From contig NC_052399.1 in NCBI RefSeq assembly GCF_009389715.1, forward strand, positions 15,069,646 through 15,133,645: a DNA stretch of 64,000 nucleotides, given 5' to 3'. The notes beneath the pieces are model-generated. The model saw only the letters and a program-made list of their open reading frames with translations. It had not been told where the DNA came from and did no database searches. How positions within the stretch are numbered: the stretch's first letter is position 1; each line of letters starts with the position of its first letter. Source of the DNA: Phoenix dactylifera. Taxonomy: Eukaryota > Streptophyta > Magnoliopsida > Arecales > Arecaceae. Below, in pieces: positions 1 to 64,000 of this stretch. The position numbers and the translations under genes were made by a program.

Positions 1-2945
1 TTCTAAACCGTTTTAGTTTTCATCCAAAATTTATAAAATGGTAAAATTATACATTATCAAACCTACCTTTGCTCTACTGGTTAATGGAACACAAACATCC
101 TGGTTGCAACCATCAATGGGCCTACGACAATGATGCCCATTATCACCTAATTTTTTTATTATATGCTCTGACATATCGCCTAATCTGTTACAGTTAGTAG
201 TCAATAATCAAGTATTACGAGCATTTAGATGTGGAAGAAATGGACCACCCATTACTCATTTTCTTCATTGATAACTGCTTATGAGTAGCTAGAGCAACAG
301 TCCAAATTATTTTAGAAATATACTGTGCAGTAAATGAAGCTAAATCGAACATTAGTTTCAACCCTTTAATAGACATTGCATTCAAAACAAATCAGAAGAA
401 TTATGCGGACTCCACTCAAAGAAGATACTTGGCATTATCTAGACGTTCCTCTATCAGATGCCGGATTGAAATAAGCAAACTTTGCTTATATGGTGGATAA
501 AATAGAAACAAAAAATGAGGGTTGGCAATGGAAGGCTCTCTCCTTTGCGGAGAGAGCAATCTTGCTACAATTAGTCTTGGCATCTATATCAATATATACA
601 ATGTCATGAAAAAGATTTTCTAGCACTTTTATGGGGACGCTCAGTAGATCAAAAAGGGATACGCTTAATATCCTGAAACATTATATGTTCCCCGAAATCT
701 AATGGTGGATTGAGTAGTCAATCTTTGCAGGAGAGACAATAGATTGTAATGTGTAAACTTGCAGCACAATTGGCTTTACGACCTCAGTCTTTATGGGCCA
801 AAATAATAACTTCCAATTACAAATTTGAAGGTAGATGGAACAAGTATCAAGTTCCACCTAAATGTTCGTATATATGGCGCAAAATCTCTTCTTATGCATC
901 CAAAATGCAATACCAGTTCAAATGGGCATTATCAGATGGAACTTGGGTGAATTGAATGCATGAATCATGGTTCTCTACCATTCCTCTAAATGCTTGGTCT
1001 ACTTATTTAAATATGGAAGTGGATCTGCAAGCTTTGCAGGCAGCTGATTTCATCCAGTCTAATAGGACATGGAACAATAATTGCCTAGCCACAGTGTTCC
1101 CAAGTGAGATGATGACCATTATTGCTAATACCCATATAGCACAGGGTTCTTGTACTGTTCAGTTATTCTGGAGCACCACAGAGTCTGTTCATATATCTTC
1201 AAATGATATTCATCATAATTTACTTCATCCTAATCCACCAGGTGTGACATCTTCATTTAAATGGATATGGAAATTTAAAAGTTCCCATGAAAGTTAACAT
1301 ATTCTGTTGGAAATGGTTATGATTGAAACTGCCATGTAAGCAATATTTGTTTAGAAATGGGTGTTATCAATCATCAAGATATAAATTGCGACTAATGTTC
1401 TGATGAGGAGGAAGATGTTGAGCATATATCTGCATGGTGTCAGTTTGCAAAGATATGTTAGCAGAAATGATGCAATATAGACCAGATTTTCACTCTTTGC
1501 CAGCATTAATCAGTACATTAGATAGTGCCATGGTAGAGAGGAGGATCAAGGCTATAATGGCATACACACTATGGCTACTTTGAAGAGCCAAAAATGCTAG
1601 AACTTTTGAAGGTATTGTTACCACACCACAACAGATTATGCACCAGTTATTATGTTTCCTTGATGATAGTTTTTATATTAAAGATCAGCAAGCCTCTGCA
1701 ACTCAACCAAGGTAATAGGGTAGTTCTGAAACTTTATCCTTACTACCAAATAATGTAACTCTTGTCAGGTGGCTACCCCCTCCCTTTGGAGTTGCTATAG
1801 TGAATTTTGATGGATCTATCAAAGAAGGAAAAGCTGCAACAAACTATATTATCAGAGATGCTAAGAGCAAACTGTTAAACGCAAACTACTAAAAGCAGCT
1901 GTGGTTCGCCTTAACCCCTGTTCTGTGCCATCTGCTGAATTGATAGGAGCTTGGGAAGGGATAAAATCAGCACTGATTCATTTTAAAAAGGAATAGACTT
2001 GGCTTGAAGGAGATTCAAATACCATTATGTACTGTTCCGTGCCATTTGCTGAATTGATAGGAGCTTGTGCGGGGATAAAATCAGCAGTGATTCACCTTAA
2101 AAAGGAATAGGCTTTGCTCGAAGGAGATTCAAATACCATTAGATACTGGTTTAACTCTCCTTCTTTATGGAAATATGCAGGACATCTGATGCAGGACGGG
2201 TTCCTTCCACGGAACAGGGCCGTGGAACAGGGGAACAGGGAGAAGAAATTGCAGCCGTGAAGATTTGAAGCCTCTTCTCCATGGGGTGTTTGGATCAATC
2301 CCAGTCCCACGTTCAAGGAGAGTCGAATCATATTAGTTTGCTTCTGGATTTGGGTTTAATCAAGCCGGTTTAGAGTCCTTGTTTATTGCTGAAGTTATAT
2401 GTTTGGTTTCGAATTAAGTTGGGATTAGGGAGCCGTGCTCTTCTTCTTGGTTAATGTTCGTTTGCAGCCGCCATTCTTAATGAAAAACTACGTTGAAGTT
2501 CAGCGTGATTCCCCTGTTTGGTGCCCTGTTTCTGGTTCCAAAGCAGAGTGTTGCTTGTGATTCTTGCAGCGCTCACTTGGTTCTGAGTTTTCCTCAGTTC
2601 CTGTAGCGTTGGGAACCCCTTTTTCCACGCTCCCCTGCAGCAACATCCTATCTTAAATGATTTAATATAATGGGAGCTGGTTCTAATATTTTTCAAAGCA
2701 ACTTATATTCCGAAAAGCTAATAAAGTTGCAGATTGGATTGCCGAGAGTGCATGGGATAAAGACTTAGATATCAATCAAATGGATCCAGCTGAGCTCCAG
2801 ATTATATTAGATGCGGATTCTGCAGGTTTGTGTTACTTGAGAAGTTCATAATGGCTGGTGACGGGGGTAGCTGTAAAAACAGAGTTCTGATATTTTGTTT
2901 TCCTTGTAGGTTAGTATGACCCTCCGAATGTACCCAAAAAACAAG
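1..2945 (+). mobile_element. decayed L1-type LINE copy, 3' part of ORF2 to tail
   Basis: The copy starts before the window. Near base 70 the plus strand reads a reverse-transcriptase stretch (FALLVNGTQTSWLQPSMGLRQ), followed by RT thumb and zf-RVT-like sequence (two short ORFs at 749-1297 in one frame, split by a stop). RNase H begins near 1770 (VNFDGSIKEG) and closes near 2700-2760 (FRKANKVADWIAES). Stops and frameshifts are frequent, so it is an old, dead copy. A block of about 118 bp in the RNase H region is duplicated in tandem (about 1913-2030 and 2033-2150). A solo LTR sits at 2187-2642. The tail reads tgtacccaaaaaa and then passes into an (AGG)n tract at about 2946-2981. It is AT-rich and quite unlike the GC-rich full-length LINE at 13.9-20.1 kb, so it probably belongs to another lineage. 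Family assignment is firm; exact subfamily cannot be told. Confidence 0.85.
2187..2642. mobile_element. solo LTR (fossil) inside the LINE copy
   Basis: A 456-bp block interrupts the LINE RNase H sequence. It begins TGATGCAG and ends CTGCAGCA, the TG...CA form of a long terminal repeat with short inverted ends. The 5-bp duplication ACATC flanks it (2182-2186 and 2643-2647). No internal retroelement genes are present, so it is best read as a solo LTR left by recombination between two LTRs. It is younger than the LINE it sits in. Superfamily (Copia or Gypsy) cannot be told from the LTR alone. Confidence 0.75.
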
Positions 2946-2981
2946 AGGAGGAGGAGGAGGAGGAGGAGGAGGAGGAGGTGA
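2946..2981 (+). repeat. (AGG)n microsatellite at LINE tail
   Basis: About 12 AGG/GAG units directly follow the A-rich tail of the LINE. On the minus strand this tract produces a spurious polyproline ORF. Confidence 0.9.
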
Positions 2982-4660
2982 TGGCAATTAGAGAGTGTTT
3001 CTATATGATACATATCAGCACATTTAATGATTGTGTGATGCAGTATAATAGCAGGTCATGATTTGACCATCCCTTCGTGAATCATGTCATTGTGAATTGC
3101 ACCAATTCCTTCATGGCATACCACATGACGTACCAACATATGGATGGCTGAATGGAGCTCGTAGAATTCATCTAAAAGCTCTTAGCATGTTGTGATCTCC
3201 TCATATTCTTCTTGTTTAAATTCGCGAGCCTACCAAATAGGCATGAGAGCTAAGTATCATACACATAACGCTGCGTCAAATTCTGGGAAAAAGCCATACA
3301 TTAATATCCGAATTTCTATTTTACAATTTTTTTATTTTATTTACCTATATAGTTAGGGAATATTATAAATGATAAGCGATTTAAATCTGTATCTAGGCCC
3401 CGCAAGAGTATTGCAGTTTTCAAAGAAAAATAAAAGCTTCACTGCATCACTTCATTCCTTGTTCGATGCACTGATCAAATATATAAGTTGATGATGGGTC
3501 ACATAATATGTAGGCCTCGACCTATCATGTGCCTTTTGTACACCATATCAGTATTGAGTCATCATAGAGGATTGGTATTTGAGAAGGAAATGGAGTAGCT
3601 AAAAGTAGGGATACTCCTTTTTGTATGTAGAAAAGTAATTAGATGTGTTGGCAAAATATCAAATTTATAATTTATATTTTTTTAAAAACCAAAATGTCCA
3701 ATTTTAATAACTAAGTCAAAATTTTCATCTTTGTTAAGATCTTAGCAGCAATTTTGATTTGTATCAATATAGGCCACCCCGCAATAAAATATTTAGAAAA
3801 AGGAGTCAATCATATGTGATCTCGAAAGCATTACAGATATTTTTTCTTTTTTTTCCCATGCTACCGTCAATGAAGCATATGTTACCTCTAAATATTGACC
3901 GCTAAAATTTATAAAATTATTTAATAGTTTGTAACCTATAATTTGGACGATACGTGTCAGTCATCCAAGCCATCTTATTATCTCGGCCAATATAAACTTA
4001 AAATTGCCTGATCTGATCATTCGACTTGAAATCGCTTAGGGCAGCAAGCACCAAGGATAGTTGGGTGAGGCAACGCCATGGCCTTCCTCCAATCTGATTC
4101 AGAGGAGAGCCAAACTCACTTTGCATTTTCTTCTTTATAATGCTTTCAATTATTTTGTCCCTATCTCGATGCTTTTTTTTCTTCTTGCCGAGATGGGCGT
4201 TTCACACTACTCTAGTGTGAATACATCTAAAAATATCAGACAACTTGTCCCTAAAGGCCTTTAGCATTTGTGCCTCAATGGTCAACCATAAAGGAGGCCA
4301 TCCAATCCACGGCCTTGTTCGCCTTCCGATATACATACCTCGTCCCATAGGAGTCGCATCCTCTCGCCAAACTCCAGATGTCCTGAATTAGAGAATTCAC
4401 GCCCACCTCCCTAGCTCACCCATGGATCTAGCCAATCACCGTGCTTGAGTCAATCTTAATGCTATTAAAAGACTTCTTATATGAAGACACTGGACGGAAA
4501 AGTTACTTCGAGTATGATTTGATATCAACCAAAGGAGGCCATAGAGGAAAAAGGCGTTAGAACTAGTGGAAGAAAATAGTATATGCTTACCAAAATGTCC
4601 TTTATTTTGACTAGTCCAAATAAAGGTCCATATATCATCACACCATCTCAACTACTCCAC
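2982..4660. other. AT-rich intergenic DNA
   Basis: No gene, repeat family or RNA gene is recognised. Short ORFs such as the one at 4061-4264 have no domain or codon signature that would support them. Confidence 0.6.
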
Positions 4661-4663
4661 ATC

Positions 4664-4808
4664 GTACATGGCATGCACCATGTGAACGTGCATGTTGCTA
4701 ATCACAACTGCTCGTTTCTATAACAGTCCATCGAGATGAGCGCTTGATGAATAAGGACCATATGAATGAGCAATTATGCATGTGGTGCAGTGTGGAATAT
4801 AACTTCTC
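4664..4808. mobile_element. MITE-like element, copy 1 (left end eroded)
   Basis: This segment, from gcatgcaccatgtg to gtgcagtgtggaatataa, is similar along its length to the element at 38386-38553, sharing the inner motif gctaatcacaact and the terminal type GTGCA...ATATAA. It lies about 20 bp left of copy 2. The left terminus is diverged. Confidence 0.55.
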
Positions 4809-4829
4809 CTTTCTATCTCATAAATAACA

Positions 4830-4979
4830 AGAAATTATAGCTTGCACCATGCGCACCATTTCAACAGTGCACCATGCTAATCGTGTTTAGATTTATGTGA
4901 ATTTCTATGCTAGATTGTTACCCCTGCACATCTATGGTACACCACTTACGTGGTGCCCATGGTGCAGGATATAATTTCT
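4830..4979. mobile_element. MITE-like element, copy 2, with terminal inverted repeats
   Basis: The left end GAAATTATAGCTTGCACCAT is matched in inverted form by the right end (reverse complement GAAATTATATCCTGCACCAT), and similarity continues several bases inward (GCGCACCA against GGGCACCA). The length of about 150 bp and absence of coding sequence fit a MITE. The target duplication is not clear, so the superfamily is left open. Confidence 0.65.
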
Positions 4980-7591
4980 CATAAAAAGACAGCAGCTAGC
5001 AACACCCAAATTGGAAATGAGGAAGGCAAAACCTTCCCAACCTATTAGTTAGGGCACATGGCAGTCCTTCAGCCATGTACAGATTATTTTCATGCGTAGC
5101 AATTATCTATTGTGAAATAAATACTACCATTGAAGACCATCAATATCTTGTAATCTCGTATCTCTATTGAAAACTTGCAATATATCGGTCATTTCCCACC
5201 TTTTTCATTTTTCCATACCGGGCAAGATCAACCAATATCTCTCCTCTCGATATCATTCGTTACCTTAAATAGCCGATTTCTTGACATAAAAATCTCGATC
5301 CAAGTCGTTAACAAATCTGCCAACCTAATCCCGATGCTCTCACAGATCCAACCTAATGTCTCTCTTGAAGCGCCGGGCGGGATATCATGGATCCGGATCC
5401 TCATACGACATCTGCATGTAATGATGGCCTAATCGCAAATTCTTTATCAAATTCCACATCGTCGTGATTGTAATTTGAGTCTTAGTTAATCTAAACCTAG
5501 GGGCAATTACATCTCCCTCTTATTTATTTATTATTTTTCCTTATTTAACGACGGATGAATATAGTTTTATGATGCATAAGATATAGGGTGCATATTGTAC
5601 CAATAAAATATTTTATGGAAAATGCTTTGAAGTACTGAAAGAGGCCCGCAGGGGTGCTTTGAATTCGCATGAATGCCACAAATGGAGCAATTTGATTCGT
5701 GCAAGGCTCCAACTGTTTTTTTATTTTTCCCAGTTAACCTAGCTTTGCTCTTGTTTTTTTTTTTTTTTCAGGTTGAGACAGTGGTAGGAATACAGAGACA
5801 AGCGAACCGTATGACAGGATACAGTCTCTCATGTTGCCTAGTTAAAAAAAGAACCTGTTGGGTTTGCGTTTTTTTTCGGTAGACACTTCTCGGGTTTGTA
5901 CATGCATATCTTTTTTCTTGGCCGGTCTAAACGGAGCCCGACAGAGCGATCCGATCCAACGTCTTGGTTTGCTTGGGTAGCACCAGGAGATTCTCGGTCG
6001 GTTTTAGACTCGGATTCTGGATTCACCAAAACGACATGGGCACCGACACCATGAGAAAGTAAGGTCCTTCGGCTCATTAAATTTCAGGCCCTTAAACTAG
6101 GCAAGTATTGGGAATGAACCATCGAGGAACCTAAATTGACATTTGAAGTGCTGGATATTTGTCTACCTGATCTTGGGATAGGCTGAAGTCATCTTGACCT
6201 CGGAAATGTCCCAAGAAAACTTTATCTCGGTATTCATTGAGGTGCTAGATGGATCCAACCAAGTAACAAAGAAGAGCCGAGTATTTCCCTTTAAAAAGCA
6301 GTTAATGCCCCGCTAAAAACATGGCCACGATCTCAGTGGTGGTTGCGCGGGCTCGATCGATCAGAATTAGGTGCACAACATGGAATTAATTACTCATAAA
6401 TTAATGCACATCCCGTTATTTTCAGTGATGGAGACCTACCCTATTCTATATAGAAATGGACTGAAGGATCTCCATATAGGTTTTTTTATATCACTCTCTT
6501 TTGAAACTCTGTCCCTCTCCCTGTCAAACCCTCTCTGGCTAACTTAAACGTCTGAGAATCTCCAATCGGACAAATTCCGATAGAAGAGCTTCCTTTTTTG
6601 TCAACCAAGTATTGCTGTACCGGAAGCTCAAGTTCACTCGTCATCAACTTCTTCCAGCCAACTTTCCACCTAACTTTCAAATCCCGAGCTTCGCAAATCG
6701 CAACCAACCTCAATTCCTCACCTCAGTCGTCTACCCATCCCGGCTCTTTTGTTTAGATTCTGGCGACAGCGATATTGATCATGGTTGGATCTTCTGGTTG
6801 TGCTCATTTTCAGATATGCCATGTCCAATCCCAAACCATCTCTCACTAAAGCTAAAATTTAAAACCCTGAAGGGTGGGGCGGACAGAGACAAGATGCTAG
6901 GATTGAATGTAGACCAGCCCGACCCATGAAGAAATCAGACTCAAGTTGGGTCTGCACCTCGAAGGTCGTTTTGGGGTTTCCCACTGATTTCTTTTCTTTT
7001 TTTTTTTATCCAAAGTTAAACCAGATACGAGCCTCGTTGATATGTCCCCATATCCACTAAAATTGCCGACTCATTGATAAGCTCGCCTGATTGCTTGCTA
7101 CCATAATTTTTACTCATAATTTTCTCGATCCGTGGCAGAGCTCCACCAGCATGGCAGCTCATCCACGTGTGAGTACATTACACCAGCACCACCTAAGCAT
7201 TCGGCAGACCAGATAGCAACTCCATCAAGCAAACCATACGGAGGCATTCGGTCCCCACATTTAATCGACGCCCGCACGTTTCGAATCTGTGCCACTCTGG
7301 TAGAATCAAAGCCCAGTTCCCATCGTGCTTCCGCCTCGGTAGTTATCTCAATAATATCCAAAAATAGAACGGACACAAACAAATAGATGTTGCTTAAATC
7401 GTCGATGAAATATGTTATTTGTAATACTGTTGCTTTACCACCCGTTCATTCCCGGCCAGCATCAAATATGTTACCATAAAAATACCTGTCTTTCCTCGCG
7501 AGCCTAGTGTGCTGCCTCCCTTCATCCTAAGGCGCATGTCAACTCTGGCGGAAGCTATTCTTCCTAAAAACTCCAGAACAATTTATTTTTT
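4980..7591. other. intergenic DNA without a recognised gene
   Basis: Short ORFs on both strands were read (for example 6612-6929 and 7132-7386) and none shows a known domain. A pyrimidine-rich stretch at about 6490-6760 could be transcribed leader sequence, but no splice or coding structure follows it. Confidence 0.5.
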
Positions 7592-8568
7592 AAAAATATC
7601 TATATAATTGATGATATTGTAAAATTAGCAAATCTTAAAATAATCTATACGAATATAAAATATTTATTTAGCAAATTCAAATGATTATATAATGTTAGAA
7701 ATAATGCTTAATCAAATTATTATATAACCAAAATTCACTTATACACAAAATCATGAAGTTATTTGCTTCTTCAATGAGTCTAAACAAGCTTCATATCATG
7801 CGTAAGTTATTTTTATTCAAGTTATTATTTCTTTGACAAAAAAAAATCAATAAGTCAATTTTAACTTTTTTAAATAAATGAATAACTTTTGAACAATCTT
7901 GCACTTTTGGACAAAGACGAGAAATTGATTTTATTAATTCGGCTTTATGATATATTGCATCCTGTACTACAAAATTTTAACACAAACTTCAGTGGATTCA
8001 AAAATTAGCAGAACCAAACAGACCCAAATGTTTTTAATCAAATAAAATAATTTTTATTTCCAATGATCTCATTTGATTGAAAACATTTTATTCTACTAGC
8101 TCATGCCAATTTTTAAATCCACTAAAAGTTATTATAAAATTTTATGGTATGGACATGATATATTGTAAAACCGGATCAAGAAAATCAATTTCTCGTATAT
8201 ATTCCAAAGAACGAGATGGTTTAAACGTTCTTCAATGTTCATTTAAAAAATAAAATTTACTTATTAATATCGAACAACATAAATAAAATTAACTTACACA
8301 TAATATAAACCTCACTTCATCTTATTGGCAAACAAAAAAATAAAACTTAATAATTTTGTGTACAAGTAAATCTTGATAATATAATAATTTGATTAAACAT
8401 TATGCCTAACATTCTCCAATCATTTGAATTTATACTTAAAAAATTATTAAGAATATCAATAATTTAAAAGTTTAATATAATCCTAAAAATATTTAGAAAT
8501 AAATACTTGATAACAATTATTCCAAAATTTGCTAACTTCGCAACACCATTAACCACATAGATATTTTC
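7592..8568. repeat. large foldback (inverted repeat), about 480-bp arms
   Basis: The left arm reads from taaaaatatctat near 7592 to about 8055. Its reverse complement is recovered, diverged but colinear, from 8568 down to about 8070. Matching blocks include AAATTCAAATGATT, TTAATCAAATTATTATAT, TACACAAAAT, ACGAGAAATTGATTTT and the central ATGTTTT-AATCAAAT. The loop is very short. Many differences are C-to-T or G-to-A type, suggesting an old element. No coding sequence or clear target duplication was found. It may be a foldback-type MITE or an inverted duplication of a shorter repeat. Confidence 0.75.
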
Positions 8569-10493
8569 AACATCCAAAGATCCATGAGAATATTTTTTTT
8601 CATTGAGTGCAGCAATCCTATTAACTATTTCCCTGCAAAATGGAACAATGTGTTAAAATAGGAATATACAAACATATTTTACGCAAGACTCTTCATTGCC
8701 TAGAATAGTATAAGAAAACAAAGGTACAATCAAGGATACCTTATAATTTGTTTTTTGGAATCGTTGAGTAAAACAATAACAAACTTATGGCATTCGTTGA
8801 AGCATTAAAGTGACATTCCAAACTACCATTTTCGATCAAAAAAACTTCCAACATGCAATCAAATGAATGTGCCGCTAAAATCATCTCATTTCCCTTATAT
8901 ATATATATATATATATATACATGCATGTGTTTCCACCATATTTCGTGCTGTGAAGGCTTTAGAAATAGTATAGTAATTATTCCCAAAACCCATTGCCATG
9001 GAGGCAAATTTGTCTATCATATATTAATTTATCTTGTTGTCGATGGCAAAATCTTTTAATCTTATTTAGTAAGTCGCACACCTTGAAAGAATACTTTATG
9101 ATTATTGTTATTATCTGAAATGGATGTAATATATACATGCTAGATGAAAGAAATATAAGACCAATCAAGTCAAACAGTACGTGTACGGAAAACAAGATAA
9201 CATATACATCTCATCTGACTTTTTAAAAAGAACAAGAAATTTCATATACTAAAATGGAATGCATGCATCATAATTCTTCACTCTAAAACATTAATCATGA
9301 TATTCCATCAGAAACACATTGCTAAATTGAAACATAAAGAATGAAGTATTTGTTATGCAACTTGCAAGATAAAAGACCCCTAGAGCCCTACGTAATCATT
9401 GGCAGCAGAAGAAGGTACGACTACTACCTCCTCTGAAATGCTAACACACCTCCCATATGACATAGTTGTAAATACCAATACCAATGAGACTGCTGTAGTT
9501 AATAACAAAAACTAGATGAAACAGCCCAAAGCTAGCAATAAAGAGCTTAAAACATAAACAAGAAACCAAAAAGAAAGAAAAAAAAAGGCAAAGATCTAGA
9601 CTGATTTGAAAAATTCCTTATAGAATTATCAGATCAAGAAGCATCAAGAAACCATCAACATCATGAATTGGTTCCATGAACCCACAGAATCACATCACAA
9701 GTAGCTAGAAGAAAACCTTAGAATTTGGAGCAGCAGTATGGACGAAAATACAAAATTGTTTATTCCCAATCATAACTAGATCTTCATTTTTTTTTTTTAA
9801 GAAAAAAAAGGGAGAGTTGGGGTTCAAATCCCTACCAGGAGAAATGAGAAATGATGTCAAAGAGAGGGTTATAAATTGTAATGAAATCCAATATGATTCA
9901 AATATTTCATATCCCTCCTTGTCCAAACAAAATGGGGCAATCAATTTGAGTGGAAGGTCCTTAGAAGTTAGAATTAGTCTCTTTTGTGTTACAAGAACTT
10001 TATATCAGAGTAGAAGCCACAAAAGGAGAATTATGAATTTATCTGATTGGATGTAAACTATATATATTATCATATAAATTCATTATCATATAAATAGTAT
10101 GATCATACTGTTTATATGATTAATATCACCTTTAAAGACCCAAAAGGAGAATTAGGAATTTATTTACTATGTTTACAGCAGCAGCTTTTAAGCATGTAGG
10201 AATCCTTTACAGCTTCCCAACTACACAATGGTCATGCAACATGAACTAAGGCATCTTTTGCCTAGTAATAGAAGGCCCCATGACAAATACAAAACAGAGA
10301 GAAGAAGAAAGCTTAACATCATATTGGTTAAGTGGACACCTTATAATAAACAAGAATAATAATAGCAGAAACAACTTAGAAGCTGCTCATCATATTGCTG
10401 ATATGATTAGCATTATTCCTTTAAAGATGGTTTTATTTTCCTGAGGCCGGATGCTGTAGAGCAAATGTTAAATGCGTATACAAATATGGATCA
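8569..10493. other. AT-rich intergenic DNA with a (TA)n tract
   Basis: No gene is supported. A (TA)n microsatellite lies at about 8898-8919. A 32-bp near-perfect palindrome lies at 10087-10118, flanked by direct repeats of aaaaggagaatta (near 10020 and 10142). Confidence 0.55.
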
Positions 10494-10808
10494 AAACTTT
10501 ATACTGCTCCAACATGGACTTATAAAAACTATAATAGTAAAACAGTTCCCATTGCAGGAAAAGTAAGTAATCAATAGAAAGACCAGATTTTGATAATGAA
10601 AAGCATACTTTCTAATAAATGCTAAATATTATGCAAAGTGAAATGTATATATAAATTCAGGGCAAAGCTTTATATTGCTCCAACATGTACTTATAAAACT
10701 ATAATAGAAAAACAGTTTTCATCGTGGGGAAAGTAAGTAATCAATACAAAGACCAGATTTCTAATATGAAAATAAACTTTTTTATAAATGCTGAATATTG
10801 TGCAAACT
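10494..10808 (+). repeat. decayed tandem duplication, about 169-bp unit
   Basis: Two adjacent copies share blocks such as tgctccaacatg, gtaagtaatcaata and aaagaccagattt, at 10494-10640 and 10663-10808. They differ by scattered substitutions and small indels. No protein is encoded. Confidence 0.8.
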
Positions 10809-10949
10809 TCAAAAATTACACTGTATATTAACACGGAGATATATACATCAATCACAAATAGAGGGACACTGAGGATATGACTAATATCTTCTTTGGCTAA
10901 GAGTGACTCCCAAAGAGCCAAAAACATTCCTAGTTTTGAAACACCAGAC

Positions 10950-11120
10950 CAAGATTTGCCGTCTCGGTACTAGACCCGTACCGGTGCCACACTAGCACAG
11001 TGTACGGAACAGAATTTTTTTGGCATGTCGAATGTTGATACACCGGCCATACTGAATACCGACACCAAGTCGGTACGGTATGCTACATACCGCCCGGTTC
11101 AGGCTGGCACGGCATAACAC
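10950..11120. repeat. CCGG-rich interspersed repeat, copy 1
   Basis: A block rich in ggtac, ccggt and cggtac words stands out from its AT-rich surroundings. Similar blocks occur at 13795-13880/20143-20250 and at 23100-23370. It carries no ORF. Family identity is not known to me. Confidence 0.5.
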
Positions 11121-11295
11121 GCACTAGAAAGACCAATAGAACTAAACTTAACAACAGACAACATAAAGAGAATAAATGAGATTGGTGAGGCAGTACTACT
11201 GGAATACAAAATTACCAAAAATTAAATGAAATACTGCATAGGCAACAGTGAAACTGGAGCAATGCGAAACAAGGACCATGTCAGAAATAATTTAC

Positions 11296-12028
11296 CTCGA
11301 ACAGAGACCGCAATTCCGAATAATCCGCATGACGATTAATGTTCCGCACAAATAAAGTTCTTGAGGGATGCTCCCGATGTTCCCCAGCAGTAGTTCCAAC
11401 ATCATTTGAAGGCTGTACTGATTAATCCCATTACCAGTATAGCCATCAACAATACTTGCCTTTGACATCCCAATTTGTGAGGCTCTCTGTAGGATCAGAA
11501 ACCAATACTACACCCCCTCCACTGCCAAAGAGATCAAACGTTTCCAATTCCTCCACATGACAAGGAAACCCACCAAGGTCAAAATCATCTATTATTCCAG
11601 CTAAATGCTCCTCTTCATCGTCAGGTAACAGGCTCCCAGTCCCTTGGAGGTCAAGATCCTCGACAGAATCCTTACCCTCAATCTTTTTACGCAACTTATT
11701 CACTTCAGAAGAAACCTCATCCATCGCTAAATAGCAACGCAAAGCACACAAAAAAACTATCAATCTAAGGTTGTTGGTCCTTAAAAATGGTAGAAATAAA
11801 CAGCTGCATACATTGCTTGTGTGGAAGAACCGGTGAGGAGCTTCTTGACACCGACGGTGGTCATCGCCAAGAAAAGCAAGATTTAGGGAAGCGGATTTCC
11901 AAGGAAATCTAAAGACAAAAAAAAAAAAAAAAGATCGATTGCGTAGAGGCGATGATACCTTTGTAGTGAGCATCCGGCGGGGGCTTGCCGCCGGTGGACT
12001 TGCGAGCGGTCTGCTGCGTACGAGCCAT
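11296..12028 (-). pseudogene. chimeric pseudogene: histone H3 5' exons joined to a Mei2-like exon
   Basis: Reading the minus strand from 12028, the ATG opens MARTQQTARKSTGGK, the histone H3 N-terminus with Q in place of K4. A GT donor follows at 11959/11958. After a T-rich intron ending TTTAG, sequence from 11908 still resembles the next H3 part (TT-GVKK-PHRF) but is interrupted and frame-shifted, and H3 similarity stops near 11826. From 11726, behind another AG acceptor, the sequence is that of a Mei2-like RNA-binding protein: EEHLAGIIDDFDLGGFP, then FDLFGSGGG, then EHPSRTLFVRNIN and ELRSLFE, ending at a GT donor at 11296/11295. This Mei2-like exon needs two frame changes to be read through. 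Retained introns show that both parts came from genomic DNA, not from mRNA. It is a compound pseudogene, or at most a transcribed non-coding chimera. Confidence 0.75.
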
Positions 12029-12247
12029 CGGACGAGGACGAGAGTGCTAAGTCCATGGTTTCGGAAAGGGGAAATGCAACGATCTGGGGACGAGAGAAAT
12101 GGGGAAGGGAGCGCGGGAAGACGTCGGAAGGGCTGATAAAAGGGGATTCTCGATCGATTGGAGAGGATCCGGTGGATGATATGTTTGAAGAATATCTGAT
12201 CGTGATTGATTTAGTCTACTTTCGAGCTCCTTAAAAGCAATTGAACC

Positions 12248-12827
12248 TGGTGAGCCTTTAATAACTCGGGACATCAATAACTCTTGCCCATACAGCCCCC
12301 AACCCTCCAAGCTTCTTCAAAATCAACTTGGTGGCTGTGTTTGAATGGTGGCAAGAGGAGTAGCGTGAGCTTCGTAATTAGAGGCCCGAACTCTAAAATG
12401 GTGGCAGCCGAAAAATCTGATTTTTGACATCTCGGTCCCTGATGCGGGATAGAACTAAGAGCAATTTAGGGTGGTCTATGTCATGCTCAGCGTATGCTAA
12501 GACCGATGTTATCATGAAGGTAACTCAACCGCTGTGATCGGCTGAATTCAAAATTGTCCTGGCATAGCTGGAAAACAGCACCTCCTGTTTTGGAACATCT
12601 AGGGCATAGCTAGTGGTAACATTATCTTTAGCACGAAGTATGTTTTTAAGAAGGTCAACGGAACTAAGGACTGAGTGGCCTTCTTTGTAGCAAATCACTT
12701 TATGAGAGTTTTTTGGACCGGCGAGGAAGAGCTACCTCGGGCGCTTCGTGACTTATTATATGTTGACTTTTTTTTTTTAATGTATTCATATTGGATTAGC
12801 ATGAGTCGTCTAGTGTAGCAAAAAAAA
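12248..12827 (+). mobile_element. 5'-truncated LINE, RNase H to tail
   Basis: The 15-bp direct repeat AAAAGCAATWGAACC flanks this block (12233-12247 and 12828-12842, one mismatch), and the right end carries an A-run. Inside, frame-shifted RNase H sequence can be followed (PPSFFKIN, SFVIRGPNSKMVAA, GGLCHAQRMLR). It is thus a dead LINE 3' fragment inserted by target-primed reverse transcription, plus strand. Confidence 0.8.
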
Positions 12828-12842
12828 AAAAGCAATAGAACC

Positions 12843-13794
12843 ATTTGGCAAATATCTCCAGAGTATATATGAATTTATCATATTCACCAAAAATTCCATG
12901 CGGTGAAGTCAAGTTAACAATATTATTAAGTAGTAGATTATATCAGCACACAACATCAATTGGAACATTATATGCAACAAATATGAAGCAGTGTTTACAT
13001 ACGAATTAAGCTATGTTTATATACGCAACCAAAAGGGTCCAAATGTAAATTAAAAGATGTCTGTTATATATAACTCGTGACCAAGTGACGCGCACCATCC
13101 ATTGTAGCGGACAATAGGTAGGCATTGCTCAATTATAGACCATCCTATAGTACATAGATAATCCGTGATCTAGAAACGGTCCCTTTTAGTTCAACCTTGA
13201 ATTTAAGAGGACTACCACTCAATGTGGTTATCTTATTATCTATAAGATTATATTTGGAAATTGCTATCTTATTATATATTATTATAATGACATGATGAAG
13301 AAATACAGCTGTTGTCCTACTCAGATACTATGTTAAATATCATAAATATGTTTAAAAGTAAAAAAAATATATATTATATTATACCTATATATAACCTACA
13401 CAAATTTAATGATAAAAAATATATACATGTGTAATGCATGTGCCAGAAAGATCGTTTTAAGTCACTCCTTCGGGAGTTATGGGTAGCTGCCTCGCCGAGG
13501 ACTAAAATCTCTCATTATATTATTCTCCTATCGTTGTGATTTTATGAGAAGCAGCTTCCTCTGATAAATGTCTTGGTATTGATCTCAGTCCAAACTCAAT
13601 CTTACATTGAGCAAATCACACTGACTTGACAAACACCAATAGCCTTGGAGGGAGAATCAAGTAACCCGTTCAATCTTAATTCTAACATTCAAATCAAAAT
13701 ATCATTCTGTTATCATTGTCAGATCCGAATCACAGAATTATGACCCAAAAATAATAATTGCTGAACCAATACCAATCGGCGTATTTGTTTGATT
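12843..13794. other. AT-rich intergenic DNA
   Basis: No gene or repeat family is recognised here. Confidence 0.6.
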
Positions 13795-13880
13795 CGTACT
13801 GATTTCTAGCCGGATCGAATTGAACGGTTCCATCCGGTATGCCTTTTGTACTAGCCGGTTCCGGCGCGATAATATTATAG
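13795..13880. repeat. CCGG-rich interspersed repeat, copy 2, left half
   Basis: The block (ccggatcg, ccggtatg, gccggttccggcgcg) ends in TATTATAG, the target duplication of the LINE. The other half continues at 20143-20250, so the LINE split one repeat copy. Confidence 0.6.
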
Positions 13881-13922
13881 TTTTTTTTTTTTTGGTCAAA
13901 ACGGCATTTCATATCCAAAAAA

Positions 13923-16900
13923 TCAAAATTGAGTACATCCTGCCAGATCAAAAGACAAAAGGCAGTGCAGCAAATGGGGAACGACTGCTAGACTGGTCCA
14001 GATGACCTCCCCGGAATGACGAGCCACATATGAGGCGACCCAGTCTGCAGCTCGGTTCACCTCACGATATACATGACCAATCTGGACAGCTGATAACTCC
14101 TGAACTAGTCTGCGTGTATCCCGAATCAAGGGGTGACCATCACCATATCTATCCACTCCCCGTATCCAGTCAATCACCGTGGCAGAGTCTCCCTCAATGC
14201 ACAGTCTGTCGGCCCCCAACACACATCTCGCATATCGGATGCCCTCCCAGGCAGCTCGTAGCTCTGCCCCAACAACCGTCAAACCTGGCGTGCTCCGACC
14301 ACCGGCTGCAATCAACCTACCATGCTGGTCCCTGATAACAAAGCCCACTCCTCCAGAAGCTCTATCCATGGCCATACCACCATCAAAATTCATCTTAAGA
14401 TAACCAGGGGGTGGGGGTACCCAAGAAAGAGAAACATACCCAGTCGCTGCAGCAGCAAGAGAGGTACCCCAGATATCCCTAGCCAATAAAAATGAATTCG
14501 ATGAGGTAATCGAAAAGACCTCCGCCGCCTGTGTCATAGCTCTGTCCACCACAAACCTCGGGGCCGACCCTCGCCCCTCAAACAAGCGTCCATTCCTATC
14601 CAGCCATATATGAAATGCCAAGTAAGCTGCCATAATCCCCTGTCGTACTGTACTAGGCCTCCTGGTGGAATCCCGCAAGAACTGTAACAAATCCTCCACT
14701 AACTCCCACCTCGGAAGTGAGAGCCCAGATAAGCTACTCCAAATCTGTACAGCCCTAGGGCACAGAAGTAAGACATGATGAATAGTCTCCTCGGTCTCCA
14801 GGCAAACCTCACAAAACTGTGTCATCCTCAAACCGCGCCTAACCAGAACACTCCTGGTCGGAAGGCAGCCCCAAGCCACCTTCCATAGGAAGAGCGCTAC
14901 TCGAGGATGCAGCCTCAACCTCCATATCCAACCCACATCCCTCTGCCTATGAGGCGTCATACCAATCCGAGCATGAAGATCCCTGGCTCGGACTCCCGAT
15001 CTGCCCGTCGGCTCCCAAATCAGTCTGTCCGGCTCCTCCCGCGATGGTACAGGTAATGCCATGACTCTCGCCGCTAACTGCTCTCCAAAGACCTCCCGTA
15101 TCAGACCCTCGTGCCATCGTCCCTCTCCGGGATCAATCAGATCACATACCCTAAACCCCTGCAACCTCTCTACGTCCACCATCGTCGGCATCTGACTGAT
15201 GGGGAGCTCCGTCACCCAGCTGTCCTCGAGTACATCAATGGATCGACCATCACCCACCGCCCATCTGATCGCCGACAGCACCATCGGACCTCTGGCACAG
15301 ATCTCCCTCCAGATGGGGGACGAGTGGCGCCCAGCACGGGTGCCAATAAATAGTCTCCCATATTTGGCCCTCATCAAGGAGGACCACATACTGTCAGGCT
15401 CCAATAGAAATCTGGCTGCATGTCGCATCGCCAATGCCTCCTGTCTCAAAATCAAAGAAGTCACGCCCAAGCCCCCCTGCCTGATCGGCTGGCACACCAC
15501 CTCCCACGCCATCAGATGAATGCCACCTCTGTCGCACCGCCTGCCCCATATAAAGTCTCTGATAAGCCTCTCAAGTGATCTCAATAACGCCACTGGGAGT
15601 ATGGAGCTAGACATGAGGTAAATCGGAATGGAGCTCAAAACTGTCCGTGCCAAGGTAACCCTACCCATCATAGATAGAGTATGTGTCTGCCAACCCTCCA
15701 ACCTGTGTCTGAAGCTAGTCTCTAGTGAAAGACAATCACCTCTGCGTAGTCGTCGACCCGTGATCGGAACTCCCAAGTATCTCAGGCCACTGTCCTGCTG
15801 CCTAACCCCCAAGATCACCAAAATAGCTGCCTTCACTTGTGGTTTGATCTTCGGGCTAAAATGTATCGTTGTCTTAGCAAAGTTGACTCGTTGTCCAGAA
15901 GCAGCACAATAATCAGAAACAATCGATCTAATCACCTGAGCAGCCTGCCTGGTCGCCTGGGCCAGGAGTAAACTATCATCTGCAAATAATAGATGGGATA
16001 TCGGCCTGGTCCCCCGTGCCGGCCTATATGCCTCCAGCCGCTGAGAGTCCGAGGCACCCCGCAAGGCCCTAGAGAGAGAGTCGGCACACATAATGAAAAG
16101 TAAGGGAGATAGAGAACATCCCTGGCGAAGACCAACTGAGGACTCGAAGAAATCGGAAGGAGTCCCATTTACCAATATAGCAAAGGAAGGGCCCCTCACA
16201 CATCCCATAACCCATCTAATCCATGTCTCATGAAAACCAAAGCTCTGTAGGGAATGCTAAACAAAGTCCCAACTCAATCTGTCATATGCCCGCTCCATGT
16301 CAAGTTTGATCCCCATTAAACTTCCCCGTCTAGGAGCCCTGCCAAGATCATACATAAACTCCTGGGCAATGAGCACATTATCAGTAATGCTCCGCCCGGC
16401 GACAAAAGCACCATGCTCTGGGCTGATGAGCCTGGGTAGTATATCTCTCAATCTCACAGCTAAAATCTTTGCCGTTGCCTTATACAATGTGGAGCACAAA
16501 CTGATGGGGCGAAAGTGGCCCGGCTCAGTAGGGTCCTGTCTCTTGGGGATCAAAGCAACAAAGGTTCTCTGCCAATCAGATGACATCGCCGCCGTACGGA
16601 AGAACTGCTGGATAGCCTCAATCACATCCTGCCCGACTAGCATCCAATATCTACGAAAAAATACCGGAGGAAAACCATCCGGGCCGGGTGCCTTATCCCC
16701 CGCAAGGGACCATACTGCCTCCTGAATCTCTCTCCCGGAAACCGGCCTAATCAGCACCGAAGACTCCTCTGCCGAGACCCCCACCGAAGGCAAGGGTAGG
16801 TCTGTAGAAATCCCACTCCCTGTCTGCTCAGTCCACCTAGCTCTGAAGAACTGCTCCACCACCCGTATAATCCTGTCCGGCTCCTCTGTCAACTGACCAT

Positions 16901-18056
16901 CCTCTCCCCTGATAACCCTGATCCTGTTCCTCTGCCTCCTGACTAGTGTAGATCGATGAAAGAATTTAGTATTTCGATCCCCTTCTAAAATCCATTGAAC
17001 TCTTGATTTCTGCCTCCAAAATATCTCTTGTTGACGAAGAAGAGAATCATGCAAAGATAGAAGAGATCTAAGTTCTGTCATCTCCCCTGCCAATAACCCT
17101 CCCCTCAGAACCTCCTGAGACTGTAGTCTAGTGATAGCCTCCTCGATTTCCTCTATCCTTCTAAAAATGTTCCCAACCTCCTCCCTATTCCACCTCATCA
17201 ATCGTCTCCTTGTCAGCTCCAACCTCCGAGAAACTCGATACATCGCATCACCCCTAACCGGCATACCCCATGCCTCACTCACTACATCCCAAGACCGGGG
17301 ATAACAACACCAAAACTTCTCAAATCTGAAAGGATAACGGTGTGGAATAGGGATCTCCGTACTCACCAATATAGGGCTGTGATCCGAAGCAATCCTCGAC
17401 AGATGCTTTACCCGATACTCTGGAAATTCCTGAATCCATTCAGCTGTAGCAAAAGCTCTGTCTAGTCTCTCCCAAACCCGAGCCGAGCCCTGTTGGTTGT
17501 TGCACCATGTATACCTTGGCCCCACAAAACCCAAATCAATCAATCCATTCCCAGAAATAAACTCTTGAAACTCCCTCACCTTCCTATTGTAACTGAAGTT
17601 CTTCCCCCCCATTTTTTCCTGTGGATCATCAATGCAGTTAAAATCACCTGCTATCAGCACTGGTGCTCCCTGATCAACCACCCTGGATGCCTCCTCCCAC
17701 AATGTCCTCCGAACCCTGAAATCAGTGCTGGCGTAAACTGCTGCAAATATCCATGGCCGTCTACCCCCCTCAGATATCACCATAATAACTTCTTGATTAC
17801 ACATATTGAAGATGTCCAAATTGCCAAAATTTAATCTCCAAGTAACTATTATTCCACCCGATAGCCCAATGGAGTCCACTGCATAAAAACCCCAAGATCT
17901 CGGCACTGCTCTCCTAGCCTTCTGTAAACTACTACCGGACAAACGGGTCTCAAGCAAGACACATATCTCTGGACTATGCTGCTGAACTAATCTACGGAAA
18001 ACCGGAGCAAAGGAAGGTTTCCCTGCCCCCCTGCAATTCCATAGTATGATCTTCAT
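13923..18056 (-). pseudogene. LINE ORF2: endonuclease, reverse transcriptase, RNase H; one in-frame stop
   Basis: ORF2 would encode the nicking and copying enzyme of the LINE. The 599-codon first part starts at 18056 with an APE-type endonuclease (ILWNCRGAG; LLETRLSG; AGDFNCIDDPQ; SDHSPILV), then the RT fingers and palm (APGPDGFP; RPISLCSTLYK; GIKLDMERAYD). A TAG at 16259-16257 interrupts the frame. The same frame then runs on to 13923 (ATG at 16208 in the middle of it) with GLRQGCSLSPLLF, the catalytic FADD of the RT, an IWRLRLHPRVALFLWK zf-RVT region with CEVC...H...C, and a C-terminal RNase H (MNFDGGMA; AELRAAWEGI; EGDSATVIDW; NRAADWVA). Without the stop its length, about 1,376 codons, is normal for plant L1. 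The start overlaps the ORF1 stop as ATGA. The stop lies inside the RT domain, so this copy should not make active protein. Confidence 0.9.
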
Positions 18057-20086
18057 GAATCACTCGAGATAACGGCACAGCCCTCTTCCTTGGAGCCGTT
18101 CCCATGGCTAGCTGAAGAGCCTGCATCACAAATCACCTTCTCTGAACTTTTCTGCACAGAGGCCATTACCTGGAGCAGCAGCTGAACATGGCTGGAATCC
18201 CCCTGCACACTGTTCCTTTGTGCCATCCGGCACGCCTCATCCACAGTAACAGACCCCTTCACTATGGCCGATAGCTCCTCTGCCACCAGCTTGCCAACCT
18301 TACCTCCCATTGCCGTGGTCTGCGCCGCCACACCCTCCATCTCCGGCGACGGCGTACCTCCCCCAGCCTTATGCGTCGACGAATCTTCCGCGGAGTCGAG
18401 CCGAGAAGTCCCGCCCGGCTTAGTTTTTTCACCCTCTCGTCCTCCCCCAGCTACCAGCCCTGAACTGGATGTCCGGCCAGACTCCGGCGAAGTCGGTGGA
18501 GGGGAACTCCGACATCGCCGGCGACCCTTGCCTTCGAATCTCCGCAGCCCCTCTGCCGGGAGTTCCATGCCGTCGGATCTGTTGAGATACAGATCATCCA
18601 CCACCATCAGACCAGAAGTCGGTCTCCTCACCCGTTTGAATGAGCTCAGGTCCACCCCCTTTAACCCGGGTGTAGCGGGCTGGACCCTATCGACCATAGG
18701 CGAGCTAACTCCAGCCCAATCCCGAGTCGGACTCTGGCTAACCCACTCCGGATGCTGCCCACAAGCCAGCTCACCAAATGGCTCGACCGCGTCACGATCC
18801 CCGACTTGGTTGGTTCGGCTCGACTCAGCCTGAGACAAAGATGCCCCACCGGGTCGACCCGCTCCGCCGGACGGGACCACCGAGGGAGCACCCGCATAGG
18901 ATTTCCCGGATGCTTTCCGACGAGCAAATTTTGATGGTGTCTGCCAGCCGTCTCGATCCTCCGAGCTACTTGCAGCACCCTTTCCCTTCACCGCCGCTCT
19001 CATCTCCGAGCTCGGCGGCATCGCCGCTGAAGTCGACCCTCCACCAGACTCAGAAATCTTCTTCGGTCGGTTCCCTTCTTTCACCGGCCGAGGGGGACGA
19101 ATTCTATGTGTGACCAGCCAAGGGCCATAAGGCATCGCCCCGGTTGTTCCCTTCCCCTTTTCCTTAACCTCCCCATTGCCTGGAGTTTCCATCGGGTTGA
19201 TCCCATCCACCGTCGTTGCATCACCTAAAATCTCCACCGGTTCTGGCTCCATCGCTGCCGGTGGGCTCCGTCTACAATCCTCTTCCAAGTGACCCACCCG
19301 ACCACACTTAAAGCAAAGGGATGGCAGATTTTCGTAGAGGAAATCCTGCCAAAACTTTGCTTCCACACCGTCCTTCCTACCCTTCACGAAGATACCAGGT
19401 CTCAGAGGCACCTTGAAGTCCAGTTCGATCTTCACTCGTGCAAAGCCCATCTTCTTCCTCTGGTCCGTGAACGAGTCCACCTCCAGCGGCTTCCCGGCCA
19501 TCGCCGCCATCTTTAGAATGATCGGCGTCCGCCAAAACTCTAGGGGTAGCCTGGGCAGCCTCAACCATGCAACACCACTACCGATCTCATCCCTGCCAGG
19601 AACGAAATTTGGACGCCATCGTTCCATAGCATGGAGCTGTCCGGCCACCATCCATGGACCAAACCGCACCGCCGCCTCCCAGTGCTCCACACTAGCCAAG
19701 CGGAGGGTCATATAACCATCCATCATCATAAAGCTCTCGGGATCATAGTCAAGCTTCAGGGCACGGCGAACCTCCTTCGCGACCCATTCCGCTGGGATCT
19801 GTCTCCCCAAACTCCTCACCAAAACCGCCACATCCTTCCAGAAGCCCCTTGACTCCTCCAGCAATTCCTCCTCCACCTCCAGAATGTCAGGGAAGCGATT
19901 CTGTATCGAACCCAGCTCCTGCTCAGATATCTTGTGAGTGGTCCAAGCCTGGCGCCTCAACGTACCTCTAGTTACCTCCGCCCAGGTCGGGGCCCTCCCT
20001 CCTCCACCCTTTAGCACAGGCCTCGGACTCCCATCCTTCCCTGCCTGAGACGACGCCTTCCTCCCCTTCTCGAGGTTAGCCATCAA
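18053..20086 (-). CDS. LINE ORF1: DUF4283-like domain and CCHC zinc knuckle
   Basis: This intact 677-residue frame is the nucleic-acid-binding ORF1 protein of a plant L1 LINE. Residues roughly 75-215 form a DUF4283-type region (GRQIPAEWVAKEVRRAL; MTLRLASVEHWEAA; RFGPWMVAGQLHAMERW; WLRLPRLPLEFW). A single CCHC knuckle follows near residue 255 (CFKCGRVGHLEEDC). The C-terminal half is low-complexity, rich in S, G, P and charged residues. The start at 20086 lies 56 bp inside the element edge. The stop TGA overlaps the ORF2 start as ATGA, an arrangement suited to termination-reinitiation. The many antisense ORFs over this region follow from its GC-rich codon use. Confidence 0.92.
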   Translation of the reverse strand: MMANLEKGRKASSQAGKDGSPRPVLKGGGGRAPTWAEVTRGTLRRQAWTTHKISEQELGSIQNRFPDILEVEEELLEESRGFWKDVAVLVRSLGRQIPAEWVAKEVRRALKLDYDPESFMMMDGYMTLRLASVEHWEAAVRFGPWMVAGQLHAMERWRPNFVPGRDEIGSGVAWLRLPRLPLEFWRTPIILKMAAMAGKPLEVDSFTDQRKKMGFARVKIELDFKVPLRPGIFVKGRKDGVEAKFWQDFLYENLPSLCFKCGRVGHLEEDCRRSPPAAMEPEPVEILGDATTVDGINPMETPGNGEVKEKGKGTTGAMPYGPWLVTHRIRPPRPVKEGNRPKKISESGGGSTSAAMPPSSEMRAAVKGKGAASSSEDRDGWQTPSKFARRKASGKSYAGAPSVVPSGGAGRPGGASLSQAESSRTNQVGDRDAVEPFGELACGQHPEWVSQSPTRDWAGVSSPMVDRVQPATPGLKGVDLSSFKRVRRPTSGLMVVDDLYLNRSDGMELPAEGLRRFEGKGRRRCRSSPPPTSPESGRTSSSGLVAGGGREGEKTKPGGTSRLDSAEDSSTHKAGGGTPSPEMEGVAAQTTAMGGKVGKLVAEELSAIVKGSVTVDEACRMAQRNSVQGDSSHVQLLLQVMASVQKSSEKVICDAGSSASHGNGSKEEGCAVISSDS

Positions 20087-20150
20087 TGCCGCCCACCCAG
20101 TTCGAGAGGATCACCCCCCCCCCAACAGTCACTCACCAGACGTATTATAG

Positions 20151-20250
20151 TTTCAGTTCCATCGGACCGGAACTATTTTGTATGGCCGAACTGGTCGGTG
20201 TCCGGACCGGTTCAGTGCGTGCTGAACCGGCCTGCCCAAAGCGCAAAGCT
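20151..20250. repeat. CCGG-rich interspersed repeat, copy 2, right half
   Basis: The sequence resumes after the LINE target duplication with atcggaccggaac, gtccggaccggttc and gaaccggcc words, continuing the block left at 13880. It runs directly into the pyrimidine-rich stretch in front of the ORF at 20462. Confidence 0.6.
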
Positions 20251-20461
20251 CGTCCGAAGGGCCTCCATCTTCTCCAATCGGAGGACCCAAACAAATCCGT
20301 CGGACGCCGCTGATGCAACCCTTCTCCCCCCATGCCCGTTTCTTTTCCTCTCTCAAACAGGTAGTGCCATACCGATACCGCAATACCATCCCCCAATCTC
20401 TCTCCCTCTCTCTTCTCTCCACACTGCAGCAACAAATCCATCTCCTTTATGTTTCTCGCAG

Positions 20462-21088
20462 GTGGAGGATCGATTGGCATCGGAGACGAAACGAACGAAA
20501 CCTACGCCGGAGACCTGTCCATCATCAGACCCGCTCAGCTCTCCCATCTTCCTCGACTCCCCGGCCGGCCCCAGCTCCAGGCCGCCCCGCCTCCAGGAAA
20601 GCAGCAGCAGCCCTCCGCTCGACTTCTTCTCCAGTTCCAGTTCCCCATACCCACTAGATGATGCTGGCCGCGGCGGCGATGAAGACGGCGAGGCGGCGGA
20701 CGACATCGAGCAGCTGATGTCTCTTCTGGGGCTGTCGGTAGGGGAATGCGCGGATGAAGGAGACGGCGGCGTGGGGAGTTGCTGTGACTGTAGCGGTGGC
20801 GGGGGGTTCTACTCCAAGGTCGCCGGGGTGAATGGCCCCAAATGCGAGAAAGAGAGGCGGAGACTGGATGGTTGGATTGACTACTACTACCGCGGAGGTG
20901 ATGGCGGGGAGAGGAGAGAACCGGCGAGGTTGGCTCACCTGCTGCTGGCCAAGGCTGCCTACTTGGATTGGGGTCGGGAGGATGGTGAAGACGGCCTTGG
21001 GGCGATTGGGTTCCCGGACACCGTGAAGGAGTTTTTGGAACATGACCCACCTGAGAAGAAGTTGGGAGAACAAGGCACAGAGTTTTAG
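20462..21088 (+). CDS. plant protein of unknown function, 5' end unresolved
   Basis: The open frame can be read from a good splice acceptor (tttctcgcag before 20462) through 208 codons to the TAG at 21086-21088. The N-terminal part is serine/proline-rich and acidic (SSSSSPYPLDDAGRGGDEDG). From about residue 83 comes EQLMSLLGLSV and then a better-conserved-looking C-terminus (KCEKERRRLDGWIDYYY; REPARLAHLLLAKAAYLDW; IGFPDTVKEFLEHDPP). No catalytic motif, signal peptide or membrane span is seen. The first in-frame ATG is only at 20717, giving 123 residues; upstream the frame stays open without ATG into the CCGG repeat. Either an upstream exon exists left of the LINE, the short form is real, or the gene has lost its start. 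I do not recognise the family by name. It is convergent with the RWA gene. Confidence 0.55.
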   Translation: MEDRLASETKRTKPTPETCPSSDPLSSPIFLDSPAGPSSRPPRLQESSSSPPLDFFSSSSSPYPLDDAGRGGDEDGEAADDIEQLMSLLGLSVGECADEGDGGVGSCCDCSGGGGFYSKVAGVNGPKCEKERRRLDGWIDYYYRGGDGGERREPARLAHLLLAKAAYLDWGREDGEDGLGAIGFPDTVKEFLEHDPPEKKLGEQGTEF

Positions 21089-22122
21089 GATTCAGGATTG
21101 GTTGTTCTCATCTTCTTCTTGGCTTCCCTTTGAAGTTTAGATTGTGTCCAAGGTTACTTTGTAAGCTTGAGCTGGTTCTGGTTTTATACTTATTTTTCTA
21201 CGTTTGGCAATTTGTGTTTCTGAGAAACTGTAGTTTAGGAGGGCAAATATTACCTGCAAGGTTGAGAGGACGCAGAAACGTTGAGGTTTGATAAAAGAGA
21301 TTCAATATATAACCGTCTCAGAGCTTGAGATTCTCTGATACGCCTGCCTTTTGTTCTTCAAGAAACTACCGATGAGTTTAAAGGCTTCTCTCGGATGAAA
21401 TGGATGCCCTTCATTCTTTCCTCGTGGTCATCATAAATTTCCAATGACCTTTTCCCAGGAAGCTAATTCATTGGCAATAGCATGGAAGCTTTATTATTCA
21501 TTATCAAATAATAAAAAACCCTCCATCTAGAGGTTTTCAACCAACTTGCAAGATAGTCCAAACAATTTGTCTTTATGATGTGCTCAATTTATATAATGGA
21601 CATTTCAAGAATTAGAATACTCGGAGCATCAGGAAGTGACAACAATCTCATATATATGACCTGATAGATCTGCGAGTTCTGTCAGTTGAACCCATGGGCT
21701 TACCAACATGATGGAGAATATGTATCCCACGGGGCGATGCGTTGACGTTAAATAATTTTTATCTTATTTCTGGGAAAAACAAAGCATGTATCAAGGCCAT
21801 TAGCCCCTTTAATCTGTCTTTAACAAGAGATGATGAATGGTCATCCACAATAATACATAGATATGCGAACCACCAAGAGAATTTACATCCACGTCCCAAA
21901 GCACCCAACAAAAAACCACCTTTTTGGAATGAACAGCTCCATTCTTTCCCCATGAATGTGCTGAAGTTCATTGTCTGCTTAAGACTATAAAGAATTCTTT
22001 CCATGTACAGGACGACCAGTATCTTAAACCAAAAGATTCAAACTCTTCTTAAACATTCGGATCGCTACCTGTCATGACTGTTGATGCACTCGCTTGTTAG
22101 ATAAAACATAAGCAGCTTAAGC
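21089..22122. other. 3' flanks of two convergent genes
   Basis: The stretch separates the ORF ending at 21088 (plus) from the RWA stop codon at 22123 (minus). It should hold both 3' untranslated regions. No further gene is seen. Confidence 0.6.
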
Positions 22123-34046
<11,924 letters not shown>

Positions 34047-34193
34047 CTTCCTTCCTCTGATAGAGAGAAAAAAACCAAGAACCAGACGAAAGAGAAACAA
34101 GAGCTTCTCAGACGAACACCATAAAGCGGGAGACAATTAAAATCCCAGAAACGCGATACCAGGGCAGAGACTGACCGACCCACCCAGGATTAC

Positions 34194-34480
34194 CTCAAAC
34201 CAAGCAAAGATCCGATCTCCTCTCTCTCTCTCTCTCTATTCTGCCATCTTTCTTGTCCTTTTCTTGGAGAAATATTAGCCTCGGGTGGGGGAGAGAGGAT
34301 TTAAGCCACGATAAGGGAGGAGGAGGAGATCTGAAGCCAAGGTCAAGCGGGTGGGAGAGACGTCGGAAGGGCGGTCGCTGTCGCGGAGGGAAGGGGGAGG
34401 AGGAGCGGGTGGGGGGGTGGTTGTGCTTGCCGCTTCCTGGTTCGCCGGTCCTCGTCCTGGCGAGCAATGGAAACGTTCCG
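34194..34480 (-). promoter_or_regulatory. 5' untranslated exon and core promoter area of the RWA gene
   Basis: The coding exon starts 10 bp after an acceptor (TATCAG, exon from 34056), so an untranslated first exon must lie upstream. A GC- and CT-rich block with a donor GAG/GTAATC at 34194 fits. It contains a (GA)n run near 34217-34237 and a three-codon upstream ORF (ATG GCA GAA TAG, 34247-34236). The transcription start is not visible; 34480 is a rough limit. Confidence 0.6.
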
Positions 34481-35410
34481 GTAGGTAGTTAAATCCTTCA
34501 TTCCTACTCAATCCTTTGTCCGATTTGGTTTTTCTAAATATCCTTTTTATCATGATTACACTGATTGGGTACTCATTTAAGGCTCGGACACCTCTCAACT
34601 TGGTACCCGAACCGGAAACGATTGGTTCTCCAACCACAGCCGTTCATGATTGACACCACGGCTACGATTAAACGGACAACCACCAAAACGTACAGTATCG
34701 CGCGGACGGGACTCATCTGATCGTAGCCGTAGAACTCATCATGGACGGTTGTAATCGGATAAACCGGCCAAGTTTCAAACTTGGGAGAATCACCACTCAT
34801 TAGTTATCTTTGCAAACAAAAATCTCGATTCTCAGCAAATATTTTATATTTTACAAACTTATAAAAAGCAAACAATTAAATCATGAAAAATTGGATATTC
34901 TTTGTTATCTTGAAAGTTAATTATATATATTGTTGGCAGAAAAAGAAATTTTTGGAAGGTGAATGGAACAGTTACAACATCTTTTTATAGCTTGTCTTAA
35001 TAATAAATTATATTATATCTTGGTCTCTAATTATCATAAAATTTTTAAATAAAAATTTAAAAATAGACCATAGAAAATTTTTAAGCATCAAATAAGTTAT
35101 GTCAAAAAATCGTAGTTTAGGTAAATACGAACCAATACTGCCATAATGCTAGGATCCTAACTTTTTTTCTCTAACAAAGTTGGTTTTGTGATGGAAAGTA
35201 TAATCTTATATGCATACTTAGTGGAGCTAGCAGATTAATGTCTGTATCGCGTGATACAAATAAAAGTCTTCTAATTTTATTTTTCAAATATGATACCAAA
35301 CATTTTGAAATAGCATGCACCATATGAGGCACCTAAAAGAAATGACACCAAGCTTGTTGGACTAAGAATTTAGCTACAAACGATAATACCACTAACATTC
35401 CAATTCATTT
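34481..35410. other. AT-rich intergenic DNA upstream of the RWA gene
   Basis: Promoter-proximal to the RWA gene. I see no TATA box that I would commit to, and no gene. Confidence 0.5.
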
Positions 35411-35429
35411 AAAAATTAATGTGTGGCAG

Positions 35430-36240
35430 AGGGCGCCCATTTTCCTGCCGCAGGGTGCAGAGTTGGCAGGGGATTTGCTAGACCACTTGAGGATGATGGC
35501 AGGAAGACTGGAGACTTTGGATAGAGGCATCATCCATGCTTATATAGCGTATCACATCTAACTAGACAGGAATACCCGCATCTTTGATGGTAGGAGAGCA
35601 TCTCCGAAAGCTGTGGTGGATAGAGCCATCCGTCATACGACAGAGATTATCGCCGCTACCCGAGCACAGTCGCCAGAGTGGGCTAGAAACATCTGGGGCT
35701 CTCATTTTCGCTGCTACAGCGCCCCGAGTTACTCTTGTTTCTTGGGAGCCCCCACCCTCTGACCATCTCAAGGTGAACTTTGATGGTAGCGCATTAGCGA
35801 GAGGAGATAAAGGAGGGATGGAGTTTGTGATCCGGGATCACGACTCTAGGTTGATTGTGGCAGGCAGAAGGCGCACCTATGACTTGACCGCTATTAGAGC
35901 GGAGCTTAGAGCAGCGTGAGAGGGAGTCACCTATGCGAGAAGGATCATAGGCCAGACTGCATCATCTTGGAGAGAAACTTGACTACGGTGACTGAGTGAA
36001 TTCATGACGTCGGGCGACACAGCGATAGTCACCCCTTACTCAGGGACATCCAGAGCCTAGTGACTGGCTGTAGCTCGTTTCAGGTTGCTCATGTGTTTCG
36101 GTAGGCGAACAAGGTAACAGACCTGGTTGCCTCTTTTGCTGCTCACCACTTGAGAGAGGTTTTATGAACAATAATTGTTTTTGCTCTCCTATTCTTATTT
36201 TTCTTATTTTGCTTGCACGAGCTACCGTAGTGCCCAAAAA
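35430..36240 (+). mobile_element. 5'-truncated LINE, zf-RVT end and RNase H
   Basis: The 19-bp direct repeat AAAAATTAATGTGYGRCAG flanks the block (35411-35429 and 36241-36259, two mismatches). The RNase H part is readable (WEPPPSDHLKVNFDGSALA; GMEFVIRDHDSRLIVAGRR; AIRAELRAA), with frame breaks before and after. The 3' end is gagctaccgtagtgcccaaaa. It is truncated at insertion, plus strand. Confidence 0.88.
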
Positions 36241-36259
36241 AAAAATTAATGTGCGACAG

Positions 36260-38385
36260 CTCGAGGATAGTCATGTTACCTCATATGAAAACTATAGTCA
36301 TTGTGCCGCACAAGACAAGGCTGGCTCACATACCATTACTTTTCTAGCGAGCCAACGGTATCATTTTACCAAATGGAGACCCAAGGTGGCAGAAAATTGT
36401 TTCTTTGAAATTGAATGGCTACTTGTTTGATCCGTCATACACATTCAGACAGCTTGACAGTCCGAAGAAACGTAGAACAAGTTATTGGAATACTTCAGCT
36501 TGGTTTCTAGATGTTGTGGCCAAGCCATACAACCAGCTATTATCAATTGAACAGCTTACAAAGTATGATTTCACCAAATCCAGCGGTCGTCTGTGAGACC
36601 TAGACATTGATAAGAAATTATTCAATAGTCTCAGCTTGATCTAAAATGTACGTAGCCAAGCAAATTAGCCAAGTATATATCACCTCCAATGGCTAGATGA
36701 GACTTGGCATAGATATTAGCAAGAAATGAGTTGGTATGACCGGTTAGAAATCAGGCTGAAAATTTAGTCATTGTTAAACGTGCTCGTGTAAGGTTGGTTC
36801 CAGGGTTTGTTAAGCTTAAATCAAAGCCATCAAGGGTCCATGTCTAAATTTTGTTCCAAGCCCTGGCAATTCAAGGATCTAGTTAGGTCCACGTTTGGAT
36901 GTTAAAATATCATAAGATAAGATCCATTTGATATTCGGGTTGGATTTACGTATGCGAAGACCTCATAGCCTACACAAATGCATCGTGCTAAAGTTGTATA
37001 AATTGAGCACAAGATCCAATTAGATATCAAGCGACACATCTTGAACAATTAATTAGGCTAAAGCTATCCATGCTTTAATAAATTTATCAACCGGAAATCA
37101 TGAATGACGGGTACTCATAGCTTATACACTTAATTAAAAATCGTATGCAAACTGCTCAAAAAATAAGTCAACTACAAACATCTAAAGATGTTTTAACATA
37201 TTGTTATGTTTATTATTTCTCCCAACATGCTTGCCGAGTAGATTCTCTAGAGATTTGTTTGGCCATGGTTGGATGACGAGGCTCCAATATCAATAATCCA
37301 AGCTATTGGATGTAATCTGCTATTTTTAAACTACTTACACGTCATAAACTATATAATTTATAGACTCCTAACCTGTATACCGAGTAGTCAAAACTATATA
37401 TTATTTTATATTATTTAAATAATTTAATTTTCAACTACTTCATACATAAGCTAGGAATCTTTGAATCATAAAATTTTTAATGTGCAAACGGTTTACAGGA
37501 AGTATAACATATGAAGTGGCTCGGATCATCAATGTTGAACTCCCATTATCCAACTATAACCTAATCAGATTTAAATAGAAATCTACTTGACTCGATCATA
37601 ATCTACCTAAGTAACTAGTTGGAACCGGGTCAAGTCTTAAAACCTTAAATCCATATCTTGTATTCTATAAGCAGTTTTGGCCTGGGTCAACTCTATCTTG
37701 GCCAGACCTGTGACCAACCTGCAATTTTCAATGCGTTTGATGTTGGTCCAATACCTAACCCACTCATCAGCAGGTCCAGTCAGGTTTAGGTAGGTTTATT
37801 TCAGCTACCAGCCAAGTCGGTTGGAATGCCAGCCCGGTCATTCCCAGTATGACGATAATGATCGTGTTTGCTTCACCGTAACAACCGGCAAGCAAAGAAA
37901 AATGGCGTGGAATGCAATCCAACTTTTATGGGACACACTCCAAGGCTTCTCAAAAACGCTATTCGCCCGTCTCTCTCAAGCAGCTGTTTCCAAGCAACGG
38001 TCGTGCAGCGACGAAGTTGCCGTTTGAAAAAAAAGAAAATGAGTGCTTTTTGACAGCCGAAGCAGCTAAAATAGAGGAAATAGTAACGTACTGATAAAAC
38101 ATGATATCAGCACAGAAAACAAAGGAATCTTTCGGATGATGAGCGAAAGAATAATTGGTCAAGACACTTCACCCAATTGCAACAGAAACGTGCAGGTAGG
38201 CTGTCTAATTCAGAGTCTTATATAATTCTTTTTTTTTTTTCTTTTCTTCTTGAGATAACAATTCAAACCTCTAATAAACAAATAAGTTTGGTTACAAGGC
38301 ATTGTTACTCCACGTTAAGTAAAGCAACAAACACATTGATGATGCGATAGTTAATTGACCAAAGATGTACATTTGACCGGGGGAA
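36260..38385. other. intergenic DNA without a recognised gene
   Basis: Several short overlapping ORFs at 37821-38162 have no domain signature. Nothing else stands out. Confidence 0.55.
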
Positions 38386-38553
38386 GAAATTATACCCTAC
38401 ACCGCATGCACCACAAGGCCGTGCATGCTAATAATCACAACCACTCATTTTTGTAGCAGTGCACTACTTGATAAAGAAAACCTACAAAAACAAGCAGCTA
38501 TGATTGGCAGCGTACACGGCCACATGGTGCATACAGTGTAGGATATAATTTTT
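38386..38553. mobile_element. MITE-like element, copy 3
   Basis: The left end GAAATTATACCCTACACCGC pairs with the right end (reverse complement AAATTATATCCTACACTG), and the inverted similarity runs about 40 bp inward through GCATGCACCA and GGCCGTG. It is the best-preserved member of the family also seen at 4664-4808 and 4830-4979. Confidence 0.7.
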
Positions 38554-38770
38554 AAATAAAAATCATATGGGGCGAGGCTTATTTTTGCCACATTTTCTCT
38601 TTCACCCATCTTAAAGAAAAAACCCAAAAGTCAAATAAAAAAAGAACTTCTCCTACCAATAGAGCCGTCAATTCCATAACTTAAAATAATAAGAATAATT
38701 CACATGTCAAGAGAGACCATGCACGAAGAAAGACTGTCTCATCCTCTTTTTGCCTCTTCAAGTGATACCA

Positions 38771-39197
38771 TAAGCTTCTTTGATATACATCTAGTAGCAA
38801 CCCAATACATACCTCTAGATAAATTGATATATAGCTTTCAGAATATGATGTTCACTGATACATACTATATGGCTAATCAATATACACCTAGCAATATAAT
38901 CATTCAATATCCCAATATACACCTCCAGATAAATCAATACACAGTTCAAAAAATGATGCTCATCGATACACACTATATGGCATATACATACTTGTCGGCT
39001 TTCTGATACATATTATAAGCTTTTCTGATACACATCTAGCAGCAACCCAATACACAACACCTTTAGGTAAATTAGCACATAGTTTCAGAATATGAAATTC
39101 ATGAATACACACTGCATGAATAGGTGATACATACCTAGTAAAATAGTTATCCGGCATTCTAATACACACATTTAGGTAAACTGATACACAGTTTCCA
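38771..39197 (+). repeat. degenerate tandem array, unit about 130 bp, 3-4 copies
   Basis: Units share gatacacatctag-agcaacccaatacac, ctagataaattgatacata, tttcagaatatga and tgatacacactatatgg words. Copies have diverged by substitutions and indels. It contains no convincing gene; the ORF at 38704-39006 is a by-product of the repeat. Confidence 0.65.
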
Positions 39198-40585
39198 AAA
39201 AAAAGAAGAAAGAAACTCGGGAGGAGAAGAAGACCCTCGTCGATGGGAAAGACGATTTGATGAGAAAGAGGATGAAATGAGAGGGTTGAAGAGGAAAAAA
39301 GAGAATGCGGTGATTTTTTCTTTGCGAATGGTCTCTCTTGACGTGTGCAATTTTCTTTCCTTTTGTATTTTTTTTCTTTAATTAGGAACAAACAGACTCT
39401 GTTAGTAGAAATTCTCTTATCCCTTTTAGATTTTTGCTTTAATATAGGTGCAAGAGAAAATGTATCAAAAAAAGAGCCCCACCTCATTTCTTTCTATGGT
39501 GCCCGTTCCATATAACTTTTGTTCATAATTTCTCGTAGGAAGCGGGGAGTGAGAGAGAGTCATAATAAAGAATAGTAAAAAATAAGTATAGTAGAATCTC
39601 ATAAAAGATTCATTTAAACTAATCTCAATAAATGTGACTCCCTGGAGTTGCTGCCCATATCTTTCACTCAGGTGATCCTCGTTTCACCCACAGAAGCAGC
39701 TGGTGCAGGATCTTTTTTTGAGGCAAACAGCTGGTGCAGGATCAAACTATTAAGTAATGGTATGTTTCTCGGGTGACATCAACCAACCAGGAACTATTCA
39801 AGACCTGAACCAAGTCAAGATGAGTAAGATGAGAGAATAGGGGGGGAATAAATAGAATAATAGGGGGTTGTAGCGTCCGCATGTTAGCATAAATGGAAGA
39901 ATAGTGGGGTAGGTAACTCGTATCTCACCATCAAGTCCAACACCTTGCCCGCTTTCTCTATGAAAATAAAGCCAATCATGGGGCCACCTCTTTATAATGT
40001 TGTGACAGTCTGCAGTAATATAAGAAGTATGATGGGAAAGAATTAGCATCCATATATCCAAGTGACTGTAAGAAACTACACACACAGCGAGAGAGAGAGA
40101 GTAAAGAAGTGGGATATTCATTTTCAATTCATTGACATGATGAAATAGAGTATATATATATATGAAAAAAATCATCATATTTATGCCCCTTTTGCAGTAT
40201 GTGGAAAGTCAATATATCATGCCACTGTGTAGGAAAGGAAGCATCAAGTGCCAAGGCTGAAGTTCTAAAATGCTAATGCAGTAAAAGAAGTCATAGCTCA
40301 TAAGAAACATTTTCTAGTCAGAGAATGCATTTTTTGTTCATAGAACCATATCTTTCATAAAATGGGGAAAAGATGCTTGAAAAGTCAAACTACATAACAC
40401 ATAATTGTGATTGCTGACAAAATATAGATTCCATAGAACATTTATCCTAACAAAAGATTAATTGGAACAATTTCCTTGTCATTATGGAAGAACCTTTACA
40501 ATCACAAATCTAGACCAAAGATTTTGTCTAATTTTTCTCACTTAAAGTCTACAACACATGATCTTGTATAGTCCATTTATGCTTG
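39198..40585. other. AT-rich intergenic DNA
   Basis: Only short simple repeats are seen: (GA)n at about 40087-40101 and (TA)n at about 40150-40162. Confidence 0.6.
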
Positions 40586-40589
40586 TGGA

Positions 40590-41200
40590 AAGGACATTTT
40601 AATTTTTAACATACATGAAACGTTAGTAATCCAGCCCAAAAGCTCAAGCAGATTGGAGGATGGACTCATGCACTTAAGGCCACATAAAGTCTGTTGTCTA
40701 TCCGACATGGGATTATCTGACTCTTTAAGACCTCCTTGCATGCGGAGAACCCACAAGAGGAAACTCGAAAAAGGGTGACATGTGGAAAGCAAGGGAGGAG
40801 AACAAAGCAAAGATGGCTAAGGCTAAGCTAGCTCTGATACCATGTTGAATAACCAATTGACTCCAAAAGCTTAAGCTGATAGAGAAAGGGTAAACAATAC
40901 ATATAAAACCTTAGTACCACGAACATGAAAGCATAAACGAGTCAAGAATGACTCAAGGAAAGACTCAAGAAAGTAAACAGAGAAAATTGGCCTGAATGGG
41001 TCATGACTCCAGCCATGTTACCTTGTTAATGAACCACTAAACCTCAAAAAGCTTTATGGGCCCATGTGTATTTAAGGCCACCTAAAGTCCTCTGCCTATC
41101 CGATTGGGGACTATCTCGCTCTCCAACACCCCCTTGCATGTGGAGAGCCTGCAAGATGAAACTTCAATACCATGTTAACTTAATACTAGACCCTAAACTT
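40590..41200 (-). mobile_element. TRIM-like small LTR element fossil, broken
   Basis: On the minus strand, ATGGTATCAGAGC (40833-40845) matches the initiator-Met tRNA primer site and follows a terminal ...TCAACA. Flanking blocks are diverged direct repeats (words ttaaggccac-taaagtc, ctatccga, cttgcatg-ggaga-cc at about 40670-40755 and 41075-41155). There is no coding capacity. Short LTRs, this primer site and lack of genes fit the TRIM group. It is decayed and its limits are approximate. Confidence 0.5.
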
Positions 41201-41713
41201 GAGGTCTAGTAGTTAGTTAACAAGGAAATCATATGATTTTTAAGAACAGATGTTTTTTTGTTTAAAAAAAAAATAAGAGTAGATAGAGTATAGGTTGCAA
41301 AAAGGAACACAAAATTAGCTCATGACAATTTTAGTTAGGAGTAACTGCAAAAGTCAAGAAAATGGCATATAATTTTTTATCAAGCAGATAGTTTGACCAC
41401 AATTTCCACCTTTGGTCAATATTGAATGTTAGTTTTCTTAACCACCTAAGACAAACTTGTCATCCTCATTCTCTATCCATTCGATTCTGTAAAATCTTGC
41501 AGTTAGCGAGGAAAAAAATAAAGTTGGGACCTAGGGGAGGATATCAAGTGTACAACTAAATTACACTGCAAAATGATGAATTTCACCAAAACACTAGTTA
41601 ACCATATCTTCTCTACCCATGTAAAATAGTGCAGCAGAATTTCACTAGATTATTCTCCATACGTTCATTATCTGCTAATCCTCATACCTTCATGAATATT
41701 TCTTACAAACAAA

Positions 41714-41779
<66 letters not shown>

Positions 41780-43249
41780 ATGAAATGTTGATTAGCTTTA
41801 GCATTATCTCTTTGTTAATCAGTATGGATTCATTTTCATCTAAGTACTTAAAGTATAATTATCAACTCAGATACGAGGAGCTGCATGATTTGGCTTGCCA
41901 AATCTAAGAGCAAGGTTTTCTTGCAACTTCACAATAGAAAAAAACAGTCAAGGAATCGAATAGGAATAAGGCAATAATTAGGTGTTAAACCCGAAAAAAT
42001 ATTGATTAAGATTGCATAGTCTGCGGAATAGAAATCCAGGAAAAATCATGGTCCATAGCCACCCTTTCTTCAAAAAAAGAAGGCTGAATTGTTAGATGAA
42101 TATTCCACTGAAACAAGTCAAGAAAAGAATTAAAGAATGTATTAAGTGAGCATCATGAGCTTTGTTGTGTATGGAAAATGATATCATCTTAAAAATTGTA
42201 AAAAAAAAAAACTCTGTTATTCTGCAGATTATCACAATTGGCAACTGGGAACAGTAATATTCAACAACTCCAGCAATTGCTATCTTTTCTTCTTATTACA
42301 GACTTGCCATCAGAGCCAGACCATCAAGAAGAGTTATACTCTCACAGAAGGTAAGCATATAGGTATTCCTACCACTAGAGTGATACCTGGACCATAAACA
42401 ATTTCCTCATATAAGTTTCTTATGTATAGGTTCAGCCATAACTAATGTCCTTGACTTCAACTTATCAAGTGCCATCCCAACAGTCTGGTACATTATATTT
42501 GATCCTTGCTAGTCCATGCATGTCTACCCATCAAACTTGGACTGCATGTTTTGAAACAAGAACTTGGTCAAGCCCTTGTACGAATTCAACAACAGGGAAA
42601 ATTATTTCTTACATTCACCAGAAAGACTATAAGACTTAGTTTCTGTTATCAAATATTGAAACAAGAACCCAGTTAGTAAAGTGTACGGATTCGGTATGAC
42701 AATACCTAGAGTTATGGCATAATCACATGGACAGATATAAAACTAAGTCTCACCTCTGATCTATATTGTAAAATTGCATATAACAGAATATATGGGTCAA
42801 CTGTTGCATGCATCAGGAATTTGTACTTCATTATCTTTTTAGCCTTTCCTTTTTGGGATTGAGGGGAGGGTGCAGAACAGAGGGAAAGAAATACCTCTTT
42901 CGCATAGAATGACTACTTGCAAACCACTTTGTTTTGGAAGTTTCTTCCAATCAATTGACTTCCCAAGTAATTTATAATAGCCCGCAGTTTGAAATATTGC
43001 TAGTTGCTGCTCATTTCTATTCTTTCCATGTCACACAGATTCCAAGTTCAGCAGTCTTGGACCTTTTTCCAATTCTTTTTGCTCCTGGTACCTAGTTCAA
43101 ATCATGCACATCTTTGCTTCTTGCCAAGATCATTTTGATGGGATATCTCTTGTTATCGCTGTTCTATTTGTCCTTGCTATTTTCATTGTGCATCTTCACA
43201 CCACTCATATGATTTAGGACCTTTGCCATTAACCACAAGCCACAAACAA
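41201..43249. other. intergenic DNA with a (TA)n tract
   Basis: A (TA)n microsatellite occupies about 41717-41776. The part near 43000-43249 should hold the 3' untranslated region of the PPR gene. No other gene is seen. Confidence 0.55.
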
Positions 43250-45385
43250 TCACCAGCAATCTCCACATGAACAAAAACCTTCCCTGAAGTGGTGAAAGCG
43301 ACTTGAATCCCTCAAGACAATCTCACGTCCCACAATCTTTGATATGACTTTTATGGCAGAGTGACAATCACCACAAACCCGGAGGTTCTTCATAATGCGA
43401 ATCGTGCTGCCTTCTACAGTACTAAGCAGCGCAAAGGCAATAGCAAGCTTCTCGCTGTGGTATGTCAACACGGCCTCCTTCTGTTCATCATCCACGTCAT
43501 GTAATGCAAAACTCCTATCATAAACATATCCATGCTCCTTTAGTTTCCCTCCCAGCCAATCCAGTTTTTTGTATATCTCTTTGGTCATTGGGTGAGACCT
43601 ATCTCCACAAACAAATTCATGCCTCGAGTCCTTTAGTGTAATCCAGCTATAACCTGGTATCTTCATGATTCCTCGAATCCTCATCATCACTCTAGTTTGG
43701 GAGACATCATTCCACTTACCAGCAGAAGCATATATGTTGGACAGTAAAACATAAGCTGCACTATTATATGGGTCCAGATCAAAGATCTTCTGCGAAGCTC
43801 TTCGAGCAACTTCTAAGTTAGTATGCACTCTACAGGCGCTAAGCAAAACCAGCCAAACTGCAACATTTGGTTTCATAGGCATGCTACTTATGAAATCTTC
43901 AGCTTCCTCCAAGTTTCCGCATCGACCCAAAACATCAACCATGGAAGCATAGTGCTCAAGCTTCACATCAACCAAAAGGTCCTCTTTTAATTGTTGGAAA
44001 ATTTGTCTTCCCCTCTCAATCATCCTAGAATGGCTACAAGCAGTCAGCAGCCCAACATATGTAATCTCATCAGGTTGTTCAAGGCTCGATTTCATGTCAC
44101 CAAAAAGCTTTAGGGCCCACAATGCATAGCCATTTTGTGCACAACCAACTATGATAGAGTTCCATGACACAAGGTTCCTCCTCCTCATGTTGTTAAATAC
44201 CATTAAGCTGTTATCTATGTCCCCGCATTTTGAGTATAATACAATGAGAGAATTCCCCACGAACACATCAATATCTAATCCTAGCTTAATTGCATTCCCA
44301 TGAATCTTCCTACCTTGATCAAGGGATTCTAGTCCACTGCATGAGTTCAATGCACTGGTGAATGTGGATTGGTTCGGCCTGATCCCAGAAAGAACCATTC
44401 TGTTGAACTCATCCAATGCATCCTCATGCCTACCATTCAAACCATAAGCGGTTATGAGAGCTGTCCATGAGACCAAATTCCTGTCCCCATTTTCATGAAA
44501 TAATTTGGTAGAGTTCTCAATCTGCTTGCAGTTGGCATACAGGGTAAGAAGAGAAGTGGAAACAAACGTATCTGAAAGATAGCCCACTTTTGAAATATAA
44601 GCATGAAGCTGAGTACCCAGCCCTAAATCTAGCCCATTGGCACATGCTGTCAGTGCACAGGCATACGTGCTTGATGTGGGCTTTATCCCTGAAGCCCACA
44701 TTTGTTCAAAAAGGTGCAGTGCTTCGTTGCTCTCCCCATTCTGATCATATCCCCCAATCATCGCAGTCCAAGAGATCACATTGGGGCACGGCATTTTCTC
44801 AAATAACAAGCGAGCATCCATAACTCTACCGTTGCTGCAGTACCCCGATATCATAGAATTCCATGCAGCGGTGTCCCTCTGAGGCATCCTCCAGAACAAT
44901 CCCTCCGCAGCATCAATTCGACCAACCTGTGCGAGCCCATTTATGATAGTAGTCCAAGAGATCACATTTCGCTCGGGCATTTCATCAAAGAGCTTTTCAG
45001 CAAGATGCAGATCTCCACAGTCCAGGCAGGCCTTGATCATAGAATTCCAGGAGGCTGCATCTCGGGCCGGCATCTCATTGAAAAGTTGAAAAGCCTGGTC
45101 AATGCGTTTGATTCGTGCGTAGCCAGTGATCATCATGGTGTAGAGATGGACGTCGGGAGACGAGATTCTCGAGAAAACATGACGGGCTCCATCGATGTCA
45201 TTGTTTCCAAGGAGATGGGAGAGTATTGCCTTCCAATGGGAGCTGCCTTCTTTGAAGTCACGCTTCGAAGCCGCGGAGGGAGGGAAAGTTTTGTGGCGGG
45301 TAGTGGAGGATCCATGAAGAGTGAGGTGTTTGTGATGGCACACGGAGGGGTTGCGATTCGAAATTGGCGCGGGAAGCCTCCTCAT
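43250..45385 (-). CDS. PLS-class pentatricopeptide repeat protein with E and DYW domains
   Basis: Such proteins bind organelle transcripts through the PPR array and convert C to U with the DYW deaminase. The single-exon frame of 711 residues is a typical length. The N-terminus is basic and serine/threonine-rich and could be an organelle transit peptide. PPR motifs run from about residue 60 to 540 (VHLYTMMITGYARIKRIDQA; ASWNSMIKACLDCGDLHLA; NVISWTTIINGLAQVGRIDA). The E/E+ region follows, with the PG-type box PGYSWITLKDSRHEF. The DYW domain has the zinc and catalytic signature HSEKLAIAF...CGDCHSA. The last three residues are DCW rather than DYW. The architecture resembles Arabidopsis At5g46460-like proteins, a weak suggestion only. 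It is probably divergent from the endosulfine gene whose 5' region starts about 1.1 kb to the right. Confidence 0.93.
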   Translation of the reverse strand: MRRLPAPISNRNPSVCHHKHLTLHGSSTTRHKTFPPSAASKRDFKEGSSHWKAILSHLLGNNDIDGARHVFSRISSPDVHLYTMMITGYARIKRIDQAFQLFNEMPARDAASWNSMIKACLDCGDLHLAEKLFDEMPERNVISWTTIINGLAQVGRIDAAEGLFWRMPQRDTAAWNSMISGYCSNGRVMDARLLFEKMPCPNVISWTAMIGGYDQNGESNEALHLFEQMWASGIKPTSSTYACALTACANGLDLGLGTQLHAYISKVGYLSDTFVSTSLLTLYANCKQIENSTKLFHENGDRNLVSWTALITAYGLNGRHEDALDEFNRMVLSGIRPNQSTFTSALNSCSGLESLDQGRKIHGNAIKLGLDIDVFVGNSLIVLYSKCGDIDNSLMVFNNMRRRNLVSWNSIIVGCAQNGYALWALKLFGDMKSSLEQPDEITYVGLLTACSHSRMIERGRQIFQQLKEDLLVDVKLEHYASMVDVLGRCGNLEEAEDFISSMPMKPNVAVWLVLLSACRVHTNLEVARRASQKIFDLDPYNSAAYVLLSNIYASAGKWNDVSQTRVMMRIRGIMKIPGYSWITLKDSRHEFVCGDRSHPMTKEIYKKLDWLGGKLKEHGYVYDRSFALHDVDDEQKEAVLTYHSEKLAIAFALLSTVEGSTIRIMKNLRVCGDCHSAIKVISKIVGREIVLRDSSRFHHFREGFCSCGDCW

Positions 45386-46480
45386 GGCTGTTTATTGGGC
45401 CGCTCTGACGAAGCTCCGCAGATATTTCAATAGGAGGCTCCCAGCCCAACTTTCCCAAGTCCTAACCCAATCAAATAGTATTATGATCACGTCGCCTAAG
45501 GAGTTAGAATCAAAAAGGAGAACTTAATGACCGGCCTTTTAGTGGGACTGGACTCTTACACTAAAAAAAAAAAGAAAAAAAAGCCTCTTTTCACTAATCT
45601 TTTAACATCCGGTCTGGTAAAGTACACACATGACACACCATAGTGTGGCAACATATGGAAAAAAGACTAGAAATTAAACAGCGGGCCAACCACCCTTTTT
45701 TTTCTTGCAAGCAGGCCTACGGAGGAACCGTATATTAAATTATGCAATCAAAATATTAATGAAATTATGATGGAGACAGGATGGAAAACTTGCAATAAAA
45801 AGATCCTATAACTTCAAGCCCGATGAAAAATCAAAGGCTTACTGTGGAGTGACTTCGTTAAGGGATCTTAAATAATCTTCCTTGTTTTTTATTTTTTTGT
45901 TAGATTATGATGACCGAACATTCATACTCTCTATATACGGCTCAAACTTAAGAATTTATAAGTAATTAAAGATCCAATTATAGACATAGCAACACTTTTT
46001 TTCTGGACATAAAAATGGTCATGTACTTTTTTTTTTGTGGGCCAAACTTATGTCTTTAAAGTATATTTAGAACCTATAACTAATTCAAGATGCAACTAAA
46101 GGTAATTTTCTAATGATATGTCCCATAAGAAGTTTATATAGCGCTTTTTCAGTAGTCGTGCATATCTCGAGCCTTTTAATAATTAAAATCCCCCTTAGTT
46201 ACCGGTCCACCATTTTATTTTTCTTTCAATTTATTTGGTGGAGCCACCCTCAAATGATTGCAACAGTCAATATATCCATCTCCGATGAATGATAATCACA
46301 ACAACAGGTCGTTTTGAGCAGTTCCGGCGCTTCAAGTGCCGGCCGGATCTCGTTCAAATCTAAGACGGGCATTCTTACATATACCCCCCTGCCAAAGTAA
46401 TATTGACGATCAGTGTCCCACCGACTGCTATGAGATCGTCAAATTGAGACCTATGGCTATCTGGTCGTAGAATCCCTAGA
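45386..46480. other. spacer between PPR and endosulfine genes
   Basis: It should contain the PPR promoter on the left and the endosulfine promoter on the right. Several homopolymer runs are present. No gene is recognised. Confidence 0.5.
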
Positions 46481-46740
46481 TCGATCCTACTCCCAGTTCT
46501 CCTCTCCCTCCCTCGGGTCCTCCTCGGCGACACCGAGCTGCCGAAGGTCTCCCGCCGGCCACCCTCCCTCCTCCGCTTCCGCCCCCCCCCCCCCTCAGAT
46601 CCGTCAGCCCACCGCCACCCGCTGGTACACGCTGTCCCCTCCTCCCTCTCCATCTTTTCCTCTCTCTCTCTTTTTCTTTCAGGATTCTTGAGAGATTTAT
46701 CTGTTCTTCCTCAATTGTTATCTCTTCTTACCTTGGATCC
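46480..46740 (+). promoter_or_regulatory. probable promoter and 5' untranslated exon region of the endosulfine gene
   Basis: A GC-rich then CT-rich block (C-run at about 46584-46597, CTCTCTCT at 46663-46672) looks like a plant transcription start region on the plus strand. The first coding exon of the endosulfine gene opens with an acceptor (ttgcag before 52019) 12 bp ahead of its ATG, so an untranslated exon must lie upstream. This is the nearest candidate, but the link is inferred. Confidence 0.4.
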
Positions 46741-47004
46741 GGCAACCCACTCGCCATTGAGGAATTTCCTTTACCCTTGACCACTATTTGGTCGTTGGTT
46801 ATCCAACTATCTCCTAAACCAACATCTGGAGGCTTGGACGGATAATGACGTTATGATATCTAGGTTTAGAGCGTCTGTGTTATTACTCTGGGCCCAATTT
46901 CGTAAGTTTGTATAATGTGAGTGATTGTTTAGTGCATCTTATTGGTGATGTTTGATGGAAGTCACTATAGGACTCATTTTCTCTTGCTCTTGTCTCATAC
47001 AAGC

Positions 47005-47723
47005 TTTTTTTTTTTTTTTTAAATGGATGATACATACATTTCTAATATGGATACATCCAATAAAGTTAGAAAATAACACGTTCCATAGCGCTCGAGGAAA
47101 CTCCCCTATTCCAACCCACGGGGTGCCTCCGGAGTGACTGGCCACATACGAAGTCATCCAGTCTCCGGCCCGTTTGCCTCTCTAAAAACACGCTTGGCTT
47201 GGATGACCACACCACCACTTATCATAGCCCGAATGTCCTGAAGCAAGAGGTGGCCCCCTTCACCGTCACTGGTGCCATCTTGAATCCATCCAATCATAGT
47301 AGTCGAGTCACCTTTAAGTATGACTGAGATAGTCTGCAACACTCGCCGAGCATGACCTAGGCCAGCCCATGTCGCCCTCAGTTCTACTTCAGGAACTGAG
47401 GTGTCAAAAAATCTAGCAGCCTCCAGCAACCACTACCTTAGAGTCTGGGCCTCTGATGATGAAGCCAACACCTCCTCTCCTACTACCATCAAGCACGCAA
47501 TCGTCGAAGTTGACCTTGAAGAAACTCGGAGGTGAGGGCTCCGTAAGTGAAATACACCGTCCGAGGCGCTACACGAGCAAAAAAAGAGCCCCAGATGTTC
47601 CGAGCTATCAGAGGTTTATGCGACAGGTTTGCATAAGTAATCTCAACCGTCTGTATCCGGGCACGCTTCACAATGAACCTCAGAGATGGGCTACTCTCGC
47701 CAAAGGTCTAGGCGCTCCTGTCG
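47005..47723 (-). mobile_element. 5'-truncated LINE, RNase H fragment
   Basis: The direct repeat TACAAGCTTTT flanks the block (from 46998 and from 47724). The 3' poly-A is the plus-strand T-run after 47005. RNase H pieces are seen on the minus strand (VFREANGPETG; VELRATWAGLGHARRVL; ILKGDSTTMIGWIQ) with frame breaks. It lies in the presumed first intron of the endosulfine gene, in antisense. Confidence 0.85.
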
Positions 47724-47734
47724 TACAAGCTTTT

Positions 47735-48977
47735 CAACACCTTCAATAACACCATATGGAAAACCTCCTTCAATCAGAAGCCTATACTTCTTTTTAATCA
47801 ATTGGGTATTCCTTTTTATATAATATATTGGGTCCTATCATACTAGCACTAGACCACCGGAGCCCTTCATAACTCTGCAGTTTGGTGTGATTGGTTATTT
47901 TTTCTTATAAAATTCTCCATCATTATCATCTTATTCTCTACCCTCTTTGTTTGATAATAAGTTGGAAGGAGGAAGATGGAGATGACTATGATAGAGGAAT
48001 TTTACGAGTAGCTTAAAATGAGTCAGCATGTCCTCGGGAAGGGATGTTGTTTTGAACGTAATCTGAAGAGCTTAGAAAGAGGAGGGGGAGATCAAATAAT
48101 GCTTTGATCAAATTACTGGAAAGAGATATAATAAGCTTTCCATTTTGAGGGTTTTGCCTTAAATAGATAGAGATACCATACTGAAAAATGAATACTGAGC
48201 CATGCAACATTGCTTCATTTCTTTATCTCTCTGTAGCAGTATTCTTCATCTCTATGTTTTGGTGTTCTAGGAATGTTCGCAAACTTGGTTTTGCTTGATC
48301 AAAAATGTTATGATTTTGGTAGTCTAGCTCTTGTTTATGCTGCTTTGCTTGAAAAAGTATTAAGAATTACCAATTAATTAAAACCAAGGAAATTTAGGAA
48401 AACATCATAAAAATAAATTAGACATTCATATTTTTATAGCTCTGGACTTTTGGCAAACTCTTGCATGATAATTGAAATATTTATGATATTTGAGTTTCAG
48501 GATAGCCAAACCTCCACTAAATCTGTTTGAATCATTACATTGTGGATCTTTCTGATGCCCACAAAGTCAAAATCTAATTTCGAGAAGGTGCTTCCAACAT
48601 TGAAAGAATGATGAAATGATAAAGTAGTGGCACAGGTAGCTTATATATACAGTGAATTTGGCCCATAACTTTCTTTCAGGCCTAACTAGGAAACTGTCTT
48701 GAGTTTCCGCTCTAGGGTTCAAGTGAAATGTCAAACTTTATGTTCTAGCGAGTTCTTATTTACCTTTTTATTTTTTGGTTAGAGAACATATACCTGTGTT
48801 TAGTAGTTTTCCTATTTTCATGTATATGTGCGTATATACATAGAAATGCATGTACGTATGCAGCTGCAAATACTTGTTTAGTGTTCAACAGTCATGTTTG
48901 CTTCTCTTCTGTAAGTTTGAAGAGGATTGCATGTCCTGTATAAACACATTCTTGATGCATGCAGTCCTAGCATGTTC
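47735..48977. other. presumed intron DNA, nothing recognised
   Basis: AT-rich sequence with short ORFs only. It lies between the LINE fragment and the tandem duplication. Confidence 0.5.
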
Positions 48978-50066
48978 TTTCTTGCCTAAGAATTATATGT
49001 TTTGGCCTTATGTCATAATGAGAGTGCTTTCATTATTCAATCAGCTCCTACAGATGCACCACAAGACTTGAGTATTGCTTTGTAGAAATTCTTTTTCTTG
49101 CCCTGGATTTTTGATACATTCTGTTTCAAGTGGGTGGCAGATATAGTTTATACTTACATACATACGCATGTCTATCAGTATATGCGAACAGAGAAAAGCT
49201 AGAAATACTTCAGGAGTTATTGGTCTGTACTTCCTCCAACCAAAATTCAATGGCAGCCCTTTGAAAGTGAAAAGTCTGACCTTTGATCATGATCTATGAT
49301 GTTTGTATTGCCTGGAAATGAAAAAATATCAAGTGTTTCAAAGGTCTCTTATCTATGCATTAAACAAGCACAAAATGGAGGGTAACAACAGTTAGTGTGC
49401 TAAATTGTTTTGCAGGCTATGCAATTCAAAATTGTCACTTATCTATCTACTTCCATAGGTAAGAATTTTAAGAGACCTCTAGAGCATGTGGTTTTTGGTT
49501 TCATAAATCATATTCTTTCTTGCCTAAGATGTGTGTTCTGCATAAAATTATATGTTTTGGCCTTATGTCATAATGAGAGTGCTTTCATTATTCAATCAGC
49601 TCCTACAGATGCACCACAAGACTTGAGTATTGCTTTGTAGAAATTCTTTTTCTTGCCCTGGATTTTTGATACATTCTGTTTCAAGTGGGTGGCAGATATA
49701 GTTTATACTTACATACATGCGCATGTCTATCAGTGTATGCGAACAGAGAAAAGCTAGAAATACTTCGGGAGTTATTGGTCTGTACTTCCTCCAACCAAAA
49801 TTCAATGGCAGCCCTTTGAAAGTGAAAATTTAGACCTTTGATCATGATCTATGATGTTTGTATTGCCTGGAAATGAAAAAATATCAAGTGTTTCAAAGGT
49901 CTCTTATCTATGCATTAAACAAGCACAAAATGGAGGGTAACAACAGTTAGTGTGCTAAATTGTTTTGCAGGCTATGCAATTCAAAATTGTCACTTATCTA
50001 TCCACTTCCATAGGTAAGAATTTTAAGAGACCTCTAGAGCATGTGGTTTTTGGTTTCATAAATCAT
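48978..50066 (+). repeat. recent tandem duplication, 555-bp period
   Basis: The two copies (about 48978-49510 and 49511-50066) match almost base for base, with a few substitutions and a small insertion of about 20 bp near the start of the second copy. Each copy ends with ttttgcag, a 43-bp segment and gtaaga, which looks like an exon between splice sites (49416-49458 and 49971-50013). The low divergence means the duplication is young. Confidence 0.9.
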
Positions 50067-52018
50067 GATCAATGTTGTGATTTTCATTTCAAAAGGGTTG
50101 TTATCAATTTACTGTTTTTGCATAAAGTAGTAGGGATGAGCTACTCCAAAAGTATTTTAGCGTTACTTGTTCTATATATGTATTGTGTAGGATTTCTAGA
50201 TTTTTATGAGGTTTCAAGTGTCTCTCATAATCACCCTTCTGTGACTGATCTTGTCGTTTGCTTAATGTTGGATCTGACAGCACCCTTTAGCTCTCTGTTT
50301 CACTTTTTTGGAGAGGTCAAGGTTCTCTTTTCTGGTAGTATTCAATACCTACTTCACCAGTGTTGTAGAAATGTTTCATGTTAAAAGGACTCTTTGGTGA
50401 TGCTACTTTACTGTTCCATTGAATCCTTCTAGGATCTTGAAATTAGTTTGTTGTAAGATTGTTCGACTGTCTGCAACTAAGATCCACTTTGTTGCATCGA
50501 GCCATTGGTGCTTCCTGTTTGTCCCTGTGAGTCTAGGGAACTGCACATGTTTGCTTACGCGATTTATCTGGTAGACTCCAGGATGCAATGCTAAGCATTT
50601 TAGAATCTTTTTCGTCGATCATGTGACTTTTGTGGTTCCACAAGTTTATGTTTGTTTCATTCTTGTGTGCAATACAAATACGTTGTGCACACCAAAGCTA
50701 TGTTTTGTCCTCTATCAACAATTTTTTCTCCTGGAAAGTTTTATATTCTTCCTCCTACAATTCGACCCTCTAATTTAACCCTTAAAGCATGCATATTATT
50801 TCTTGTCTAAAAACACTATACATAGTTTCATTCATATTGGGAAAAAATCATAATTGAAGTTCTTTCATAATGAATTTCTCAGGTTTGGACAGATCAGGAT
50901 TGATCTGAATTCTATATGAAGTTTTGAGTGCTCAACCCATGCAATCCAATTACTTGACATAACAGCTTAGGAGTGATTTGAACCTGATGGGGCCAAAGAT
51001 TGGATACTGAATCTGAAAGCCGAATTGGTTTGAAAACAAAAAAGGAAAGAAAGGACAAAGGAGTTTAGGATTTGGCGTTAAACGATGCCAGCAGTTCTTT
51101 TTTCTATTTTGTGTGAGTTCATGCACACGTGCATTGGAGAGGGTGGAAGATTTTGAGGGTGGGGTGAGGGGAAAATGACAGAGGATAAGACACGCACATA
51201 AGAGAGAGAGAGAGAGTCACCTGGGTTCCTGGATCCGCGGTTGCCAGTCCCTCCTCACTACACTGGATAGGGATATAAGTGGAGAGTGATGGTGACTAGA
51301 GCTATGGTGCATAGTGTATGTTCCATCCACCTCGAGGATAGTGGGAGGAGGGGAGGGTGAGTGGGTGCTCTCTCCTCTCTCTTTAATGCTCTGATTAAAA
51401 TAGATACACGAGCTTCCACACTTAGACCTTGATCTAACTGTGAACCTATAACATAAGTGTATTATCTATGTAGTTATATAATGTCTAATTATAAATAAGT
51501 CAAATTGGGTTATAATCAGGTTGTATTGATCCAGGCACAAGCCTAGTCCAATTTCTTAGTTGGTTTGTCTTATCAGGTTATCCAGTCAAAATTGCCTGCC
51601 AAACTGTCTGAATTGTGGGTCAGGATCTGATCTGTTGATAGGCCTAACTTGAAGGACCCAATTTCTAGATTTTTTTTATCTCATTATGTTTTCCATTAAT
51701 TATGTTGCTAATATTTGTAACTTGTTAGCTAGTTTCCTTTCTTTTTTTTTTCTTTGTCTTTTTTTCTTTCTTTTTTCTTTTTTCTTTTTCCTGTTGCATT
51801 ATCTACATTTCTGGACCTGAGCATATAATGACCTCCTCCCTTTGTATTTATAATTCTGTAAGTTAATTGTATAATCATTAAGTTGTTTCTAGTAGTAGTA
51901 AGCCAACTTGGATACAATATGTGGCCCAAGAGTTCAATTGGCATGTTTACAAATTGAATCGAGCTTTCTTGTTCCCTATGGATGATGGGATCATGAAAAC
52001 ACTTGCTTTCAGTTGCAG
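50067..52018 (+). other. presumed intron DNA before the first coding endosulfine exon
   Basis: It holds a short (GA)n run near 51202-51216 and a long pyrimidine tract at 51735-51790. No coding exon was found. Confidence 0.5.
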
Positions 52019-52030
52019 GTTGATCTCACC

Positions 52031-53235
52031 ATGTCATACACCAAGGCCACTGATGCCAGTGGTCATGCTTCTGAGGAGGGTCCTGAACTCATGGACCTAA
52101 TTGAAGAGAACGCAATGCCATCATCCCAAGCAGAGGTGATAATTCTGCTTTCCTTTCCTTGCTTTCCTTTTTTTAAAATAAATCTTCAAATAATTCTTGA
52201 TGTATTGCATTTATTAATTATTGAAATTTCTTTATATAGGTAAAACACCTGATGAACTGGTTTGCAGCTTTGATCCATTCTAGTATACTGTATGTGGTTC
52301 CAAATCATTTTAATAAGACTGGTATTTGTCTCTTTACAGGAGGAAGCAATCAGGAAAAAATATGGAGGAATATTACCCAAAAAACCACCACTCATATCTA
52401 AGGTGTTTGCTCTTTTACTTATTCTGTTCGAGAACTGGCAATAATGCTGTTTTGCAGTGAGCTGAAAAGTGGTTTATATTGCTTGTTTTGAGTATCATGC
52501 TTTCAAAGAAATAACTTTTACTTGTTATGTTCAGGATAATGAACGTGCTTACTTCGATTCTGCTGACTGGGCTTTAGGAAAGGTACTATGAATATGAATC
52601 TATATAAATCAGAGTGCTAGAGCAGATGTGGTTTTCATCTAACATAACCAGCCAGGTTTATGATATTCATCTAACCTATTCTTGATATCCAACAGCAAGG
52701 TGCACCCGTTGAGAAGCCCAAAGGGCCACTCGAGGCACTTCGCCCAATATTGCAGGTGATATATATTTCCCTCTTTCCCACCGTGCTCACAGACATTACA
52801 TCAAAGGTGTAAAATGGGAAAGTTCCTTTTACATCCTTTTATCCTAATAACTTGTTCTTCAGGTATGCACATAGGTAGATGTATGGTATTTTTCTCATCA
52901 TCCTTCCTAGAGGGAAATGGAACTGTGCGCTGATTTGCGCTTCCATTTATACTTGCATTTTATGAATCGACCTTTGTGCTCTCTGCACCATATGTTTTCA
53001 ATATGCTTATGCTGCGTTACTTTAACTTGTTCTTGTGTTCAGCCGACTCTGCACCAGCAAGTGCGTTTGCGGAGGTCTATTTACACGTCCTCTGACACTG
53101 ACGGTATCTCTGATGATTGAATTGCCATTTATATTTCTTCATTGTTTTCCATTATAAAAATAACAATTATTCTAACTTTCATTTGGTTACCCCATAGATG
53201 GAGGCAATGCTGCTTCTGAGGTGAACCAGCAATGA
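52031..53235 (+). CDS. endosulfine / ARPP-type PP2A-B55 inhibitor, six coding exons
   Basis: Family members become inhibitors of PP2A-B55 when Greatwall-type kinases phosphorylate the serine in their central motif. Exons, by GT-AG sites: 52031-52135, 52340-52402, 52535-52582, 52696-52755, 53043-53103, 53198-53235. They total 375 nt, giving 124 residues with consistent phases and no stop. The order is an acidic N-terminus (MSYTKATDASGHASEEGPEL), KKYGGILPKKPPLISK, the core FDSADWALGKQG with the target serine, a proline-rich linker (EKPKGPLEALRPILQ), a basic stretch (QVRLRRSIYTSSDTD) and a short acidic tail. The core has W where animals have Y (FDSGDY). Length fits the family. The leader continues upstream through an intron, so the promoter is remote, likely near 46.5 kb. 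Confidence 0.93.
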
Positions 53236-53575
53236 GTGACTTCGAGTCGTGCCCACTGGAGAGCCTTTCCATGGCACCACCTTTTGTTGTATGCATTGCA
53301 ACAGAATGGAGTCCATTTGGTAGGCTTCCATGAATAAGTAATCACAGTTTTTAGTTATATTTGCTGCTGTTAGTAGGAATCTTTGTGGCCTCTCCGCAGC
53401 TGAGACCGGTGGCACTGGAACTGCCAGTGACAAAAGTTTATGAATTCATAATGGATCAGCTCGTAGAATGACATCTAGCTCATAGGCACCATGCTTCCTG
53501 TTATTTCAGTGAAATGTCCTAGATTACCGATTTTCATGATTATAATGTGACAAGTTACAGCATAGTAATTGCTAA

Positions 53576-54019
53576 TTAAGTTTGAGACGCTTGGAGGATG
53601 CGGTTAAGATAATCTACATGAATGTTGGTCAAAGTTCTTTGAACCGCGCGAAGGTCAAAAAGAAGTAACTTTGTATCTCTATGAACGGCATATAACAATC
53701 CAAGAAGCGTTCTTCCTGCTGTTTCAATTCCAGTTACAAAGAAGAGTATCCTCGAAAGTTCTGTCAGACAAGGTGATCCAAGGCTTTTTGACTTTCCCAG
53801 GAAAATGTCGAAAAATTTCTTAATTGATGATTTAAGAGGGCTTATAACTTGGACATCAATTAGAAGACTCATTTTCTCGAATTACAGCATACCTTGTACC
53901 ATAATCAGTTTCAGGTGTTGCCAATCATGTGATAAATTGCTGTTTTTCATCACGCTGGTGTAATGGAAATCGCTCAGCATCTGGATTTGGTTGTTAACAT
54001 CATCTTTGTTCTGATCTGA
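53576..54019 (-). pseudogene. exon-like remnant of an unrecognised gene, one in-frame stop
   Basis: On the minus strand one frame runs from a CAG at 54020 through 148 codons to a TAA at 53576, with a single internal TAA about one third in. Before it: LSDFHYTSVMKNSNLSHDW; after it: SLLIDVQVISPLKSSIKKF, TELSRILFFVTGIETAGR and AVHRDTKLLLFDLRAVQRTL. Helical composition and codon use look like real protein, but I do not recognise the family. It is convergent with the endosulfine gene, about 340 bp past its stop. It could be a gene fragment, a decayed last exon, or a real exon pair whose junction I misplaced. Confidence 0.4.
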
Positions 54020-54459
54020 AGTTCAGCTGTCTGGACCACAATATTACCTTTTCCTGTCGTGCCACTTTTGGTCTTTCAATGCGCATGGGTGTATGATGTC
54101 CTTTTGCTTCGAGTGGATCATAAAAATAGTATGTAAAACTAAGCAGATGCAATATGTTGACGCCTTTATGCCATTGTTCTTTTCTCCACCTTTTGCTTTC
54201 TCAAGCAAGGGGTTTTTTAAATCCATCATGTTTATTTATATAGCAAATGTTCATAAATTCACACATAAGCCATAACATATCATGGGAACAGTTGATATGA
54301 TCATAATTAAAATTTGCATCATCTAAACTAGGTAAGCATCCTTTGTCCATAATTATCATGGAGCTACAGCATTACTCAGATGGATTTATTAATAATAGTT
54401 ATTACATAATTGGATGCACCTTGGAATACTTTGGGCGCTCATATTAGTTTGTGTACATA

Positions 54460-56290
54460 ATTCTTCAAAAGAACGAGAGGTTGAAGGGATGGCAAGCAGG
54501 TGTTCTATCTATAATGGGTAGAGTCACGCTGGTGCGATCAGTTCTAACCTCTATCCCCATTTACCTATTATCCAATACCATGGTGCCCTTTGCAACGATA
54601 CGGTGTATGGAGAGGCTTTTCAGAAGCTTCATCTGGGGGTGGCATGGGGACCAAGGTGGAGTTCACCTACTGGCTTGGGAGATTATATGCCAACTGATGT
54701 CTAGAGGGCTGGGAATCCACTAATTGACCGACTGTCGGGAGATCCTTGTGATTAGATTGGCAACCAGGTTTTTTTTAGAGCCGGAGAACCTTTGGGGTTC
54801 CCTTTTGAGGGCAAAGTGCAGAGATCTAGCCGACCCGTTTGTCTTCTAGACGGATCGATGTTGCTCCTTCATCTAGAGAGAGATCTGTACCCGCGTTTCG
54901 GTGGTGATATCGGCGATCAGACAGGAGATCGAAAATGCCTAGGCTATCAGTATCATGGAGGACAGGTGGCTATTTGAGGTGCCTTTGCAGAGTTGGCCCA
55001 CCTTGATTGACCATGGATAGTTGGAGGGGCGCCGAGTGTGTGAGTTGTTTATTCAGGGGGAGCGGAGGTGGGACAAGGCTCTCATTAGGCGGACATTTGG
55101 AGAGCAGCTTGCCGAGCAGGTATTAGCGCTGTCGATCTCGATTGGGGAGGCGGTGGACAGGAGAATATGGAGCTTGACCGGAAGGTCCGGGGTACGAGCC
55201 CGAGATGTGGCTGGGATGGTCAGGAGAGTGTCAGCTCGACAAATGAATGAAGGATGGATTTGGAGGATGTGTATCTATCCTCGGGTTGCTCTGTTCCTCT
55301 AAAAGATGGCTTGGGGATATTTGTCTACTAGAGATGTGCTTGTGAGGCGAAGAGTGAGGATTCCTTTAGTTTGTATGGTCTACCCAGAGGTGGAGGAGTC
55401 TATCTACCATGTTATCATCGAGTGTCCACGGGCTAGCCAGATCTGAGGGTGTGCCCTGCCCCACCCCTACTCGCGGCAGGGGTGGACGTCAATCGAGGAC
55501 TTCTTATGCTACCTGAAGGACTTGGTGCGATGGTCTGGGCTTAAGGAGAGAGGGACACGGGCTGCGTACCTGGCCTACCACTGTTGGTTGGACAGGAATA
55601 CTTAGGTCTTTGAGGACGGCAGCTCTCATCCGAGGGAAGTGGCAGACAAAGCTCTACAACATACAACGGAGTTTCTCAGCATTTCTGGAGGTTCACCTAT
55701 TGGGTTAGTTAGGAAAATTTGTGGCACTTATTCTGCTCTTGCAGCGACCAGGACTATTTTTGTTTCCTAGGTGCCCCCATCTCCTGGCTTTCTCAAGGTG
55801 AACTTCGATGGCAGCGTCAGCGAGAGAAGGAGCTGCGGAAGTATGGGATTCGTGATCAGAGACCACGACGCCAGGTTAGTGGCGGCAGGGGAGGCGGATC
55901 TTCGACACGTATGTTGCTTGCGTCGAGCTCAAAGCGGCATGAAAGGGCATTTCCTATGCGAGGCAGGTATTGGGCTCAGATCGCATCCTTCTCGAGGGGG
56001 ACTTGGCTATAATAATTGAGTGGATTCGGAGTCAGAGAGATGGTGTAGAGGGGAGGCCGCTGCTCCATGATGCCCGCAGATTGCTAGGGGAGTGTCTCTT
56101 ATTAAGCCATGCATATAATCAGGAAGGCCAATGGTGCTGCAGACTGTATTGCCTTTTATGTAGCCCATTATTCTGGAAGTTTCATGTGGGTGAGCGACAT
56201 GTCAGTATTTGTGCCCTTATGTAGTCTTTTATTTTCTGATTTTGTTGATTGTATCCACACTCGTCGAATGTGAGCTGTTCTTGTACTTAG
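54460..56290 (+). mobile_element. decayed LINE, end of RT to tail
   Basis: The plus strand opens with the RT thumb region (NERLKGWQAGVLSIMGRVTL; RCMERLFRSFIWGW; GVHLLAWEIICQ). It continues through linker, zf-RVT-like sequence (WIWRMCIYPRVALFL) and RNase H (PPSPGFLKVNFDGSVSERR; GFVIRDHDARLVAAG; DRILLEGDLAIIIEWI). Frame breaks are frequent. The tail is gagctgttcttgtactt, running into (AGG)n and (GA)n at about 56287-56347, the same tail style as the copy at 1-2945. I could not identify a target duplication. Confidence 0.85.
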
Positions 56291-56347
56291 AAGAAGAAGA
56301 GGAGGAGGAGGAGGAGGAGGAGGAGGAGAGAGAGAGAGAGAGAGAGT
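56287..56347 (+). repeat. (AGG)n and (GA)n microsatellites at LINE tail
   Basis: AGA/AGG units pass into GA units directly after the LINE end. The minus strand gives a spurious polyserine/polyproline ORF. Confidence 0.9.
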
Positions 56348-56395
56348 TGGAGCGAGAATGCAAGTAAAAGACTGTAACAAGTTCTGTAGTCTCAT

Positions 56396-56482
56396 CCAAG
56401 GATGCGACCTGTAGTGATATCCAAGGATGCGACCTGTTTGCTTCAAAAGATTCTGTAGTCATGTCCCAAGGATGCGACCTGT
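56396..56482 (+). repeat. three copies of a 17-bp motif
   Basis: CCAAGGATGCGACCTGT occurs exactly at 56396-56412, 56421-56437 and 56466-56482, and ttctgtagtc precedes the first and third copies. It directly follows the LINE tail. Confidence 0.9.
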
Positions 56483-59400
56483 TTGCCTTCTAACGTTTAT
56501 CGCATGCCAAGAAGGCAGCCGAGTTGGTTCATTTCATGAATATAAGAAAAGTTGTAGGGATGATAAATATTAAATACAAGTATCCATATTTCTAACCCTA
56601 GACTCAGTCTCCTTTCTTTCCCAAAAAAAAAAAAAATCTAAACAGAAGAAGCACAATCTTATCTCACAAAATATAAAGAAGAAGCAACAATTTACTTATC
56701 TGTGTTCTTGATTACTCAATTTCTTTTAAGGTTAGACAAGACATAGTGGTTCATATTGACCACCAAAAGTCATGTACATATTAAAGTTCATCCCAAAAAC
56801 AGTTGTGAAAATAGAAAAAGGTGGACATTGAGCTATGCTAAGATTGACTGGTTACGCAGGAGGAGTCTTCAACCTCAAAGCAAAGTTGTGTTGCAAATAT
56901 TCAAACTCCCAGCTGTTTTCCCAATTGAGCAACCTTACACTGACGTCCAAGCTTGCAGTTACTTTTTGCAAGCCCAGAACTACCCAAGCATGGCTTGCTT
57001 GTGTATTAGTTTAATTGCAAAATCTTCTTCAATGATGGAACTCGAATCCACACTTGCTCAAATTTGAGTTACCCCTAAATTTATGTTTGTGTGGCCCCTT
57101 CTTTTAAGTTCTTTATAATAAACATTTGAGCATATCTAGAAAATATTGCAACTGGTATGGTAACTTACATAAAAAAAATCGTAAGTTATGATGTATACAC
57201 ATACCTTTTTCGCCATATTCCTTTGATTATCTATCTTCCTACTTTTTTAGAATTTTCTCACTTTTATTTCTTAGATTTTATATATATAGATGATACATAT
57301 TTTATAACATATATATTATAATGCAGGCTCTCAAGTGCAACTCTTAGACTTTGCAAACATTCAATCATCAACCACAATGAGAACCTTAAGAAAAAAAAGG
57401 ATCTGGCATTTTAGATGATTTTGGTCGGTTTTTCATGAGAAAGATGATAAGTAGACTTTTCCTAGAAAGCCAAAAAGAAGAAAATGCATTTGTAAACACA
57501 CAAATAAAGAAGTCTCCATGGAAGAAGTATAGTCTCAAAACATTTTATGAACTAATGAGATTATAGCCATTGATCAAATATGGAACTCTTACGAATCCTT
57601 GTATCTTTCTTTGAAAAAAGAAATTGCTCTGGATAAGAATGCAAAGTCTTTTTCTCAAGCAACCTTTTTTTAAAAAAAAAAAGAAGAAGAAATTAGACAG
57701 GATCTAAACATTCGAACAAGAAAGAGCACTATTTTGTGTACCCCTTAGCATACCCCAAATGAGTGCCAAATATTTTTGTGTCATATATGGGTGATTCATG
57801 GAGGATATTATTGCCTATTTCATCAATGCAAGGTATACATAGTATTTTCCAAAAAGAAAATAATTTGTAGAATAACAAGAAATATAATCATGAGTACTTT
57901 TCAAAGAAAGAAATCTAACCCTTAGCACAAAAAAAGAAAGAAATCTAACTAAGCATGAAAAAAAAAATCCATATAATGTGAAAGACCCAAATATGAGTTT
58001 TACATTCTGGTCTTCCACTACTTAAGAAGTTGATTTGTCCAAATCTTAAGAGATCGAGAATAAATTCCATGACAAATGACCCAACTCCAACGACAAGAAC
58101 CTTCTTTCCAGCTTACCGTGCTCCACCATTAGAGTCTAGCGCACGGACAATCTCCCCATTAATAAAAATCTCAAGCTTGGATATTTTGTGACTTAGCCAA
58201 AGTAACAAACTTGGCTTCGTACACTTCCCACTTAACCTTATTCGTGCCATGGGCTATAACTATGGCCAACGTCTCTATCGAACTCAGCTGTAACACATTT
58301 CCTTTAAGGTGGCGGGGTCCAGATATGATGAACGAGGCCAAACCTTAATTCATCATACAATCAAAGATCCCCCCCCCCCCCCCCCCCCCCCATTTTCTCT
58401 AATGTAGTAACCTTATTTGCTCTGATTGATATTCTTCTGTCTGCTCTCTATCTCTGGTTTAATTTGTTAGCAACCTCTGAAAGGGCTCGCAAAGCAGAGG
58501 TTGTACAAAGAAAAAGTCCAAAATATACATTCTCTTTTAGTTAAAGGATATGAATGCTCTCATCTAATATGTCTTTCAACTCTATGCCATGGAAGACATG
58601 CATATAATTTGTGATTTTCCTGATTTAATTAGTTTTTTGAAAATTAACCACCATCAATGTAATCTAATCGTCTACTGTGCCATGTAGGTTATTTCGTTCG
58701 ATTTTTGCGTCTCGTGCAATCTTTGGCGTATGTATGCACCAAAGTAGCAAGTGCATGCAAATGTAGATTAATTAGGCTCAAATTTTTATTAAGTTCTACT
58801 TAGTCTAACTGGATCTAGACATAATGAGAACCATTTATGGATTTAATTAAACTAGATGAAGAAAAAGGTAATGACTCAATTTGACCCGTATGCCACGCGG
58901 GGATATATATATATTTGCAACATTCAACTTCCCAAAAGAGACCCTTCCACCTAACCTAATCTTCTAATTCTCACTTACACGCATGCAATATCATTAGGAA
59001 AAAAAAGTACGCTACGCAGTTAAAGTCAGCCACATGTTGACGTCCCAATCCGCACCTGCCACGTACTGAATCTGTAGACTCTGGAAGCCCATTGCAAAGC
59101 AGGTAGAGGAATCATGGTGGGCCCGCTAGGGTTCCATCAGAAACCTATTAATAAACAAATTGAAGGACATATTTAGAAATTTCTGCAAAAAAAAAAAGAT
59201 CAGAATTTTTTCTGTACTGCACTAGTTGCACTGTAAAATACTGAGAGAACTCGATGGTCACTATCATAATATAGACGATCATGCTCGAAAAAAAGTTATT
59301 TAATTTTTATAAAAATATTTTTGTACTAGATTTGACATGAGGGATCGCCATTGCTCTCATAAAATAAAAATTCGTTGAATTTTATGTTGATAAAATGAAC

Positions 59401-60109
59401 AGCCGGCTGTCCCGCAGATGCGATAACTCAACCTGGTAGACGAAACGGAGGTGTCAACAAAGACGGAAAAGATAACCACAACACCCACGAAATCCACATC
59501 ATTGGGAGTAAATTAGACTAATCCAAAGGTATCGTGGCAAGAGACATCCCTGCCCACCTAATTAATCCCCACTTCTTCTCCTCAAATCCTTTCTTTATGA
59601 AAACCACCGGCACGTTCGATAGAAAAGAGAACCACTAAAAGCAGCAGCACCACCACCAATACCAACAGCAGCCCAACAACTATAAACATTTGTGCTTATT
59701 AACTATTTGTGCAAAGCCAAGTAAAGCGACGGCAAAAAAGAGAGAGAGAGAGACACGGTAGGCCCCGCCGCCCACTGCCGTAGTGGGGAAAGCCAAAGCC
59801 GGGGGAGGCGAGCCAAAGCCAAAGCCAAAGCCGTCTATTTCATTAGACAAAGGCAAAGTGCCGATTATACTTTGGAGGATTGATATCCCTACTCACATGG
59901 GTCGAAGAATTCACCCATTTGTATATTGCAAGTGGACGCGACCTGGTGCATGATATGCTGAATGAAGGATTTCTTATTCCACAAAACTCTTCTGCCCATG
60001 TTTATTATTGGATTTATACAGATCTTATCCACTCAATCACTCTTCCTTGATTTGCATCCTAAAAAAAAAATTTACTTCTAATTATTTTTAAATATATAAA
60101 TATAACCAT
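56483..60109. other. gene-poor AT-rich DNA
   Basis: No gene is supported. A C homopolymer of about 24 bases occupies about 58369-58392. A short direct repeat of ccaaag units lies near 59788-59830. Confidence 0.6.
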
Positions 60110-60545
60110 AATAATGAAGGTGATAGTGGTAGTGGTAAAGATAATAAATACACCGGCAATGTTAGTGGCAAGGGCGGTGGTGGTATGGCCACAATGATAG
60201 AAGAGGAAGGTGGCCGTAGAAGATGCACTACTTTTGTCGTTGCTTTACTTGGCTGCATTCACATACGTTACATATGAGCTGCCGTTGTACCAAAAAAAGA
60301 AAGAAAAAAGATGCACTATTTATGTGGCAAAGACAACAACAACAAAGGCGACAATATATGATAGAGGTAATGTTATGACGATGGTGCTAAGGTGCCCGCG
60401 ATATCGGTGGAGGCGGTGATGATGGTGGCAGTAATGTAATGGCAACAATAACAATGGTGGTGATAATATTGGTGATATGATGAAAGCAGCGATGATGGCA
60501 GTAGTAGTACGGTAAAGACGTCGATGGTGGCATTGGTGGTAATAA
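60110..60545. repeat. degenerate GTG/GAT trinucleotide-rich tract split by a LINE tip
   Basis: The sequence is a decayed run of ggtggtag, gatgatgg and acaacaac words. It has no credible protein; ORFs on either strand reflect the repeat. Confidence 0.65.
60231..60307 (+). mobile_element. extremely truncated LINE tip, about 77 bp
   Basis: The perfect 11-bp duplication AAGATGCACTA (60220-60230 and 60308-60318) flanks a tiny block. The block ends gagctgccgttgtaccaaaa, closely matching the 3' end of the LINE at 35430-36240 (gagctaccgtagtgcccaaaa). It is therefore a retroposed LINE 3' tip. Confidence 0.8.
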
Positions 60546-61602
60546 AACAACTGAATTTCTTATTTTTTGAAAATATTGAAAGTAATTTTTTTTTTATTTT
60601 TTAGAAATAATGAAAATGATTTTTGAACTAAAAAAATAAAACCGATGCCAAGTAGATTCTAAATATTTTATGGCCTTCTAATTAAATGTCCTAGATGATT
60701 GGCTAGCATGAACAACATATTACATTATGTATTACATTACATAGCACATTATGTATCAAATTATTAACCTAACTACAGGATAATAACTCCCAAAACTCAT
60801 TCTACACTTAAGAAGTTATTCTAGGTGCGTTGTTACATTATAATTTTCATAAAACTGATATAGATTTCTATGTTGATGATTACGTGTAGACTTCAAACAT
60901 TATGCACGTATAGGAATGCAATAAAAATGGCTTGGAGTCAGAAACATCAACGATCGTAGCACCTAATAATTTATGAGTTTTATATTTTTTATTCTTTCTT
61001 ACTTTATCCTTGCTCAATCATGCAAATAACAAATTAAGAAAGGATCGAATCATTTCACAAAAAAAGAAAAAGAAAAAGGCGCAACGCATGTATTTCTTTT
61101 TGATAGAAACAGCTAATATATAAACACATTTGATGATTGCAGGGGGCATAGTCATACCTTACCATCATGTAAGAAAATGTACAAGTATCTGTGCCATATT
61201 TGACAATTTGGATGCCTCTTTCTATTGAAACAATCCCATTCATTTCATCTAGTGTCATGCCAAAGGAAAGGGCACAATTTGGGCAACATAATATCGCACA
61301 ACAACAATTTCTATTAGGTGGTTGGAAGCCATCCTACCCTAAAAGGATGTAGATTTATTAAATTATTTAGGTGCAAGTATCAACACTATTGTCCTGGCAA
61401 TAAAATATACCAGATATTAACAATATTATAACAAGGGAATAATGTGAATAAATTTGGTGCGGGTCTAGCCTTGGGCCTCAGCCTTTCCCATGTCCCCAAC
61501 CTAACCACAGTTTATGCTCCAATAATATATGCCCCCTTACCAAGTTAAATTTATGCTTCCCCAAAGATGAAGCACCAAAGAAAATGACGCACAAAACGAC
61601 AG
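60546..61602. other. intergenic DNA upstream of the HLH gene
   Basis: AT-rich, no gene seen. The last few hundred bases should include promoter elements of the HLH gene. Confidence 0.55.
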
Positions 61603-61617
61603 TATAAATATAAATAG
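61603..61617 (+). promoter_or_regulatory. TATA box of the HLH gene
   Basis: TATAAATATAAATAG lies 63-77 bp upstream of the ATG at 61680, a usual position for a plant core promoter with a short leader. Confidence 0.7.
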
Positions 61618-61679
61618 ACCACTACATCTGTTTCATAATTCATTATTTTCTCCTCCCGCTTCCTCCTCTGCTTCCCACC

Positions 61680-62297
61680 ATGATCTCATCCTCCTCCTCC
61701 TCCTCCGCTCCTTCCTCTTCCTCAGCGTCCGCTTCACGGATAAAACTGCGGCCCGGTCCGCCCACCCAGGCCCGGAACAAGTGGCGGACCGGCGCTCAAG
61801 AGCGGATCTACGGGCGCCGCCTCGTCGAGGCCCTCCGCTCCTCTCGGGCCGGCCGCTCGGCCGCAGCAGGCGGCGCCCGGGCCGTCAAGGAGGCGGCCGA
61901 CTCCGCCCTCGCCCTCACCGCCCGCGGACAGTCTCGGTGGAGCCGGGCCATCCTCTTCGGCCGCTTCCGCCGGCGCAAGCTCCTCCTCAAGGCCGGCGGC
62001 AAGGTCCGGCGGCGGCGGCGTGCAAGGCCGGCCGGGAAGTTCGCAGCGCTGCCTCATCCACCGGCGGCGCTGAAGGGGAAGAAGGTGAGGGATCGGCTCC
62101 GTGTGCTGGCCCGGCTTGTGCCGGGGTGCCGGAAGCTGTCGGCGCCGAGCCTGCTGGAGGAGGCGGCAGACTACTTGGCGGCGCTGGAGATGCAGGTGAA
62201 GGCGATGCGCACCCTCGCCGACGCCCTCTCGGCTGCAGCGCTCTCCCCTCCTTCTCCGCCGCCGCCGGCTGCCGCCGCCCCCGAACCGGAGAACTGA
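61680..62297 (+). CDS. atypical HLH transcription regulator, AIF/IBH1-like (bHLH147-151 type)
   Basis: Proteins of this group lack a working DNA-binding basic region and act in the nucleus by pairing with other (b)HLH factors, generally restraining brassinosteroid-linked growth. The single-exon, 205-residue frame begins with a serine run. It has a middle WRTGAQERIYGRRLVEALR segment and a RWSRAILFGRFRRRKLL segment typical of the group, then an HLH near residues 130-175 (VRDRLRVLARLVPGCRKLSA; EEAADYLAALEMQVKAMRTL). The basic part lacks the H-E-R DNA-contact pattern. The C-terminus is a proline/alanine tail. GC content is very high compared with the surroundings, common for monocot genes and not by itself a sign of transfer. 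A TATA box precedes it, and an AATAAT/ATAAAA cluster at about 62338-62350 may direct polyadenylation. The exact orthologue is not assignable. Confidence 0.9.
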   Translation: MISSSSSSSAPSSSSASASRIKLRPGPPTQARNKWRTGAQERIYGRRLVEALRSSRAGRSAAAGGARAVKEAADSALALTARGQSRWSRAILFGRFRRRKLLLKAGGKVRRRRRARPAGKFAALPHPPAALKGKKVRDRLRVLARLVPGCRKLSAPSLLEEAADYLAALEMQVKAMRTLADALSAAALSPPSPPPPAAAAPEPEN

Positions 62298-64000
62298 CGC
62301 CCGGCCGCCGGGCTTCGCTTTGGGTTCTAATTATCAATGAATAATAAAAAGAAAGAAGAAGATATGCGAGGAGAGTAGAGTTTATTGAAGATATTTTTGT
62401 TCGGTTTGTCATTGTAAATTCTCAGATACCTGTATATGCTGCTGCTCTCTTGATTCTTCCTTCTAACAAGAACATCAGAATTTATATTTTATAACTATTC
62501 TTGAATCCTCTCGCTTGCAATTCCCTGTGGGATTTTTGTAGAAGAAAACTCCTTGGAGTAAGGATATTGCAAATATGGAGAATTATATGATGTAAGAGAT
62601 GAGGTTACATAATTAAAAGCCAATTAGTAGTCTGTGAATCTCAAATATCGTTTTGAGACAGGCGATGATCGATGCAGAACGAGCTATAAGAACCGATAGC
62701 ATAATTCCCCCCTTTGTTTTATCCCAGTTGGAATAAGTTTTGTCTCACTTGTTTGTGGCTTCTCAGATTTTGCTTTACTGATGGAAAGGCTATGGGCATT
62801 GAATTTGTTTTCAGATCCATTTCCTTGTAACCATACATCTAATGGGCTGTGCAAAGATTTCTTCGGACATTTATGTTCAAACATGAACATAATCGCAAGG
62901 TTCCATTGCACCATTTCTGTTACCTTGGGGTGAGCATTGAGCATTGCTTAGATAATAAAACTTTCTCATTTATCACCCTCTACTTCTTCATTGACATGCT
63001 CATCTTCTCTTTATTATAATGAAGATCCAAATGCTCATCACCCAAATAGCAAGTATTTTTTTTTTTCTGACGATAAATAGCATATAATTATGATAGAATT
63101 AAGCTCAAACAAATCATCATCGCTGATATATAACATCGGTGGTTGAGAGGACGAAGTTATTGACCAACCAATGTTCAATCAGAAAGTGTGAACCAACCAG
63201 CCGTCTCGTGAATGCGCCCGTTTGGCTTTTTAGCAGTACGTTTTATCCGTATACAACATTTTATCCAGTCACATAATTATTACATGCAAGCAATCCGTCC
63301 AGACTTTAGTTTGGCAAGAAAGGTAACCTTGCATGCAAGGCAAAGAGAAGATGGAATTTAGAGAAAAGAGGAAAAAAATCGCCATCACTAATTAGTGGCT
63401 CAGTAGAAATTTAAAATAATTTTTGTTCTTTTCTAAGAGTTTTTCATCTTTTTTTTAAAAAAGAAAAATGAGATATTTTTCCCTTATCCAGTTGATGAGA
63501 AGTCTAAATCATGTAACCATTCCATGTGAGGCTATCTCATATTTGACTTTTTAGTAGTACCAACCAAGAAATATAATAGGACACCAAAGATCCATGCGCC
63601 CTAAAATGTTAGCCCACTGATTTTTACTGCATTTAAAGTTTAGATGGTACCTAAAGACCTATCAGCCAGCAAAAAAAAGAGGTAAATCTTAGGTAATGGT
63701 GGATGGGGACTCGTTTTTGTCTACTAACAGCTTGAAGTATATGGATGATTCTATCTAGAGTCAGCAGAACCGTTCTAAATCGAAAAACTGAGTCCACACG
63801 ACACAGCACGAACCTATATCTACTCATTTTATTGAAAAATTGGCACAGTATCCGATACCAATGAAGGATTTCATCGGCGTTGGTCCATTCTCTGTCCAGC
63901 GAAGAGGAAGTCGGACTCTAATGTAGAGAAATCTCACACCGGGGAACGGTGGACGCAACCAGCCAAGTTCTTCTACCGAAGAAAAGAGCTGGCATCCAAA
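62298..64000. other. 3' flank of the HLH gene and intergenic DNA
   Basis: The first 100-200 bp should be 3' untranslated sequence. After that I see no gene, repeat family or RNA gene. Confidence 0.55.

Follow-up and report, generated by a model that had tools for sequence, protein, structure and literature searches.

Unspliced fragments of unrelated genes, set in one orientation, are the usual content of transposable elements of the Pack-MULE, Helitron, and CACTA types. Plant histone H3.1 genes are reported to be without introns (PMC3342937). For AML1, a Mei2-like protein of Arabidopsis, yeast one-hybrid tests are reported to show transcriptional activation by N-terminal fragments, which the authors had not demonstrated in the plant (PMC553980). 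The locus described here lies in a stretch of 64,000 nucleotides of Phoenix dactylifera DNA, which was analyzed as a whole and is called the window; its genes and LINEs suggest plant nuclear DNA. An H3 piece and a Mei2-like piece were found there in the same orientation, as had been claimed in the original prediction, and both lie on the minus strand. The matches reported below support a chimera of two unrelated host-gene pieces. No paper was found that links Mei2-like genes with H3 and gene-fragment capture, and the Mei2-like peptide strings were absent from the papers searched; the chimera may still be published.

Gene pieces at the locus

The H3 piece consists of two remnants on the minus strand, about 90 bp apart. 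The exon-1 remnant (12028-11959) opens with ATG and the tail MARTQQTARKSTGGK, encodes MART[Q]QTARKSTGGK, and runs on through a diverged PPPDAHYK to a good donor, AAG/GTATCA. Translation of 12028-11978 gave MARTQQTARKSTGGKPP, in which 15 of 17 residues equal those of a plant H3 query not drawn from a database (tblastn, E 4.4e-5). The same N-terminal tail matched an H3 chain in the PDB (phmmer, E 3.3e-4), and Pfam gave no family at E ≤ 1 for the peptide. The piece carries a K4Q change, its reading diverges past residue 15, and homology to H3 is gone past about residue 41. Splice sites were ranked with an approximate weight matrix, donors being compared with 3217 minus-strand GT sites, and on this scale the donor at 11958 falls in the 93rd percentile.

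This donor opens the intron-like stretch that separates the two remnants (11958-11868), and a strong acceptor-like site lies inside the stretch, off the H3 homology. The site, with 11908 as the first exon base, reaches the 98th percentile. Since it implies an intron of just 50 nt and sits 41 nt ahead of the H3 homology, the true exon-2 border looks eroded. The ATG and the donor that had been proposed for the H3 part stand; the acceptor is probably not the H3 exon border. The exon-2 remnant (11867-11827) reads AMTTVGVKKPHRF with one +2 frameshift in a frameshift-tolerant alignment; against APTTGGVKKPHRY of H3 it scored 37, compared to a best score of 27 in 60 shuffles. It has TT at positions 31-32, which we take to be H3.3-like. 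Because of this TT, the intron-like gap between the remnants, and the lack of introns in H3.1 genes mentioned above, the source was probably an intron-bearing gene of the H3.3 type.

The upstream flank of the H3 piece contains an old, 5'-truncated LINE relic on the plus strand (12248-12827), made up of an RNase H end and an A-tail. It was found by frameshift-tolerant protein alignment, with a score of 70, whereas none of 200 shuffled proteins scored above 49; at 12.25-12.83 kb, plain tblastn using this LINE as query gave nothing significant. Its target-site duplication, spotted by eye, consists of AAAAGCAATTGAACC (12233-12247) and AAAAGCAATAGAACC (12828-12842), which are alike at 14 of 15 positions. 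Since the relic sits between these duplications, the H3 upstream flank seems to pick up again past 12842. For an ORF opposite the relic (12528-12731, minus strand), the Pfam family DUF7632 came up below its cut-off of 27 bits (16.1 bits, E 0.012).

The Mei2-like piece occupies 11726-11296 on the minus strand, and homology was shown for 11643-11296. The query was a Mei2-like sequence not drawn from a database and written down after the window had been read. With this query, tblastn gave E 8e-30 with three in-frame stops, and a frameshift-tolerant alignment had 78 of 118 columns identical and a score of 330, compared to at most 34 in 10 shuffles. Relative to the query, the reading of the piece shifts by +1 near 11472 and by -1 near 11407, lacks two residues at one point, and has a single extra residue at two others. 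Between the frameshifts, 22 residues align solely in the other frame; the two 1-nt indels cancel each other out, and the aligned frame is otherwise without stops. Both frameshifts, which may stem from sequencing error, had been overlooked in the original prediction. It was right, by contrast, that the piece ends at a donor after ELRSLFE: this donor, GAG/GTAAAT at 11295, falls in the 99th percentile by the same approximate matrix. T-rich intron-like sequence follows, and a poly(A) tract is absent directly behind.

Neither of the two Mei2-like peptides gave a Pfam family at E ≤ 1. The ELRSLFE end resembles the RRM beta1-alpha1 region in two PDB entries, nucleolin at E 0.026 and a U1A/U1-70K fusion chain at E 0.63, although no stretch passed when taken alone. 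These PDB matches weakly back a Mei2-like identity of the second piece independently of that query. Relatives of a Mei2-like RRM1-RRM2 query were sought in three collections without plants, where, as expected from that content, none was found: 3 pattern matches in IMG/VR and 40 in GTDB genomes left 0 confirmed, and plasmids gave no match.

Several other features were observed in the window. A LINE with three long ORFs lies at 13.9-20.1 kb on the minus strand; one ORF, of 777 aa, has RT, zf-RVT, and RNase-H-like domains. No target-site duplication was found for this full LINE, the best candidate having 6 of 15 positions mismatched. An older LINE relic is present on the plus strand at 1-2.2 kb. 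A possible degenerate kinase exon, HGSLDVENIYVVNGVAKLANFG, lies behind an TTTTGCAG acceptor at 8652-8467, on the minus strand like the chimera; it is non-significant, with a Pfam PK_Tyr_Ser-Thr match of E 0.036 and 13.8 bits (cut-off 23.1) and no PDB kinase below E 0.42. About 760 bp at 7673-8431 are self-complementary (72% identical to their own reverse complement) and foldback- or MITE-like. At 10461-10806, a unit of about 170 bp occurs in two tandem copies that are 81% identical. At 48983-49511 and 49539-50066, a sequence of about 529 bp is directly repeated at 98% identity after a gap of 27 bp, as a tandem duplication or a miniature LTR-like pair. Two ORFs were named by eye: a PPR-like ORF of 713 aa (43250-45391, minus strand) and a bHLH/IBH1-like ORF (61614-62297, plus strand). 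The window has 0 tRNA genes and 0 matches at Rfam gathering thresholds.

Origin of the locus

The locus is probably a dead composite pseudogene, in which a genomic H3.3-type piece was joined to a genomic Mei2-like piece and both decayed, and no function is expected of it. An unspliced H3.3-type piece, comprising the 5' flank, exon 1, intron 1, and the start of exon 2, would have been joined head-to-tail and in one orientation to a Mei2-like piece in which one exon is followed by the first part of an intron and is probably preceded by the last part of another. Decay of both pieces would have followed the joining; frameshifts are present in each. Since intron-like sequence is kept in both, the pieces were probably joined as DNA and not by reverse transcription. 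As the agent we infer, leaning slightly, a repair-type patchwork, in which copied genomic filler would have been put into a break, over a transposon with eroded ends.

Capture of both pieces by a transposon of the Pack-MULE, Helitron, or CACTA type, whose ends are eroded or lie beyond the tested flanks, is a possible but less probable alternative; it concerns the agent only and fits the pseudogene reading. It is favored by the content of the locus, which carries host-gene fragments as a Pack-MULE does, unspliced, unrelated, and in one orientation as is typical of such elements. A search for terminal inverted repeats with target-site duplications also gave 38 candidates compared to 6-26 in 20 controls, which is above chance by that control. 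Among the 15 of these 38 that were listed, however, the best candidate, although it has 5 of 20 positions mismatched compared to 6-8 for the controls' best, is placed in AT-rich sequence, and the second and third best fall within the LINE at 13.9 kb, in its 3' tail. Between 9 and 15 kb there are 25 inverted repeats, of 14-25 nt, most of which are A/T runs. BLAST of one flank against the other gave E 0.003 at best, with the best four matches in sequence of 76-89% A+T and three of them inverted, although a planted 120-bp repeat with about 20% divergence was recovered at 1e-27. Among the best 81 rows of a self-BLAST, the pairs spanning the locus were simple repeats of AT or GAG, apart from an inverted pair of 57 bp at 4.7 and 38.5 kb; the latter, with 77% identity, was rejected as carrier ends for being too short and too widely spaced.

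The searches for specific end types also argue against a transposon. No Helitron-type end (a 3' hairpin followed by CTRR, inserted before T) was found in 9-14.5 kb, and the 3 weak ends in 1-22 kb compare to 0-3 in 20 shuffles, in a search that recovered a planted end. CACTA/TAGTG ends around the pieces, 4 on the left and 3 on the right, were tried and rejected, since in none of the 12 pairs are the 3-bp flanks equal; this comparison covered the ends and their flanks, and no pair shares more than 9 of 15 end bases. No convincing pair of Pack-MULE ends, meaning terminal inverted repeats with a target-site duplication of 9-11 bp, was seen around the locus; such ends may have eroded beyond recognition. 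The flank search that had been suggested for terminal inverted repeats and Helitron ends yielded no convincing carrier ends. Of the origin put forward in the original prediction, the chimera of gene pieces is retained, and the capture by a transposon lacks support.

Another explanation, which we consider unlikely, is that a Mei2-like gene in decay, or even a living one, has its 5' part here, with its upstream end replaced by an H3 fragment and its other exons lying past the left edge of the window. The strong donor after ELRSLFE, with intron-like sequence behind it, is consistent with this. Base 1 of the window is reached 11.3 kb downstream of this donor, and the following exons might lie to the left of it, behind a long intron. 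The two frameshifts speak against such a gene, as does the interval to base 1, which holds the LINE relic at 1-2.2 kb and, oriented like the chimera, the weak kinase-like remnant whose matches are non-significant, and in which neither the rest of RRM1 (best score 29) nor an RRM2 exon (best 34) was detected. The search for missing exons, frameshift-tolerant over both strands of the 64 kb, covered RRM2 and the remaining parts of RRM1 and H3. The best score was 37 for the remainder of RRM1, where three shuffled queries gave 41-47; RRM2 reached 41 (shuffled 36-46) and the remainder of H3 reached 38 (shuffled 40-44). The RRM2 score tops two of the three shuffled controls, but it lies at 61.8 kb and on the plus strand. 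A functional H3 gene, with an ORF of about 136 residues, was not seen at the locus, nor was a functional Mei2-like gene, with three RRMs in an open frame, seen in the window as far as the rest of RRM1 and RRM2 were sought. The expectation that no complete H3 or Mei2-like gene continues from these exons was thus borne out within the window.

It is very improbable that a transcript of the locus is made and spliced between the donor at 11958 and an exon beginning at 11726, giving a predicted protein of 116 residues with the H3 tail (Q at position 4) and the Mei2-like N-terminal acidic region. The junction between the pieces (11826-11727, minus strand) has a T-rich intron-like end and a weak acceptor, TATTTAG/CG, in the 67th percentile. 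A computed splice from 11959 to 11726 keeps the frame between the H3 tail and the Mei2-like part for 116 aa, an outcome that 1 join in 3 gives by chance. If the fusion were true, it could act as a putative H3-tail decoy bearing a Mei2-like N-terminus.

The least probable account is a chimeric retrocopy, made by a LINE that switched between H3 and Mei2-like mRNAs: LINEs lie close to the locus, but a chimeric retrogene would have lost its introns and gained a poly(A) tail and a target-site duplication, whereas here intron-like sequence still separates the H3 remnants and follows the Mei2-like end, with no poly(A) directly behind that end. The LINE relic close by is oriented the other way and has a duplication of its own.

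Discussion

As it stands, the probable composite pseudogene is another case of plant genomes scattering and joining pieces of host genes. It would matter further only if transcription and conservation of the in-frame fusion were shown, or if a mobile carrier family were revealed by many copies.

Compared to plant histone H3.3 genes, the H3 piece differs in its K4Q change, its divergence past residue 15, and the loss of homology at about residue 41; it is like them in the sequence of its tail, in a coding region interrupted by an intron, and in the TT at 31-32. Compared to plant Mei2-like (AML/OML) genes, the second piece is frameshifted, and the rest of RRM1 and RRM2 go undetected in the window; it resembles the Mei2-like query in an acidic N-terminal stretch and in the first part of RRM1, as far as ELRSLFE. 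Unlike plant Pack-MULE and Helitron transduplicates, the locus has no detected pair of terminal inverted repeats with target-site duplication, CACTA pair, or Helitron end. Like those transduplicates, which are mostly dead, it consists of unspliced fragments of unrelated host genes in the same orientation and is probably dead itself.
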